Positions 1 to 64,000 of a DNA stretch of 64,000 nucleotides are shown here, piece after piece (the first letter of the stretch is position 1; each line of letters opens with the position of its first letter). The notes below the pieces were generated by a model. That model was not told the DNA's origin. It saw only the letters and a program-made list of their open reading frames with translations, and did not search any database. This DNA comes from Pseudomonas sp. BCA17 (GTDB taxonomy: Bacteria; Pseudomonadota; Gammaproteobacteria; Pseudomonadales; Pseudomonadaceae). The stretch is taken from positions 62,001-126,000 of the forward strand of contig NZ_SGWI01000004.1 in NCBI RefSeq assembly GCF_004519405.1. Reading direction: 5' to 3'. The position numbers and the translations under genes were made by a program.

Positions 1-1680
1 CTCTCGGTGTCCCACACCGAAGGTGATATGTGGCGTGGGTCGGGTGCCGTGCGTGCCGACAAAGTGGAGTGGAACAGCTTCTTCGACGCCGGTAACGGCA
101 ACACCGCGAACCTGATCCTCAAGTACCACGAGCAGGACAACAACAGTTACAGCCAGCTGACCAAGGCGCAGTTCCAGCAGTACGGCCGCAAATACGACCC
201 GTATGCCGCGACGCCGGCCCTGGGCAACAACGGCAAGGTCAACAACTACTACGCCCTGGCGCAGAACCCGTTCCAGACCTTCACCGGCGTACTCAATACC
301 CAGTTCAAGCTGGCCGACAACCTGTCGCTTTCAGTCATCCCGTATTACTACTGGGGTAACGGCAGCGGTGTAGGTTCCTCTTCGTACGCGCTGAACCGTG
401 GTTCCAACCAGGGCGGCATTTTCGATTTGGGCAACCTGCCGACCGCCGCCCAGTACAACGCCGACGGTTCCTCGACCACCGGCGTGTACTACCGCCCTTC
501 GCGCACCCAGACCTGGCGTCCGGGCATCACCACCAAGCTGAACTGGGACCTGGGCGACCACAGCCTGCAATTCGGCTACTGGTACGAACGCGCGCGCCAG
601 AGCCAGACCCAACCGTTCATTGCCCTCAAGAACAACGGCAAGCCGAGCGACACCTGGCCGGACGGCACGTCCGTGGTCGACGCCAACGGCAACACCGTGC
701 AAGGCCGCGACCGCTTCACCGTGACCCCGGCACAAAAAGTCTGGGCCCAGGACACCTGGTTCATCAATTCGGACTGGACCCTGGTGGCCGGCCTGGCCTA
801 CATGAACGTCGAGCGCGACGGCACCAACAACGGCAGCCTCACCGAGCAACCGGAAAAGCGTAACCAGACCTACAACAAGCTGCTGCCCAACGCGGGCCTG
901 AAATACCAGCTCGATGAGCGTGACCAGTTGTTCTACAGCCTGTCGCGCAACATGCGCGTGCCGCAGAACTACGTGCTGTACGACAAAGGTGCCAACTCGA
1001 TCGACTCCAAGCCGGAAACCAGCTGGAACCATGAACTGGGCTGGCGCTACACCGCCGACGACATGACCCTGGCCGCCACCCTGTTCTACATGGAGTTCAA
1101 GAACCGCCAGGTGTCGTCCAAGGACATCAACGGCGACTTCGCCGACATCAACGCCGGTGCCGTCACCAACAAGGGTCTGGAATTGGAATGGAGCGGCCTG
1201 CTGCCTAACCATTTCAACTACTACACCTCCTACACCTACACCAAGGCCGAGCAGCAAGATGACCTGACCGTCTACAACGCCGGCAAAGCCATCCTGCTGC
1301 CCACCAGCGGCAAGCAGTTCGCCAACGTGCCGAAAAACATGCTGGCCGCAAATATCGGCTATGACGACGGGCGCTTCTACGGCACCTTCGGCGGCAAATA
1401 CACCAGCCGGTTGTTCGGCGACCTGACCAACGACGAAGCCATCTCCGGCCGCACCGTGTTCAACCTCGGCGCCGGTATCTACCTGCCGGTGGACAAGAAA
1501 GTGGTCAAGGACGCGACCCTGCGCCTGAACGTCGACAACCTGTTCGACAAGAAGTACCTGGACGGTGTGTACACCACCAAGACCAACGCGGCGAGCTACA
1601 GCGGCTTCCGCGATGGCGACCCGGCCTACATCGTTGGCCTGGACCGTACCGTCACGGTTTCCCTGGAAGCGAATTTCTAA
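1..1680 (+). CDS. TonB-dependent outer-membrane receptor, C-terminal part (5' end outside window)
   Basis: The reading frame is open from base 1, so the signal peptide, TonB box and plug lie to the left of the window. The visible 559 or so codons look like the beta-barrel of a siderophore-type receptor: many alternating aromatic/polar strands and tyrosine-rich stretches. The C-terminus has the usual family pattern, LRLNVDNLFDKKYLDG followed by a last strand ending in aromatic Phe (EANF). Such receptors import ferric chelates or other large nutrients across the outer membrane using TonB-ExbB-ExbD energy. An ExbB-like gene starts 17 bases downstream, which supports this. The substrate cannot be judged from the barrel alone. 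Confidence 0.9.
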   Translation, partial: LSVSHTEGDMWRGSGAVRADKVEWNSFFDAGNGNTANLILKYHEQDNNSYSQLTKAQFQQYGRKYDPYAATPALGNNGKVNNYYALAQNPFQTFTGVLNTQFKLADNLSLSVIPYYYWGNGSGVGSSSYALNRGSNQGGIFDLGNLPTAAQYNADGSSTTGVYYRPSRTQTWRPGITTKLNWDLGDHSLQFGYWYERARQSQTQPFIALKNNGKPSDTWPDGTSVVDANGNTVQGRDRFTVTPAQKVWAQDTWFINSDWTLVAGLAYMNVERDGTNNGSLTEQPEKRNQTYNKLLPNAGLKYQLDERDQLFYSLSRNMRVPQNYVLYDKGANSIDSKPETSWNHELGWRYTADDMTLAATLFYMEFKNRQVSSKDINGDFADINAGAVTNKGLELEWSGLLPNHFNYYTSYTYTKAEQQDDLTVYNAGKAILLPTSGKQFANVPKNMLAANIGYDDGRFYGTFGGKYTSRLFGDLTNDEAISGRTVFNLGAGIYLPVDKKVVKDATLRLNVDNLFDKKYLDGVYTTKTNAASYSGFRDGDPAYIVGLDRTVTVSLEANF

Positions 1681-1697
1681 CTGCGAGGCTATAGATC

Positions 1698-2345
1698 ATG
1701 GACATGAACCTGCTTCACGCCATCACCTTTTATGTGATGTACGCCGCCATGGCGATTGCGATCTTTATCGCCATCGAACGCGGCATTTACTTCGCCTATG
1801 TGCGTCGCCAGGCGCGCGCCTTGACCGAAGTGCTGGGTGCCAATGTGCACAGCGAACGTGACCTGCCTGAGGCCCTGACCCGCCGCGACAGCCTGCCGCT
1901 GAACATGGTGCTGCCGATCCTGGCGCAGAAAGCCGCCCATGGTTCGCGCAAAGACCTGGATGACGAAATCGACACCCAGTACCTCAAGACCCGCGCGCCG
2001 CTGTCCCGCAGCCTGTGGATCATCGAGACCATCACCACCGCCGCGCCGTTGTTGGGCCTGCTGGGTACCATCCTCGGCATCATCGACACCTTCAAGGCCC
2101 TGGCGTCGGCCGGTGTATCCGACCCAGGCCAGATCTCCGGTGGTATCGGTACGGCCTTGTTCGCTACCGGCCTGGGTATCGCCATTGCGCTGTTCTGCGT
2201 GGTATTCCACAACTTCTTCCAGGACAGCCTGGAGCGCATCAACGACCAGTTGAAGATCCTGCTGATCCGCGCCGCTAGCGGCGCCCGTGTCCAGGGTGAA
2301 GTACCGCATCTGGTGCCGACGCCGCTGCACACCCGCACAGCATGA
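1698..2345 (+). CDS. exbB: MotA/TolQ/ExbB-family proton channel protein
   Basis: A 215-residue protein with an N-terminal membrane helix (about residues 8-30). Two further helices follow in the typical ExbB/TolQ core: one around TTAAPLLGLLGTILGIIDTF and a second, Gly/Ala-rich one at GGIGTALFATGLGIAIAL. ExbB forms the inner-membrane proton channel that energises TonB. GAGG lies 9 bases before the chosen ATG. The gene follows a TonB-dependent receptor with a 17-base gap, so the pair probably forms one transcript. No exbD or tonB follows; a terminator and an unrelated gene come next. Any partners must lie upstream of the window or elsewhere. TolQ is less likely from the context. Confidence 0.85.
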   Translation: MDMNLLHAITFYVMYAAMAIAIFIAIERGIYFAYVRRQARALTEVLGANVHSERDLPEALTRRDSLPLNMVLPILAQKAAHGSRKDLDDEIDTQYLKTRAPLSRSLWIIETITTAAPLLGLLGTILGIIDTFKALASAGVSDPGQISGGIGTALFATGLGIAIALFCVVFHNFFQDSLERINDQLKILLIRAASGARVQGEVPHLVPTPLHTRTA

Positions 2346-2353
2346 CTTTCAGG

Positions 2354-2384
2354 GCGGACGCTGGATGCGTCCGCTGTTCTTTTT
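2354..2384 (+). terminator. Rho-independent terminator after the receptor/exbB transcript
   Basis: An 8-bp perfect stem (GCGGACGC / GCGTCCGC) with a 5-base loop is followed by TGTTCTTTTT. It sits just after the exbB stop and before the phospholipase gene, so it separates the two transcripts. Confidence 0.75.
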
Positions 2385-2400
2385 GCCCGATGAGACGCCC

Positions 2401-3618
2401 ATGCACCTATCAATGAAATTGCGTATCGCAGGCCTCGCCGGTTTGCTCCTCAGTCCGCTTGCCCAAGCGGACTTTTCAATTCCAGGGTTTGAACTGGTGC
2501 ACACCGTACCGGTGGATACCACGTTAGGCACTGCTGATTTGCGTCAGCCTGGCCCGGTCTGGATAGAGTTGTTCGACGGTGCCACAAGCACCATTGATAT
2601 CGGCCAGTTCTACGCCGCCGACCATCCCGGCTCGGTGATGGACCAAGTGATCCAGCACCTGGAAGCCGCCGGCAAACGCGGTGTGAAGATCCGCTTCCTG
2701 CTCGAAGAAAAAGGCATCAAGTTGTCGGAAGCCTCCACCCTGGAGCGCCTGCGCGCCATCCCCAACCTGACCTTCCGCGTGTTGCCCTATGGGCAATTGA
2801 GCGGCGGCATCATCCACGCCAAATACCTGGTGGTCGATGGTAAACAGGCGTTTGTCGGCAGCCAGAATTTCGATTGGCGCTCCCTGGAACATATCCACGA
2901 AACAGGCTTGCGCATCAGCGACTCGACCGTGGTGAGCCAGGTCCAGGCGATCTTCAACCAGGACTGGACAGCCCAGGCGGCCCTCACCGACAACAAACCC
3001 GTGCCGCTGCCCGTCACCGGTCAGGCGCCTGCGCGCACCGGCAACTATCTGGTGGCCAGCCCGCAGCGCTACAACCCGCCGGGCGTGGGTGACTCCCAAC
3101 TGGAGCTGCCGCGCCTGCTGGGCGAGGCAAAAAAGCAAGTGCGCGTGCAACTGCTGGACTATGCGCCGCTGTCCTACGGACCGGATCGCACCCGTCCTTA
3201 CTACGCGGTGATTGACAACGCTGTACGCGCCGCCGCTGCACGTGGGGTGTCAATCAAATTGATGGTGTCCAACTGGAACACCGACGCACTGGAACTGCCC
3301 TACCTGAAAAGCCTGGCCGTACTGCCGAACGTCGAGATCAGGATCGTCACCCTGCCCGAAGCCAAACAAGGCTTTATCCCCTATGCACGGGTGATCCACA
3401 GCAAGACGATGGAAATCGATGGACAGGTGGCGTGGGTGGGTACCAGCAACTGGCTCGGTGGCTATTTCGACAATTCGCGCAACCTGGAAGTGGTGATGCA
3501 CGACAACGCGATGGCCAAGCGTATCGGCGAGTTGCATGAGCAGTTGTGGGATGGGCCGTATGCCACGGCGCTCGATGTAGCGGCACAGTACCCAGACCCG
3601 CACCCTGGCAAGCCTTGA
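2401..3618 (+). CDS. Secreted phospholipase D-like phosphodiesterase
   Basis: The protein has about 405 residues with a signal peptide (KLRIAGLAGLLLSPLAQA). Two HKD motifs are visible: HAKYLVVDGKQAFVGSQNFD and HSKTMEIDGQVAWVGTSNW. Each has the HxK(x4)D signature and the following Gly/Ser residues that make up the two-part active site of the phospholipase D superfamily. It is expected to cleave phosphodiester bonds in the periplasm or outside the cell. The real substrate (phospholipid, nucleic acid or other) cannot be read from sequence. The start at 2401 was chosen because it precedes the signal peptide; an ATG at 2413 is possible and neither has a strong ribosome site. The gene is isolated from exbB by a terminator. 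Confidence 0.85.
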   Translation: MHLSMKLRIAGLAGLLLSPLAQADFSIPGFELVHTVPVDTTLGTADLRQPGPVWIELFDGATSTIDIGQFYAADHPGSVMDQVIQHLEAAGKRGVKIRFLLEEKGIKLSEASTLERLRAIPNLTFRVLPYGQLSGGIIHAKYLVVDGKQAFVGSQNFDWRSLEHIHETGLRISDSTVVSQVQAIFNQDWTAQAALTDNKPVPLPVTGQAPARTGNYLVASPQRYNPPGVGDSQLELPRLLGEAKKQVRVQLLDYAPLSYGPDRTRPYYAVIDNAVRAAAARGVSIKLMVSNWNTDALELPYLKSLAVLPNVEIRIVTLPEAKQGFIPYARVIHSKTMEIDGQVAWVGTSNWLGGYFDNSRNLEVVMHDNAMAKRIGELHEQLWDGPYATALDVAAQYPDPHPGKP

Positions 3619-3656
3619 CCTGAAATGTGATTCAACACCCAAAACAAATCCCCTGC

Positions 3657-3678
3657 GGGAGGGGGCAAGCCCCCTCCC
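3657..3678. repeat. REP-type palindrome
   Basis: Perfect 10-bp inverted repeat GGGAGGGGGC-AA-GCCCCCTCCC. This matches the GGCAAGCCCCCTCCC-type repeat common between genes in P. fluorescens-group genomes. It may also help end the phospholipase transcript, although there is no long T-run. A related paired element lies at 59233-59317. Confidence 0.75.
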
Positions 3679-3832
3679 CCATTTGAGTCTTTATTGTCCT
3701 GACACCTGAGTACGATATTTCCCACACCAAGGCCTCCCTATAGCAACCTTGGTGATGGTAGTGTGTAGAAATGTTTCTGACTTATTGATCAGAAACCTCT
3801 TACTCACTATCTGCAAAGGAATGCCTCTAACA

Positions 3833-5572
3833 ATGCACTTCCCACTCAAAAAACTGGCTGCCGCCACGCTGTTCGCCGCCAGCCTCTGCGCCGTCGCCAG
3901 CCCGGCATTCGCCAACCTCAGCGCCGAACAGAGCGCGAAGATCATCAAGCATTTCAACGAAGCGCCGGCCACCGATTTCCGTGGTTTCCTCGGCACCCTG
4001 TCCAAGGGTGACCTGGCGAAAACCGATGATGTCGGCCCAGCCATTGATACGTTCCTGGCCAACAACCCCCTGAGCGCCGACCAGCAGAACGAAATCAATC
4101 GTCTGCTCGGCATTTACACGCGGGTGAAGTACGGCAAGGCCGCCCTGGAAACCCTGCGCGAGCTGGTGGAAATCCCGACGTTCAATGTGGATGGCCTGCC
4201 GCAGTACAAGAACCCGGAATTCCTCAAGATCGCCGACAAGATCCAAAGCCTGGCCAAAGCGTTCAATCTGAACTTCCGTAACGTCGACAACCGCGTCTAT
4301 GAAATCACCCTGGAAGGCAGCGGTGACGAAGTGGTGGGCATCCACGCCCACGCCGACGTGGTGCCCGTAACGCCGGAGAACTGGGTGCTCAAGGACGGCA
4401 CCAAGCTCGACCCATTCAAGGTCACGCTGATCGGCGACCGCATGTATGGTCGTGGCACCGAGGATGACAAGAACGGCATCGTAGTGGCGATGTACGCCAT
4501 GAAGGTGATCAAGGAAGAAAAGCTGCCGCTGGCGCGTCACTTCAAGTTGTTGGTGGACACCACCGAGGAGACCTCTGGCGACGCAATTCCTTACTACTTC
4601 GAACACAACCCGACCCCGCAATACAACCTGGCGCTGGATGGCGGCTACCCGGTAGTGATTGCCGAAAAAGGCTACGGCACGGTGATGGCGACCTTCCCGG
4701 TACGCAAAGGCGAAGGCAAAGGCGCGGAAATCATTTCGATGACCGGTGGCATGGCCACCAACCAGATTCCTTCGGTATCGGTGGCCACTCTGGTCAGCGA
4801 CAAACCGGCTGAACTAGCGGCCAGCCTGGAAAAAGCCGGCGTTGAATACGCCAAGCAGAATGGCGGCGACTTCGAAGTGGCCGCCAAAGTGGTCGGCAAC
4901 GAGGTCAAGCTGACGGTGACCGGCGTTTCCGCTCACTCCTCTGAACCGGAATCCGGTGTGAACCCGGTGGCGCGCATGCTGGTGCTGATCCACAGCCTGG
5001 ACGGCAAGATTGCCCTCAAACACAACCACATTACCGACGCTGCACGGTATGCCGCCGACAACTGGGGCCTGGATTACCTGGGCGGCAAATTGGGCGTGGG
5101 CTTCTCCGACGCCTTCATGGGGCCGCTGACCACCTCGCTGACATTTGTCGGCCAGGATGCCAAAGCCTTCAAACTGGCGGTGAACCTGCGCGTGCCGAAG
5201 GGCAAGACCCCGGAAGTGCTCAAAGCCGAAATCGCCGACAAGCTCAGCGCCTGGGATAAGCAATCCAAGGTCAAGGTGGACTTTACCTACTCGGTGGCCG
5301 AGCCGATGTACCGCAACCCTGAAGGCGAATGGGTGAAAGCCTTGCTCGCCGTGGCCAGCGAAAACCTGGGCATGGAACACAAGTTCGGCACTTCGGCCGG
5401 CGCAACCTCCGTGCACGAATTGCCCAATGGCGTGCAATTCGGCCTGGCGCGCCCGGAAGTCAAATACACCGGGCACACGGACGGCGAGTTCAAGAGCGTC
5501 GACCAGTTCCTGCTGGACCTGCAGATCGTCACGGAAATGATCGGACGCGTCGGGCAATTGCCCAAGCTCTGA
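3833..5572 (+). CDS. Secreted M20-family metallopeptidase (dipeptidase-like)
   Basis: A 579-residue exported protein with signal peptide LKKLAAATLFAASLCAVASPAFA. The M20 zinc-peptidase core is clear: GIHAHADVVP (first metal His and Asp), GRGTEDDKNG (bridging Asp), VDTTEETSGD (catalytic Glu and metal Glu), and a late TGHTDGE (last His). A dimerisation/lid domain lies between the two halves. It should hydrolyse dipeptides or short peptides in the periplasm. It is longer than cytosolic PepV/PepD because of about 100 extra N-terminal residues before the catalytic domain. The start at 3833 places the signal peptide correctly with AAAGGA 12 bases upstream; an in-frame ATG at 3821 sits too close to that site. 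The gene stands alone. Confidence 0.87.
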   Translation: MHFPLKKLAAATLFAASLCAVASPAFANLSAEQSAKIIKHFNEAPATDFRGFLGTLSKGDLAKTDDVGPAIDTFLANNPLSADQQNEINRLLGIYTRVKYGKAALETLRELVEIPTFNVDGLPQYKNPEFLKIADKIQSLAKAFNLNFRNVDNRVYEITLEGSGDEVVGIHAHADVVPVTPENWVLKDGTKLDPFKVTLIGDRMYGRGTEDDKNGIVVAMYAMKVIKEEKLPLARHFKLLVDTTEETSGDAIPYYFEHNPTPQYNLALDGGYPVVIAEKGYGTVMATFPVRKGEGKGAEIISMTGGMATNQIPSVSVATLVSDKPAELAASLEKAGVEYAKQNGGDFEVAAKVVGNEVKLTVTGVSAHSSEPESGVNPVARMLVLIHSLDGKIALKHNHITDAARYAADNWGLDYLGGKLGVGFSDAFMGPLTTSLTFVGQDAKAFKLAVNLRVPKGKTPEVLKAEIADKLSAWDKQSKVKVDFTYSVAEPMYRNPEGEWVKALLAVASENLGMEHKFGTSAGATSVHELPNGVQFGLARPEVKYTGHTDGEFKSVDQFLLDLQIVTEMIGRVGQLPKL

Positions 5573-5579
5573 GGCCACG

Positions 5580-5604
5580 TGAGCCCGCCGCAACGGCGGG
5601 CTCA
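5580..5604. terminator. Convergent hairpin between the peptidase and fusion genes
   Basis: A perfect stem GAGCCCGCCG-CAA-CGGCGGGCTC between two converging genes overlaps the TGA of the minus-strand gene. There is no T-run, so it is a transcript-end hairpin whose terminator strength is uncertain. Confidence 0.55.
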
Positions 5605-7257
5605 ACGCATCAGGATATCTTCGAAGAACCCACCGATTGGCAGCACGGGGTGACAAAGCTGGATCTCCAGCACCCACACCATTTCGCTGGGGGTGATATC
5701 CAGGTCAGCCAATTCCTTGCTACCGAACAACGCATGGGGAAAATCCGCAATGCGGTGGCCTGCCAGGTTACGTGATAGCCGCCAGCCTTTCGCCATGGCG
5801 CGGTCTTCGGCAAAGTCATACAGTTCAACACCGGTCATGCCTCGCAGCCAGGCTTCGCGGGTTTCATCGAAGACTTCATGCAGCACCTTATGGCAGTCCA
5901 GGTGCAACGGCGCCTCGCCGAAGACGAAAGTGTCGCCGTAGTCCCCTTCGTAGCCGTCCCAGACCGGGCCAAGGTCCACTACCACAATGTCGCTGGGGCG
6001 TAATGTACGTGACGGATCGATCCCTTCCCGCGGCGGACGCACCGTATCATCGCCAAAGCGGATGTAGGTGGGGTGCCAGGTATGTGAGGCGCCCATGGCC
6101 TGCAATTGCCGGGCGGCCATTTCGAGGGCAGCCCCTGTGGTCATGCCAACCTTCAGTTGGCTGGCAATCGATGCCAGCGCGCGCACGCTTTTCTCACGTG
6201 CCGCCAGCATGCCATCGAGCGAATACCGCGGCCCGACTTTTTCCCAGGTTTCATCCAATGAGTTAAGCAATGTGTCGACGCTCGACGGGCCACTGGGCAC
6301 AAAGGCTTCCGCGACAAAACGATGGACCGGCAAGCCCGCCTCGAGGCAACCCGCGCGCGCCTGGTTGATCATCCCGCCGTTGCCGCAGGCATACACCTGC
6401 GCCTCTTCCCAGCGGTGCCCATGGCTCAGCGCAACGTCCTGCACCCTGCCCTCCGATGCCAGCACCGGGTGCCAGTGGAAACGGGGACAGTCGATGACCG
6501 ATTGGTCCAGGAAGGCGCGGTCGTAAAAATCTGCCGCCTGTGCGCCACCCCAGTAAAACGTCACCTCGACACCACGTTTCAAGGCGGTCAGCAGGATCGG
6601 CTTGATCCCCGCATAGCCAGTGCCGGTGGCGAACAAGACGACAGGCGCCACGTCATCGTCCTGCCAGGTGCAGGCACCAAAAGGCCCTTCCACGTGCAAT
6701 AGATCGCCGACGTCAAGGTCGCCGAGCAGGGTCTCGGAAAACAGCCCGCCGCTCACCCGACGAATCTGAAAAATCAGGCGTCCATCGCCATCGGCCGGCA
6801 GGTTGGCGATAGAAAAGCAGCGCGAGTCACCGTCGACCAGGCGGAACTTGAGGTACTGGCCCGCCCGCGCCGCCAAGGGCATATCCGGCATCACGACCAA
6901 CTCGATGATGTCGGGGCTGAGTGCGCGCTTGCTCAGCACTGTCGCCTCAACAACCAACGCGGGCGCGTCCAGGGACCAGCCGGGAATCTCCAAGCGCATA
7001 TCGGCACAGGCATGGCTCTGGCACAGCAGCATTTCATTGGCCGCCAGGGGATAGCTGGGAGAAGGAGTGCCCGGCGCCAGGCGCTTGGCACGGTACTGCC
7101 CCTGGGCGACCACGACCTTGCACGAACCGCACGCTCCACGCCGGCAGGAGAACGGCACAGGCAGGCCGCTGGCGAGCATCGCGTCGAGCAACAGTTCGTC
7201 ACCGGCTTCAAAGGTTTTCCCCGATGGGGAGAGTTCGATGACATGGCGTGTGTTCAT
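5602..7257 (-). CDS. Ferredoxin / FNR-type reductase / M24 metallopeptidase fusion protein
   Basis: A 551-residue three-part protein. Residues 1-95 are a plant-type [2Fe-2S] ferredoxin with cysteines at 38, 43, 46 and 79. Residues 100-320 are a ferredoxin-NADP-reductase-like module with an FAD-site RCFS at 146-149, a nucleotide loop ATGTGYAGIKP from 210 and YACGNGGMI from 289. Residues 330-551 are a creatinase/aminopeptidase-P (M24) domain whose five metal ligands appear intact: D428, D439, H501, E531 and E546. The first two parts alone would form an electron-transfer reductase for an oxygenase; the third normally cleaves Xaa-Pro or C-N bonds. The join is in frame with no sign of frameshift. 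The gene is divergent from a MocR regulator 77 bases away, which probably controls it. The substrate is unknown. Confidence 0.82.
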   Translation of the reverse strand: MNTRHVIELSPSGKTFEAGDELLLDAMLASGLPVPFSCRRGACGSCKVVVAQGQYRAKRLAPGTPSPSYPLAANEMLLCQSHACADMRLEIPGWSLDAPALVVEATVLSKRALSPDIIELVVMPDMPLAARAGQYLKFRLVDGDSRCFSIANLPADGDGRLIFQIRRVSGGLFSETLLGDLDVGDLLHVEGPFGACTWQDDDVAPVVLFATGTGYAGIKPILLTALKRGVEVTFYWGGAQAADFYDRAFLDQSVIDCPRFHWHPVLASEGRVQDVALSHGHRWEEAQVYACGNGGMINQARAGCLEAGLPVHRFVAEAFVPSGPSSVDTLLNSLDETWEKVGPRYSLDGMLAAREKSVRALASIASQLKVGMTTGAALEMAARQLQAMGASHTWHPTYIRFGDDTVRPPREGIDPSRTLRPSDIVVVDLGPVWDGYEGDYGDTFVFGEAPLHLDCHKVLHEVFDETREAWLRGMTGVELYDFAEDRAMAKGWRLSRNLAGHRIADFPHALFGSKELADLDITPSEMVWVLEIQLCHPVLPIGGFFEDILMR

Positions 7258-7334
7258 AAGGACCTCGGGGGGAGTGAGGCTTGATTGTTGCGCTAGACTA
7301 GGCCCATTAAAACCTCCAGTTTTGGATAGTTCAG

Positions 7335-8819
7335 ATGGTCCAGATGCGCAAATGGCGCCCGTTGCTCAAATTGGATGAGAGCACTCAACAAGCTTCCTAT
7401 CGCAAGATCGCCGATGGCCTCGTGTCTGCGATCGTCGAGGGGCGCCTACCTCCAGGCACACTGCTGCCGGGCACGCGGGAAATGGCGCAGGTACTCAACG
7501 TCAACCGCAAGACGGTCATCCTGGCCTACGAAGAAGCCCTGACCAAAGGCTGGCTGATCAGCGAGCCGCGACGCGGGACGTTCGTCAATGCGCAACTGGT
7601 GCCCGCTCCAGCGCCCAATCGCGCACAACAGTCCTTTGCCCCGCCGTTGCTGGCGCAGGCGGTCGTCCCGTATTTCACCCAGAACGCCCAGGTGATCGCC
7701 CTGCAACATCGGCATGACGCACTGTTTTTCGATAACGGCGCCTGCGACCACCGCTTGCTGCCGCAGGCTGTGTTGCATCGCTACTACCGCAACGCCCTGC
7801 GCAACAGCTTTGCATCCAATTCGGTGCGTTATGGCAGTGAGGGCACCGGCTATGAATTGCGGTGCGCGCTGGCGGAAATGCTGCGCAACAACCGTGGGCT
7901 GACGGCAAACGCGGAGAATATCTGCCTGACCCCAGGCACACAGGTGTCCCTGTTCCTGACCGCCAGCCTGCTGATCAAACCCGGCGACGTGGTGCTGGTG
8001 GAACGCCTGAGCTACCCACCGGCGTGGGAGATTTTCCGCAAGCTGGGTGCGCAATTGGTCATGGTCGATATGGATGAGGAAGGCTGTCGCACGGACCACA
8101 TCGAACGGTTATGCCATAGGCACGACGTCAGGATGATTTACCTCACGCCGCACCATCAGTTCCCCACCACCGTGAGCCTGCACGCAGCGCGCAGACAGCA
8201 CCTGCTGGCGCTGGCGGAGCTGCACGACTTTTGCGTGATCGAAGAAGACTACGACCACGAATACCATTTCAACGGGCGGCCGTACCTGCCGCTGGCCAGT
8301 GATAACGCGCAACGCCACGTGATCTATATTGGCTCGTTATCCAAGGCACTGGGCTCAACCTTTCGTTGCAGCTACGTGGTTGCCCCCGCCAGTGTGATTG
8401 AAGTGCTCCAGAGGAGCGCGGCGTTGGTGGTGGGGGACAGCGACGCGGTCGCGCAGAAGATGCTGGCGGACCTGATCAATCAGGGGGAATTGAAGAAACA
8501 CCTGCGCCGCGTTTCAAAAGAATACGCAGCGCGTCGGGAAGTGCTGCAGAGCTGCCTGCAACAGTCATTTGGTGATCGGATACGGGTACGCGAGCCTGAA
8601 GGTGGCCTGGCGCTCTGGGTGCGTTTCCAGGATGAAACCGATGTGGATCAACTGGTAAAGGCCGCTCAAGAACAGGGCGTGATAGTACGCAGCGCGTGTC
8701 AGTTTTCGCCGATGAACCTGCCCGAAAATGCCTTGCGCCTGGGTTTTGCCTCACTTGATCGGGATGAGATCCGTCAGGCCACGCTGCGCCTGGCACGGGC
8801 GCTGAACACACACAAATAA
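7335..8819 (+). CDS. MocR-type transcriptional regulator (GntR wHTH fused to PLP aminotransferase fold)
   Basis: A 494-residue protein. Residues 15-85 form a GntR winged helix, with GRLPPGTLLPGTREMAQVLN and the recognition helix RKTVILAYEEALTKGWL. From about residue 115 on it resembles a fold-type I aminotransferase, with EEDYDHEYHFNG and the PLP-lysine segment YIGSLSKALGSTFR. Members such as PdxR and GabR sense PLP or a PLP-amine adduct and usually control the divergent neighbour. That neighbour here is the ferredoxin-reductase-M24 fusion. The 77-base shared interval should hold both promoters and the operator; I could not pick out direct repeats with confidence. Confidence 0.88.
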   Translation: MVQMRKWRPLLKLDESTQQASYRKIADGLVSAIVEGRLPPGTLLPGTREMAQVLNVNRKTVILAYEEALTKGWLISEPRRGTFVNAQLVPAPAPNRAQQSFAPPLLAQAVVPYFTQNAQVIALQHRHDALFFDNGACDHRLLPQAVLHRYYRNALRNSFASNSVRYGSEGTGYELRCALAEMLRNNRGLTANAENICLTPGTQVSLFLTASLLIKPGDVVLVERLSYPPAWEIFRKLGAQLVMVDMDEEGCRTDHIERLCHRHDVRMIYLTPHHQFPTTVSLHAARRQHLLALAELHDFCVIEEDYDHEYHFNGRPYLPLASDNAQRHVIYIGSLSKALGSTFRCSYVVAPASVIEVLQRSAALVVGDSDAVAQKMLADLINQGELKKHLRRVSKEYAARREVLQSCLQQSFGDRIRVREPEGGLALWVRFQDETDVDQLVKAAQEQGVIVRSACQFSPMNLPENALRLGFASLDRDEIRQATLRLARALNTHK

Positions 8820-8846
8820 AAACGCCGATCATCACTGATCGGCGTT
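8820..8846. terminator. Bidirectional terminator between MocR gene and tRNA operon
   Basis: An 11-bp perfect stem AACGCCGATCA / TGATCGGCGTT with a 4-base loop. Read on the minus strand it ends in GTTTTTATTT, a good terminator for the tRNA transcript. Read on the plus strand it begins one base after the MocR stop, but the T-run is weak. Confidence 0.8.
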
Positions 8847-8857
8847 CTCATTAAATA

Positions 8858-8933
<76 letters not shown>

Positions 8934-8936
8934 AAA

Positions 8937-9012
8937 TGGCGTCCCCTAGGGGACTCGAACCCCTGTTACCGCCGTGAAAGGGCGGTGTCCTAGGCCACTA
9001 GACGAAGGGGAC
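8937..9012 (-). tRNA. tRNA-Glu (anticodon TTC), copy 3 in transcription order
   Basis: 76 bases including CCA. The acceptor is GTCCCCT / AGGGGAC, the anticodon loop is CCTTTCACG and the T-arm is CAGGGGTTCGAGTCCCCT. It lies three bases from the paired tRNA-Gly. Confidence 0.97.
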
Positions 9013-9115
9013 ACGCTACTGAAACACATGGTGTGTATTCCAGTGCCCAGAGGCCTTGTCCGTAGACTTGGCCCTGGTTTCACTCAATGCCGCCCGAAGG
9101 CAACACTGCTTAAAT

Positions 9116-9191
<76 letters not shown>

Positions 9192-9194
9192 AAA

Positions 9195-9270
9195 TGGCGT
9201 CCCCTAGGGGACTCGAACCCCTGTTACCGCCGTGAAAGGGCGGTGTCCTAGGCCACTAGACGAAGGGGAC
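9195..9270 (-). tRNA. tRNA-Glu (anticodon TTC), copy 2
   Basis: Same 76-base sequence as the copy at 8937, with CCA encoded. Confidence 0.97.
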
Positions 9271-9375
9271 ACGCTACTGAAACACATGGTGTGTATTCCA
9301 GTGCCCAGAGGCCTTGTCCGCAGACTTGGCCCTGGTTTCACTCAATGCCGCCCTAAGGCAGCACTGCTTAAAATC

Positions 9376-9451
<76 letters not shown>

Positions 9452-9455
9452 ATAT

Positions 9456-9531
9456 TGGCGTCCCCTAGGGGACTCGAACCCCTGTTACCGCCGTGAAAGG
9501 GCGGTGTCCTAGGCCACTAGACGAAGGGGAC
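9456..9531 (-). tRNA. tRNA-Glu (anticodon TTC), copy 1, promoter-proximal
   Basis: Same 76-base sequence with CCA encoded. It is the first gene read from the promoter at 9594-9622. Confidence 0.97.
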
Positions 9532-9891
9532 ACACGTACAACATTCACTTCCTAGCGCGTTTCGCGGTGTGCTTTACGCGTTAAGTGGCGCGCATTCTAT
9601 GGATGGATTGAAAGGTCGTCAACCCCCAAGGATAAATTTATTAAAATCAATGACTTCGCCCTGCTTTCCAGGCCTGTAGGCGGATTTTGCTCGTCTGGGT
9701 CTTGGCGCCTATATTCTGGCGCCCGACAAGACGTTATAGTTCGCCCCAGCAGATGATAGCAATGTGCATCTATGCAAAAACATTTTACCTATATAGAAGC
9801 ATCTACCCGAGCAACTGGTCGATCAGTCCTATCCGCCAGATAGCGCAGTCACTACACTCCATTAAGTAAACCCAATAAAGAGGCCACACCG
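9532..9891. other. Intergenic region between tRNA operon and divergent hypothetical gene
   Basis: This 360-base stretch holds the tRNA promoter at its left end. The remainder is more AT-rich than its neighbours (for example ATAAATTTATTAAAATCAAT near 9631-9650, and TTTTACCTATATAGAAGC near 9783-9800) and should carry the promoter for the gene at 9892. I see no convincing coding frame. Confidence 0.6.
9594..9622 (-). promoter_or_regulatory. Sigma-70 promoter of the tRNA operon
   Basis: On the minus strand the -35 is TTGACG (9622-9617). A 17-base spacer separates it from the -10, TAGAAT (9599-9594). GCGCGCC follows directly, the GC-rich discriminator typical of stable-RNA promoters under stringent control. 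The first tRNA begins about 60 bases downstream. Confidence 0.85.
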
Positions 9892-10662
9892 GTGACACCA
9901 CTCATGATCACCCTGCTGGTAATAGCCGGGATCGTAATACTGATCGCCATTGGCTACATGAACCATGTGGTGGAAAACAACAAGCTGGAAAAGAAGCGCA
10001 CCGAGATCGAGCTCAATGATCGGTTGCGTCGCTGCGGTGAAATCACCGAGACCTTCCCTGGCCAGTTGATGACCCCGGCGCTTAAATTGTTGCTGACCCG
10101 CCTGGAACTCAACGTCAACCAGCGCCTGCTGCACCTCAACAAATCCAGCGCACCGATCAAGGCACGCATCACCGAGCTGAATGCGCTGATCGCCCAGGGG
10201 GAGTCGATCCCCGTGACCAACCCGCCCGCGCCGATCCAGACCGAAGCCAAGGCCAAGGACGTGCGGTTCCTGCTTGAAGCCTTGCACGGTCAAGTCACCC
10301 GTGCCGCCCAGGACGGTTTCCTGCCCACCAATGAAGCCAAGCACTGGATCAAGGAAATTCGCCATATCCTGGTGCTGCTGCATATCGAGTTTTTCAACAA
10401 CCTGGGCCAGCACGCCCTGCAGCAAGGCCAGCCCGGCCAAGCGCGCCTGGCGTTCGAGCGCGGCGTGCAATACCTGCGCAAGCAGCCGGAACCGGTGATC
10501 TACAGTGCACAGTTGCAACTGCTGGAGTCGCAGTTGGCCCGTGCCAACTCCACGGTGCTCACCAATAGCCAACCCGCCGAAGACGAGGTCAATGAATTGA
10601 CCGAAGGCCTGAAAGTCGTCGACGCCGACGCCGAGTGGAAAAAGAAAGCCATCTACGACTGA
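9892..10662 (+). CDS. Membrane-anchored conserved hypothetical protein
   Basis: A 256-residue protein with one N-terminal membrane helix (about residues 4-22, ITLLVIAGIVILIAIGYM). A charged, mostly helical body follows, probably coiled coil with a TPR-like last third (HALQQGQPGQARLAFERGVQYL). This suggests an inner-membrane anchor with a cytoplasmic helical domain. I do not recognise a named family and assign no function. A GTG start is chosen because AAAGAGG lies 8 bases upstream; an ATG at 9904 would cut into the membrane helix. It stands alone between the tRNA operon and a hydrolase gene. Confidence 0.75.
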   Translation: MTPLMITLLVIAGIVILIAIGYMNHVVENNKLEKKRTEIELNDRLRRCGEITETFPGQLMTPALKLLLTRLELNVNQRLLHLNKSSAPIKARITELNALIAQGESIPVTNPPAPIQTEAKAKDVRFLLEALHGQVTRAAQDGFLPTNEAKHWIKEIRHILVLLHIEFFNNLGQHALQQGQPGQARLAFERGVQYLRKQPEPVIYSAQLQLLESQLARANSTVLTNSQPAEDEVNELTEGLKVVDADAEWKKKAIYD

Positions 10663-10677
10663 TGGTCTTCCAAGTGG

Positions 10678-10711
10678 GTGAGCCTGTAGTGAGCAGGCTT
10701 GCCCGGCTCAC
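10678..10711. repeat. Degenerate REP-like inverted repeat
   Basis: Arms GTGAGCC and GGCTCAC enclose AGCAGGCTTGCCC, resembling the conserved core of the local REP families. Its end is 130 bases upstream of the next gene. Confidence 0.4.
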
Positions 10712-10841
10712 TGCGATAATTCCTCCTACTCACGGCCTCCAGTAGCCCCACCGTCACCGAATGCCATCAATTTGCACCTATCCCCCTACTCCCGACTAGC
10801 GTAAAAAAGCCCTCCTCACTCCACGAAATGAGAGGCTCGCT

Positions 10842-11654
10842 ATGCCCGTTGCCGTGATTGATGGACAACCGCTGCACTATCTCGACCAAGGCAGCGGCCC
10901 GGCTGTCCTGCTGGGCTCCAGTTACCTGTGGGACCGTCACATGTGGGCGCCGCAGATCGAGGCCCTGTCGCAACAGTACCGTGTAATCGTCCCTGAGCTG
11001 TGGGGTCATGGTGAATCGGGGCCGTTACCGGCTCACACCCACTCTCTGGATGATTTGGCGCGCCAGGCCCTGGCCCTGCTGGACCAGTTGGACATCGACC
11101 GGATCAACCTGGTAGGTCTGTCGGTCGGCGGCATGTGGGGCGCACGCCTGGCATTGAGCGCACCGGCGCGGGTCAACAGCCTGATGCTGATGGACACCTA
11201 CCTGGGTGCAGAGCCCGAGGCCACGCGCCAGTATTATTTCTCGCTGTTCAAGATGATCGAAGACGCTGGCGCCATCCCTGAGCCATTGCTGGATGTGATC
11301 GCACCGATCTTCTTCCGTCCGGGTATCGACCGGGAATCAGCGCTGTATCAGGATTTTCGCCAGGCGCTGCAGGGGTTTTCCAAGGAGCGCCTGCTGCAAA
11401 GCATTGTGCCCCTGGGCCGGCAGATCTTCAGTCGCACCGACCTGCTGGAGCAACTGCCTCAGTTGGACGCCGACACTACCTTGATCCTGTGCGGCGAGCA
11501 GGACAAACCCCGACCACCTGCCGAGTCTCGGGAAATGGCTGGGCTGATCGGGTGCGACCTGATCCTGATTCCAGACGCAGGGCATATCTCTGCCCGGGAA
11601 AATCCGGACTTCGTCAACGAAGCACTGCTGACCTTCCTCGCCAACAACGCCTGA
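10842..11654 (+). CDS. Alpha/beta-fold hydrolase
   Basis: A 270-residue protein with the classic fold. The oxyanion region is preceded by LLGSSYLWD, the nucleophile elbow is GLSVGG, an acidic residue lies at CGEQDKPRP and the catalytic His is in DAGHIS. No signal peptide is seen, so it is cytoplasmic. It resembles small esterases of the 3-oxoadipate enol-lactonase/haloperoxidase type, but the family does not predict substrate. GAGAGG lies 8 bases before the ATG. It is not linked in an operon to its neighbours. Confidence 0.85.
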   Translation: MPVAVIDGQPLHYLDQGSGPAVLLGSSYLWDRHMWAPQIEALSQQYRVIVPELWGHGESGPLPAHTHSLDDLARQALALLDQLDIDRINLVGLSVGGMWGARLALSAPARVNSLMLMDTYLGAEPEATRQYYFSLFKMIEDAGAIPEPLLDVIAPIFFRPGIDRESALYQDFRQALQGFSKERLLQSIVPLGRQIFSRTDLLEQLPQLDADTTLILCGEQDKPRPPAESREMAGLIGCDLILIPDAGHISARENPDFVNEALLTFLANNA

Positions 11655-11667
11655 TCGCCCTCCTCCT

Positions 11668-11698
11668 TGATCGCGGCCTTCGCGCTGCGATCAAAGGC
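11668..11698. terminator. Convergent hairpin after hydrolase and chemoreceptor genes
   Basis: Arms CCTTGATCGC and GCGATCAAAGG close around a 12-base GC-rich loop in the short gap between two convergent genes, overlapping the last codons of the chemoreceptor gene. There is no strong T-run. Confidence 0.45.
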
Positions 11699-13658
11699 GG
11701 AAATGCCCGACCATCCCCTTGAGTTCCGCGCCCAATTGCGCCAGCTGAATGCTCGACGCTGCGCTGCCTTGCATGCTCAGCGCCGATTGATCGGCACTGG
11801 CGCGGATACTGGTGACGCTACGGTTGATCTCTTCAGCGACCGAACTCTGCTCCTCGGCGGCGGCGGCAATCTGCTGGTTCATCTGCTGAATCAATGACAC
11901 CGCCACGGCGATACTCCCCAGCGCACTTTCAGTTTCCAGGGCATCGCTGACGGCCAGCTTCACCAGCTCGCCACTCTGCTGGATCTGCTGCACCGACGAC
12001 TGCGCCGCGTTGCGCAGCGTGCTGACCAGCCGCTCGATTTCCTCGGTCGATTGCTGAGTGCGCTTGGCCAGTGCCCGTACCTCATCGGCCACCACCGCGA
12101 AGCCACGGCCCTGCTCACCCGCGCGTGCCGCTTCGATGGCGGCGTTGAGGGCAAGCAAATTGGTTTGCTCGGCGACACTTTTGATCACACTCAATACGGT
12201 GCCGATATTCTGGATTTCCGTGCTCAGACTTTCGATGCTGGCGCTGGCACTGGTGCTGGAGGCGGCGAGCAACTCGATACGCTGCAAGCTCTGGCGTACT
12301 ACCTGCTGGCCACTGTCGACCTTGTCATCCGCCGTCTGCGCCGCTTGAGCGGCCTCTTCGGCGTTGCGAGCCACATCGTGTACCGTGGCGGTCATCTGGT
12401 TCATCGCCGTGGCAACCTGCTCGGTCTCCTCTTTTTGACTGCTGACTTCGACATTGGTCTGTTCCGTCACGCTGGACAGTGAATGCGCCGAACTGGCCAG
12501 CTGTGCGATACCTGCCTGCAGGCCGCTGACCATATGGCTCAAGCCACTGCCCATCTGCTGCATGGCTTGCATCAGTTGGCCCATTTCATCACGGCGGCTG
12601 ACCTCCATGCGCCCGCTCAGGTCGCCCGAGGCAATCTGCTGGGCCACCGCGATCACACTGCGCAGCGGCGCAACAATCAGGCGCGTAATGACCCAGGCCG
12701 CAATCAAGCCCACCAGCAACGCCAGGGCCGACGAGCCGATAATCAGCATTGCGCTTTTCTTCAATTGCTCCTGCATCGACTGGTCTTCGGCGGCATATGC
12801 CTGGTTGACCCGGCTGACCACTTGGTCGGCCCTGTCGTGCAACTGCTTATAGACCAGCTTTTCCTGGGCCAGCAGGCCGGTGTATTCGCCGAGCTTCTCG
12901 CTGAACGCGGCGATATGCCCGGACACTTCGTTGAGGACGGTCTGATAACCCGCATCCTTGACCGCAGTTTTCAGTTGTTCGACCTGAGCCAGGGCCTGGT
13001 CCGCCTGTTCGATCTTGCCCTGCTCGGCATTGTCGGCATCCGCCCTGCGGCTTTGGTCCAGGCGCACCCGCGCTTCGTTCATGGCTTGCAGCATCAACCT
13101 GGACACTTGGCTGACCTGACCCGCCTGCTCGATAAACTCGGCGCCTTCCTTGCCTTGGCTTTCCTTAAGGCCATAGGTACCGTCGTCCGTCAGTCCCGAC
13201 TGCAATACATCAAGGTTATTGGCCACACTGGAGACCGACCAACTGGCCATTTCCAGGGCCAGGTCCTTGGTCTGGGTCAGCTCGACAAATTCGTCGAACG
13301 CCTTACGATAAGCCGCCAACGCCTGCTCGACGTCAGTCATCTCCGGCACATTGGCAGCGGAGCCGGCTTTGAGGGCGGCCGCCTGGGCTGTCAAGGCGTC
13401 GACACTTTCATGCAAGGCGTCGACTGCCTTGGGGTCGGCGTGCAGTGCGTAGTCCTGTTCGATCAGGCGCACCTTGAACAAGCCGCTATTGAGCGAAGAC
13501 ATCGCCTTGAGGCCCTCGAAACGCTGACCCACGGTTTGCAGGGACCACACACCGATTGCCGCCACGAGCGCAGTCAGCAGTAGCACCAAGGTGAAACCCA
13601 AGCCCAGTTTTTTTGCCATACCGAGGTTGGCGAAACGTCGTTGCACGGCCGAAATCAT
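11691..13658 (-). CDS. Methyl-accepting chemotaxis protein, probable HBM-type sensor domain
   Basis: A 655-residue inner-membrane chemoreceptor. It has a membrane helix near residues 18-40 and a long, all-helical periplasmic domain of about 250 residues. A second membrane helix ([19 protein letters not shown]), a HAMP domain and the cytoplasmic signalling hairpin with tip [20 protein letters not shown] follow. The sensor length and helical character fit the helical bimodular (HBM) class, as in McpS-type receptors for TCA intermediates, but the ligand is inference. The ATG at 13658 is preferred because GAGGA lies 10 bases upstream; the longer frame would need a TTG. It signals to CheA/CheW, which are not in this window. 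Confidence 0.9.
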
Positions 13659-13772
13659 CGCACTTGAGTCCTCTTGCAATGGCAGATGCCATCAAGCGTG
13701 GTTTTCATGCGGCGAGATTCGCAACCACTCGCCAACGACACAAGATGCTGGCGTCGGAATAATGGCAAAAAG

Positions 13773-15182
13773 CTACACGCTCGTCGTTTTCAGAATGGTC
13801 GAGGTCGATCTGGCACCCACGGCACGGAACAACGCCAGCGCCCGCTGATCTGCAGCATAGGCCACATTGATGCGCAGCCAGTCACTGTGCTCACCGCCCG
13901 GGTTGAACAACGCTCCCGGAGACAGGAGCACACCGAGGCGTCGCGCGCAGGCCTGCAGATGGGAATGATCCGTCGCGCCTGGCCGTGCCCACAGGAACAT
14001 ACCGCCGGAGGGCACGGCAAACACCTGCCATTCTTCGTCTTCCAATACCTGCAAGGTTGAGGCCATCTGCGTGTTCAGGCGCTTGCGCAGGCGTTGCACC
14101 CACTTACGATACGTACCGTTGGCCAGCAGCGTGGCAACCACTGTTTCAGCAAACCGCGACGTGCCGATGCCGGTCAGCGTCTTGAGGCTGGCTAATTGTG
14201 CAATAACCGTAGCGCTGGCACTGAGATAGCCCACTCGCAGGGCACTGCTCAGGGTCTTGGAAAAACTTGAAACGTAGATCACCCGGTCATCATGGGGCAG
14301 CGCCGCAAGCCGTGTGCAACTGGCGTGCTGCAGGTCGCCATAGATGTCTTCCTCGATGATCAGGAAATCGCCGCTGCACGCCAATTGCAGCAAGCGCTCG
14401 GCAACCTCACGGCACAGGCTGGTACCGGTAGGATTGTGATACAGGCTGTTGATGAACAGGCACTTGGGCCGATGGTTACGCAGCAGCGCTTCCAGCACCG
14501 GGATATCCGGGCCGCCGTGGGTGCGTGGCACTTCCAGCAGCGTAACGCCATGGAACGCCAACTGACGATAAAGGTTGCCATAACCCGGCGTCTCGACCAC
14601 CACCGTATCACCCGCCTTCAACAAGGTGCGTATGAGCAGGTCCTGGGCATGGCTGGCACCATCGGTGGTGAGAATACGGTCAAGGCTGCTGGCGACCTGG
14701 ATCCGGGTCAGGCGCTTGAGCAGTTGCTCACGCAGCGCCGGCAGCCCCAGGGGCGGGGTGTGATTGAACAGGCCATGGGTGTCGATACGGCTGACTTCAC
14801 GTACCGCATAAGTGATGTCATCGCTTTCGCGCCAGGTGTCCGGTAGCCAGCCACACCCCAGTTTCAACTCACCCAGCGGTCCGTCGGTAAAGGCGCCCCA
14901 GCCTAGCTCCGCACCTTCATACCAATGGTTTTCATGCAAGACCGCAGGCGGGGCCACCACGAATCCCGAGCCCTGCTTCGAGACCAACAGCCCCTGGGCC
15001 ACCAGCCGATCGAATGCCTCGACCACGCTGGACTGGCTCAGCAGATTATCGAGGGCCAACTGCCGGATAGACGGTAATCGAGTGCCGGGCGTTACTCCAC
15101 TTCTGCGAATCCATTCCGTCACCGCGCTGACGATTTGCTGCACCACCGGTACAAGGGCTTGTCGATCGATCCCTAAATCCAT
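13773..15182 (-). CDS. MocR-type transcriptional regulator, second copy
   Basis: A 469-residue protein with an N-terminal GntR winged helix (GVTPGTRLPSIRQLALDNLL, SSVVEAFDRLVAQGLL). A fold-type I aminotransferase domain follows, with the PLP site IYVSSFSKTLSSALRVGYL and EEDIYGDLQH. It is distinct in sequence from the MocR protein at 7335. No PLP-related or transporter gene is divergent from it; an SDR gene lies upstream on the same strand, 203 bases away. Its target is therefore unclear and may be distant. Confidence 0.87.
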   Translation of the reverse strand: MDLGIDRQALVPVVQQIVSAVTEWIRRSGVTPGTRLPSIRQLALDNLLSQSSVVEAFDRLVAQGLLVSKQGSGFVVAPPAVLHENHWYEGAELGWGAFTDGPLGELKLGCGWLPDTWRESDDITYAVREVSRIDTHGLFNHTPPLGLPALREQLLKRLTRIQVASSLDRILTTDGASHAQDLLIRTLLKAGDTVVVETPGYGNLYRQLAFHGVTLLEVPRTHGGPDIPVLEALLRNHRPKCLFINSLYHNPTGTSLCREVAERLLQLACSGDFLIIEEDIYGDLQHASCTRLAALPHDDRVIYVSSFSKTLSSALRVGYLSASATVIAQLASLKTLTGIGTSRFAETVVATLLANGTYRKWVQRLRKRLNTQMASTLQVLEDEEWQVFAVPSGGMFLWARPGATDHSHLQACARRLGVLLSPGALFNPGGEHSDWLRINVAYAADQRALALFRAVGARSTSTILKTTSV

Positions 15183-15385
15183 GCGCCACTCACTTCAACT
15201 GTCTGTTATTCAACCCAAAACAGTTAAGCACAGAAGCCCTCTTTGCCTTGCCATGCATTCTTATTAAAGTATTGATTTTATTGACTTATTTACCTTATGA
15301 CACACATTCAACCAAGGCCATTTGCCAGCCCTGGAAAAACCTCACACCCCATCAAACCTTTTCGAGTACCGGCTCGCATGGATTC

Positions 15386-16147
15386 CTAGATTGCGGTTGC
15401 ACCACCGTCCACCGCCAATGCCTGGCCTGTGGTGAAGGCAGCACCGTCGCTGCATAGGTACAACACCGCGCTGGCGATTTCCTCGACCTTGCCAATGCGC
15501 CCGACCGGGTGCATGGCGGCAGCGAACTCTGCCTTACGCGGGTCCGCTTCGTAGGCACGACGGAACATGTCGGTATCGATCACCGCCGGGCACACGGCAT
15601 TGACGCGGATTTTCTTTTTCGCGTACTCGATCGCGGCCGACTTGGTCAGGCCGATGACCGCATGCTTGGACGCGGCATAGATGCTCATCTTAGGGGCCGC
15701 CCCCAACCCCGCGACCGATGCAGTATTGACGATCGCCCCGCCGCCCTGCGCCAGCAACAGCGGCAATTGATACTTCATGCACAGCCAGACGCCCTTGACG
15801 TTGACCCCCATGATGGCGTCGAACTCGTCCAGACTGCCGTCCGCCAGCTTGCCCTTCTCGATCTCGATCCCGGCGTTGTTGAAGGCATAATCCAGGCGGC
15901 CATAGGCGGCGACGGTCTCTGCCATCAATTGCTGCACATCGGTTTCCAGGGTGACGTTGCAACGCACGAACAGCGCCTCGCCACCGGCCTGACGGATCAA
16001 CGCGACGGTGCCCTCACCGCCGTCCACGTCGAGGTCCGCAACCACGACTTTCAAGCCTTCGGCGGCGAACGCCAGTGCGGTGGCGCGGCCAATACCGGCG
16101 GCGGCGCCGGTCACCAGGGCGACTTGGCCGGAAAACGTCATGCTCAT
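15386..16147 (-). CDS. Short-chain dehydrogenase/reductase (SDR)
   Basis: A 253-residue classical SDR. The nucleotide motif is TGAAAGIG and NNAG marks beta-4. The catalytic triad is Ser in TASVAG plus the YAASK pair. A C-terminal GQALAVDGG is typical of FabG-like enzymes. The Asp in VVADLD after the second strand suggests NAD(H) preference. The start at 16147 has AAAGGA 7 bases upstream; a longer in-frame form lacks such a site. It lies divergent from a second oxidoreductase at 16375. Substrate not predictable. Confidence 0.9.
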   Translation of the reverse strand: MSMTFSGQVALVTGAAAGIGRATALAFAAEGLKVVVADLDVDGGEGTVALIRQAGGEALFVRCNVTLETDVQQLMAETVAAYGRLDYAFNNAGIEIEKGKLADGSLDEFDAIMGVNVKGVWLCMKYQLPLLLAQGGGAIVNTASVAGLGAAPKMSIYAASKHAVIGLTKSAAIEYAKKKIRVNAVCPAVIDTDMFRRAYEADPRKAEFAAAMHPVGRIGKVEEIASAVLYLCSDGAAFTTGQALAVDGGATAI

Positions 16148-16374
16148 GAGGATGTCCTTTGGGAGAAATAGCGGTGGCTCGAGTCTAGCCAACGCCCTGT
16201 GCGACGCGTCAGCACTATCAGAAGGCCGGTTGGCGCTGCATGAATGACAGTGATACTTGACCCAGGCTGACTATCAGCCACGCCTATCGCCGTGCATTCG
16301 CGCCACTCGGACAACCTTGCTCACTGGCTATTGAGGGTCTATCACTCAAGGTTCATTTCTAAAGAGTCCTTGTC

Positions 16375-17379
16375 ATGACTGCCCAGACCAACCGCCAATT
16401 CCTGCTCGCCAAACGTCCGGTCGGTGCCGCCACGCGAGACACCTTCACCTATCAGGAAGTGCCAGTAGGCACGCCTGAAGACGGGCAAGTGCTGGTGCGC
16501 AATGAGTACCTGTCTCTGGACCCGGCGATGCGTGGCTGGATGAACGAAGGCAAGTCCTACATTCCGCCCGTCGGTATCGGCGAGGTAATGCGAGCGCTGG
16601 GCGTAGGCAAGGTGATTGCTTCGAACAATCCGAAATTCGCGGTGGGGGACTACGTGAATGGTGCCCTGGGGGTGCAGGATTACTTCCTTGGCGAACCGCG
16701 TGGTTTCTACAAAGTCGATCCGACACTTGCCCCTCTGCCCCGCTACCTCTCGGCCCTCGGCATGACCGGCATGACCGCCTACTTCGCCTTGCTGGACACC
16801 GGCGCGCCCAAGGCTGGCGAAACGGTGGTGATCTCCGGCGCGGCCGGTGCGGTTGGCAGCATTGCCGGGCAGATTGCCAAGCTCAAAGGCTGTCGCGTGG
16901 TAGGCATTGCCGGCGGTGCCGACAAGTGCAAATTCCTGGTGGATGAACTGGGCTTCGACGCAGCAATCGACTACAAAAACGAAGACGTGCCCGCCGCGCT
17001 CAAGCGCGAGTGCCCCAAAGGGGTGGATGTGTATTTCGATAACGTTGGCGGCGACATTCTCGACGCCGTGCTCAGCCGCCTGGCATTCAAGGCCCGCGTG
17101 GTGATCTGCGGTGCGATCAGCCAGTACAACAACAAGGAAGCGGTGAAAGGCCCGGCCAATTACCTGTCATTGCTGGTCAACCGCGCGCGCATGGAGGGTT
17201 TTGTGGTGATGGATCACGCGGCCAACTTTGCCGCCGCCGGGCAAGAAATGGGCGGTTGGATGGCGCAGGGCAAGCTCAAGAGCAAGGAAGATATCGTGGA
17301 GGGGCTGGAGACGTTCCCGGAGACGCTGATGAAGCTGTTCAACGGTGAGAACTTTGGGAAGTTGGTACTGAAGGTGTAG
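16375..17379 (+). CDS. NADP-dependent medium-chain oxidoreductase (CurA / LTB4 dehydrogenase family)
   Basis: A 334-residue zinc-independent MDR protein. It has the opening LAKRPVGAAT, LSLDPAMRGWM and a nucleotide loop VVISGAAGAVGSIAGQIAK. The NADP-site GGADKCKFLVDELGFDAAIDYK and FDNVGGDILDAVL follow. These match the prostaglandin-reductase/CurA family that reduces alpha,beta-unsaturated ketones and aldehydes. It is cytoplasmic. It shares a 227-base divergent promoter region with the SDR gene, and a REP element overlaps its stop codon. Confidence 0.9.
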   Translation: MTAQTNRQFLLAKRPVGAATRDTFTYQEVPVGTPEDGQVLVRNEYLSLDPAMRGWMNEGKSYIPPVGIGEVMRALGVGKVIASNNPKFAVGDYVNGALGVQDYFLGEPRGFYKVDPTLAPLPRYLSALGMTGMTAYFALLDTGAPKAGETVVISGAAGAVGSIAGQIAKLKGCRVVGIAGGADKCKFLVDELGFDAAIDYKNEDVPAALKRECPKGVDVYFDNVGGDILDAVLSRLAFKARVVICGAISQYNNKEAVKGPANYLSLLVNRARMEGFVVMDHAANFAAAGQEMGGWMAQGKLKSKEDIVEGLETFPETLMKLFNGENFGKLVLKV

Positions 17380-17473
17380 GAGCCAGCTTGCTCGCGAAAA
17401 ACGCAAAGGCACTGCGTTCATCAGAAGGCCCGCGTTATCGTCAGCGGCCTTCGCGAGCAAGCTTGCTCCTGCA
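17376..17473. repeat. Paired REP element (BIME-like)
   Basis: Inverted arms TAGGAGCCAGCTTGCTCGCGAA and TTCGCGAGCAAGCTTGCTCCTGCA enclose about 55 bases. This is the GGAGCAAGCTTGCTCGCGA class of Pseudomonas repeats, found here between the convergent MDR and pyrF genes and touching the MDR stop codon. Confidence 0.85.
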
Positions 17474-17481
17474 GGGGTCTA

Positions 17482-18180
17482 TCAGGCGATCTCGGCAACC
17501 ACCGCCGCCAACGCCTTGGCCGGATCAGCCGCCTGGCTGATCGGACGACCGATCACCAGGTAGTCGGAACCTGCATCCAGAGCCTGGCGTGGGGTCAGGA
17601 TACGGCGCTGGTCATCCTGGGCACTGCCCGCCGGGCGAATCCCCGGAGTGACCAGTTGCAGCGATGGGTGCGCGGTCTTCAGGGCCTGGGCTTCCAGCGC
17701 CGAACAGACCAGACCGTCCAGGCCAGCCTTCTGCGCCAGGGCGGCCAGGCGCAGAACCTGCTCCTGAGGCTCGATATCCAGGCCGATACCGGCCAGGTCT
17801 TCGCGCTCCATGCTGGTCAGCACGGTCACACCGATCAACAGTGGCTTGGGGCCGCTGCGCTGTTCCAGCACTTCACGGCAGGCCGTCATCATGCGCAGGC
17901 CGCCGGAGCAGTGCACATTGACCATCCACACGCCCATTTCCGCAGCGGCCTTGACCGCCATCGCGGTCGTGTTGGGGATGTCGTGGAATTTCAGGTCGAG
18001 GAACACTTCGAACCCTTTGTCACGCAGTGTGCCGACAATTTCCGCGGCGCAACTGGTGAACAGCTCCTTGCCGACCTTGACCCGGCAAAGCTTCGGGTCC
18101 AACTGGTCAGCCAGCTTCAGTGCGGCGTCACGGGTGGGGTAATCCAGGGCGACGATGATAGGAGTCTGGCAGACGGACAT
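17482..18180 (-). CDS. pyrF: Orotidine 5'-phosphate decarboxylase
   Basis: A 232-residue enzyme converting OMP to UMP, the last step of pyrimidine synthesis. The active-site tetrad is visible: ALDY at residues 11-14, the K in VKVGKELF, and D62/K64/D67 in [18 protein letters not shown] and the phosphate-binding end [12 protein letters not shown] complete the pattern. Length is normal for the bacterial short form. It is a single gene, divergent from the two-component system. Confidence 0.97.
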
Positions 18181-18404
18181 TGGAATGGGCTCTCAGGCAA
18201 GTCGAAATCGGCGCGGATTGTAGCGCAAGCAGCGCCTTTGCGGGATCCGATGATCGGTAAATACTGATCAGCCGTCCATTTCCCGGCATTCGGCGTGATT
18301 ATGTCGAACCCGATACATTCCCGACATGCCCCCTACACGCCCCACGACTAGCCTCGCCCACATGACCGCCCGTCCAGCACTTCCAGCCATGGAGCTGGGC
18401 GCCT

Positions 18405-19205
18405 ATGCTGACAGCACTAACCAGGCAGATGATCGCACCCATGCATACCCCTACCGTCTCTGTAAATGAAGAGCAAAAAGGCGCGGTGATCGCCGAAGAC
18501 AAGCGCTGGAGCACCCGTGCGCTGATCGTCGATGATGACGTGCCGATTCGTGAACTGCTGATCGATTACCTGGCGCGCTTCAATATTCTCGCCATCGGCG
18601 TGACCGACGGCAGCGCCATGCGCCAGGCCATGCAGGCCGAAACCTTTGACGTGGTCGTGCTCGACCTGATGCTGCCGGGTGAAGACGGCCTGTCGCTGTG
18701 CCGCTGGCTGCGCGCCGAATCGGATATCCCGATCCTGATGCTCACTGCTCGCTGCGAGCCTACCGACCGCATCATCGGCCTGGAACTGGGCGCCGACGAC
18801 TATATGTCCAAACCGTTCGAGCCGCGGGAACTGGTGGCGCGCATCCAGACCATCCTGCGTCGTGTACGGGATGACCGCACCGAGCAACGCGCCAACATCC
18901 GCTTCGACAATTGGCGGCTGAACAGCGTGTTGCGGCAACTGGTGGCCGACGATGGCCTGGTGGTGCCACTGTCCAACGCCGAGTTCCGACTGCTGTGGGT
19001 ATTTATCGAACGCCCGCGCCGTGTGCTCAGCCGCGAACAATTGCTGGACGCCGCCCGCGGACGTTCCATCGAAGCCTTTGACCGCAGCATCGACCTGCTG
19101 GTCTCGCGCCTGCGGCAAAAACTCGGGGATGACCCGAAAGCCCCGCAACTGATCAAAACCGTACGGGGCGAAGGTTATCTCTTCGACGCTCGGGATATCG
19201 GTTGA
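18405..19205 (+). CDS. OmpR-family response regulator
   Basis: A receiver domain (phospho-acceptor D87 in VLDLMLPGEDG, with DDD at the acidic pocket and SKPFEPREL) is followed by a winged-helix output domain (LSNAEFRLLWVF, RSIDLLVSRLRQKLGDD, IKTVRGEGYLF). The N-terminus before the receiver is about 38 residues longer than usual, so starts at 18429 or 18441 may be the real ones; no ribosome site decides this. The gene overlaps the kinase gene by one base (TGATG), so the two are translationally coupled. Confidence 0.93.
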   Translation: MLTALTRQMIAPMHTPTVSVNEEQKGAVIAEDKRWSTRALIVDDDVPIRELLIDYLARFNILAIGVTDGSAMRQAMQAETFDVVVLDLMLPGEDGLSLCRWLRAESDIPILMLTARCEPTDRIIGLELGADDYMSKPFEPRELVARIQTILRRVRDDRTEQRANIRFDNWRLNSVLRQLVADDGLVVPLSNAEFRLLWVFIERPRRVLSREQLLDAARGRSIEAFDRSIDLLVSRLRQKLGDDPKAPQLIKTVRGEGYLFDARDIG

Positions 19206-20239
19206 TGCGCGCCACCTTCAATACGTTGTTCGGCAGGCTGTTCGGTGTATTGCTGGTGGCTATTGTACTGGCGCATGTGCTGGCCTTCTTCTGGTTTCAC
19301 CACTACGGCCCGCCGCCACCGCCGCCCCAGGAAACCTTCGTCGAACAGCCGGACGGCACGATGAAGCCTCTGCCCAAACACCATCGCCCCTGGTTCGGTG
19401 GCCCGGTGGTGCCGCTGACGTTCCAGTTCATCTCGCTGATCATTGCCGCCTGGTACGGTGCCAAGCTGCTGAGCCGGCCGATCCAGCGCCTGAGCGCGGC
19501 GGCCGAACGCTTGAGCGTCGACCTCGACAGCCCGCCTCTCAACGAGTCCGGGCCACGCGAGGCACGCCAGGCCGCATCGACCTTCAACATGATGCAAAAA
19601 CGCATCCGCGAGCAGGTCAGTCAACGCGCGCGCATGCTCGCTGCGGTCTCCCATGACCTGCGCACCCCGTTGTCACGCCTCAAACTGCGCCTGGAACAGA
19701 TCGAAGACACCAAACTGCAAGGTCAGATGCGCCAGGACCTGGACGACATGATCGGCATGCTCGACGCCACCCTGAGCTACCTGCACGAACAACGTACCAG
19801 CGAAACCCGGCATTGGCTCGACGTCCAGGCACTGGTCGAATCCCTCAGCGAAAACGCCCAGGATCAAGGCTCCGACGTGCAGTTCGCCGGCACCTGTGCG
19901 CCCTTGCAGGTACAGCCAATGGCCCTGCGTTCATGCCTCAACAACCTGATCGACAACGCCCTGCGCTATGCCGGCACCGCACGCGTGGAGTTGGCGGACA
20001 GCCGCGAGGCCCTGGTGATCCGTGTGATCGACCACGGCCCCGGGATTGCAGCCGATAAGCGCGAGGCGGTATTCGAACCGTTCTTTCGCCTGGAGGGCTC
20101 ACGCAACCGTAACTCCGGCGGGGTCGGCCTGGGTATGACGATTGCCAGGGAAGCGGTGGAACGTCTCGGCGGCCACCTCAGCCTGGAAGACACGCCAGGC
20201 GGTGGCTTGACCGCCGTGATGTGGTTGCCGAGGGTTTAA
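19205..20239 (+). CDS. Two-component sensor histidine kinase
   Basis: A 344-residue membrane kinase. TM1 is about residues 9-29 and TM2 about 70-90, with a periplasmic loop of only about 40 residues between them. The loop starts HHYG and contains six consecutive prolines followed by KHHR. A HAMP segment, the His box MLAAVSHDLRTPLSRL and the ATPase boxes (NNLIDNALRYA, DHGPGI, GGVGLGMTIA) follow. The short loop argues against a large ligand-binding sensor domain. It works with the regulator encoded directly upstream. Its end overlaps the convergent transporter gene by four bases. Confidence 0.92.
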   Translation: MRATFNTLFGRLFGVLLVAIVLAHVLAFFWFHHYGPPPPPPQETFVEQPDGTMKPLPKHHRPWFGGPVVPLTFQFISLIIAAWYGAKLLSRPIQRLSAAAERLSVDLDSPPLNESGPREARQAASTFNMMQKRIREQVSQRARMLAAVSHDLRTPLSRLKLRLEQIEDTKLQGQMRQDLDDMIGMLDATLSYLHEQRTSETRHWLDVQALVESLSENAQDQGSDVQFAGTCAPLQVQPMALRSCLNNLIDNALRYAGTARVELADSREALVIRVIDHGPGIAADKREAVFEPFFRLEGSRNRNSGGVGLGMTIAREAVERLGGHLSLEDTPGGGLTAVMWLPRV

Positions 20240-21297
20240 AGCCGGTTATCTTCACGGCGCCCCTGAGCCTGGGTCGCGCTCCAATCCGTCAGCAGGCTGT
20301 AGGCCACCGCCAATAAGGTCGGGCCGATAAACAAACCGATGAAACCAAACGCAATCAAGCCGCCGAAAACACCCAGCAGCACGATCACCAGCGGCAGGTT
20401 GCCGCCCCGGCTGATCAGGTACGGCTTGAGTACGTTGTCTACGCCGCTGATGATGAACGTGCCCCACACACCGAGGAACACCGCGTAGGTGTAATCGCCC
20501 TTCCAGGCCAGCCAGGCCGTAGCCGGAATCCACACCAGCGGCGGCCCCATGGGAATCAGGCTGAGCAGGAACGTCACGATGCCCAGCACCAGTGCTCCAG
20601 GCACGCCGGCGATCAGGAAACCGATCAGTGCCAGCAGGGCCTGGGCCGCCGCAGTACCGATCACACCGTTGACCACCCGTTGCACGGTGCCCGCCACCAG
20701 TTCGATGTAGTAGCCGGCCCGCTCGCCGATCAAACGCTCCAACAGACGATGCACGAACACCGCCAACCGTGGCCCATCACGGTAAAAGAAGAACACGAAC
20801 ACCAGGCTCAGGGTCAGCTCAAGGATGCCGCCGCCGATCTGCGCGCTGCGCGCCAGCAGCCAGTTGCCGACCTGGCCCAGGTAAGGCTTGATGCTGACCA
20901 TCAGCGCCGCCCCCTGTTGGTCGATACTGTCCCACGTCGTCACCAGGCGCTCGCCGACAAAGGGGATCGAACTCAGCCAAGTCGGCGCGGCAGGCAGGCC
21001 ATCGACCTGGATATCCTTGATCAGGCCCACGGCATCACGTACATGATCGGCCAGGTTGAAACCCAACCATACCAGCGGCACCGCCACCAGCAGCATCCAG
21101 CCCAAGGTCAGGATGCCGGCGGCCAGGGATTCCCGCCCGCCCAGCCAGCGGGTGAGCAAACGCATCAGCGGCCAGCTGGCAAACGCCAGCACCGCGCCCC
21201 AGAACAGCGCCGACCAGAACGGCGCCATCACCCAGAAGCTGGCACCAAACAGCACCAGCAGCAGGATTTGCACCAGCAGGCGATCATTATTGAGCAT
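20236..21297 (-). CDS. AI-2E family transporter / PerM-like permease
   Basis: A 353-residue polytopic protein with about seven to eight membrane segments. The C-terminal half carries the family pattern, with GALVLGIVTFLLSLIPMGPP, VDNVLKPYLISRGGNLPL and GVFGGLIAFGFIGLFIGPTLL. Named members include the AI-2 exporter TqsA and YdiK/PerM. The sequence alone does not say which solute or ion is moved. It is a single gene convergent with the kinase gene. Confidence 0.88.
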   Translation of the reverse strand: MLNNDRLLVQILLLVLFGASFWVMAPFWSALFWGAVLAFASWPLMRLLTRWLGGRESLAAGILTLGWMLLVAVPLVWLGFNLADHVRDAVGLIKDIQVDGLPAAPTWLSSIPFVGERLVTTWDSIDQQGAALMVSIKPYLGQVGNWLLARSAQIGGGILELTLSLVFVFFFYRDGPRLAVFVHRLLERLIGERAGYYIELVAGTVQRVVNGVIGTAAAQALLALIGFLIAGVPGALVLGIVTFLLSLIPMGPPLVWIPATAWLAWKGDYTYAVFLGVWGTFIISGVDNVLKPYLISRGGNLPLVIVLLGVFGGLIAFGFIGLFIGPTLLAVAYSLLTDWSATQAQGRREDNRL

Positions 21298-21369
21298 TGG
21301 GTATCTCGAGAATAAGGCTGTAGGAAGAGAGCTTAGGCGAACGGCACGGGTCCGTTCGCCTGGTTACGG

Positions 21370-22188
21370 TCAGCGTATCAGATGCAGGTGCAAACCCTTG
21401 GCGTCACCGGTGCCGGTTTCCATGCGCGCGGCGCGCACACCGCTGTCGATCAGGCCTTGGCGCCAGGCTTCGGCCGTGGGCCCGGTCAAACTGACACGCA
21501 GGGTGGCGTCCAGGTTCAAGCCACGGGAGATCAAGGTCATCCAGGCGGGATCGGGTTCCCCGCCCAAGGCCGGGAAATCCAGCTCGCCGGTGCTTTTCAG
21601 TTCGCGAAGCAAGGTCGCCGACGTGGGCAGCAAGTCACCCAGGGGAGCGTTGGCATCCAACTGTTCCACATGCAGGTAGGCACGGCGGTTGCCACGGGTG
21701 ATGCCGTAAAGCGCCACCAGGGAATTGTCCTGCGGCGCGGCCAGACGCAACAACAGGTATTCCTGCTGGCCATCGGCACCGACCAGCTTGGCGTTGCCGA
21801 ATACTTCATTGGCCCACAGGCTGCTTTCGCCGCAATCACGGGCCTGGCACCAGAACAACAGCTGCGCGCCCTTGGCCTGCAACGCTTCGCGGGTCGCGGT
21901 AAACGCGGCGCTGGACGTGTGCTCGGCGGGCAACTCATAGGTAATCGCAGTGGCTTGGCCGCGCGCTGTGGCTTGGCCCTCGTAGCGCAACTGGCCGCTG
22001 ATCTTGCGGATTGCCCCCATGGGGTAGATGCGCTCCTTGGCTTCAGCGGGGCGGTAATCGACGATCTGCGCGTCGACCTGGCGGGACACTGCTGGCAGAT
22101 CCTGACTGCCCGGCACATCGGCGGCGAACACCAAAGGGCTGAAACAGCACAGCCCGAGGGCACGTATACAGCCTTCACGCAGGCTCAT
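21370..22188 (-). CDS. Exported DUF4892-type protein
   Basis: A 272-residue protein with a signal peptide ending CFSPLVFA-ADVPGSQDLPAV. The body (ERIYPMGAIRKISGQLRYEG, a CQARDCGESSLWANE segment with two cysteines, YLLLRLA) fits the Pseudomonas DUF4892 family, which has no assigned role. It is likely periplasmic, and the cysteine pair may form a disulfide. No convincing ribosome site precedes the ATG, so the start is less sure. Confidence 0.75.
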   Translation of the reverse strand: MSLREGCIRALGLCCFSPLVFAADVPGSQDLPAVSRQVDAQIVDYRPAEAKERIYPMGAIRKISGQLRYEGQATARGQATAITYELPAEHTSSAAFTATREALQAKGAQLLFWCQARDCGESSLWANEVFGNAKLVGADGQQEYLLLRLAAPQDNSLVALYGITRGNRRAYLHVEQLDANAPLGDLLPTSATLLRELKSTGELDFPALGGEPDPAWMTLISRGLNLDATLRVSLTGPTAEAWRQGLIDSGVRAARMETGTGDAKGLHLHLIR

Positions 22189-22290
22189 CGGATGATTGAG
22201 CCCTGGCCATTGGAGGTTGCAGCAGTTTCAAGATGGTTCATGGTTGACTCCCTTTCAATCCGCCCAGCCTCGGCAGTTGACCCCGCCAAG

Positions 22291-23145
22291 TCAAGGCGTG
22301 GAGAAGAACCGATTGAAACAGTCTGCAACAAGAACAGCGCCGGGCTCGTCATTCAGGTGTAAATGATGGCCGCCGGGCAGCGTGGTCACTGTGAAGGGTA
22401 GCTGAGAAAGCAATTCGGAATGTTTCGCCAACATGCCATCCGCCGCGACCACCAGCTGTGTAGGACACGCCACGCGCCGCACAAAAGCCATCGCCTGTTC
22501 ATCGGTCAGGCGAATCGGTGAGGCCAGGGTCAGTCGACTGTCGGTGCGCCAGGTGTAACCGTCCGGCACGGGCATCAAACCGCGCTGGGCCAGCAGTTCG
22601 GCGGCTTCGCGACTGACCGCGACCACACCTTTCATCCGCGCTTCCACCGCTCGATCAAGGGTGCTGTAGACCGGCTTGCGCTTGTCCTGCAGGTTCAATT
22701 GCGCCTGCAAGGCCATGCCCAATCGCTCGGCGGCGCTCTCACCGGCGGCGGTCGGCGGGATCACACCGTCGATCAATCCAAGGTGAGTCACCCGCTCCGG
22801 CAAAGCGCCCGCCAACACCAGCGAGACGATCGCGCCGAGGGAATGGCCAAGTAATGCAAAACGTTTCCAACCCAGTTGTTCGGCGACTTGCAGCACATCG
22901 AAGACGTAATCCCACAAGGCATAACCGGCCCCCGCAGGACGATGCGCCGAATGCCCATGCCCCGCCATATCCAGCGCGACCATGCGTACGCCCTGCAGTT
23001 TCGGCGCCAGCCGCGCAAAGCTGTTGGCGTTGTCCAGCCAGCCATGCAGGGCGATCACCGGCAGGCCGTCTTCGGGCCCGGAAAGGTGCGCCGCCAACTC
23101 GATGTGCGGCAAGCTGAGGCGCACTTCTTCGACCGGCGTACTCAT
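22291..23145 (-). CDS. Alpha/beta-fold hydrolase
   Basis: A 284-residue cytoplasmic hydrolase with HGWLDNANSF after strand beta-3, DMAGHGHS, the nucleophile elbow GHSLGA and a His-rich catalytic end GGHHLHLNDEP. Its start overlaps the stop of the next upstream hydrolase gene by four bases (ATGA). The two, with the nearby thioesterase and acyl-CoA ligase genes, form a same-strand series of ester/thioester enzymes. Substrate unknown. Confidence 0.87.
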   Translation of the reverse strand: MSTPVEEVRLSLPHIELAAHLSGPEDGLPVIALHGWLDNANSFARLAPKLQGVRMVALDMAGHGHSAHRPAGAGYALWDYVFDVLQVAEQLGWKRFALLGHSLGAIVSLVLAGALPERVTHLGLIDGVIPPTAAGESAAERLGMALQAQLNLQDKRKPVYSTLDRAVEARMKGVVAVSREAAELLAQRGLMPVPDGYTWRTDSRLTLASPIRLTDEQAMAFVRRVACPTQLVVAADGMLAKHSELLSQLPFTVTTLPGGHHLHLNDEPGAVLVADCFNRFFSTP

Positions 23146-23945
23146 GCGCAGCTGCGCTCGCGAGCTTCCCAGCGGGAGAACAGGTTCTTGATCAAGGTCG
23201 CGGTGTCCTGCGGACGTTCAAGGGGAAACATATGCCCGCCGGGCATCGTGAGCATTTCGCCCATAGGCAGGCGGCCTACGCCGCTGGCATGGTGCCGCAT
23301 CACTACCCGGCTCTGGCGCCCACGTACCACCGCCAGCGGCACTTTCAACTGCCGCACCTGGCCCGGGCTGGTGTGCGGTACGCCACGATAAATACTGATT
23401 TCGGTGGCAGGGTCGAAGCGCAGGCGCAGGCGATCGCCTACCTGTTGCAGGCCATGTTGCAGATAAGCATCAAAACATTCGGGGTCGAACCCACGAAACA
23501 GGGTTTTGCCGGCGAAGTAGCTGCGCGCGGCCTCCAGGTCGGCGAACTCTTCACGCCGGCCCAGGGTGCGCCCGGCCGGGGTCAGGCGGTCGATAAAACC
23601 GAAGCGTTTGGCGGCGCGGATCACCCAGCGGTCGGCACGGGTCAGCACCGGCGAATCCAGCATCACCACGCCGCGATACAACTGCGGGCAACGCATGGCC
23701 GCGTGCAGATGCAACACGCCACCGAGGGAGTGCCCGACGCCCCATACCGGCTCCGGCTGCTGCTCCAGATGGTGGATCAACTCATCTACCAGGTTGCGCC
23801 AGTTGTCATCCACCGGAAACCGCGGGTCATGACCATGCTGCGGCAAATGAGCCACCTCGTATTCCGGGGCCAGCGCGGCAAACAACTTGCCGTAGGTGGC
23901 CGAAGGAAAGCCATTGGCGTGGGCAAAAAATACGTGTTGCGACAT
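23142..23945 (-). CDS. Alpha/beta-fold hydrolase
   Basis: A 267-residue hydrolase with FAHANGFPSATY near the N-terminus, a GVGHSLGG nucleophile elbow and a C-terminal PGGHMFPLERP with the catalytic His. It has weak similarity to its downstream neighbour and is translationally coupled to it by an ATGA overlap. It is likely cytoplasmic. Substrate unknown. Confidence 0.87.
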   Translation of the reverse strand: MSQHVFFAHANGFPSATYGKLFAALAPEYEVAHLPQHGHDPRFPVDDNWRNLVDELIHHLEQQPEPVWGVGHSLGGVLHLHAAMRCPQLYRGVVMLDSPVLTRADRWVIRAAKRFGFIDRLTPAGRTLGRREEFADLEAARSYFAGKTLFRGFDPECFDAYLQHGLQQVGDRLRLRFDPATEISIYRGVPHTSPGQVRQLKVPLAVVRGRQSRVVMRHHASGVGRLPMGEMLTMPGGHMFPLERPQDTATLIKNLFSRWEARERSCA

Positions 23946-24042
23946 ACCGGACTCATCTACAGAAACAGAGGTGGATTGTCACCAGCCCCACGCCGTACAG
24001 CAATGACTGTAACTGCCAGGAATGATGACACTCACGCCATGC

Positions 24043-24486
24043 CTATCGCACGGGCGGGTTCTCGCCCAGCGGCACCACAGCCATGGTCAGGCGCGAGACG
24101 CAGTTGGTCTTGCCGTCATCGGCCGTCAGGCGGATGTCCCACACCTGAGTGGTACGGCCGATATGGATCGCCCGCGCCACCGCCGTCACGCGCCCGCTGC
24201 GCACGCCACGCAAGTGGTTGGCATTGATCTCCAGGCCCACGCAATAGAATTTGCTCGGATCGATGCACAGGTACGCCGCCATGGAACCGATACTCTCCGC
24301 CAGCACCACCGATGCGCCGCCGTGCAGCAGACCATAAGGCTGATGAGTCCGGTGATCGACCACCATGCTGGCAGTGAGTGACTCGTCGTCGAAACTTTCG
24401 AAACGAATATCCAGCAATTCACCGATGGTATTTTTCTGAATGGCGTTGAGTTGCTCGATATTGGGTTGGGTGCGCCACAAGCTCAT
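24043..24486 (-). CDS. PaaI/YdiI-type hotdog thioesterase
   Basis: A 147-residue single hotdog domain. The segment GLLHGGASVVLAESIGSMAA carries the HGG plus acidic residue used by 4HBT-type acyl-CoA thioesterases such as YdiI/EntH. It probably hydrolyses acyl-CoA esters in the cytoplasm. It sits 30 bases downstream of an acyl-CoA ligase gene on the same strand and is probably co-transcribed with it, so the pair would make and break CoA thioesters. Confidence 0.88.
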   Translation of the reverse strand: MSLWRTQPNIEQLNAIQKNTIGELLDIRFESFDDESLTASMVVDHRTHQPYGLLHGGASVVLAESIGSMAAYLCIDPSKFYCVGLEINANHLRGVRSGRVTAVARAIHIGRTTQVWDIRLTADDGKTNCVSRLTMAVVPLGENPPVR

Positions 24487-24516
24487 GGGGGTATCCTTAT
24501 TGATTTTATTACGCTC

Positions 24517-26163
24517 CTAATCCTGCCACAGAATGGACTCACTGCGCTCGCTCCAGGCATGCAGTTGAGCGCCATAGGTCGATTCGATCACATTGCGTTT
24601 TATCTTCAGGGTCGGGGTCAGAAAACCGTTTTCTACCGCCCAACTGTCTTTGACCACCACCAGCTGGCGCAGACGCTCATGCTTATCCAGCGCCTGGTTG
24701 ACCTGTTCCAGCCAGCACTCCAGCTCTCCCCTCAGTGCCTGCCGGTCCTCGCCCGCCGCCAGCACGCATAAACCTATCGGCGCGCTCAGCCCTTCGCCTA
24801 CCACGCACACCTGCTCGATGCGTGCATGTTCGGCCAGGCGGTTTTCAATCGGCGCCGGGGCCACGTACTTGCCCTTGCTGGTCTTGAAGATTTCCTTGAG
24901 CCGCCCGGTCAGGCGCAGGCGGCCGGCCGCATCCTGTTCACCCTTGTCACCCGTGCGCAGGAACCCGTCATCGGTGAGGGTCTCAGCGGTTTTCTGCGGG
25001 TCCTTGAAGTAGCCGAGCATGGTCGCGCCGCTGCGCACCTGCACTTCGCCCAACGGGTCGATGCGCACTTCCACCCCCGGGCATGGCAGGCCGATCCAGC
25101 CAAGCGTCTGTTGCCCGGGGCGGCACACATGGGAATAGCCACAGCTTTCAGTCATCCCATACACCTCCAGCACATCCAGCCCCAGGCGCTGATACCAGCG
25201 CAGCAGGGCCTCAGGCACCGGCGCTGCGCCGGATAACGCAATACGCAGCGCGTCCAGGCCCAAACCCGCGAGCACCTTGCGGCCCACATGCCGACCAATA
25301 AACGGCAGGCGCAACAGCCTGTCCAGGCGCTTTTGCGAGACCTTTGCGTACACACCCATCTGCAGTTTGGTCCAGATCCGTGGGACCCCGAACAACGCGG
25401 TCGGCCGCGCCCGGCGCAGGTCAGTCAGAAAGGTATCGAGGCTTTCAGCGAAAAACACCGTTTGCCCGGTATAGATCGACGCCAGCTCGACGAACATCCG
25501 CTCTGCCACATGGCACAACGGCAGGTACGACAGCAGCCGGTCGCCCTCCCCCAGGCCAAACAACTCGGTGCCTCGGGTGGCGGCAAAGCCCAGGGCGCCG
25601 AATGTTTGCATCACGCCCTTGGGCAACCCAGTGGTGCCGGAGGTGTAGACGATAGTGGCCAGGCTGGAGGCTTCGGCCTCGGGGTTATCCTGAATGGGTG
25701 AGCAGACCTGCAGATCGGCCCAAGTGAAATCGAAGTCGCCGGCCGGCCCCAGCGGCAGACGGATGGTCGACAACCCGGCCGGGATGCCGGGCGCCATGGC
25801 CGGCCAGTCATCCAACTTGCCGATCAGCGCCAGCGCCGCCTCGGAATGGGTCAGCACATGGGCAACGGAGTCGGCGGTGAGGTTGGGGTATAACGGGACC
25901 GAGACATGCCCGGCCATCCAGATCGCCAGGTCGGCGATGATCCAGTGTGCACAGTTTTTCGAGATCAGCGCGATATGCGAGCCCGGGGGCAGTTGCCGAG
26001 CACGCAGCCACTGCGCGGCGCAACGGGCCTGATGGCCGACTTCGCCCCAGGTGAGGGTCTGCACCTCGCCCCCACCGATGGGCTGCACGAGAAAGGGTTT
26101 GCGCGGATGCCGCGCTTCACGTTCGAAGAAGACCTGCAACGGCAAACGAAAAGCGACGGGCAT
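24517..26163 (-). CDS. AMP-dependent acyl-CoA synthetase (long-chain type)
   Basis: A 548-residue adenylate-forming ligase. The P-loop-like motif is TIVYTSGTTGLPKGVM. Family boxes VYGMTESCGYS, LRTGDKGEQDAAGRLRLTGR and the late KTSKGKYVAPAPIEN are present, the last matching the FACL15-type long-chain synthetases. It activates a fatty or other carboxylic acid with ATP and CoA. The start at 26163 is supported by AAAGGAG 8 bases upstream; a longer frame reaches 26232 without such a site. A perfect palindrome (26197-26218) lies between promoter and start. Confidence 0.9.
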   Translation of the reverse strand: MPVAFRLPLQVFFEREARHPRKPFLVQPIGGGEVQTLTWGEVGHQARCAAQWLRARQLPPGSHIALISKNCAHWIIADLAIWMAGHVSVPLYPNLTADSVAHVLTHSEAALALIGKLDDWPAMAPGIPAGLSTIRLPLGPAGDFDFTWADLQVCSPIQDNPEAEASSLATIVYTSGTTGLPKGVMQTFGALGFAATRGTELFGLGEGDRLLSYLPLCHVAERMFVELASIYTGQTVFFAESLDTFLTDLRRARPTALFGVPRIWTKLQMGVYAKVSQKRLDRLLRLPFIGRHVGRKVLAGLGLDALRIALSGAAPVPEALLRWYQRLGLDVLEVYGMTESCGYSHVCRPGQQTLGWIGLPCPGVEVRIDPLGEVQVRSGATMLGYFKDPQKTAETLTDDGFLRTGDKGEQDAAGRLRLTGRLKEIFKTSKGKYVAPAPIENRLAEHARIEQVCVVGEGLSAPIGLCVLAAGEDRQALRGELECWLEQVNQALDKHERLRQLVVVKDSWAVENGFLTPTLKIKRNVIESTYGAQLHAWSERSESILWQD

Positions 26164-26196
26164 GGGACGCGCTCCTTTGTGTGATCCGATGATAGC

Positions 26197-26218
26197 CAAC
26201 CAAGCACTTGCTTGGTTG
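26197..26218. promoter_or_regulatory. Perfect 10+2+10 palindrome, probable repressor operator
   Basis: CAACCAAGCA-CT-TGCTTGGTTG is a perfect inverted repeat lying 34 bases upstream of the acyl-CoA ligase start. It sits just downstream of TATAGT on the minus strand (26224-26219, a possible -10), so a bound protein would block transcription start. Size and symmetry fit a TetR-family site; the regulator is unknown. Confidence 0.6.
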
Positions 26219-26251
26219 ACTATATAGCACACAAAGCAGCGACCACTTTTC

Positions 26252-26701
26252 CTACGGGTTCTTCACGCTGACCAGGCTCATCAGCCCCGCCAGCGGAGAA
26301 TCACCCTCCAGCTCCGCCAGGCTGGCGGTGTGCATCGGTTGCGGTTGGCGCTGATGACCATGCTGCAAAAAGCTGATCAGGCAACCCACCAAAGGCTGGT
26401 GACTGACCAGCAGCACGTTGTCCTCGGTGTCGAGCTTTTCCAGCACCTGCAGCGGGTTGCCTTCGGGTGTCAGCCACGGCACCGTGCAGATCTCGGGCGT
26501 GAAACCCAACGCCTCGCGAACCAGCAGCGCTGTCTGCTGCGCCCGCACATAAGGGCTGGCGATGATCGCGCCGAGGGGCTGGCCGATCAGGTGCGCAGCA
26601 CTGCGCAACACTTCGGCGCGGCCATGCTCGGTGAGGTTGCGCTCGGCGTCGGTGCGCGCAAACCCTTCGGCCTCACCGTGCCGCAAGATCCACAGTTTCA
26701 C
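26252..26701 (-). CDS. sixA: Phosphohistidine phosphatase SixA
   Basis: A 149-residue member of the histidine phosphatase (RHG) superfamily. The N-terminal catalytic LRHGEAE (His8) and second-site VSHQPLVG are typical, as is the short length. SixA removes phosphate from phosphohistidine in HPt domains or in NPr of the nitrogen PTS. Its start overlaps the stop of the DUF4389 gene by four bases, and that gene follows gpsA by 10 bases, so gpsA-DUF4389-sixA is one operon, an order I recall from other pseudomonads. Confidence 0.92.
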   Translation of the reverse strand: MKLWILRHGEAEGFARTDAERNLTEHGRAEVLRSAAHLIGQPLGAIIASPYVRAQQTALLVREALGFTPEICTVPWLTPEGNPLQVLEKLDTEDNVLLVSHQPLVGCLISFLQHGHQRQPQPMHTASLAELEGDSPLAGLMSLVSVKNP

Positions 26702-27045
26702 AGTTTGGGCTCTTCATCACGCACCGGATGCGGCGCCGGCGGCACGCTGTGGGCGGCCTCGCCTTCCGGGGCGCGCGGCGTCGGCCAATCAGCGAATGGC
26801 CAGGGCTTCTGCTCGGTATGGAAGCTGCCGAAACGGCCGATCTGCGCCAGGAACTGACTGAGGCTGTCACCGAAGTTCATCAGGCCCAGGTTCGGCGCGC
26901 TGTAGACCAGGCGATAGATCAGTTGCACCAGCACCAGCGCGCCGAGCAGGAATTGCGCCACCTGCCACACCAGGGCAAACACCAGCATCCACACAATACG
27001 CAGGACGATGGACTCGTACTTGGGCGCTTCTTTCGGATCGTTCAT
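26698..27045 (-). CDS. DUF4389-family membrane protein
   Basis: A 115-residue protein with one or two membrane helices (VLRIVWMLVFALVWQVAQFL and the following LGALVLVQLIYRLVY). The C-terminus is proline-rich and soluble. This matches the DUF4389 family, which has no known role. The start at 27045 is set by GAGGA 8 bases upstream, which overlaps the end of gpsA. It is coupled on both sides to gpsA and sixA. Confidence 0.82.
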   Translation of the reverse strand: MNDPKEAPKYESIVLRIVWMLVFALVWQVAQFLLGALVLVQLIYRLVYSAPNLGLMNFGDSLSQFLAQIGRFGSFHTEQKPWPFADWPTPRAPEGEAAHSVPPAPHPVRDEEPKL

Positions 27046-27055
27046 GACGCGTTCC

Positions 27056-28081
27056 TCAGTTGAAACCACTGGTGGAAATAAAGTCGACATCGGTTTTCGG
27101 CTCAGCCCGCATCAGCAGCTCGATCACCTGGTTCAAGGTGCGCCCTTCAAACAGGATCGCATGCAGCCCAGCGACCAGCGGCATGTACACGCCGACTTCC
27201 TGGGCCTTGGCCTTCAGCACTTTGAGCGTGTTGACGCCCTCGGCCACTTCGCCCAGGCGCGTAACGGCATCCTCCAGGCTCAGGCCCTGGCCCAAGGCAA
27301 AACCGACCTGATAGTTACGGCTTTTGGGCGACGAGCAGGTGACGATCAAGTCCCCGACGCCGGCCAGGCCCAGGAACGTCATCGGGTTGGCGCCCTGGTT
27401 CACCGCGAAGCGGGTCATCTCGGCCAGTGCACGGGTAATCAGCATGCTTTTGGTGTTCTCGCCCATGCCCAAGGCGACCGCCATGCCTGCGATAATCGCG
27501 TAGACGTTTTTAAGCGCACCGCCCAGCTCGACGCCAAAGCGATCGCCACTGGCGTAAACGCGGAACGTACGGCCATGCAGCACGGCCTGCACGCGCTCGC
27601 ACAACACTTCGTCTTCACTGGCGACTACGGTGGCGGTCAGCGCGTGCTCGGCGACTTCCCGCGCCAGATTCGGCCCGGACAACACGCCGATGCGCGCCTG
27701 TGGAGCGATCTCTTCGAGGATTTCGCTCATCAGCTTGAAGGTGTGCGCCTCGATACCCTTGGTCAAGCTGACCAGCAGCTTGCCCGCCAAGCGTTCGGCG
27801 TGGGGGGCCAGCACCGAGCGCAAGGCGCTCGATGGCAGCGCGACGAAGCACAGGTCGCAGGCAGTGAGGGTTTCCAGCAGGTCCGTGACCGGTTCCACCG
27901 CCGGATGAATCTTGATGCCTTTAAGGTAACGGGGGTTTTCCCGATGCACGCGAATAGCTTCGGCCTGCTCGGGATCGCGCATCCACTGGCGCACCGCATG
28001 GCCGTTTTCAGCCAGCAGGTTAGCCACGGCGGTACCAAAACTTCCGCCTCCCAGGACCGCAATAGGGCGCTGTTCAGTCAT
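27056..28081 (-). CDS. gpsA: Glycerol-3-phosphate dehydrogenase [NAD(P)+]
   Basis: A 341-residue enzyme that reduces dihydroxyacetone phosphate to sn-glycerol 3-phosphate for phospholipid synthesis. It shows the N-terminal Rossmann motif [29 protein letters not shown], the catalytic Lys in [10 protein letters not shown] and the substrate segment [19 protein letters not shown]. The frame is open further upstream, but the ATG at 28081 puts the Rossmann motif at the usual distance from the N-terminus. It heads the gpsA-DUF4389-sixA operon. Confidence 0.96.
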
Positions 28082-28276
28082 ATGCAATCCGTTAATCCAT
28101 ACCAGTGGCGATAGCGGCATTATACGGAGCGACCCGCTTGCGGCCAGCCCCCGCGTCAATTCACATGCTTGTCGGAAAATGCCACATGTACGTGAAGTAA
28201 TTGCGAGTTCGACGACTGGCAAATGGCCCCACCTCAGTTAACATGGGCGGCTATTCGTCATTATCAAGGCCGTGCC

Positions 28277-30397
28277 GTGTATCTGGGCCCTCCTCCTCGC
28301 TCATCCCTGTTGTTGATGCTGTTGTGCAGCGCCCCTGCGCTGGCCGACGATCTGTTCCTGGACAGCCAGCCGCTGCCGCAGGTATTGACCGCCACGCGCC
28401 TTAAACAATCAGCCGCCGCCGTACCCGGCAGCATGACGGTGATCGACAGCGAGCTGATCAAGGCCAGCGGTGCACGGGACATCGCCGAATTGCTGCGTCT
28501 GGTACCCGGGATGATGGTCGGCTATACCACCGGCAACCAGGCGGCGGTGAACTACCACGGCACCAGCGCCCGTGATGCACGGCGCATGCAGGTGTTGATC
28601 GACGGGCGTTCGGTGTACCGCGCCGGCCTTGCCACCGTGGACTGGAGCGATATCCCGGTAGCGATGGAAGACATCGAGCGTATCGAGGTGTTCCGCGGCC
28701 CCAACACCGTCAGCTATGGTGCCAATGCGCTGATGGCCGTGGTCAACATCCTCACGCGCTCACCGGCCAACAGCCACGGTTCACGGGTTAAAGTCATCCG
28801 AGGCGCACGCGGGATCGACGATTTCTACGCCAGCCAGGGCGTCGGATGGGAGACCGGCGACCTGCGCCTGTCGTTGTCCGGGCAACAGGATAATGGATTT
28901 GACAGCGATGCCGCCGGTGCCGATCGCCGTGACAGCCGCCGCCTCAGCCGCTTCAGCCTGGCCATGAGCCAGACCCTGAACGCCCAGCAAAGCATCGACT
29001 GGCAATTGAATGCCAAGGAAGGGACCAACCAGCGTCCCTATACCTACGCCCCGGTATTCGCCGGGATTACTGAAGGCGGTACCAATTCCGACGTCACAGC
29101 CAAGGACTACGCCACCTCATTGCGCTGGAACTTCGATTTCAATCCCGAACACAGCCTGTACATCCAGGGGTCCGCCCAGCAGTGGGACCGCCAGCAGATC
29201 TGGAAGGCCTGCGATGCCAAGGTGTCGTTCAGCCCTGAGCTGACCCAGCTATGGCAGCTCAACCCCGACTATGCCGAACTCTTGGCGCGGCACATGGACA
29301 CTTTCAGCCAAGGCACCGCGCCACCTGGCAGCGCTGCCGAACAAGCCTTGGGCAATCAGGTGCTGGACCAGTGGCGCAATGGCGCCAACCAGAGCGTGTG
29401 CGGCGATATCGACCAGAGCACCCGGGAAAGCCGCTATGACCTGGAGATTCAGGACACCTTGAGCCTGTCCGACACCCTGCGCCTGGTCAGCGGCATGAAC
29501 TATCGCTACGACCGTGCCGACTCCGACACCTATTTCAACGGCACCCTGGACGACACCACCTGGCGCCTGTTCGGTCATCTGGAGTGGCGCGCCAGCGAAC
29601 ACTGGCTGCTGCAAGGTGGAGCGATGTATGAAGACACCCACTTGAGCGGCAACTCGCTGACGCCCCGGGTCGCGGTCAACTACCTGATCAACCCGCGCCA
29701 CGGCCTGCGAGCGGTGTACTCTGAAGCGATCCGCTCGCCGGACATGTTCGAGAACAACGTCAACTGGAGCTACCGCGTCACCAACCTGAGCGCCCCGGCC
29801 TATGGGCAGAATTCCGGGCAATATTTTGTGGTGACACGCGGCCCGGGCAACCTCGATAAAGAGTTGATGCGCTCGCGAGAGCTGGGCTACAACGGCTTCT
29901 TTGCCGACCTCGGGCTGAATGTCGACGTGAAACTGTTCTACGACGAAATCACTGACATGATCAGCTCACCGCTGCGCAACAACCAGTACATTGCCAGCAA
30001 CGCCAACAGCTCGCGGTTCACCGGTGCCGAGTCACAGTTCGATTGGCGCATGAGCAACGCCGACCGCCTGCGGCTCACCTATGCTTACGTCGACGCCAGC
30101 GCCAGCAACCCCTCCGACGAGGCACAAACCGCACGTAACAGCGGCTCGGCCGGCTGGCTGCGTGAATGGGGCCACGGCTGGTCCAGCGCGCTGTTCTACT
30201 ATGGCGACGACGCACTCAACCGATATCGCTTTGAACGGGTCGACCTGCGTGTGGCCAAGCGCATTGCCCTGGGCAAAGCCAACGTGGAGCTGGCCGGCAT
30301 GCTGCAACAACGCCTCGATAACCAGCCCACCACCTGGGCCGATAACAACTACGACAGTCGCCATGTCCTCTACTTCAGCGCGGAGCTGGAGTTCTGA
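28277..30397 (+). CDS. TonB-dependent outer-membrane receptor (BtuB/colicin-I-receptor-like)
   Basis: About 706 residues. A signal peptide (LLLMLLCSAPALA) is followed at once by a TonB-box-like LPQVLTATRLKQ and the plug (TVIDSELIKASGARDIAELL, IERIEVFRGPNTVSYGANAL). The 22-strand barrel ends in Phe (AELEF). There is no N-terminal STN signalling domain. The GTG start at 28277 has AAGG 8 bases upstream; an ATG at 28223 would add 18 residues. The stop is one base from the next gene's ATG. With the binding protein and hybrid kinase downstream it forms a likely uptake or sensing unit. Ligand unknown. Confidence 0.87.
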   Translation: MYLGPPPRSSLLLMLLCSAPALADDLFLDSQPLPQVLTATRLKQSAAAVPGSMTVIDSELIKASGARDIAELLRLVPGMMVGYTTGNQAAVNYHGTSARDARRMQVLIDGRSVYRAGLATVDWSDIPVAMEDIERIEVFRGPNTVSYGANALMAVVNILTRSPANSHGSRVKVIRGARGIDDFYASQGVGWETGDLRLSLSGQQDNGFDSDAAGADRRDSRRLSRFSLAMSQTLNAQQSIDWQLNAKEGTNQRPYTYAPVFAGITEGGTNSDVTAKDYATSLRWNFDFNPEHSLYIQGSAQQWDRQQIWKACDAKVSFSPELTQLWQLNPDYAELLARHMDTFSQGTAPPGSAAEQALGNQVLDQWRNGANQSVCGDIDQSTRESRYDLEIQDTLSLSDTLRLVSGMNYRYDRADSDTYFNGTLDDTTWRLFGHLEWRASEHWLLQGGAMYEDTHLSGNSLTPRVAVNYLINPRHGLRAVYSEAIRSPDMFENNVNWSYRVTNLSAPAYGQNSGQYFVVTRGPGNLDKELMRSRELGYNGFFADLGLNVDVKLFYDEITDMISSPLRNNQYIASNANSSRFTGAESQFDWRMSNADRLRLTYAYVDASASNPSDEAQTARNSGSAGWLREWGHGWSSALFYYGDDALNRYRFERVDLRVAKRIALGKANVELAGMLQQRLDNQPTTWADNNYDSRHVLYFSAELEF

Positions 30398-30398
30398 C

Positions 30399-31331
30399 AT
30401 GGCCGACCAGTCACGGATGACCCTCTTCTTCTCACGGCTGAGGCGACGCGGCCTGGGCCTGCTGCTGGCGTGCCTGCTGCTGACAACGCCGGCCTGGAGC
30501 GCCGACATCCTGCTGACCGCCGCCGAAGACAGTGCCGGGGTTCAAGCGTTCGCCCAGGCTCTGGCGCGGCAACGCCCTGAAGACAACGTGACCTTCACCC
30601 CGCTCAAAGACATGCCGGCGCCGAACCTGCTGCCCGCCGCAACTCGCTTGATCCTGCTTGACCTGCCTGGCCTCGACTGGCGCCTCAAGGACACCCAGGG
30701 CCCTTCCACCCTGGTACTGCGTATCAGCCGCCTGCAAGCCCGGCAGCGCCTGGGCACCACTCACCCGGCCAAAATAAGCCTGTTGTGGAGCGACCCACCC
30801 CTGGAGCGCCAGTTGAATCTGATCGCCCATATTTTGCCCCAGGCACGACGTATCGGCGTGCTCTACGGCATCGACAGCGAATTCCTGCTCCGCGAATTGG
30901 CCCAGTACGCAGCGCCCATGGGCCTGGAGATCGTGCCGCAGCTCTGGGACAACATTAATGACAGCCGGCCACTGCAGAACCTGTTCAAGAACAGCGATGT
31001 ACTGCTGGGTCTCGACGACCCGCAACTGTACAACCCGAAAACCGTGAAAAACCTGTTGCTCAGCAGCTATGCCCAGCAACTGCCGCTGGTGGGTCCCAAC
31101 GCCGGCTTCGTCAAGGCCGGCAGCCTGGCCAGCACCTACAGCGACCAGAGCGACTGGCTGGATGTACTTGACCGATTGCTGGACCACTCACCGGCCAACT
31201 GGCCGCGTTCGCTGTATCCGGAACACTTCAAAGTCGTGGGCAACCCGCAAGTCGCGCGCTCACTGGGCATCGAACAGGTTGACGAAGCCGACGTCGCCGC
31301 CCGATTGGCCGAAGGAGAAAAACGCCCATGA
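30399..31331 (+). CDS. Periplasmic ABC-type substrate-binding-like protein
   Basis: A 310-residue exported protein. A twin-arginine-rich start is followed by a hydrophobic signal ([18 protein letters not shown]). The body resembles the ABC_sub_bind (PF04392-like) family, with the hinge regions [20 protein letters not shown] and [18 protein letters not shown]. No permease or ATPase gene is nearby, so it is more likely a periplasmic sensor subunit than a transporter part. It begins one base after the receptor stop and overlaps the kinase gene by four bases (ATGA), so all three should be made together. Confidence 0.8.
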
Positions 31332-33229
31332 CCTTGCGTCGTCGCTGGGATATCCATACCCGCACCCAGCTCATCACCTTGGGCCCGGCATTGCTGCTGA
31401 CCTTGCTGTTGATCAGTTTCTTTACCTTCGTGCGTATCCAGGACCTGCGTCAGGAACTGGACCATACCGGCCAACTGATCGCCAACCAGCTCGCACCGGC
31501 GACCGAGTACGGGGTGATTTCCGGCAACAATGACGTACTCGACAGCCTGCTGCGCGCCACTTTGGCCACACCCCATGTGCGTTTCCTGGAGATTCAGGAC
31601 AGTGCCGAAAACATCCTGGTGTACGTTGAGCAGCCGACGGAGAAACACGACCGCTCGCTGTCGGTGAAGGTGTTCCAGGCGCCGATCCGCCTGCAGCATA
31701 TCCAGCTGGGCACTGACTTTTTCCAGGACAACCTCAACGAACCCAAGGCGCCACGGGCGGATTACCTTGGCCGGGTGATCGTCGGCATGTCCAACGATGC
31801 CTTCAGCCAGCGTCAGCAGGAGATCCTGTTCAAGGCCGGCATCCTCGCCCTCTTCGCCCTGCTGTTCACATTCCTGCTTGCGCGACGCCTGGCCGCCAGT
31901 CTGTCGCAGCCGATCAGTGCCATGGGCCACGCGGTCAAAGCCATCCAGCAAGGTGAATACAAGACCCCTCTGCCGATTGTCGATGATTCCGAGCTGGGCG
32001 ACCTGTCACGCCATATCAACAACCTCGCCGAAGGCCTCAACCAGGCCAGCCGCGAACAACAGCAGGCCATGGCGCAGTTGATCCAGACCCGCGAAGAGGC
32101 CGAGCGTGCGAACAATGCCAAATCGGACTTCCTGGCGATGATGAGCCACGAATTGCGCACCCCCATGAACGGTGTGCTGGGCATGCTGCAACTGCTGGAA
32201 ACCACCGAAATGACCGAGGAGCAGACCGAGTATGCGGCGCTGGCCTCCGAGTCCACCGAGCACCTGCTCAAGGTGATCAACGACATCCTCGACTTCTCGC
32301 GCATTGAACGCGCCGCGCTGGAGCTGGAACATATCCCGTTCAACCTGGCAGACCTGATCAGCAGTTGCGCCCAGGCCTTCCAGCACAGCGCCCAGCAGCG
32401 CGGCCTGGCATTGGAGCTGCCGATCCCTGCGGGGATGGACTCGCTGCGGGTGCAGGGTGACCCGACGCGCATCCGGCAAATCCTGGTGAACCTGATCGGC
32501 AACGCGCTGAAATTCACCGAACACGGCACCGTGACCGTCGAACCGCACTGGCAGACCCTTGATCATGAATTGGTGTGGTTCACCTGCACCGTGCGCGACA
32601 GCGGCATCGGGATCTCCCCCGAGCGTCTGGAAATGATGTTCGACGCGTTCCAGCAAGCCGACAGTTCCATTTCAAGGCGTTACGGCGGCACCGGCCTTGG
32701 CTTGCCTATCGCCCGTACGCTGGCCGAACGGATGGGGGGCACCTTGCGCGCCCAGAGCGAGGAAGGCCGAGGCTCGGTGTTTACCCTGGAAATTCCATTG
32801 GCCATCGATCAGAAAAGCCTGCCGGCGATCACCCCTGACGCCAACGGCAAAGCCAGCGCCGGGGACGGGCAACATGTGTTGCTGGTGGAGGACAACCCGG
32901 TCAACCGCACCGTGGTCGAAGCCATGCTGCGCAGCCTGGGTTTTGAAGTCAGCCTGGCCACCGACGGCGCCGAGGCGATCCGCAGTGCCGAGAGCCTGAT
33001 TTTCACCGCGATCCTGATGGACTGCCGCTTGCCGCTGATCGACGGCTACGAGGCGACCCGACAGATTCGCCAGTTGCCCGGCTGCGCCGACCTGCCAATC
33101 ATCGCCCTGACGGCCAACGCCTTGCAGGGTGACCGGGAGGCCTGCCTGGCTGCCGGAATGAACGATTACCTCTCCAAGCCATTCAAACGCACGGATTTGC
33201 AGCAAATCCTGCAGCGCTGGGTGCAATAG
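31328..33229 (+). CDS. Hybrid sensor histidine kinase with receiver domain
   Basis: 633 residues. TM1 is about 14-36, followed by a periplasmic domain of about 130 residues, TM2 near 170-190, HAMP, a coiled-coil linker and HisKA with H274 in [12 protein letters not shown]. The HATPase has the boxes [16 protein letters not shown] and GGTGLGL. A C-terminal receiver has D565 in LMDCRLP and SKPFKRTD. There is no HPt and no output domain, so the signal must leave through a separate HPt or regulator that is not beside it. The translational overlap with a binding-protein gene suggests that protein delivers the ligand signal. BarA/GacS-like in architecture, but function unassigned. Confidence 0.92.
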
Positions 33230-33327
33230 CGCCGCGCCATCAGCCAACTGCGACTGGCGTGAAACACGAAAGTGCGGCAGTCTTAGGCACCCAAACGGGC
33301 TGATAAACAGGCTCGGTTTAAAATTTC

Positions 33328-33345
33328 AGTGAACAAGTGTACATT
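33328..33345. promoter_or_regulatory. Near-palindromic operator upstream of fabAB (DesT/FabR-like)
   Basis: AGTGAACAAGTGTACATT contains the imperfect inverted repeat TGAACA-AG-TGTACA. In Pseudomonas and Enterobacteria, TetR-type regulators (DesT, FabR) are known to bind similar AGTGAAC/GTTCACT-like sites before fabA/fabB in response to the acyl-CoA pool. The site lies 134 bases before the fabA start, and TTGACG at 33353 could be a -35 beside it; I see no good matching -10. Confidence 0.5.
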
Positions 33346-33478
33346 GAGTGCCTTGACGCTGTGACTTTCACTACAACGCAATAGTCTATGTGTAGGCTGC
33401 CGCTATGAGGCATGAACGCTTCATTCGGTTCGGGAAGATTTACCCTGCCCTGCCGCATGGGATTATTGAGGAGCTCGC

Positions 33479-33994
33479 ATGACCAAACAAAACGCCTTTA
33501 CTCGGGAAGACCTGCTGCGCTGCAGTCGCGGTGAGCTGTTCGGCCCAGGTAACGCGCAACTGCCCGCCCCGAACATGCTGATGGTGGATCGCATCACCCA
33601 TATCAGCGAAGAGGGCGGCAAGTACGGCAAAGGTGAATTGGTCGCCGAGCTGGATATCACCCCGGACCTGTGGTTCTTCGCCTGTCACTTCGAAGGTGAC
33701 CCGGTCATGCCGGGATGCCTGGGCCTCGATGCCATGTGGCAACTGGTCGGCTTCTACCTGGGCTGGCAAGGCTTGCCAGGCCGCGGTCGCGCCCTGGGTT
33801 CGGGTGAAGTGAAGTTCTTTGGCCAGGTCCTGCCGACCGCCAAGAAAGTCACCTACAACATTCAAATCAAGCGCGTCCTCAAGGGCAAGCTGAACCTGGC
33901 CATCGCCGACGGTTCGGTGACTGTCGACGGACGCGAGATCTATACTGCCGAAGGCCTTCGGGTCGGCGTATTCACTTCCACTGACAACTTTTAA
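33479..33994 (+). CDS. fabA: 3-hydroxydecanoyl-ACP dehydratase/isomerase
   Basis: A 171-residue bifunctional enzyme that dehydrates 3-hydroxydecanoyl-ACP and isomerises the trans-2 to the cis-3 product, the branch point for unsaturated fatty acids. The active-site pair is present: H70 in [14 protein letters not shown] and D84 in CLGLDAMWQ. Length is exactly that expected of FabA. GAGGAG precedes the ATG. It is followed after 11 bases by fabB, forming the standard Pseudomonas fabAB operon, probably controlled by the upstream palindrome. Confidence 0.98.
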
Positions 33995-34005
33995 GGGTTA
34001 TCCGC

Positions 34006-35226
34006 ATGCGCCGCGTCGTTATCACTGGTCTGGGCATTGTTTCTTGCCTGGGCAATGACAAAGAGACCGTCACCGCTAACCTGCGTGCAAGTCGCCCTGG
34101 CATCCGCTTCAACCCGGAATACGCCGAAATGGGTCTGCGTAGCCAGGTTTCCGGCTCCATCGACCTGCCTCTCGAAGAACTGATCGATCGCAAGATCTAT
34201 CGCTTCGTCGGCCACGCTGCCGCCTACGCCTACCTGGCCATGAAAGACGCGATCGCCGACTCGGGCCTCAGCGAAGACCAGGTTTCGAACGTACGCACCG
34301 GCCTGATCGCCGGCTCCGGCGGCGCATCGACCCTGAACCAGATGGAAGCGCTGGATATCCTGCGCGAAAAAGGCGTGAAGCGCGTTGGCCCGTACCGTGT
34401 CACACGGACCATGGGCAGCACCGTTTCCGCCTGCCTGGCCACGCCATTCCAGATCAAGGGCGTGAACTACTCGATCTCGTCCGCTTGCGCCACCAGTGCT
34501 CACTGCATCGGTACTGCCGTTGAGCAGATCCAGCTGGGCAAGCAGGACATCGTATTCGCCGGCGGCGGTGAAGAAGAACATTGGAGCCAGTCGTTCCTGT
34601 TCGACGCCATGGGCGCGCTGTCCACCCAGTACAACGAAACCCCGGAAAAAGCCTCCCGCGCCTACGACGCCAAGCGTGACGGTTTCGTCATTGCCGGCGG
34701 TGGCGGCATGGTGGTGGTCGAGGAGCTGGAACACGCTCTGGCCCGTGGCGCGAAGATCTACGCGGAAATCGTCGGTTACGGCGCCACTTCCGACGGCTAC
34801 GACATGGTTGCCCCAAGCGGTGAAGGCGCCATCCGTTGCATGCAGATGGCCATGTCCACCGTAGACACCCCAATCGACTACCTGAACACCCACGGCACTT
34901 CGACTCCGGTCGGCGACGCCAAGGAAATGGAAGGCGTGCGCGCGGTATTCGGCGACAAGGCCCCGGCCATCAGCTCTACCAAGAGCCTGTCCGGTCACTC
35001 CCTGGGCGCCGCCGGCGTTCACGAAGCGATCTACTGCCTGCTGATGATGGAAGGCAACTTCATGGCCGGCTCGGCCAACATCGACGAGATCGACCCAGTC
35101 GTCGCAGATATGCCGATCCTGACCAAGACCGTTGAAAACGCCAAGATCGACACCGTGATGAGCAACAGCTTCGGTTTCGGTGGCACCAATGCCACCCTGG
35201 TACTGAAACGCTGGCAGGGTCAGTAA
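34006..35226 (+). CDS. fabB: 3-oxoacyl-ACP synthase I
   Basis: A 406-residue condensing enzyme that elongates the cis-3-decenoyl-ACP made by FabA. It has the Cys-His-His triad: C161 in [10 protein letters not shown], His in [11 protein letters not shown] and His in [10 protein letters not shown]. The glycine-rich C-terminus [14 protein letters not shown] is typical of KAS I. Cytoplasmic, soluble, co-transcribed with fabA. Confidence 0.98.
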
Positions 35227-35250
35227 GCCCCGCACATTGATCACATTAAA

Positions 35251-35270
35251 AGCCCCGACTGATCGGGGCT
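35251..35270 (+). terminator. Hairpin after fabB
   Basis: An 8-bp perfect stem AGCCCCGA-CTGA-TCGGGGCT begins 24 bases after the fabB stop. It lacks a T-run and is backed by a stronger terminator just downstream. Confidence 0.55.
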
Positions 35271-35286
35271 GATGATGGTCACCCCC

Positions 35287-35324
35287 ACACCCTGCGAAGG
35301 CTACGCTTTCGCAGGGTGTTTTTT
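35287..35324 (+). terminator. Rho-independent terminator of fabAB
   Basis: Arms ACACCCTGCGAA and TTCGCAGGGTGT are perfectly paired and followed by TTTTTTAT. This is the main end of the fabAB transcript. Confidence 0.85.
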
Positions 35325-35480
35325 ATGGGGGACTAAAAAACTCTGGCGGGCAAGCTCCCTCCCTCGCAAAACGCCCTACCGGCGCGACGCCAGGCCCACC
35401 TGGAAAAAACGCGGAACACTCAAGTGCTCGTATGCTCTATAACTGCATGTCCTTCATCCTGCGACCCTGTGAGGTTTGCC

Positions 35481-35897
35481 ATGCCCGTTATCGTAAACAC
35501 ACTGAATACCGACAACTTCCGTCATAGCCTCAACATCGATAACCACGAGTTATTTACCGACCTGCCCAAAAGCCTGGGAGGCGACAATTCGGCGCCCTCC
35601 CCCCACGATTATTTCGACGCAGCCTTGGCATCGTGCAAAGCCCTGACGCTCAAGCTTTACGCGCAGAAAAAAGGCATCCCACTCACCGGCGTCACCGTGG
35701 AAGTCACCCACGACGCCAGTGAAGAGCAGAAGGGCAAATATCAGCTCAACGTCAAACTCACCCTCAAGGGAGTACTCACCGACGAGCAACGCAATGAACT
35801 GCACCGCGTGGCCGATCACTGCCCGGTGCACAAGTTGATGACCACCGCCGAGATCAACATTGACACCCGGTTGTCGGAAGGCGCCTTCAGCCAATAG
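35481..35897 (+). CDS. OsmC/Ohr-family protein (YhfA-like)
   Basis: A 138-residue protein with the OsmC pattern: ASCKALTLKLYAQKKGI carries the first cysteine on the long helix and VADHCPVHKLM the second, the redox pair that reduces organic hydroperoxides. The start at 35481 has GAGG 6 bases upstream, and the longer frame has no support. It is cytoplasmic and stands before the pirin gene on the same strand with a 64-base gap. Confidence 0.88.
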   Translation: MPVIVNTLNTDNFRHSLNIDNHELFTDLPKSLGGDNSAPSPHDYFDAALASCKALTLKLYAQKKGIPLTGVTVEVTHDASEEQKGKYQLNVKLTLKGVLTDEQRNELHRVADHCPVHKLMTTAEINIDTRLSEGAFSQ

Positions 35898-35961
35898 CGC
35901 CAACCTCCCATCGAGCGGGTTATGCTCAGCACCATCCAACCCGCTCAGACTGGGATGCACC

Positions 35962-36828
35962 ATGACCCCCCTCACCGTGATCCACCCTCGCTCCGAAGAT
36001 GTCGAAGGCCAACCCATCCTGCGCCCACTGCCATCGAGGGAATGCCGCAGCGTCGGACCTTTTGTGTTTTTCGACCATATGTTGCTCACGCACTATGCGC
36101 CGGGCAGCGGCATGAACATCCGCCAACACCCGCACATCGGGCTGTCGACCCTAACCTACCTGTTTGAAGGCGCGTTGCAGCACAAGGACAGCCTGGGGTC
36201 CGATCAAGTGGTACAGGCCGGGGATGTCAGCTGGATGACCGCCGGCAGTGCGATTGCCCACGTCGAGCGTACGCCCGAGGCGCTCAAGGCCAGCGGATTC
36301 AGCCTGCATGGTCTGCAGGTGTGGTTGGCCTCGCCCAAGGACCACGAGACCGGACCGGGGCATTACAGCCATCACCCGGCGGCAAGCCTGCCATTGAGCG
36401 ACAACCTTGGTGTACAGATCCGCCTGATCGCCGGCAGTGGTTTCTGCCTCAACTCGCCGGTGCCCGTCTTGTCGCCGACCTTGTATGCCGAAGTGAGGAT
36501 GCAGACAGCCACCGCCTTGCTGATCCCGGATGAACACGAGGAGCGCGCGGTGTATGTACTGAAAGGTGATGCGAAACTCGACGACGAATCGCTGCAAGTA
36601 CACAGCCTGACGGTGTTGCCGAGCGGCCAGGAGATGACGTTGTCTGCCGAGTCCGAATGCCACCTGGTGGTGTTTGGCGGCGCGCCGCTGGATGGGCCGC
36701 GGCGGATCAATTGGAATTTTGTGGCGAGCGATCCGTTGAGGATCGAACAGGCTCGACAGCGCTGGGCGGCCGGGGATTGGCCGACGGTGCCAGGGGAGTC
36801 CGAGAGAATTGAATTGCCTGTGAGGTAG
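35962..36828 (+). CDS. Pirin family protein
   Basis: A 288-residue two-cupin protein. The metal site motifs are seen as RQHPHIGLSTLTYLFEG and, about 45 residues later, AHVERTPE. These supply the three His and one Glu that bind iron in pirins such as YhhW. Bacterial members include quercetin dioxygenases and redox regulators, so the exact role is open. GGGA lies 6 bases before the ATG. Confidence 0.92.
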   Translation: MTPLTVIHPRSEDVEGQPILRPLPSRECRSVGPFVFFDHMLLTHYAPGSGMNIRQHPHIGLSTLTYLFEGALQHKDSLGSDQVVQAGDVSWMTAGSAIAHVERTPEALKASGFSLHGLQVWLASPKDHETGPGHYSHHPAASLPLSDNLGVQIRLIAGSGFCLNSPVPVLSPTLYAEVRMQTATALLIPDEHEERAVYVLKGDAKLDDESLQVHSLTVLPSGQEMTLSAESECHLVVFGGAPLDGPRRINWNFVASDPLRIEQARQRWAAGDWPTVPGESERIELPVR

Positions 36829-37062
36829 GCATCGGGCGCCTATACAAATGACGGCCCTGATACGCTGCTTGCCGTTGCGTTTTTGATCGTGCTTTCGATC
36901 TTGGACGCCCCGTTAAACCACGCTGGCCGAACGCAGGCTTGAATCCGTGGATAACCCGGCAGGACGCCGGGTTAGCCACCGTTACCGCAGCAATGGATAT
37001 GTACGCGCCCCGCAGTTGTGTGTGTACCCACACCCCGACAAGGTCGGAACAGCCCTGCAGAT

Positions 37063-37791
37063 TTACCGCTGGAACACTTCGTCCAGCAAGTTATGCATCG
37101 ACAGGAAAGCCCGGGCAGCGGTCTTCGCGTCGTACATCATCTTGCCCGGTACATTGGCGTGGGGGTCGGTGAACGAATGCACCGCGCCGCCGTAGCTCAA
37201 CAGCTGCCAATCCACCCCGGCCGCGTTCATTTCATCTTCGAACGCGGGTAGCTGCTCTTTCGGCACCAACGGGTCAGATGCACCGTGCAACACCAATACC
37301 GAGCCCTTGATGTTCTTCGCATCCGCTGGGTTCGGCGTATCGAGGGTGCCGTGGAACGACACGGCCGCCTTCAAAGGCGCACCAGTGCGTGCCAGCTCCA
37401 GGGAGCAGCAACCACCGAAGCAGAAACCGAAAGTCGCCAGTTTCGACGTATCCACCGCGGCTTCGGTCTGCCCTTTCAGTTGCTCAAGGGCCGCCTGCAT
37501 GCGCTTGTTCAGCAGTGGGCGATCATTCTTCAATGGCATCATCGCCGCGCCGGCTTCGTCGCCGTTCGACGGACGCACGGCTTGGCCGTACAAGTCAGCG
37601 ATCAAGACCACGTAGCCCTTGCTGGCAACGGCTTTAGCGATCTCTTCAGCACCCGCACTCACCCCCATCCAGTTCGGCGCCATCAGCAGGCCCGGCAACG
37701 GCCCTTTATGGCTGGCATCGAATGCCAGGCGGCTTTCATAAGACTGGCCATCAATCTGATAGACCACGGAACGCACAGTGACTTGGCTCAT
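37063..37791 (-). CDS. Dienelactone hydrolase family protein
   Basis: A 242-residue alpha/beta hydrolase with a Cys nucleophile (FGFCFGGCCS), an acid in GASDPLVP and the catalytic His in GGAVHSFTDP, the Cys-Asp-His triad of dienelactone hydrolases. No other catechol-pathway genes lie nearby, so it may be a general carboxylesterase. The second of two adjacent ATG codons (37791) is preferred because GGAG is then 6 bases away. It lies downstream of htpG on the same strand, separated by a terminator. Confidence 0.88.
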   Translation of the reverse strand: MSQVTVRSVVYQIDGQSYESRLAFDASHKGPLPGLLMAPNWMGVSAGAEEIAKAVASKGYVVLIADLYGQAVRPSNGDEAGAAMMPLKNDRPLLNKRMQAALEQLKGQTEAAVDTSKLATFGFCFGGCCSLELARTGAPLKAAVSFHGTLDTPNPADAKNIKGSVLVLHGASDPLVPKEQLPAFEDEMNAAGVDWQLLSYGGAVHSFTDPHANVPGKMMYDAKTAARAFLSMHNLLDEVFQR

Positions 37792-37822
37792 CATTTACTC
37801 CAGTTGAGATGCAGGAGAACGA

Positions 37823-37846
37823 AAAAACCCGCCGAAGCGGGTTTTT
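37823..37846 (-). terminator. Rho-independent terminator of htpG
   Basis: AAAAACCCGC-CGAA-GCGGGTTTTT is a perfect stem with a stable tetraloop and a T-run on the minus strand. It lies between the htpG stop and the start of the dienelactone hydrolase gene. Confidence 0.85.
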
Positions 37847-37857
37847 CTACAACGGTG

Positions 37858-39762
37858 TTAAACCGACAGTTCAACCAGCAGCTTGTTCAGTCGGCGCACA
37901 TAGGCTGCCGGGTCTTTCAAGCTGTCACCAGCAGCCAGGGCCGCTTGGTCGAAGAGGATGTGCGACAAGTCGCCAAAACGCTCTTCGCTCTGCTCGCCGT
38001 CGAGCTTCTCGATCAGCGGGTGAGCCGGGTTGAATTCGAAGATCGGCTTGGAATCCGGAACCTTCTGACCGCTGGCCTCGAGGATCTGACGCATCTGCAG
38101 GCCCAGGTCCTGCTCGCCGATGGCCAGAATCGCAGGGGAGTCGGTCAGACGGTGGGAAACCCGCACTTCGCTGACGGCATCGCCCAGGGCAGTCTTGATT
38201 CGCTCAACCAGGCCTTCTTTGGCCTTCGCGACTTCCTCGGCCTCTTTCTTCTCTTCTTCGGAGTCCAGGTTACCCAGGTCCAGGTCACCACGGGCGACAT
38301 CGACGAAGGTCTTGCCGTCGAACTCGCTGAGGTAGCTCATCAGCCACTCATCGATACGGTCGGTCAGCAGCAGCACTTCGATGCCTTTCTTGCGGAAGAC
38401 TTCCAGGTGCGGGCTGTTCTTGACCTGGGCGTAGGTTTCGCCGGTCAGGTAGTAGATCTTGTCCTGACCTTCCTTGGCGCGTGCCAGGTACTCGGCCAGG
38501 GACACCACTTGCTCGCCGTCTTCACCCTGGGTGGAAGCAAAGCGCAGCAGGCCGGCGATTTTTTCCTTGTTGGCGAAATCTTCAGCCGGACCTTCCTTCA
38601 TGACCTGGCCGAAGTTTTTCCAGAAGCCCTTGTATTTCTCAGGCTCGTTCTTCGCCAGTTTTTCCAGCATGTCGAGCACACGCTTGGTCAGCGCCGACTT
38701 CATGGAATCGATGATCGGGTCTTTCTGCAGGATTTCCCGCGACACGTTCAGCGACAGATCGTTGGAATCGACCACGCCTTTGATGAAACGCAGGTACAGC
38801 GGCAGGAAGGACTCCGCCTGATCCATGACGAACACACGCTGCACGTAGAGCTTGAGGCCTTTCGGCGCTTCACGCTGGTACAGGTCGAACGGAGCACGGG
38901 CCGGCACATAGAGCAACGAGCTGTATTCCAGCTTGCCTTCGACCTTGTTGTGGCTCCAGCTCAGTGGGTTCTCGTAATCGTGGGCGATGTGCTTGTAGAA
39001 CTCCTGGTACTCCTCGTCCTTCACTTCGGTACGAGGACGGGTCCACAAGGCGCTGGCACGGTTGACCACTTCCCATTCCTGGGCAGGCTTTTCTTCACCT
39101 TCGACAGCTGCTTGTTCTTTCGGCAGCTCGATCGGCAGAGCGATGTGGTCGGAGTACTTCTTGATGATATTGCGCAGGCGATAGCCGTCAGCAAACTCGT
39201 CTTCACCCGACTTGAGGTGCAAGACAATGCGAGTGCCGCGATCCGCCTTCTCGATGGTGGCGATTTCAAACTCGCCCTCACCTTTGGAGGACCAGTGCAC
39301 GCCTTCGCTCGCATCGAGACCGGCGCGACGGCTGAACACTTCAACCTTGTCGGCGACGATGAAGGCCGAGTAGAAGCCCACACCGAACTGGCCGATCAGG
39401 TGCGAATCTTTCTTCTGGTCGCCCGACAGGTTCTTCATGAAGTCGGCGGTGCCGGATTTGGCGATGGTCCCCAGGTGAGTGACCGCATCGTCACGGCTCA
39501 TGCCGATACCGTTGTCTTCGAGGGTGACGGTCTTGGCGTCCTTGTCGAAGCTCACACGGATTTTCAGTTCGGCGCCACCTTCCAGCAACTCCGGCTTGGA
39601 CAGGGCTTCGAAACGTAATTTGTCGACGGCGTCAGAGGCGTTCGAGATCAATTCGCGAAGGAAAATTTCCTTGTTGGAATACAGCGAATGGATCATGAGG
39701 TGCAGCAGTTGCTTCACCTCGGTCTGGAAGCCCAGGGTTTCCTTTTGAGTTTCCACACTCAT
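37858..39762 (-). CDS. htpG: Molecular chaperone HtpG (Hsp90)
   Basis: A 634-residue bacterial Hsp90. N-terminal ATP-site motifs are [28 protein letters not shown] and [12 protein letters not shown] middle domain with the catalytic-loop Arg ([11 protein letters not shown]) and a C-terminal dimerisation domain follow. It helps fold and remodel client proteins during heat and other stress. The start at 39762 (MSVETQKE) matches recalled Pseudomonas HtpG; earlier ATGs exist in frame. A heat-shock promoter is present at 39829-39856. Confidence 0.98.
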
Positions 39763-39828
39763 GGTCATCAAACTCCAATTGGATGGCAGTGGCCGCGCCC
39801 TTGAGGGTTGGCGGCGGGTTGTCATCAA

Positions 39829-39856
39829 AGTTGGGGGCTAAGACCAGGATTTCAAG
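39829..39856 (-). promoter_or_regulatory. Sigma-32 (RpoH) heat-shock promoter of htpG
   Basis: On the minus strand CTTGAAA (39856-39850) is followed by a 13-base spacer and CCCCAACT (39836-39829), close to the RpoH consensus CTTGAAA-N13/14-CCCCATAT. The -35 part overlaps the stop region of the upstream thioesterase gene, and htpG starts about 66 bases downstream. Confidence 0.85.
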
Positions 39857-40304
39857 AGCGCTCCACTTCCTCGATCTTGAAATGTGCCCGAGCGGTGGCA
39901 ATCGGCTCGGCCGGCGTGCTTTGCCAGGCCGTGATCGCCACATTCGCCACACGTCGGCCCTGGCGCCACACCTGGCACTTGGCGTAAGTATCGCGAAACT
40001 GGCCTGCGCGCAGATAATCCAGGGAAAAGTCGATGATTTTCGGCACGCCTGGCGCACCGGTGAATACCAACAGATGCAATGCGGCCGACAGCTCCATAAA
40101 GCCGGCAATCACCCCACCGTGCAGCGCCGGTAATATCGGGTTACCAATGTTGTCCTTGTTGGCCGGCAAGCGAAACAGCAACTCGTCTCCCAACCGCGTG
40201 CATTCAATGCCGATCAACTTGGCATAGGGAATCAGGTCGAGCAGCGCTTCGTAATCGCCGCGCGCGTGCGCCTGTTCGATACGCGTCTTGAATCGGTGCG
40301 TCAT
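39852..40304 (-). CDS. Hotdog-fold thioesterase (PaaI-like)
   Basis: A 150-residue 4HBT-type domain with ALHGGVIAGFMELSAALHLL as the catalytic-helix motif and IIDFSLDYLRAGQFRD as the following strand. The ATG at 40304 overlaps the stop of the upstream thioesterase gene by four bases. The two may work as a heterodimer or have separate acyl-CoA substrates. Its last bases hold part of the htpG promoter. Confidence 0.87.
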   Translation of the reverse strand: MTHRFKTRIEQAHARGDYEALLDLIPYAKLIGIECTRLGDELLFRLPANKDNIGNPILPALHGGVIAGFMELSAALHLLVFTGAPGVPKIIDFSLDYLRAGQFRDTYAKCQVWRQGRRVANVAITAWQSTPAEPIATARAHFKIEEVERS

Positions 40305-40777
40305 GCCTGCTCTCCCTTGATCGCACTGCCCAGCCCTTGGGTGCCCTTGAGGCGCTTGCCCATGCGCATGAAAGTGCCGACTACATGGGCGATTGGCTGC
40401 TGCGGGTCGTCCTGATACGCGAAGCCACGGGTGAAAATCACGTCGGTGGTCACCCGGTAGCATTGGGCAAAGCCATACACAGGTTTATGCGGCTCGGCGG
40501 GATGCATGTAGTCAACACGCAGGTCCAGAGTCGGGCACACCTCGAACTCGGGCAATACGCACAGCGTGGCCAAGCCGCAGGCAGTGTCCATCAAGGATGT
40601 GAGCGCACCGCCATGTATCACGCCAGTGCGGGGATCACCGACGATGTGCGGGCCGTAGGGCAGTATCAGGGTCATGCCTTCCTCGCTGGCAGCATGCACG
40701 CTCACACCGAGCACTTGGCAATGGCGCAGCGCTGAAACAAAGCGGGTAGCGCGTGCCGACAAAGGGTTTTCGGTCAT
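40301..40777 (-). CDS. Hotdog-fold thioesterase (PaaI-like)
   Basis: A 158-residue 4HBT domain: GVIHGGALTSLMDTACGLA carries the HGG-xxx-D pattern and TLDLRVDYMHPAEPHKPV the following strand. It is predicted to cleave acyl-CoA thioesters. It is the first gene of a two-gene unit with the thioesterase above. The ribosome site is weak, but the start agrees with the domain border. Confidence 0.87.
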   Translation of the reverse strand: MTENPLSARATRFVSALRHCQVLGVSVHAASEEGMTLILPYGPHIVGDPRTGVIHGGALTSLMDTACGLATLCVLPEFEVCPTLDLRVDYMHPAEPHKPVYGFAQCYRVTTDVIFTRGFAYQDDPQQPIAHVVGTFMRMGKRLKGTQGLGSAIKGEQA

Positions 40778-40934
40778 TGGGTTCAGACTCTTATTAATGT
40801 GGATACGGCGGATGAGGATTCGCGATGAAAGTTCCTTGGAGAAAAGCTTTATATATCTGTGGGATAAAAGGAACTAATGGTGGCCCCTTAGGTTCGAAAG
40901 GCCAGTAGATATCTTCAATAAGGAGAAACACCCC

Positions 40935-41192
40935 ATGCGCAAGACTTTAGCTATTTCCATGATGCTGGCCGCTGCTCTCGGCCTCGCTGCCTGCGACAAG
41001 AAATCCGAAGACAAAGCCCAAGATGCTGCTGCCCATTCTGAGCAAGCTCAGAAAGACATGGCTAAAGCACAGGATAAAGTGAACGATGCCGCGAAAGAAA
41101 ACGCCGAAGCTGCCAAAGCTCAGGCTGAATCGAACGCCGCCGCAGCGAAAGAAGCAGCACCTGCCGCACCTGCAGAACCCGCCAAGCAATAA
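40935..41192 (+). CDS. Small alanine/lysine-rich lipoprotein
   Basis: An 85-residue protein with a lipoprotein signal: MRKTLAISMMLAAALGLAAC ends in the lipobox LAAC, so Cys20 would be lipidated. The mature part is very rich in Ala, Lys, Glu and Gln, with a heptad-like charge pattern and a Pro/Ala tail. It resembles Lpp-like or YgdR-like small envelope lipoproteins only in type. AAGGAGA stands before the ATG and a strong terminator follows, so it is a well-formed single gene, probably well expressed. Confidence 0.88.
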   Translation: MRKTLAISMMLAAALGLAACDKKSEDKAQDAAAHSEQAQKDMAKAQDKVNDAAKENAEAAKAQAESNAAAAKEAAPAAPAEPAKQ

Positions 41193-41226
41193 TCGTTTGG
41201 TTTGAATCAGCAGTGCAGCAATAAAG

Positions 41227-41252
41227 AAAGCCCGCTTTTATAGCGGGCTTTA
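41227..41252 (+). terminator. Terminator of the small lipoprotein gene
   Basis: Perfect stem AAAGCCCGCT-TTTAT-AGCGGGCTTT with following TACTTTGT, about 35 bases after the stop. Confidence 0.8.
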
Positions 41253-41303
41253 CTTTGTCTGCTGTTTTTTCCTGACGGTACGCAGTTGAGTCGCGACTAC
41301 CGG

Positions 41304-42044
41304 TTAAGACACTGCCTCTTTAGCGACTTCAGGCGTCGCCGTATCGGTCTGGGTATAGACCATCACCTGCAACACGTCTGAATGAAACTCCCGGCGGTAC
41401 AAGACCAGCACTACCCCGCTGCTCATCAACATGAACAACCAGGGGCTGACAAACCAGGCCAGCATGGTCATACCGAAGTAATAAGAACGCAGGCCGAAGT
41501 TGAACTGGTTGGCGGCCATGGAAATCACCCTTGCCGCCCGCAAGGCAAATGCCCTGCGCTCCTGCTCCGACACATCCCGCTCACCGATCATCGGCGCCGA
41601 CCCTACCAGTACCGCTGCAAAATTGTACTGACGCATGCACCAGCTGAAGGTGAAGAACGCGTAGACGAATACCAGCGCCAGGCACAACAGCTTGATTTCC
41701 GACATGCCCTGGGATGCCTGCTGCACCATCGGAATGTCGGCCAACAGCGACACCGCGCGCTCCGAGGCGCCCAGCACGGTAAGAATCCCGGCGAGAATGA
41801 TCAGGGTACTCGAGGCAAAGAACGAAGCATTGCGCTCCAGATTGCCGATCACGCTGGCATCGGCAATACGGTTGTCCCGCAACAGCATGCGGCGCATCCA
41901 ATCTTCACGATACAGATGCAGCACGCTGGCCAGACACGCGGTGTCACGGGCCTTCCAGGTGGCGTATCGGGTATAGCCGCCCCAGCACAGGATGAACCAG
42001 AGGGCGGCAAGCAAGTGGATCTGATTGGTTTCGATGAACGACAT
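41304..42044 (-). CDS. DUF599-family membrane protein
   Basis: A 246-residue protein with four predicted membrane helices: ALWFILCWGGY near the start, FFASSTLIILAGILTVLGA, LCLALVFVYAFFTFSW, and a last YYFGMTMLAWFVSPWLFMLM. The layout and the segment between (RAARVISMAANQFNFGLRSYYF) fit the DUF599 family, which has no proven function. The start at 42044 has AGGA 6 bases upstream; the frame stays open further upstream without support. Confidence 0.82.
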   Translation of the reverse strand: MSFIETNQIHLLAALWFILCWGGYTRYATWKARDTACLASVLHLYREDWMRRMLLRDNRIADASVIGNLERNASFFASSTLIILAGILTVLGASERAVSLLADIPMVQQASQGMSEIKLLCLALVFVYAFFTFSWCMRQYNFAAVLVGSAPMIGERDVSEQERRAFALRAARVISMAANQFNFGLRSYYFGMTMLAWFVSPWLFMLMSSGVVLVLYRREFHSDVLQVMVYTQTDTATPEVAKEAVS

Positions 42045-42153
42045 GCGGGTCCTGTTAAACGAGAGAATGTGAAGAGCTCGGTCAAATGTGCAAACGAGCC
42101 CGCCCACACTTACCGAGTTTCAACTCTAGAAGGTACTGCCTCACACGTATAAA

Positions 42154-42185
42154 AAATGCCCCGTATCGATTGATACGGGGCATTT
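42154..42185 (-). terminator. Terminator of brnQ
   Basis: A 14-bp perfect stem AAATGCCCCGTATC / GATACGGGGCATTT with a GATT loop. On the minus strand it is followed by a run of T. Confidence 0.85.
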
Positions 42186-42208
42186 CAGTGCAGCGCGAAA
42201 CCTGTGGG

Positions 42209-43522
42209 TCAGGCGATGGCTTCGCTGCGCTTGCCGAGCATGCGGTCAATCACCACAGCCACGACCAGGATCATCACCGACGGCACCAGCCACGCCAGAC
42301 CTTGCTCACTCAGCGGCAGGTGCGCCAGTTGGGCGGGCATCCAATCCGCCAGGCCTGCACCTTTAAGCGCGTCGATGCAGCCAAAGATGAAGGACACCAG
42401 CATCACCGGGCCAACGATACGTCCCTGCTCCTGCCAGAAGCCTTTGCAGAAGCTCAGCGCCACCAACACGATACACGGCGGGTAGATCGCGGTGAGCACT
42501 GGAATCGAGAAGGCAATCAGCTTGGTCAGGCCCAGATTCGACACGAACAGCGAGAACAGCGCCAGGATCACGACCAGCGTCTTATAGGACAACGGCAGGA
42601 TTTTGCTGAAGTACTCGGCGCAGGCGCAGGTCAGGCCCACAGCAGTGACCAGGCAGGCCAGCGAGATCAGCACCGCAAGGAAGCCACTGCCCAGGGAACC
42701 GAAGGTGTATTGCACGTAAGCGTGCAGCACCGCAGCACCGTTGCTCGCACCAGCGGCGACGGCATGGCTGCCCGCCCCCAGGCGGAACAGGCTGATGTAC
42801 ACCAGCGCCAGGCCCACGCCGGCAATCAACCCGGCAATGATCGCATAGCGGGTGATCAACTGCGGCGACTGCACCCCACGGGAGCGGATGGCATTGACGA
42901 TGACGATACCGAACACCAGCGCCCCCAAGGTATCCATGGTCAGGTAACCATTGATGAAACCTTGGGAAAACGGTGCAGCGACGTATTCCGGCGTAGCGAC
43001 GCCCACATCACCTGCCGGCAAGGCAAACGCGGCGATGCCGAGAATGGCCAGCGCGATGATTTTCAGCGGTGCCAGGAAACGACCCACGGTGTCCAGCAGT
43101 CGGCCTGGGTACAGGGAAACGAAGAACACCACCAGGAAATACACCGAGCTGTAGAGGAACAACGCCAGCGGGCTTTCGCCAGTCAACGGTGCCAGGCCTA
43201 CTTCGAACGAAACGGTCGCGGTGCGCGGCGTAGCGAACAGCGGCCCTACCGCCAGATACGCCGCCGCCGCGAGCAAGCCACCGGCGATCTTGCCGATTGG
43301 GCTGCTCAACGCGTCCATGCCGCCGCCAACTTTGGCCAGGGCGATCACGGTGACCACCGGCAAACCCACCGCTGTGATCAGGAAGCCGAGAGCCGCGACC
43401 CAGACCCCAGGCCCGGATTGCAAACCGACGATAGGCGGGAAGATGATGTTGCCCGCGCCCACGAACAGGGCAAAGGTCATAAAGCCCAGCGCCAGGATAT
43501 CCTGGCTTTTCAACACTTTCAT
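42209..43522 (-). CDS. brnQ: Branched-chain amino acid:cation symporter BrnQ
   Basis: A 437-residue carrier with twelve predicted helices. The N-terminal family signature [21 protein letters not shown] is split here only by length ([15 protein letters not shown] then NIIFPPIVG), and [17 protein letters not shown] follows. It takes up Leu, Ile and Val with Na+ or H+. The ATG at 43522 matches recalled homologues (MKxLK), although no good ribosome site precedes it; a GTG at 43537 would add five residues. A strong terminator lies downstream. Confidence 0.93.
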
Positions 43523-43750
43523 TTGAGGAAATACCACACTGCTGAATCGGAATTTAGAGAGGGCTTCCCTATGGATGAGGGAAATGCTGCCGGCCCTTAT
43601 GGGAGCCGACCGGTCTAGCGCGCAGCTTCCTTTTGGGATACGGACGCATAAAGAGGCGGCTAGAGTACAGAATTAGGCTGACAAGCGCACTGTTGCGGGG
43701 CGGACTGTCCGATAAGCGACATTCAAATGTCGCGTTCTTGTAAGAACAGC

Positions 43751-43823
43751 GGCAGGTGGCAAGCTTCAAGCGGCAAGGAAGAGCGCAGTCTCAGGCTTTG
43801 CAGCTTGAAAGCTTGCAACTGCC
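43751..43823. repeat. Inverted AGCTTGAAGC-type intergenic repeat, copy 1
   Basis: Arms GGCAGGTGGCAAGCTTCAAGC and GCTTGAAAGCTTGCAACTGCC are complementary except for a few bases. Two related elements lie at 47595-47683 and 56989-57118. Confidence 0.75.
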
Positions 43824-43831
43824 CTTAAACG

Positions 43832-43861
43832 CACAAAGGCCACCCGAAGGTGGCCTTTGTG
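43832..43861 (-). terminator. Terminator of the TCA operon after sucD
   Basis: A 13-bp perfect stem CACAAAGGCCACC-CGAA-GGTGGCCTTTGTG lies about 27 bases beyond the sucD stop on the minus strand. The T-run is short (TTTGTG). Confidence 0.75.
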
Positions 43862-43888
43862 TGGTGAAGCGTCAGCTAAGCGCGAGGC

Positions 43889-44770
43889 TTACTTGACAGC
43901 CCAACCAGTCAGCTCAGCCAGGGCTTTGCCGATGTCTGCCAGCGAACGCACGGTTTTTACACCTGCGTCTTGCAGTGCAGCGAATTTCTCGTCTGCAGTG
44001 CCTTTGCCGCCGGAGATGATTGCGCCAGCATGGCCCATGCGCTTGCCAGCAGGGGCAGTCACACCAGCAATGTAGGAAACAACCGGCTTGGTCACGTGTG
44101 CCTTGATGTAGGCAGCCGCTTCTTCTTCAGCCGAACCGCCGATCTCACCGATCATCACGATCGCTTCGGTCTTCGGGTCTTCCTGGAACAGCTTCAGGAT
44201 GTCGATGAAGTTGGAGCCCGGGATCGGGTCACCACCGATGCCGACGCAAGTCGACTGACCGAAACCGGCGTCAGTAGTCTGCTTGACAGCTTCGTAGGTC
44301 AGGGTGCCGGAACGGGAAACGATACCGACTTTACCTGGCAAGTGAATGTGACCTGGCATGATGCCGATCTTGCATTCGCCTGGAGTGATCACGCCTGGGC
44401 AGTTAGGGCCGATCAGGACTACGCCCAGCTCGTCGCACTTAACTTTAGCGTCCAGCATGTCCAGGGTAGGAATGCCTTCGGTGATGCAGACGATCAGCTT
44501 GATGCCGCCGAATGCCGCTTCCAGGATGGAGTCCTTGCAGAAAGGAGCTGGAACGTAGATCACGCTGGCGGTGGCGCCAGTGGCAGCTACAGCGTCTTTC
44601 ACGGTGTTGAACACTGGCAGGCCCAGGTGCTCGGTACCGCCTTTGCCCGGAGTTACGCCGCCAACCATCTTGGTGCCGTATTCGATGGCTTGCTGGGTGT
44701 GGAAACTACCTTGCGAACCGGTAATACCCTGGCAGATAACTTTGGTGTCTTTATTGATCAGGACGCTCAT
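43889..44770 (-). CDS. sucD: Succinyl-CoA synthetase, alpha subunit
   Basis: A 293-residue subunit that carries the phospho-histidine (in [20 protein letters not shown]) and the CoA-binding N-terminal Rossmann part ([18 protein letters not shown]). [16 protein letters not shown]-type and [14 protein letters not shown] motifs are present. With SucC it converts succinyl-CoA to succinate while making ATP or GTP. It overlaps sucC by one base (TAATG), so translation is coupled. Last gene of the minus-strand TCA cluster. Confidence 0.98.
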
Positions 44771-45936
44771 TATTTGCCCTCCGCAGCTTTGACAACTTGT
44801 TGAGCAGCGTCGGTCAGGCTGGTAGCCGCGATGATGTTCAAACCGCTTTCTGCCAGTACTTTAGCGCCCAGTTCAGCGTTGTTACCTTCGAGGCGAACAA
44901 CAACCGGGATTTTAACGCCAACTTCTTTCACTGCACCGATGATGCCTTCGGCAATCATGTCGCAACGAACGATGCCGCCGAAGATGTTGACCAATACTGC
45001 AGCGACGTTGGAGTCGGACAGGATGATCTTGAACGCTTCGGTAACGCGCTCTTTGGTAGCACCGCCGCCTACGTCGAGGAAGTTGGCTGGTTTGCCGCCA
45101 TGCAGGTTGACGATGTCCATGGTACCCATGGCCAGGCCGGCACCGTTGACCATGCAGCCGATGTTACCTTCCAGGGCTACGTAGTTCAGTTCGAACTTGG
45201 CAGCGTGCGCTTCGCGCGGATCGTCTTGCGACGGATCGTGGAAAGTCTTCAGCTTAGGCTGACGGTACATGGCGTTGGCGTCGATGTTGATCTTGGCATC
45301 CAGGCAGTGCAGATCGCCGTCGGCCTTGATCACCAGCGGGTTCACTTCCAGCAGGGCCAGATCGTGATCCTGGAACAGTTTGGCCAGACCTACGAAGATC
45401 TTGGCGAACTGGGCAACTTGCTTGCCTTCCAGGCCCAGCTGGAAAGCCAGCTCACGACCCTGGAATGGCTGAGCGCCAACCAGTGGATCGATAGTGGCTT
45501 TCAGAATTTTTTCTGGGGTTTCGTGAGCGATTTTCTCGATGTCCACGCCACCTTCGGTGGAAGCCATGAACACGATGCGACGGCTCGAACGGTCAACGAC
45601 AGCGCCCAGGTACAGCTCTTTAGCGATATCAGTGCACGATTCAACCAGGATCTTGGTGACTGGCTGGCCATTGGCATCAGTCTGGTAAGTCACCAGACGC
45701 TTGCCCAGCCACTGCTGTGCGAAGGCCTTGGCGTCTTCTTTGCTGCGAACCAGCTTAACGCCGCCCGCTTTACCGCGACCACCGGCGTGAACCTGGGCTT
45801 TGACAACCCATTCAGTGCCGCCAATTTTGTCGCAAGCTTCTGCTGCTGCTTCCGGGGTGTCTACTGCGTAGCCCTTGGAAACTGGCAGGCCGTATTCAGC
45901 GAACAGCTGCTTACCCTGATACTCGTGAAGATTCAT
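44770..45936 (-). CDS. sucC: Succinyl-CoA synthetase, beta subunit
   Basis: A 388-residue ATP-grasp subunit: [16 protein letters not shown] at the start, [16 protein letters not shown] in the nucleotide site, LLEVNPLVI and [16 protein letters not shown] near the C-terminal domain. The ATG at 45936 matches all recalled SucC proteins; the frame is open further upstream without meaning. The 204 bases before it contain three hairpins (46014-46104), which may control its expression separately from the upstream genes. Confidence 0.98.
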
Positions 45937-46013
45937 GCTTTTTACCGTCTTCGTTAGGTACTGCGCATTCGGCGCTGCGCTCATTATGAGTGCCGCGCCA
46001 CCTGTGACTGCTG

Positions 46014-46104
46014 CTTGCACAGCTTGCAGGGCTCAAGGCCCGTAAAGCTGTGCAAGGCTGCGTCCAGCGGATATTCCGCGGTGAGTCTTGCGCGCAAGGC
46101 TCAC
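46014..46104 (-). ncRNA. Structured leader between lpdG and sucC (probable sucC-type RNA motif)
   Basis: There are three hairpins in a row. The largest has 12-bp perfect arms CTTGCACAGCTT (46014-46025) and AAGCTGTGCAAG (46045-46056) with an inner GGGC/GCCC pair. A small GCGGA/TCCGC stem follows. The third is a near-perfect 24-base palindrome GTGAGTCTTGCG / CGCAAGGCTCAC (46081-46104). There is no T-run. Structured RNA candidates upstream of sucC in pseudomonads were described from comparative genomics; I recall this but have not checked the match. Confidence 0.5.
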
Positions 46105-46140
46105 GACGGGCAACTCCGCCGTGGTTTCTTATTATCTCGC

Positions 46141-47592
<1,452 letters not shown>

Positions 47593-47594
47593 TT

Positions 47595-47683
47595 AGCTGC
47601 AAGCTACAAGCTGCAAGTCACAAGTTGAAAGCACCGATCGCCCGCTTCGAGCCTGGAGCTTGCAGCTTGAAACTTGCAGCTGC
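47595..47683. repeat. Inverted AGCTTGCAGC-type repeat between sucB and lpdG, copy 2
   Basis: Arms of about 23 bases, GCTGCAAGCTACAAGCTGCAAGT-like at the left and AGCTTGCAGCTTGAAACTTGCAGC-like at the right, enclose 35 or so unique bases. As RNA it would fold into a long imperfect hairpin inside the operon transcript. Confidence 0.75.
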
Positions 47684-47686
47684 TTT

Positions 47687-48910
47687 TTAGATATCCAGAA
47701 GCAGACGAGCCGGGTCTTCCAGCAGGTTCTTGATGGTCACCAGGAACGTCACGGCTTCTTTACCATCGATCAGGCGGTGATCGTACGACAGCGCCAGGTA
47801 CATCATCGGGCGGATCACGACTTGGCCGTTGATGGCCATCGGACGCTGGATGATGTTGTGCATGCCCAGGATCGCAGCTTGCGGCGGGTTGACAATCGGG
47901 GTCGACATCATCGAACCGAAGGTACCACCGTTGGTGATGGTGAAGGTACCACCGGTCATCTCGTCGATGGACAGCTTGCCGTCACGGGCTTTCTTGCCGA
48001 AGGTGGCGATGCCGCCTTCGATTTCAGCCAGGCTCATCAGTTCGGCGTTACGCAGAACCGGAACTACCAGGCCACGGTCGCTGGAAACGGCAACGCCGAT
48101 GTCCGCGTAGCCGTGGTAAACGATGTCGCTGCCGTCGATCGACGCGTTGACCGCCGGGAAGCGCTTGAGCGCTTCGGTGGCCGCTTTCACGAAGAACGAC
48201 ATGAAGCCCAGGCGTACGCCGTTGTGGGACTTCTCGAACAGGTCCTTGTACTTCGAACGCAGGGCCATGACTTCGGTCATGTCGACTTCGTTGAACGTGG
48301 TCAGCATCGCCATGTTCGACTGTGCTTCAACCAGACGCTTGGCCACGGTGGCACGCACGCGGGTCATCGGTACGCGCTTCTCGGTGCGATCGCCGGCAGC
48401 GAACACTGGAGCAGCTGCGGCCGGGGCAGCAGCCTTGGCAGGTGCGGCAGCCGGAGCGTTCTTCTTGGCTTCAACAGCAGCAACCACGTCTTCCTTGGTC
48501 ACACGGCCGTCTTTGCCGGTGCCTTTGAGGGAAGCCAGGTTGATGCCGTTTTCTTCAGCCAGCTGACGCGCAGCCGGTGCAGCGATCGGGTCTTCAGCGC
48601 CGGCAGCCGGAGCGGCAGCTGGAGCCGAGGCGGCAGGTGCAGCGGCGGCGGCAGGAGCAGGTGCAGCAGCGCCGCCCTCTTCGATCGAGCCCAGGACCTG
48701 GTTCGACAGGACGGTAGCGCCCTCTTCAGCAACGATCGCGCCCAGCACGCCGTCAGCTTCGGCCAACACTTCCAGAACGACTTTGTCGGTCTCGATGTCG
48801 ACGATCAGGTCGTCACGCTTTACAGCGTCGCCTGGTTTCTTGTGCCAGGTGGCAACGGTGCCATCGGCAACCGATTCCGGGAATGACGGGGCTTTGATTT
48901 CGATAGCCAT
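47687..48910 (-). CDS. sucB: 2-oxoglutarate dehydrogenase E2 (dihydrolipoyl succinyltransferase)
   Basis: 407 residues: a lipoyl domain with K43 in [12 protein letters not shown], an Ala/Pro-rich linker (about 80-110), an E3-binding domain ([20 protein letters not shown]) and, after another Ala/Pro linker, the catalytic acyltransferase domain ending with the His-Asp motif [13 protein letters not shown]. It moves the succinyl group from E1 to CoA. It lies 44 bases downstream of sucA on the same transcript. Confidence 0.98.
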
Positions 48911-48954
48911 TATCTGTGGGTCCTTAAAATTCGGTTTCAGTCAGCGCGAAGGCG

Positions 48955-51786
48955 TTAAACAGTGAAAGCATCTTGCAGCAGTTTTTCCTGCTGCTCGGCG
49001 TGCATCGACGCATAACCACACGCAGGCGCAGCAGAAGCATCGCGACCGGCGTATTCCAGGCCCAGGGCCTTGTTGTGGTTACCGATGCTGCGACGCAGGT
49101 GATGCTGGCTGCTGTACCACGCGCCCTGGTTCATCGGCTCTTCCTGGCACCACACCACATTGGTGAGGTTGGTGTAAGGCGCGATGGCCTCCATCAGGTC
49201 GTCTTCCGGGAACGGGTAAAGCTGCTCGATACGCACAATGGCGATGTCTTCGCGGCCTTCGGCACGGCGCTTTTCCAGCAGATCGTAGTAAACCTTGCCA
49301 CTGCACAGGATCAGGCGAGTGACCTTGGCGGCGTCCAGGGTGTCGATTTCTGGAATCACGGTCTGGAACGAACCATCGGCCAGATCTTCCAGGGTCGAGA
49401 TGGCCAATTTGTGACGCAACAGCGATTTCGGGGTCAGCACTACCAGCGGCTTGCGCAGCGGGCGGATCACCTGGCGACGCAGCAAGTGGTAGATCTGGGC
49501 CGGGGTAGTCGGCACGCACACCTGAATGTTGTGCTCGGCGCACAGCTGCAGGTAACGCTCCAGACGGGCCGAAGAGTGCTCCGGACCCTGACCTTCATAA
49601 CCGTGTGGCAGCAACATGGTCAGACCGCACAGGCGGCCCCACTTGTGCTCACCGCTGGTGATGAACTGGTCGATCACCACCTGGGCACCGTTGGCGAAGT
49701 CACCGAACTGGGCTTCCCAGATCACCAGCGCGTTTGGCGTGGTGGTGGAATAACCGTATTCGAATGCCAGTACGGCCTCTTCGGACAGGAACGAATCGTA
49801 CAGGTCGAAACGTGGCTGGCCTTCGTACAGGTGCTGCAACGGAATGTAGGTGCCCGCGTCTTTCTGGTTGTGCAATACCGCGTGACGGTGCGAGAACGTA
49901 CCACGGCCGATGTCCTGGCCGGTCATGCGGATCGGGTGACCTTCGAACGCCAGGGTCGCGTACGCCATGGTCTCAGCGTAACCCCAGTTGATCGGCAGGC
50001 CACCGGCTTGCATCTTTTGACGGTCTTCGTAGATCTTCGCAACCTGGCGCTGCACCACGAAGCCTTCCGGGATTTCCAGCAGCTTGGCGGACAGTTCCTG
50101 CAGGGTTTTCAGATCAAACGAGGTGTCGTGACGCGCAGTCCAGGCGTGGCCCAGGTACGGACGCCAGTCAACGAACAGTTCTTTGTTCGGCTCTTTGACC
50201 AGGCTTTTTACTACATGCAGACCGTTATCCAGCGCGTTGCGGTATTCATCGACTTTCGCCTGAACACGCGCATCGTCGACCACACCGGCCTTGATCAGGC
50301 TGTCGGCGTACAGTTCACGGGTGGTGCGCTGCTTGGTGATCTGCTGGTACATCAACGGCTGGGTGCCGCTAGGCTCATCCGCTTCGTTGTGACCGCGACG
50401 GCGGTAGCAAACCAAGTCGATGACCACGTCACGCTTGAACTGCATGCGGTAGTCGATCGCGAGCTGGGTCACGAACAGCACGGCTTCCGGATCATCACCA
50501 TTCACATGGAGGATCGGCGCCTGGATCATCTTGGCAACGTCGGTGGCGTACTCGGTGGAACGCGCGTCCAACGGGTTGCTGATGGTGAAGCCCACCTGGT
50601 TGTTGATGACGATGTGAACGGTACCGCCGGTCTTGAAGCCGCGAGTCTGCGACATCTGGAACGTTTCCAGTACCACGCCTTGACCGGCGAATGCCGCGTC
50701 ACCGTGGATGGAAATCGGCAGGACTTTCTCACCGGTGGAGTCGTTACGACGATCCTGACGGGCGCGCACCGAACCCTCGACCACTGGAGAAACGATTTCC
50801 AGGTGGGATGGGTTGAACGCCATGGCCAAGTGAACTTCACCGCCGGTGGTCATTACGTTGGACGAGAAGCCCTGGTGGTATTTAACGTCACCGGAACCCA
50901 GCTCGACCTTCTTCTTGCCTTCGAACTCGTCGAACAGCTCACGCGGGTTCTTGCCGAAGGTGTTGACCAACACGTTCAGGCGACCACGGTGAGCCATGCC
51001 GATCACGATTTCCTTGGTGCCGTAGGAACCGGAACGCTGGATCAGTTCGTCGAGCATCGGAATCAGGCTTTCGCCGCCTTCCAGGCCGAAGCGCTTGGTG
51101 CCTGGGTATTTGGTGCCCAGGTATTTTTCGAGACCTTCAGCTGCGGTCACGCGCTCCAGCAAGTGGCTGCGGACATCGGCGGACAACACCGGACGGCCAC
51201 GCACACCTTCCAGACGATGCTGGAACCACTGGCGCTGCTCGGAATCGGTGATGTGCGTAAACTCAGCGCCGATGGTGCGGCAATATGTCTGCTGCAACGC
51301 TTCGTGAATTTCGCGTAGGCTCGCTTCCTCTTTGCCGATGAACAGGTCGCCGGCACGGAAGGTCGTATCAAGATCGGCATTGGTCAAGCCGTAATGATTG
51401 ATCGACAGGTCAGCAGGTGCAGGACGCTTCCAGAGCCCCAGCGGGTCAAGCTGGGCCGCCTGGTGGCCACGCATCCGGTAAGCCTGGATCAGTCGCAGTA
51501 CTTCAACTTGCTTCTTCTCGTGCTCACTGCTCACGCTGCCGGCGGAAACCGGTTGGGCGCGGCGCTGGTTCTTTGCCAGCAGCACAAACTGATCGCGAAT
51601 TGTTGCATGCGATACATCGGTGGCAGCGTTGCCGTCTGAAGACAACGTCTGAAATTTGGTGCGCCATTCTTCTGGCACAGCGTTAGGGTCGTGCAGGTAG
51701 AGCTCATAAAGCTCTTCCACATAGGCAGCGTTACCACCTGAAAGATAGCCGCTGTTCCACATGCGCTGCATCACGCTTTCTTGCAT
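48955..51786 (-). CDS. sucA: 2-oxoglutarate dehydrogenase E1
   Basis: A 943-residue thiamine-diphosphate enzyme that decarboxylates 2-oxoglutarate. N-terminal MQRMWNSGYLSGGNAAYVEE, the substrate loop GMAHRGRLNVL, the ThDP/Mg motif around GDAAFAGQGVVLE, and C-terminal HGYEGQGPEHSSARLERYLQ are all typical. GAGGGTG stands about 7 bases before the chosen ATG, which matches recalled Pseudomonas SucA. It follows sdhB after 261 hairpin-rich bases, so it may be read both from the sdh promoter and on its own. Confidence 0.98.
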   Translation of the reverse strand: MQESVMQRMWNSGYLSGGNAAYVEELYELYLHDPNAVPEEWRTKFQTLSSDGNAATDVSHATIRDQFVLLAKNQRRAQPVSAGSVSSEHEKKQVEVLRLIQAYRMRGHQAAQLDPLGLWKRPAPADLSINHYGLTNADLDTTFRAGDLFIGKEEASLREIHEALQQTYCRTIGAEFTHITDSEQRQWFQHRLEGVRGRPVLSADVRSHLLERVTAAEGLEKYLGTKYPGTKRFGLEGGESLIPMLDELIQRSGSYGTKEIVIGMAHRGRLNVLVNTFGKNPRELFDEFEGKKKVELGSGDVKYHQGFSSNVMTTGGEVHLAMAFNPSHLEIVSPVVEGSVRARQDRRNDSTGEKVLPISIHGDAAFAGQGVVLETFQMSQTRGFKTGGTVHIVINNQVGFTISNPLDARSTEYATDVAKMIQAPILHVNGDDPEAVLFVTQLAIDYRMQFKRDVVIDLVCYRRRGHNEADEPSGTQPLMYQQITKQRTTRELYADSLIKAGVVDDARVQAKVDEYRNALDNGLHVVKSLVKEPNKELFVDWRPYLGHAWTARHDTSFDLKTLQELSAKLLEIPEGFVVQRQVAKIYEDRQKMQAGGLPINWGYAETMAYATLAFEGHPIRMTGQDIGRGTFSHRHAVLHNQKDAGTYIPLQHLYEGQPRFDLYDSFLSEEAVLAFEYGYSTTTPNALVIWEAQFGDFANGAQVVIDQFITSGEHKWGRLCGLTMLLPHGYEGQGPEHSSARLERYLQLCAEHNIQVCVPTTPAQIYHLLRRQVIRPLRKPLVVLTPKSLLRHKLAISTLEDLADGSFQTVIPEIDTLDAAKVTRLILCSGKVYYDLLEKRRAEGREDIAIVRIEQLYPFPEDDLMEAIAPYTNLTNVVWCQEEPMNQGAWYSSQHHLRRSIGNHNKALGLEYAGRDASAAPACGYASMHAEQQEKLLQDAFTV

Positions 51787-52047
51787 GCTTGGTCACCCTC
51801 GGTTAGGGGACACCACCGGCGAAGACACCGAGTCTGCTTGCAAAAGGCCGAGTGCAGCGACCAAAACAAGCCACTTAGGATCACGCTGATAGTCCGGGTA
51901 CCAACCCGGATGCCCCTGCTTGTCTCATTTCTTCAAAATAAGAGCCGCGACCTTGTAAGTCGCTGCTCAGGTTAAAACTACGGCGCCGGTTGAAGCCTGC
52001 GCCGCAGCATCTACGGGCACAACGGTCCTGCTTTGCTACAACGTCGC
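51787..52047 (-). ncRNA. Hairpin-rich interval between sdhB and sucA (probable sucA-II-type RNA)
   Basis: Minus-strand RNA would fold at three places: CGGCGCCGG/CCTGCGCCG (51981-51989 with 51996-52004), GAGCCGCGAC/GTCGCTGCTC (51942-51951 with 51959-51968, one mismatch), and CCGGGT-ACCA-ACCCGG (51894-51909), the last one about 108 bases before sucA. No terminator T-run follows. A conserved RNA structure upstream of Pseudomonas sucA has been proposed in the literature; whether these stems are that motif needs a covariance search. Confidence 0.45.
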
Positions 52048-52752
52048 TTACACGCCGCTTTGCAGCAGCATGTTACGGATGTGACCAATGGCCTTAGTCG
52101 GGTTCAGGCCTTTGGGACATACGTTGACGCAGTTCATGATCCCGCGGCAGCGGAATACGCTGAACGGGTCATCCAGTGAAGCCAGACGCTCGGACGTCTT
52201 GGTATCACGGCTGTCTGCCAGGAAGCGGTACGCTTGCAGCAGAGCGGCTGGACCCAGGAACTTGTCCGGGTTCCACCAGAAGGACGGGCACGAAGTCGAG
52301 CAGCAAGCGCACAGGATGCACTCGTACAGACCGTCGAGCTTTTCACGCTCTTCCGGGGACTGCAGACGCTCGATGGCCGGAGCCGGCGTGTCGTTCTGCA
52401 GGAACGGCTTAACTTTCTCGTATTGCTTGTAGAAGATGCTCATATCAACGACCAGGTCACGGATAACCGGCAAACCTGGCAGAGGACGAACGATCAGCTT
52501 GTTGCCTTTAACCACGGCGGACAGCGGCGTGATACACGCCAGGCCGTTTTTGCCGTTGATGTTCATGCCGTCGGAACCGCATACACCTTCACGGCAAGAG
52601 CGACGATACGAGAAACCTTCGTCCTGCTCTTTGATCAGTGCCAATACATCCAGCACCATCAGGTCTTTACCACCGGTATCGACCTGGAATTCCTGCATGA
52701 ACGGCGCGGCGTCCTGATCAGGGTTGTAGCGATAAACACTGACTTTCAACAT
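52048..52752 (-). CDS. sdhB: Succinate dehydrogenase iron-sulfur subunit
   Basis: A 234-residue subunit with three Fe-S clusters: [2Fe-2S] at CREGVCGSDGMNINGKNGLAC, and the 4Fe and 3Fe clusters at CILCACCSTSCPSFW and CRGIMNCVNVCPKGLNP. It carries electrons from the FAD in SdhA to ubiquinone at the membrane subunits. The ATG at 52752 (MLKVSVYRYNP) has AAGGG upstream. An 11-base gap separates it from sdhA. Confidence 0.98.
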   Translation of the reverse strand: MLKVSVYRYNPDQDAAPFMQEFQVDTGGKDLMVLDVLALIKEQDEGFSYRRSCREGVCGSDGMNINGKNGLACITPLSAVVKGNKLIVRPLPGLPVIRDLVVDMSIFYKQYEKVKPFLQNDTPAPAIERLQSPEEREKLDGLYECILCACCSTSCPSFWWNPDKFLGPAALLQAYRFLADSRDTKTSERLASLDDPFSVFRCRGIMNCVNVCPKGLNPTKAIGHIRNMLLQSGV

Positions 52753-52763
52753 GGCAGCCACCC

Positions 52764-54536
52764 TTAGTAAGTCCGAATCTTCGGTTCAAACGTCGGAACC
52801 GTCTTCGGCGAGAAGTTAACGGCACGCTTGGTTACGCGCTTGTCACCCGGGAAGTACAGGGTGTGGCACAACCAGTTTTCGTCGTCGCGATCTTCGAAGT
52901 CTTCACGGGCGTGGGCACCACGGGATTCTTTACGAACCTCGGCGGCGATTGCAGTTGCTTCGGCCACTTCCAACAGGTTTTGCAGCTCAAGGGCTTCGAT
53001 ACGAGCGGTGTTGAACGCCTGGCTCTTATCGTTGATCTTGACGTTGGCGATACGCTTGCGCAGGTCGGCCAACTGGGCAATACCCTTCTGCATGTATTCG
53101 CCGGTACGGAATACACCGAAGTAGTTCTGCATGCAGCTTTGCAGCTCGCGACGCAGGGTAGCCACGTCTTCGCCATCGGTACGCGCGTTCAGAGCGTTCA
53201 GGCGCGCCAGGGCGGCCTCGATGTTGGCGTCGGTCGCGTCGTCGTACTCGATACCGTCGGTCAGGGCTTTTTCCAGGTGCAGGCCGGCAGCGCGGCCGAA
53301 TACCACCAGGTCGAGCAGCGAGTTACCGCCCAGGCGGTTGGCACCGTGTACCGATACGCAAGCCACTTCGCCTACGGCGAACAGACCATGGATGATCTCG
53401 TCCTGGCCTTCGGCATTCTGGGTGATCGCCTGGCCATGAATGTTGGTCGGCACGCCGCCCATCATATAGTGGCAAGTCGGAACAACCGGAACCGGAGCAA
53501 CCACCGGGTCAACGTGAGCAAAGGTCTTGGACAGCTCGCAGATACCTGGCAGACGGCTGTGCAGCACTTCTTCACCCAAGTGATCGAGCTTGAGCAGCAC
53601 GTGGTCGCCATTCGGGCCACAGCCGTTGCCGGCGATGATTTCCTTGACCATCGAGCGAGCAACTACGTCACGACCCGCCAGGTCTTTCGCGTTCGGAGCA
53701 TAACGCTCCATGAAACGCTCGCCGTGCTTGTTGATCAGGTAACCACCTTCACCACGGCAACCTTCTGTAACCAGTACACCGGCACCGGCGATACCGGTCG
53801 GGTGGAACTGCCACATTTCGATGTCTTGCACCGGCACGCCGGCACGCAGCGCCATGCCAACGCCGTCGCCGGTGTTGATCAGTGCGTTGGTGGTCGAAGC
53901 GTAGATCCGGCCTGCACCGCCCGTCGCCAGAACAGTCGCCTTGGCGCGGATGTAGGTGGTTTCACCGGTTTCGATGCAGATGGCGATCACGCCAACGAAT
54001 GCACCGTCGGCGTTCTTGACCAGGTCAACCGCGTAGTACTCGTTCAGGAACGTGGTACCGGCTTTCAGGTTGCCCTGATAAAGGGTGTGCAGCAGCGCGT
54101 GACCGGTACGGTCGGAAGCGGCGCAGGTACGGGCAGCCTGCCCGCCTTTACCGTAATCCTTCGACTGACCGCCGAATGGACGCTGGTAGATACGGCCTTG
54201 CTCGGTACGGGAGAACGGCAGACCCATGTGGTCCAGTTCGAACACCGCAGCCGGGCCTTCCTGACACATGTACTCGATAGCGTCCTGGTCACCGATGTAG
54301 TCGGAACCCTTGACGGTATCGTACATGTGCCAGCGCCAGTCATCGTTCGGGTCGGCGGAAGCGATGGCGCAGGTGATGCCACCCTGGGCCGATACGGTGT
54401 GGGAACGGGTCGGGAACACCTTGGTGATCACGGCAGTCTTGTGACCACCCTGGGCCAGTTGCAGCGCTGCGCGCATGCCCGCACCGCCGCCGCCGATAAT
54501 AATGGCGTCGAAGGAAATAGTTGGAATGTTAGCCAT
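52764..54536 (-). CDS. sdhA: Succinate dehydrogenase flavoprotein subunit
   Basis: A 590-residue subunit that oxidises succinate to fumarate. It shows the FAD motif [18 protein letters not shown], the covalent-FAD histidine in [11 protein letters not shown], substrate-site GRGEGG-like residues ([20 protein letters not shown]) and the catalytic Arg region ARSMVKEI. It is peripheral, on the cytoplasmic side of the inner membrane. It starts three bases after sdhD. Confidence 0.98.
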
Positions 54537-54539
54537 GAA

Positions 54540-54908
54540 TCAGATACCCCAAAGAATCTGCACACCCCAGACGAAGTAAGCGAACATCGCGACGCCGCAT
54601 ACTGCCTGGAAGAGGAAACGTACTGCGGTCGCGGACTTGCCCAGCGCCATCGGCGTCAGGTAGTCGGTCGCGATGGTCCACATGCCGACCCAGGCGTGAG
54701 CGCCCAGGGCTACAAGGGCCAGCAGACTGAAGATTCGCATCGCATTGTGGGAAAACAGGCCATGCCATTGCTCATAGCTGATGCCTGGATTCGCGACGAG
54801 GTATCCGATCAGAAAAATGAAATAAGCCGCGAGAACGACCGCAGACACACGCTGCGCCATCCAGTCATAGAGGCCCGAACGCGAAAGGTTCGTAACGCTG
54901 GTTACCAT
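54540..54908 (-). CDS. sdhD: Succinate dehydrogenase membrane anchor subunit
   Basis: A 122-residue protein with three membrane helices (VVLAAYFIFLIGYLVA, IFSLLALVALGAHAWVGMW, FLFQAVCGVAMFAYFVW). It carries haem b-ligating His in ALGAHAW and the quinone-site YDWMAQR near the start. The ATG at 54908 overlaps the sdhC stop by seven bases. With SdhC it anchors SdhAB and binds ubiquinone. Confidence 0.96.
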   Translation of the reverse strand: MVTSVTNLSRSGLYDWMAQRVSAVVLAAYFIFLIGYLVANPGISYEQWHGLFSHNAMRIFSLLALVALGAHAWVGMWTIATDYLTPMALGKSATAVRFLFQAVCGVAMFAYFVWGVQILWGI

Positions 54909-55276
54909 ATCCAAACTCCTGCCAGAACGATCAGCACCACGGAAATGGCGATGATGATTTTCGAGCCCAGGCGGCCGCCTTCCAGCGTCTCACCGATACC
55001 CGCATCCATGATCAAGTGGCGCACACCGGCTACCAGGTGATAAAGCAGAGCGGACAGGAGGCCCCATGCTACGAACTTGGCCAGCGGGCTGGTCAAGCAT
55101 GCCTTCACCTCGGCGTATCCTTCCTCGGAACCCAGGGATTTGCTCAATGCATAAAGCATGATGCCCAAGCCCAGGAACAGGATGATGCCGGAAACACGGT
55201 GCAGGAACGACGTAACGCCGGTGATGGGGAGTTTGATGGTCCTTAGGTCTAGGTTTACAGGTCGTTGGCTATTCAC
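54902..55276 (-). CDS. sdhC: Succinate dehydrogenase cytochrome b556 subunit
   Basis: A 124-residue three-helix membrane protein. The signature SFLHRVSGIILFLG contains the conserved His-Arg-x-Ser-Gly of the quinone site, and LLYHLVAGVRHLIMD holds the haem-ligating histidines. A GTG start is used, matching the recalled N-terminus MNSxRPVNLDLRTIKLP. First gene of the sdhCDAB-suc cluster; its promoter lies in the 362 bases shared with gltA. Confidence 0.96.
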   Translation of the reverse strand: MNSQRPVNLDLRTIKLPITGVTSFLHRVSGIILFLGLGIMLYALSKSLGSEEGYAEVKACLTSPLAKFVAWGLLSALLYHLVAGVRHLIMDAGIGETLEGGRLGSKIIIAISVVLIVLAGVWIW

Positions 55277-55638
55277 GGCTTTTTTTCACACTGAAGAGCC
55301 CCTAACAATCAGGGCAAAGTTGTTGGGGAGTGCACTGGTCAGGTAACCACCACCCAGGGATGCGACCCCCATCAAATCAGGCCCAAAAGCCCCTGGCGGT
55401 CGGAGGCCGAGTATAGACAGTTAGGTTACTAATGACAACGCGCACTCCTCACCCGAATAGCGCATTGCTTTAACCGGATAAAAGGCGTAAATGGCAGTCA
55501 ATTTCCACGAAAAAGTACGGTTAAAGCCTTCTGGAGCAAGACTTTAGGCAAATTGACATCTGAATTTATCTCACTATAGTGGTGCGGGCCCTGCGTGGGG
55601 GGTCTGTCTGATGATTTGAAGCATAAATAGGAGGCCAC
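55277..55638. other. Divergent promoter region sdhC / gltA
   Basis: This 362-base region holds promoters of the TCA cluster (minus) and citrate synthase (plus). The gltA promoter is clear at 55553-55580. On the minus strand TTGACT at 55501-55496 could be an sdh -35, but no good -10 follows at normal spacing, so the sdh promoter is probably activator-dependent or elsewhere in the region. Confidence 0.55.
55553..55580 (+). promoter_or_regulatory. Sigma-70 promoter of gltA
   Basis: A perfect -35 TTGACA (55553-55558), 16-base spacer and -10 TATAGT (55575-55580). Start of transcription is expected near 55587, giving a leader of about 50 bases before the ATG, with AGGAGG in front of it. Confidence 0.85.
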
Positions 55639-56928
55639 ATGGCTGACAAAAAAGCGCAGTTGATCATCGAGGGCGCAGCCCCCGTCGAGCTGCCCATTTT
55701 AACCGGCACCGTTGGTCCCGATGTAATCGACGTACGGGGCCTGACGGCCACGGGCCGTTTCACATTCGACCCAGGCTTCATGTCGACCGCCTCTTGCGAG
55801 TCGAAGATCACCTACATCGATGGGGATAATGGCATCTTGCTGCATCGGGGCTACCCGATCGAGCAACTGGCTGAAAAGTCGGACTACCTGGAAACCTGCT
55901 ATTTGCTGCTAAATGGCGAATTGCCAACCGCCGAGCAGAAAGCCAAGTTTGTCAGTAACGTCAAGAACCACACCATGGTTCACGAGCAACTGAAGACCTT
56001 CTTCAACGGCTTCCGTCGCGATGCCCACCCGATGGCGGTCATGTGCGGTGTGGTCGGCGCCCTGTCGGCCTTCTATCACGACTCCCTGGACATCAATAAC
56101 CCGCAGCATCGCGAAATCTCCGCGATCCGTCTGGTTGCCAAGATGCCGACCCTGGCAGCGATGGTTTACAAGTACTCCATGGGTCAACCCATGATGTACC
56201 CGCGCAACGACTTGTCGTACGCGGAAAACTTCCTGCACATGATGTTCAACACCCCGTGCGAGATCAAACCGATCAGCCCGGTGCTGGCCAAGGCAATGGA
56301 CCGGATTTTCATCCTCCACGCCGACCACGAGCAGAACGCCTCCACCTCTACCGTACGTCTGGCCGGTTCTTCGGGTGCCAACCCGTTCGCCTGTATCGCC
56401 GCCGGTATCGCCGCACTGTGGGGCCCTGCCCACGGCGGTGCGAACGAAGCCGTACTGACCATGCTCGATGAAATCGGCGATGTCTCGAACATCGACAAAT
56501 TCATCGCCAAGGCCAAGGACAAGAACGATCCGTTCAAGTTGATGGGCTTCGGTCACCGCGTCTACAAGAATCGCGACCCGCGTGCCACCGTGATGAAGCA
56601 GACCTGCGACGAAGTATTGAAGGAACTGGGCATCAAGAACGATCCGCAACTCGAACTGGCCATGCGCCTGGAAGAGATTGCCTTGACCGACCCGTACTTC
56701 ATCGAGCGCTCGCTGTACCCGAACGTCGACTTCTATTCGGGGATCATCCTCAAGGCGATCGGCATCCCAACCAGCATGTTCACCGTGATCTTCGCCCTGG
56801 CGCGGACCGTGGGCTGGATCTCCCACTGGAAAGAAATGCTCTCCAGCCCGTACAAGATTGGCCGCCCGCGCCAGCTTTACACCGGCTACGAGTCGCGTGA
56901 CATTACCAAGCTGGAAGATCGGCACTAA
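55639..56928 (+). CDS. gltA: Citrate synthase
   Basis: A 429-residue type II (hexameric, NADH-regulated class) citrate synthase condensing oxaloacetate with acetyl-CoA. The N-terminal extra domain ([16 protein letters not shown]), the signature [20 protein letters not shown] with catalytic His, and [14 protein letters not shown] with the second His are present, followed by the catalytic Asp region NVDFYSG. AGGAGG lies just upstream. It is divergent from sdh and ends at a strong terminator. Confidence 0.98.
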
Positions 56929-56941
56929 ATCCCAGCCCAAT

Positions 56942-56972
56942 AAAACGGCCTCTTGATGAGGCCGTTTTTTTT
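56942..56972 (+). terminator. Terminator of gltA
   Basis: AAACGGCCTC-TTGAT-GAGGCCGTTT stem followed by an uninterrupted run of T, 15 or so bases after the stop. Confidence 0.9.
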
Positions 56973-56988
56973 GGGGCTGGGATTTAGT

Positions 56989-57118
56989 GAGCTGCAAGCT
57001 ATGAGCTTCAAGCTTCAAGCTTCAAGCTTCAAGCGAAAAAATACCCCTGCCTCTCGACAGGGGTATTTCCCTAAACTGTGTTGCCTCTACCTTTCAGCTT
57101 GTAGCTTGCAGCCGCCTC
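56989..57118. repeat. Inverted AGCTTGCAGC-type repeat with tandem AAGCTTC units, copy 3
   Basis: The left arm GAGCTGCAAGCTATGAGC continues into four tandem GCTTCAA units (57005-57034). The right arm ends CAGCTTGTAGCTTGCAGC, just beyond the actP stop. The actP terminator lies inside the element. Confidence 0.75.
57036..57070 (-). terminator. Terminator of actP
   Basis: AAATACCCCTG / CAGGGGTATTT, 11-bp perfect stem with an 8-base loop. On the minus strand it is followed by TTTTTCGC. Confidence 0.8.
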
Positions 57119-58775
57119 AATGACTCACCGCCCCACTCGCCCCCAGGCCAGTCTGCGAACGTACAAACTGCGGGAAGAACAGTGCACGCTCTTTTTCTGC
57201 CGCCGCCGACTTGTCGGTGATGGAGAAGAACCAGATGCCGATGAACGCGATGATCATCGAGAACAGCGCCGGGTATTCATACGGGAAAATGGCTTTTTCA
57301 TGGTGCAGGATCGAGACCCAGATGGTCGGGCCCAGGATCATCAGGCCGACAGCACTGATCAGCCCCAGCCACCCACCGATCATCGCGCCACGGGTAGTGA
57401 GCTTTTTCCAAAACATGGAAAGCAGCAGTACCGGGAAGTTACAGCTGGCGGCAATGGAGAACGCCAGGCCGACCATGAACGCGATGTTCTGGCTTTCGAA
57501 CAGGATACCCAGGCCGATCGCTAGGACACCCAGGGCCACCGTGGTGATCTTCGACACGCGAATCTCATCTTTCTCGTTGGCCTTGCCCTTCTTGATCACA
57601 CTGGCGTAAAGGTCGTGGGACACCGCCGACGCACCGGCCAGGGTCAGACCGGCAACCACTGCCAGGATGGTGGCGAAGGCCACGGCCGAGATGAAGCCCA
57701 GGAAGATACTGCCACCCACCGCATTGGCCAGGTGCACCGCCGCCATGTTGTTACCACCCAACAAGGCGCCTGCCGCATCTTTGAACGCCGGGTTGGTGCT
57801 GACCAGCAGGATCGCGCCGAAGCCGATGATGAAGGTCAGGATATAGAAGTAGCCGATGAAGCCGGTGGCATAGAGCACACTCTTACGCGCTTCCTTGGCG
57901 TCGCTTACAGTGAAGAAGCGCATCAGGATGTGCGGCAGGCCGGCGGTCCCGAACATCAGGGCCAGGCCAAGGGAGAAGGCGGAGATCGGGTCTTTTACCA
58001 GGCCGCCGGGGCTCATGATCGCTTCACCTTTGGGGTGAACCTTGATCGCCTCGGAGAACAGTGTATTGAAGTCGAAGTTGACATGCTTCATCACCATCAG
58101 CGCCATGAACGAGGCACCGGACAGCAACAGCACCGCCTTGATGATCTGCACCCAGGTGGTCGCCAGCATGCCACCGAACAGCACATACAGGCACATCAGG
58201 ATACCCACCAGGATCACCGCCACGTGGTAATCCAGGCCGAACAGCAATTGAATCAGCTTGCCCGCGCCCACCATCTGCGCGATCAAGTAGAACGCCACCA
58301 CCACCAGCGAGCCGCAGGCCGACAGGCTGCGGATCTGGGTTTGGCCCAGGCGATAGGACGCTACGTCGGCAAAGGTGTACTTGCCCAGGTTGCGCAAGCG
58401 CTCGGCGATCAGGAACAAAATGATTGGCCAGCCCACGAGGAAGCCGATCGAGTAGATCAGCCCGTCATAACCGGAGGCGTAGACCAGCGCGGAGATGCCC
58501 AGGAACGAGGCTGCCGACATATAGTCACCGGCAATCGCCAGGCCATTCTGGAATCCGGTGATCTTGCCGCCGGCCGCGTAGTAGTCCGCCGCCGACTTGT
58601 TGCGCTTGGACGCCCAGTAAGTGATACAGAGAGTGGCACCGACAAATGCGATAAACATCACGATGGCCGAGATGTTCAGCGGTTGCTTGTGCACTTCGCC
58701 TGTCAGTGCGTCGGCCGCCCAAACAGCCGGAGCAAACAGCGAAGCACCGAATACTGCCAATAGACGCCGGATCAT
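57117..58775 (-). CDS. actP: Cation/acetate symporter
   Basis: A 552-residue member of the sodium:solute symporter family with a signal-like N-terminus ([16 protein letters not shown]) and about thirteen helices. Features seen are [25 protein letters not shown] after the first helices and the [19 protein letters not shown] segment typical of ActP. It takes up acetate and other short acids, feeding acetyl-CoA to the nearby TCA genes. Its start overlaps the DUF485 gene stop by four bases, the usual YjcH-ActP pairing. Confidence 0.95.
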
Positions 58776-59083
58776 TGCGCAGCCTCCTTGAGAATCGCAT
58801 TGTTCAGGTCGTCAAATTCGCCATTGGCCCGGCGCACATAGATGCCGGTCAGGATGAAAGCGGACACAATCAAACCGACGCCCAGTGGGATGCCCCAGGT
58901 AATCGAGGAACCAGGACTGATCTTGGCCCCCAGTACTTGTGGCCCATAGGCAATCAACAGGATGAAAGCGGAGTAAAGCCCAAGCATGATCGCCGAGAGA
59001 ATCCAGGCGAACCTTTCCCTTTTTCTCACCAGCTCCTTGAAGCGCGGGCTGTTTTGAATCGAGAGGTAAATGCTGTCGTTCAT
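58772..59083 (-). CDS. DUF485 membrane protein (YjcH-like partner of ActP)
   Basis: A 103-residue protein with two helices ([20 protein letters not shown] and [21 protein letters not shown]). The motif [16 protein letters not shown] near the N-terminus is typical of DUF485. It is always found next to acetate symporters and coupled here by an ATGA overlap. Its exact role is unknown, perhaps an accessory subunit. Confidence 0.92.
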
Positions 59084-59232
59084 TGTTTTTATCCTCGCAG
59101 CACAGCTTTTTATTATTGGAACGTATCCACTGTATGCGGCTCTGGAACAGGTGCCAGACGACCTTAGTATTAGAGGGAGTGTAGCGAGGGTTTGCGGGGG
59201 TGCAGAAAGATTTGCGGGGGTGCGAAATAAAT

Positions 59233-59317
59233 GTGGGAGGAGGCTTGCCCCGGTAGCGGTGGACCCGTCAGATCATCAGCGACTGACATACCGCTATCGG
59301 GGCAAGCCCCCTCCCAC
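59233..59317. repeat. Paired REP element of the GGCAAGCCCCCTCCCAC class
   Basis: Two 27-base arms, GTGGGAGGAGGCTTGCCCCGG.. (59233-59259) and ..CCGGGGCAAGCCCCCTCCCAC-like (59291-59317), are inverted with few mismatches. It lies downstream of the binding-protein gene and upstream of the DUF485-actP unit. Confidence 0.88.
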
Positions 59318-59340
59318 CGGGGTTGCGTCAAAGAGGGGCG

Positions 59341-60192
59341 TTATTTACCGGTCCACTCGGCGACACGCTCAGGGTGCTTGGCAACCCAGTCCTTGGCCGC
59401 GGCATCAGGCTTGGCACCTTCCTGGATCGCCAGCATGACTTCGCCGATTTCGTCCTTGGAGGCCCACTGGAATTTCTTCAGGAAAGCCGCGACTTCCGGC
59501 GCTTTCTTCTCAAGGTCCTTGCTGCCGATGCTGTTGACGGTTTCGGCAGCCCCATAAACGCCTTTTGGATCGTCCAGGAAGCGCAGTTTCCACTTGGCGA
59601 ACATCCAATGCGGCACCCATCCGGTGACGGCAATGGATTCCTGCTTGTCTTCGGCACGGGTCAGCTCGGCGATCATCGCCGCGCCCGAGCTGGCTTGCAG
59701 CTTATAGTCCAGGCCATATTGCTTGATGGCCTCGTCGGTCTTGAGCATCACGCCTGAACCGGCGTCGATGCCGACAATCTTGTTCTTGAAGGTCGTGTCA
59801 GTCTTGAGGTCTTCGATGGACTTGGCCTTGACGTACTCCGGTACGATCAGGCCGATCTTCGCATCCTTGAAGTTGGGGCCGTAGTCGACCACCTTGTCTT
59901 TGTTCTTCGCCCAGTACTCACCGTGGGTCACAGGCAGCCAGGCTGAGAGCATGGCGTCGAGCTTGCCGGTGGCGACGCCCTGCCACATGATCCCGGTGGC
60001 GACAGCCTGCAGTTTCACGTCGTAACCGAGTTTTGCCTTGATCACCTCTGCCGCCACATGGGTAGTGGCAACGCTGTCGGACCAACCGTCCACATAGCCG
60101 ATGCTCAGGGTTTTGCTGTCGGCGCTGGCCAGTGTGGAGCTCATCGCAACTACCAGAGTGGCAGCTGCGCCCAAGAGTCGTCGCATCTTCAT
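59341..60192 (-). CDS. Glycine betaine/choline/proline-type periplasmic binding protein, orphan
   Basis: A 283-residue exported protein of the OpuAC/ProX family. The signal peptide is RRLLGAAATLVVAMSSTLASA, followed by SIGYVDGWSDSVATTHVAAE, MLSAWLPVTHGEYW and a late VTGWVPHWMFAKW. The Trp and Tyr residues fit the aromatic cage that holds quaternary amines. No ATPase or permease gene is next to it, as for the known orphan binding proteins that feed a shared Cbc transporter in Pseudomonas. The start at 60192 has GGGGAA upstream; the longer frame is unlikely. Confidence 0.88.
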   Translation of the reverse strand: MKMRRLLGAAATLVVAMSSTLASADSKTLSIGYVDGWSDSVATTHVAAEVIKAKLGYDVKLQAVATGIMWQGVATGKLDAMLSAWLPVTHGEYWAKNKDKVVDYGPNFKDAKIGLIVPEYVKAKSIEDLKTDTTFKNKIVGIDAGSGVMLKTDEAIKQYGLDYKLQASSGAAMIAELTRAEDKQESIAVTGWVPHWMFAKWKLRFLDDPKGVYGAAETVNSIGSKDLEKKAPEVAAFLKKFQWASKDEIGEVMLAIQEGAKPDAAAKDWVAKHPERVAEWTGK

Positions 60193-60527
60193 AATACTTC
60201 CCCGAAAGTGCTGCGCCCGACGGATGCCGAGCGACATCAACCTGTTGTGTTGTTATGCAGTGCGCCGCGCGCCCTTCACGCGCATCGATCCGGATGTTGC
60301 GGCATCAGTGGAGTGCTGACGCTTCGATCATCAACCTGCCGGGGTGTTCGACCTGCTCTGTCAGCGACCTTGTGCAAGCAAGAAACGACATCACATAGCC
60401 AGTAGGACGTTTTGTAGTGCTTGGCGTCAAAATCCCGCCCGAACTTTGCATGTCAAAAGTATGCAGCCCACTGGAATGGGCGAAATCGGGGTAAGATGCG
60501 CGCCTTTGCTCCCCAGATAAGCTGACC
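60193..60527. other. Divergent region between binding-protein and GH17 genes
   Basis: 335 bases that should hold both promoters. Only a small inverted repeat TGCAT-N9-ATGCA (60447-60465) stands out. I see no clear -35/-10 pair, RNA or credible coding frame. Confidence 0.5.
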
Positions 60528-62081
60528 ATGCCCGCGACTGCCCGCTTTCCTGCCCTTCCCTATTTTTTCGCTTTGCTCCTCGGCTTGCTTGCCATTGCCG
60601 GCTATTGGTATGGCCTTGGTCGGCCCGTGGTGCTGCCGGACGTCGCCAGCGCCAGCCACAAGATGCAATGCGCGTCCTACACCCCGTTCGACAAAGACCA
60701 ATCGCCCTTCGACCAGCCGTTCACGCTGCGCCCCGAGCGCATGGACGCCGACCTGGCGCTATTGGCCACGCGCTTCGAATGCATCCGCACCTACTCGATG
60801 ACCGGGCTGGAAGCCCTGCCGGATATGGCGCGCAAGCACGGGCTGAAGTTAATGGCCGGCGCCTGGGTCAGCAGTGACCCGGTGGCCACTGAAAAAGAAA
60901 TCAATGAGCTGATCAGCGCAGCCAACGCCAACCCCGACGTGGTCACCTCGGTGATCGTCGGCAACGAAGCCCTGCTGCGCAAGGAAGTCACGGCCAAGCA
61001 ACTGGTCGCGCTGATCCATACAGTCAAAAGCCGGATCAAGCAGCCGGTCACCTATGCCGACGTTTGGGAATTCTGGCTGCAACACCCGGAAATCGCCCCG
61101 GCCGTGGACTTCCTGACCATTCACCTGCTGCCGTACTGGGAAGATGACCCTTCCGGCATCGATCAGGCACTCAAGCATGTAGGTGATGTACGCCAGACCT
61201 TCGGCAACAAGTTCGCCCCCAAAGATGTGCTGATCGGCGAAACCGGTTGGCCCAGTGAAGGCCGTCAGCGTGAAACGGCAGTGCCGAGCCGGGTCAACGA
61301 GGCGAAGTTCATGCGCGGTTTTGTGGCCATGGCCGAGGCCAATGGCTGGCGTTATAACCTGATCGAAGCATTTGACCAGCCGTGGAAGCGCGCCAGTGAA
61401 GGCGCGGTCGGCGGTTACTGGGGGTTGTTCGACGCCGATCGCCAGGACAAAGGCATTCTCGCCGGGCCCGTCACCAATGTGCCGTACTGGCCGCTATGGC
61501 TGGGCGCCGGCGGGGTCATCCTGCTGGGCACCCTGATCCTGGGTGGGCGCGTCCGCAGCACGCGCTCCGCACTGCTGCTGCCATTGCTCGGTGCCATCGC
61601 GGCCTGCTCCATAGGCACCTGGGCGGAACTGACCCGAGTAACCGCGCGCTTCAATGACGAATGGGTGTGGGCAGGCTTGCTGGTGATACTGAACCTGCTG
61701 GTACTGGCTCACGCGGCGCTGGCCCTCAGTGCCCGGGAAGGATGGCGCGCCCGTGCGTTCAATTGGTTGGAACAGCGTGCGGGCTGGCTGATGGCAATCG
61801 CCGGGTTTGCCGGGGCGGTGATGATGCTGGCGCTGGTCTTCGACCCACGTTATCGCAGCTTTCCGAGTGCGGCACTGGTGGTGCCGGCCCTGGTGTATCT
61901 GGCTCGCCCGGTGACCGGGCCGCGCAGGGAGATTGCCCTGCTGGCGTTCATCATCGGAGCCGGCATTGCGCCGCAGCTTTATCGCGAAGGTGTGTTGAAC
62001 CAGCAGGCTTGGGGTTGGGCCGTGGTCAGCGTGCTGATGGTTGCAGCTCTGTGGCGTTGCTTGCGGGTTCGCCAGGCTTAG
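60528..62081 (+). CDS. Membrane-bound GH17 beta-1,3-glucan enzyme (glucanosyltransferase-like)
   Basis: 517 residues. An N-terminal membrane anchor (about 11-30) is followed by a GH17 catalytic domain to about residue 310. The acid/base Glu lies in SVIVGNEALLR and the nucleophile Glu in LIGETGWPSEG. After it come about seven membrane helices (from WLGAGGVILLGTLILGG to the end). GH17 enzymes of this group in pseudomonads are described as beta-1,3-glucan hydrolases or transferases that remodel cyclic or periplasmic glucans, often linked to NdvB-type synthases; no glycosyltransferase gene is in this window. The catalytic domain should face the periplasm. Confidence 0.87.
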   Translation: MPATARFPALPYFFALLLGLLAIAGYWYGLGRPVVLPDVASASHKMQCASYTPFDKDQSPFDQPFTLRPERMDADLALLATRFECIRTYSMTGLEALPDMARKHGLKLMAGAWVSSDPVATEKEINELISAANANPDVVTSVIVGNEALLRKEVTAKQLVALIHTVKSRIKQPVTYADVWEFWLQHPEIAPAVDFLTIHLLPYWEDDPSGIDQALKHVGDVRQTFGNKFAPKDVLIGETGWPSEGRQRETAVPSRVNEAKFMRGFVAMAEANGWRYNLIEAFDQPWKRASEGAVGGYWGLFDADRQDKGILAGPVTNVPYWPLWLGAGGVILLGTLILGGRVRSTRSALLLPLLGAIAACSIGTWAELTRVTARFNDEWVWAGLLVILNLLVLAHAALALSAREGWRARAFNWLEQRAGWLMAIAGFAGAVMMLALVFDPRYRSFPSAALVVPALVYLARPVTGPRREIALLAFIIGAGIAPQLYREGVLNQQAWGWAVVSVLMVAALWRCLRVRQA

Positions 62082-62112
62082 GCCCGCTTTCGCGGGCAAG
62101 CCGGCCAATAGG

Positions 62113-62136
62113 GGGTAGCGGGCTTGCTCGCTACCC
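62113..62136. repeat. REP-like hairpin between convergent genes
   Basis: GGGTAGCG-GGCTTGCT-CGCTACCC, 8-bp perfect arms around a GGCTTGCT core as in the other REP families here. It may end both converging transcripts. Confidence 0.65.
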
Positions 62137-62142
62137 GCTCTA

Positions 62143-62511
62143 TCAAGCGGCGCGAGATGCCCTGACCAACCGCAGCCCCGCAATCACCACCGCAAATACC
62201 GCAAACGTCGTGTTATACAACGCCAACGCCGGCAACCCGAACAGCATTGCCAGCACCGCCAACCCCCACCCCGCGCGACCCGGCACAAAGAACGCGAGCA
62301 CCGACACCGTCAACGCCGCCCAACCCAACACTTTGAAATGAATCATCAACCCCAGGTTGGAACGCAGCTGGCATTCCCAGCGACTGGCTTCATCGACGCA
62401 GATACCCACCCACCGGCCATCCTCCATAAAACCGTAACGGGCACCATAACTGGCGGCCAACCATAACGGCAGGGCAATAAGCAGCAGGATCAGCGGCAAA
62501 CGACGGGACAT
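62143..62511 (-). CDS. Small hypothetical membrane protein
   Basis: A 122-residue protein with three or four membrane helices: LPLILLLIALPLWLAASYG at the N-terminus (signal-like), MIHFKVLGWAALTVSVLAFF, and WGLAVLAMLFGLPALALYNTTFAVFAVVIAG. Between the first two lies a short loop with two cysteines (WVGICVDEASRWECQLR) that probably form a disulfide in the periplasm. I do not recognise a family with a known role. It is convergent with the GH17 gene. Confidence 0.75.
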   Translation of the reverse strand: MSRRLPLILLLIALPLWLAASYGARYGFMEDGRWVGICVDEASRWECQLRSNLGLMIHFKVLGWAALTVSVLAFFVPGRAGWGLAVLAMLFGLPALALYNTTFAVFAVVIAGLRLVRASRAA

Positions 62512-62746
62512 GGGGCACTCCGAAAGGCAAAAACGGCGCTCAGCTTAATGCTCCGGCGCCCGTTAGCAAGCTACAAACATACAATTAGTGTTCACCAAGG
62601 CATGGCAACGTGTATCGTCTGGCAGCTATACCCCGATTCCGACGTTATTTTCCGGTATTTCGTACCGTATGATGGCACTTCGGCGACAGGGCGGTGGTCA
62701 TAGCCTGCGATCTTCATTCAGTACGTTTCCTCTTAGGGATTTAGTC

Positions 62747-64000
62747 ATGCTCCGTTCCTTGCGCTGTGTTGCCCTGTTGGGCAGCCTATTTTTGAGTGCG
62801 TCAGCACTGGCGGTCGATATCGACCAAGCCACCTATGGCTACCCTTTGACCAATCCGTTCGAAGCGACCATCGCGACCACACCGCCCGACCTTCGGCCAA
62901 AGTTGCCGAGCAACGATGAGATCAACCAGTCCGACTACAGCCTGACCATGCGCCCGGAGCGCCAATTCAGCCTTCCGGACAACTTCTGGGCAGTCAAGAA
63001 GCTCACTTACCGCATCGCCAAGCAAGACCACGCCGCACCGTTGATCTTCCTGATTTCCGGCACCGGTGCACGCTATGACAGCAGCCTCAACGAATACCTG
63101 AAAAAGCTCTATTACCAGGCCGGTTACCACGTGGTGCAGCTCTCCTCGCCCACCAGCTTCGACTTCATTGCGGCCGCCTCGCGCTTCGCCACCCCGGGCA
63201 TCACCCAGGAAGATGCCGAAGACATGTACCGCGTGATGCAAGCGGTGCGTGCGCAGAACGCGACGCTGCCCGTCACTGACTACTACCTCTCCGGTTATAG
63301 CCTGGGCGCACTGGACGCGGCATTCATCAGCAAACTCGACGAGACCCGTCGCAGCTTCAACTTCAAGAAAGTGCTGCTGCTCAACCCGCCGGTCAACCTC
63401 TACACCTCGATTACCAACCTCGACAAGCTGGTACAAACCGAGGTCAAGGGCATCAATAACACCACCACCTTCTATGAACTGGTGCTGAACAAGCTGACCC
63501 GCTACTTCCAGCAAAAAGGCTACATCGACCTCAACGACGCCCTGCTCTATGACTTCCAGCAATCCAAGCAACACCTGACCAACGAACAGATGGCCATGCT
63601 GATCGGCACCTCGTTCCGCTTCTCGGCGGCCGACATCGCGTTTACCTCGGACCTGATCAACCGTCGCGGCCTGATCATCCCGCCGAAATACCCGATCAGC
63701 GAAGGCACCAGCCTCACGCCCTTCCTGAAGCGTGCACTGCAATGCGACTTCGATTGCTACCTCACCCAGCAAGTCATCCCGATGTGGCGCGCGCGCACCG
63801 ATGGCGGCAGCCTGTTGCAGCTGGTCGATCAAGTCAGCCTGTACGCCCTCAAGGATTACCTGCACGACAGCCCGAAAATCGCCGTGATGCACAACGCCGA
63901 CGACGTGATCCTCGGCCCTGGCGACCTCGGTTTCCTGCGTAAAACCTTCGGCGATCGCTTGACCGTCTACCCGTTGGGCGGCCACTGCGGCAACCTCAAT
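62747..64000 (+). CDS. Secreted alpha/beta-hydrolase-like protein, partial (3' end outside window)
   Basis: The frame is open for 418 codons to the last base. A signal peptide (LRCVALLGSLFLSASALA) is followed by VDIDQATYGYPLTNPF. A hydrolase-like core has LIFLISGTGARYDSS, the nucleophile-elbow-like SGYSLGALDAAF, a probable acid in AVMHNADDVILG and a His in LGGHCGN close to the edge. AGGG lies 8 bases before the ATG. I recall a similar exported protein next to the mlaA (vacJ) gene in Pseudomonas, so an envelope-lipid role is possible but unproven. Confidence 0.85.
   Translation, partial: MLRSLRCVALLGSLFLSASALAVDIDQATYGYPLTNPFEATIATTPPDLRPKLPSNDEINQSDYSLTMRPERQFSLPDNFWAVKKLTYRIAKQDHAAPLIFLISGTGARYDSSLNEYLKKLYYQAGYHVVQLSSPTSFDFIAAASRFATPGITQEDAEDMYRVMQAVRAQNATLPVTDYYLSGYSLGALDAAFISKLDETRRSFNFKKVLLLNPPVNLYTSITNLDKLVQTEVKGINNTTTFYELVLNKLTRYFQQKGYIDLNDALLYDFQQSKQHLTNEQMAMLIGTSFRFSAADIAFTSDLINRRGLIIPPKYPISEGTSLTPFLKRALQCDFDCYLTQQVIPMWRARTDGGSLLQLVDQVSLYALKDYLHDSPKIAVMHNADDVILGPGDLGFLRKTFGDRLTVYPLGGHCGNLN

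Follow-up and report, generated by a model that had tools for sequence, protein, structure and literature searches.

Reductases that combine a [2Fe-2S] ferredoxin (Fer2) domain with FAD- and NAD-binding domains normally pass electrons to a protein metal centre, and BenC and GcoB, for example, are separate proteins that each serve an oxygenase. What, then, might such a reductase do when its chain runs on into a domain of the M24 metallopeptidase fold? The question is raised by a gene in the window (the whole stretch of DNA analysed here, 64,000 nucleotides long, at 62001-126000 of contig 23 in a genome of 6.3 Mb), where one open frame on the minus strand, with its ATG at 7257 and its stop codon at 5602-5604, encodes 551 residues. 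A first-pass annotation had placed this gene correctly at 5602-7257, naming no strand, and had offered as one idea that the reductase part serves a separate oxygenase whose product is hydrolysed by the M24 part.

Domain structure and distribution of the fusion gene

Pfam searches place four domains along the chain, all above their cut-offs and in the order Fer2, FAD_binding_6, NAD_binding_1 and Peptidase_M24, which bears out the earlier description of ferredoxin, FAD/NAD reductase and M24 parts in one chain. The ferredoxin domain occupies residues 8-83 (7009-7236, minus strand; 50.6 bits against a cut-off of 21), the FAD-binding domain residues 106-197 (6667-6942, minus strand; 31.7 against 21.1 bits), and the NAD-binding domain residues 209-301 (6355-6633, minus strand; 27.6 against 22 bits). 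The Peptidase_M24 match covers residues 349-533 (71.6 against 23 bits), within a pita-bread domain that Pfam, a domain model and fold matches delimit to residues 345-551 (5605-6225, minus strand). Between the halves lies a linker of residues 320-344 (6226-6300, minus strand), with pLDDT below 50 and poor conservation (mean 0.42 over residues 322-338).

The absence of a frameshift at the join, as first read from this one gene, is borne out by its relatives. Full-length, stop-free fusions occur in 53 of 398 congeneric genomes, at 69-100% identity and with internal stops in none of them. Named genomes were scanned at one per species, seeded with two exact peptide patterns, and in the best 80 of 112 relatives a single stop-free frame spans over 480 residues of the fusion at every locus (80/80); in one (L132) the contig edge cuts the frame off at residue 523. 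The open full-length homologues in both scans rule out a sequencing error at the join, and the survey finds the same fusion recurring, in one frame, in many species. Going by their record titles, these best 80 of 112 relatives comprise 56 Pseudomonas-type loci (55 Pseudomonas and one Pantoea) and 24 loci of other genera, namely Collimonas, Herbaspirillum, Duganella, Achromobacter, Variovorax, Roseateles and Paraburkholderia, at 43-60% identity; three of the 24 records are metagenome-assembled genomes, and we take all seven genera to be Burkholderiales. In a phylum sample of 398 genomes, only three contain the full fusion at E <= 1e-30, all of the host's genus; on this sample the fusion is conserved but uncommon. 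Viral contigs gave no match to the fusion patterns used, and none of 28 plasmid records covers 80% of the fusion, the 15 listed matching the reductase half only. No description of the fusion appeared among the matches listed in an open-access full-text library.

Two single records are of separate interest. The Pantoea locus (L121, Pantoea sp. Ap-967) has a fusion of Pseudomonas type, at 68% identity, together with the MocR gene described below, and its genus label may reflect misclassification. Genome G095 carries, besides an intact fusion, a broken fragment on contig 19 (L057, at about 25854-26351) that is interrupted by one stop and shares 75% identity with residues 376-543.

Both halves are retained in all members of an alignment of 52 fusions (that of the window and 51 of the 80 named loci), down to 44% identity, and mean column conservation is highest in the M24 half (0.75, against 0.69 and 0.66 in the redox parts). 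The M24 half also has stand-alone relatives, a subfamily of about 220 residues found at 23 loci (L059-L073 and L190-L197) in several Pseudomonadota lineages. In a tree of the 52 fusion rows (residue 321 to the end), the 23 stand-alone relatives and three outgroup proteins, the fusions all fall on one side of a branch with support of 100/99, with long branches among the other rows. A quick tree of M24 columns only, from which the outgroup and three long stand-alone rows were left out, recovers the same split (SH-aLRT 99). The trees fit a single origin of the fusion, and do not prove it.

The redox half

Every cofactor motif of the redox half is invariant in the alignment (52/52 each): cluster residues Cys38, Cys43, Cys46 and Cys79; Arg146 and Ser149 of the RxxS motif (146-149) for FAD; and, for NAD, Gly212 and Gly214 of the GTG motif (212-214) and Cys291-Gly292. 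The predicted full-length structure has a mean pLDDT of 79 and a pTM of 0.53, with low confidence in the linker and ambiguous domain placement. In fold, the redox half matches benzoate dioxygenase reductase (1krh_A; Z 30.9, rmsd 4.4 Å, 313 aligned) as well as GcoB, a P450 reductase (5ogx; Z 30.2, 6.3 Å, 303 aligned). Its cysteines, RxxS and GxG motifs and fold are those of the Fer2-FAD-NAD oxygenase reductases (BenC/MmoC type), and it scores below the NCBIfam equivalog cut-offs for both BenC (96.5 vs 430) and MmoC (97.2 vs 500). The fusion thus shares with BenC and GcoB its domain order, four cluster cysteines, FAD and NAD motifs and fold; it differs from them in continuing into an M24 domain, and in having no conserved oxygenase gene nearby.

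The M24 half

A fold search with the full-length model returned the redox half alone, so the M24 domain was modelled separately (pLDDT 84.4, pTM 0.83). This model resembles prolidase (1wy2_B; Z 20.4, 3.0 Å, 197 aligned) and methionine aminopeptidase (MetAP; 2evc; Z 19.9, 2.6 Å, 190 aligned), with Z from 18.9 to 20.4 among the 50 rows listed. By alignment, five metal ligands stand in register with those known from M24 enzymes and are invariant (all on the minus strand): Asp428 (5974-5976), Asp439 (5941-5943) and His501 (5755-5757) in 52/52 members, and Glu531 (5665-5667) and Glu546 (5620-5622) in 51/51, since one of the 52 rows ends at a contig edge. Together with the fold and the PF00557 score (71.6 vs 23 bits), they place the domain in the M24 superfamily. 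His508 follows His501 by seven residues, the spacing of two histidines in MetAP.

The residues that would make this fold a peptidase are another matter. Opposite the catalytic histidine of MetAP (His79 type) stands Glu411 (phmmer and MAFFT), in a column otherwise of Gln, Lys or, in two of 52 fusions and none of 23 stand-alone rows, His; opposite that of PepP (aminopeptidase P His243 type) stands Pro409 (MAFFT), in a column that is never His in the 52 fusions or the 23 stand-alone rows. The Glu-Pro at the fourth ligand is likewise replaced, Glu531 being followed by Ile-Gln and residue 532 being Ile or Val in all 51 fusions with letters there. Phe544 (51/51 fusions) takes the place of an Arg in PepP and a long Xaa-Pro peptidase, and of a Gln in MetAP; excerpts of a study of aminopeptidase P describe roles for His243 and for the matching Arg (PMC5774706). 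The creatinase-type N-terminal domain of the M24B group (aminopeptidase P/prolidase/creatinase) has no Pfam match in the chain, where the linker precedes M24, and the type I methionine aminopeptidase model TIGR00500 scores below its cut-off (29 vs 171.35 bits). Compared with MetAP, prolidase and aminopeptidase P, the fusion therefore keeps the fold and the ligands D, D, H, E, E, and lacks the His79/His243-type residue, the Glu-Pro, the creatinase N-domain and, with its Phe, the Arg of PepP. Judged by its aligned residues, the M24 half does not qualify as a canonical peptidase. The first-pass statement that all key residues are intact accordingly stands for cofactor motifs and metal ligands and fails for the peptidase residues, and its suggestion of an Xaa-Pro or creatinase-like hydrolase is weakened.

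An extra carboxylate, Glu437, lies two residues before the second ligand in 52/52 fusions and 23/23 stand-alone relatives; in four M24 peptidases of the same genome this position is occupied by Ala, His, Ile or Thr. Asp404 (in none of the 23 stand-alone rows) and Asp442 (in two of 23) are features of the fusions. Tyr436 was considered as a further novelty and rejected, since MetAP and PepP too have Tyr three residues before the second Asp.

An M24 fold without peptidase activity has a precedent in DddP, an iron-containing DMSP lyase which, in excerpts of its description (PMC4108388), likewise carries an additional conserved carboxylate close to its site, Asp297; this lies two residues after the first ligand, where the fusion has Gly430 (52/52). 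The genome that contains the window has another M24 gene (L158; G000:C25:55712-56341) with Asp-Thr-Asp at the first ligand. It presumably resembles the DddP-like group. To our knowledge, DddP has no fused reductase.

The stand-alone subfamily shares both the lost peptidase residues and the extra Glu with the fusion's M24 half. Its genes stand in varied surroundings (trpF-truA-fimV; LysR/aldehyde dehydrogenase; TetR/PALP; others) that suggest no common function. No split version (an M24 gene adjoining a Fer2/FNR gene) was seen there: called proteins of the 23 loci contain no Fer2-like motif, and Pfam covered some neighbours at L059, L064, L067, L069, L071 and L190-L195. Because these relatives share the altered site and have no linked reductase, the site alone is no pointer to redox chemistry.

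The MocR neighbour and the shared promoter

Divergently from the fusion gene runs a gene for a MocR-type regulator of 494 residues (7335-8819, plus strand), with the GntR and aminotransferase domains of that family (Pfam). The first-pass annotation had noticed this neighbour, and the link proves stronger than it could see: a divergent MocR gene lies within 400 bp of the fusion at 79 of the 80 named loci (best 80 of 112), at 72-170 bp by extrapolated starts, the exception being L153. It is also present in 23 of 24 fetched Pseudomonas regions, a set overlapping in genomes with the named loci, at 77-83 bp from start to start; L050 lacks it. MocR is the only neighbour constant throughout the loci, the others differing between clades. 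Its two kinds, Pseudomonas-type and Achromobacter-type, are 29% identical over 400 residues, so the pairing would have been kept through strong divergence, or else made twice. The SLSK motif at residues 334-337 contains a Lys that we take to bind PLP. The regulator passes the NCBIfam PdxR model (336 bits against a cut-off of 320); we do not rely on that name, because both MocR kinds pass at 29% identity and a profile search of the genome found no pdxS over the cut-off. In a study of MocR regulons (PMC5320631), ferredoxin occurs in two places and peptidase in none, and neither place concerns the fusion/MocR pair.

The promoter that the two genes share contains a conserved stretch resembling an operator (7304-7341, assigned to neither strand), seen in an alignment of 20 loci; its right end overlaps the MocR start codon. 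Its core of 17 bases, AACCTCCAGTTTTGGAT, lies at 7311-7327. Searched with up to two mismatches for the core and up to three for a longer form, the genome yields one site each; as a control, the 17-base core written backwards also matched once, at two mismatches. By this crude definition, the single sites suggest a local regulon. An inverted-repeat operator, GGACCAT/ATGGTCC, was considered, and we do not rely on it: its right arm is the MocR start, and no repeats were reported in 7255-7340. Elsewhere in the window, a second MocR-type regulator (13773-15182, minus strand) adjoins a short-chain dehydrogenase gene (15386-16192), with no link to the fusion seen.

The search for a linked oxygenase

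We scanned the surroundings of the 80 named loci and of the window (81 loci, of which five have less than 10 kb of flank), using a codon-scored gene caller, which predicted 1054 proteins lying no more than 8 kb away. A Rieske motif occurs at two of the 81 loci, and Pfam confirms both as Rieske oxygenases: a VanA type about 2.3 kb from the fusion's end at L106, and a LigXa type with Rieske ferredoxin genes about 6 kb away at L153, the sole locus of the 80 without a divergent MocR gene. The P450 motif is absent from the called proteins within 8 kb at all 81 loci, and a loose diiron-type motif (two ExxH), present at 46/81, is too unspecific to use. A Rieske or P450 oxygenase gene is not a conserved neighbour of the fusion. 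A six-frame motif scan, which reported Rieske motifs at 12 and P450 motifs at two of 93 loci, was set aside: called proteins kept the hit in one of 13 cases, and the scan pattern omitted L125-L132 and double-counted some genomes.

Proposed function

Together these findings lead us to propose, with a probability of about one in three, that the fusion is a self-contained, substrate-induced redox metalloenzyme in which electrons feed the M24 metal site. By analogy with the families concerned, MocR would use PLP to sense a compound of amine or amino-acid-like type and would control the fusion gene; NAD(P)H would reduce FAD, which would in turn reduce the [2Fe-2S] cluster. From the cluster, electrons might then cross the flexible linker to the metal pair of the M24 domain, probably iron; this site may activate O2 or perform a reductive step on the inducer compound or a derivative of it. 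The fused M24 domain is the simplest acceptor for a dedicated reductase that is long fused, has its own regulator and lies near no conserved oxygenase gene; the scarcity of Rieske genes (2/81 loci) and the single-site promoter core likewise make an acceptor in the same chain the simplest choice. The reading is further supported by the likeness of the redox half to proteins that reduce metal oxygenases (1krh_A, 5ogx), and by an M24 site that keeps its five ligands, has lost its peptidase residues and carries the invariant Glu437. The Rieske oxygenase genes within 8 kb at L106 and L153 count against it. We put its probability no higher because the site of the stand-alone relatives may serve a non-redox reaction, and the reductase might act on the substrate or protect Fe(II).

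The principal competitor, which we consider somewhat unlikely, is that the two halves carry out consecutive steps, the reductase half reducing the substrate directly (at an N-oxide, nitro, hydroxylamine or quinone group, for example) and the M24 half then hydrolysing or eliminating as a metal-dependent hydrolase or lyase. Direct reduction of small molecules is within the reach of FNR-type proteins, the M24 site retains all its metal ligands and His508, and the stand-alone subfamily must function without a fused reductase; yet reductases of this architecture ordinarily deliver electrons to metal centres in proteins, and the residues with which M24 peptidases hydrolyse amides are gone. The view of the first-pass annotation, that the M24 half hydrolyses the product of a separate oxygenase, is improbable and has gained little support. 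The closest relatives of the redox half in sequence and fold are indeed oxygenase reductases, and L106 and L153 offer Rieske partners; such genes occur at only 2/81 loci, with P450 genes at 0/81, while the neighbours that recur within clades are other genes, and the promoter core is unique in the genome. Quite improbable, too, is a reductase that serves to keep the iron of an M24 hydrolase as Fe(II), the active form, with a non-redox reaction at the site: iron is named as the in vivo cofactor of methionine aminopeptidases in excerpts of the DddP paper (PMC4108388), but a dedicated reductase of 320 residues would be a costly solution, and at the loci seen no reductase gene accompanies the unfused relatives that share the site. 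An error of sequencing or assembly, or a fusion that is recent and degenerate, is hardly credible, the single broken extra fragment (contig 19 of G095) being set against 53 and 80 open homologues across many species and motifs that are invariant in both halves.

Within the proposal that electrons reach the M24 site, a narrower version, which we regard as unlikely, would have the M24 fold turned into a reductase-fed dinuclear iron oxygenase that activates O2 on an amine-like substrate, its site formed by Asp, Asp, Glu, Glu and His with the invariant Glu437 and His508. If true, this would add a new fold to the O2-activating dimetal enzymes, in the manner of the HD-domain oxygenases, which arose from a hydrolase fold. 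No oxygenase or electron acceptor of the M24 fold is known to us, and none was listed in searches of open-access literature; membership of an oxygenase family is not claimed for the fusion. Its layout resembles that of the self-sufficient P450s (CYP116B) and flavohaemoglobin, which unite a reductase and a catalytic metal domain in one chain; these have haem domains where the fusion has an M24 dimetal site, and the likeness is one of analogy only. A comparable set of parts is described, in excerpts, for the dnf (Dirammox) cluster, with its MocR-like regulator DnfR, Fer2-FNR reductase DnfB and diiron N-oxygenase DnfA (PMC9478400, PMC9136411); regulator, reductase and dinuclear metal enzyme recur at the fusion locus, whereas the dnf genes are separate and DnfA is of the AurF/CmlI type, not M24.

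Should the M24 site receive electrons, an old fold of hydrolases would count among the metal enzymes that activate oxygen or carry out reductions, and the stand-alone subfamily, 'peptidase' by fold, would need re-examination. Even otherwise, the locus, conserved in Pseudomonas, Herbaspirillum, Achromobacter, Variovorax and relatives, offers a clean experimental target of one enzyme, one regulator and one shared promoter, in which MocR should reveal the inducer.

Other neighbours and the possible substrate

Apart from MocR, the neighbours that recur (among 33 selected loci) are each restricted to particular clades. In Achromobacter, five loci have a gene for the TRAP permease DctM beyond MocR, and at L139, L140, L146 and L150 (Achromobacter) dctP, dctQ and dctM, at about 4.4-9.9 kb, lie downstream of MocR on the same strand. 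At four loci of Oxalobacteraceae type (Herbaspirillum/Duganella; L127, L128, L129 and L131) an ABC importer and a DAO-type oxidase are encoded some kb past MocR. The importers could be a hint that a small, charged substrate is taken up, and the TRAP importer beside MocR is a possible pointer to what that substrate is. A Dyp peroxidase gene recurs at L048, L142, L143, L144 and L148, and two proteins of the recurring neighbour clusters that were scanned have no Pfam match. The window also encodes, at 9892-10662 on the plus strand, a protein of 256 residues that has no Pfam match and is found at 94-97% identity at L036, L040 and L041.
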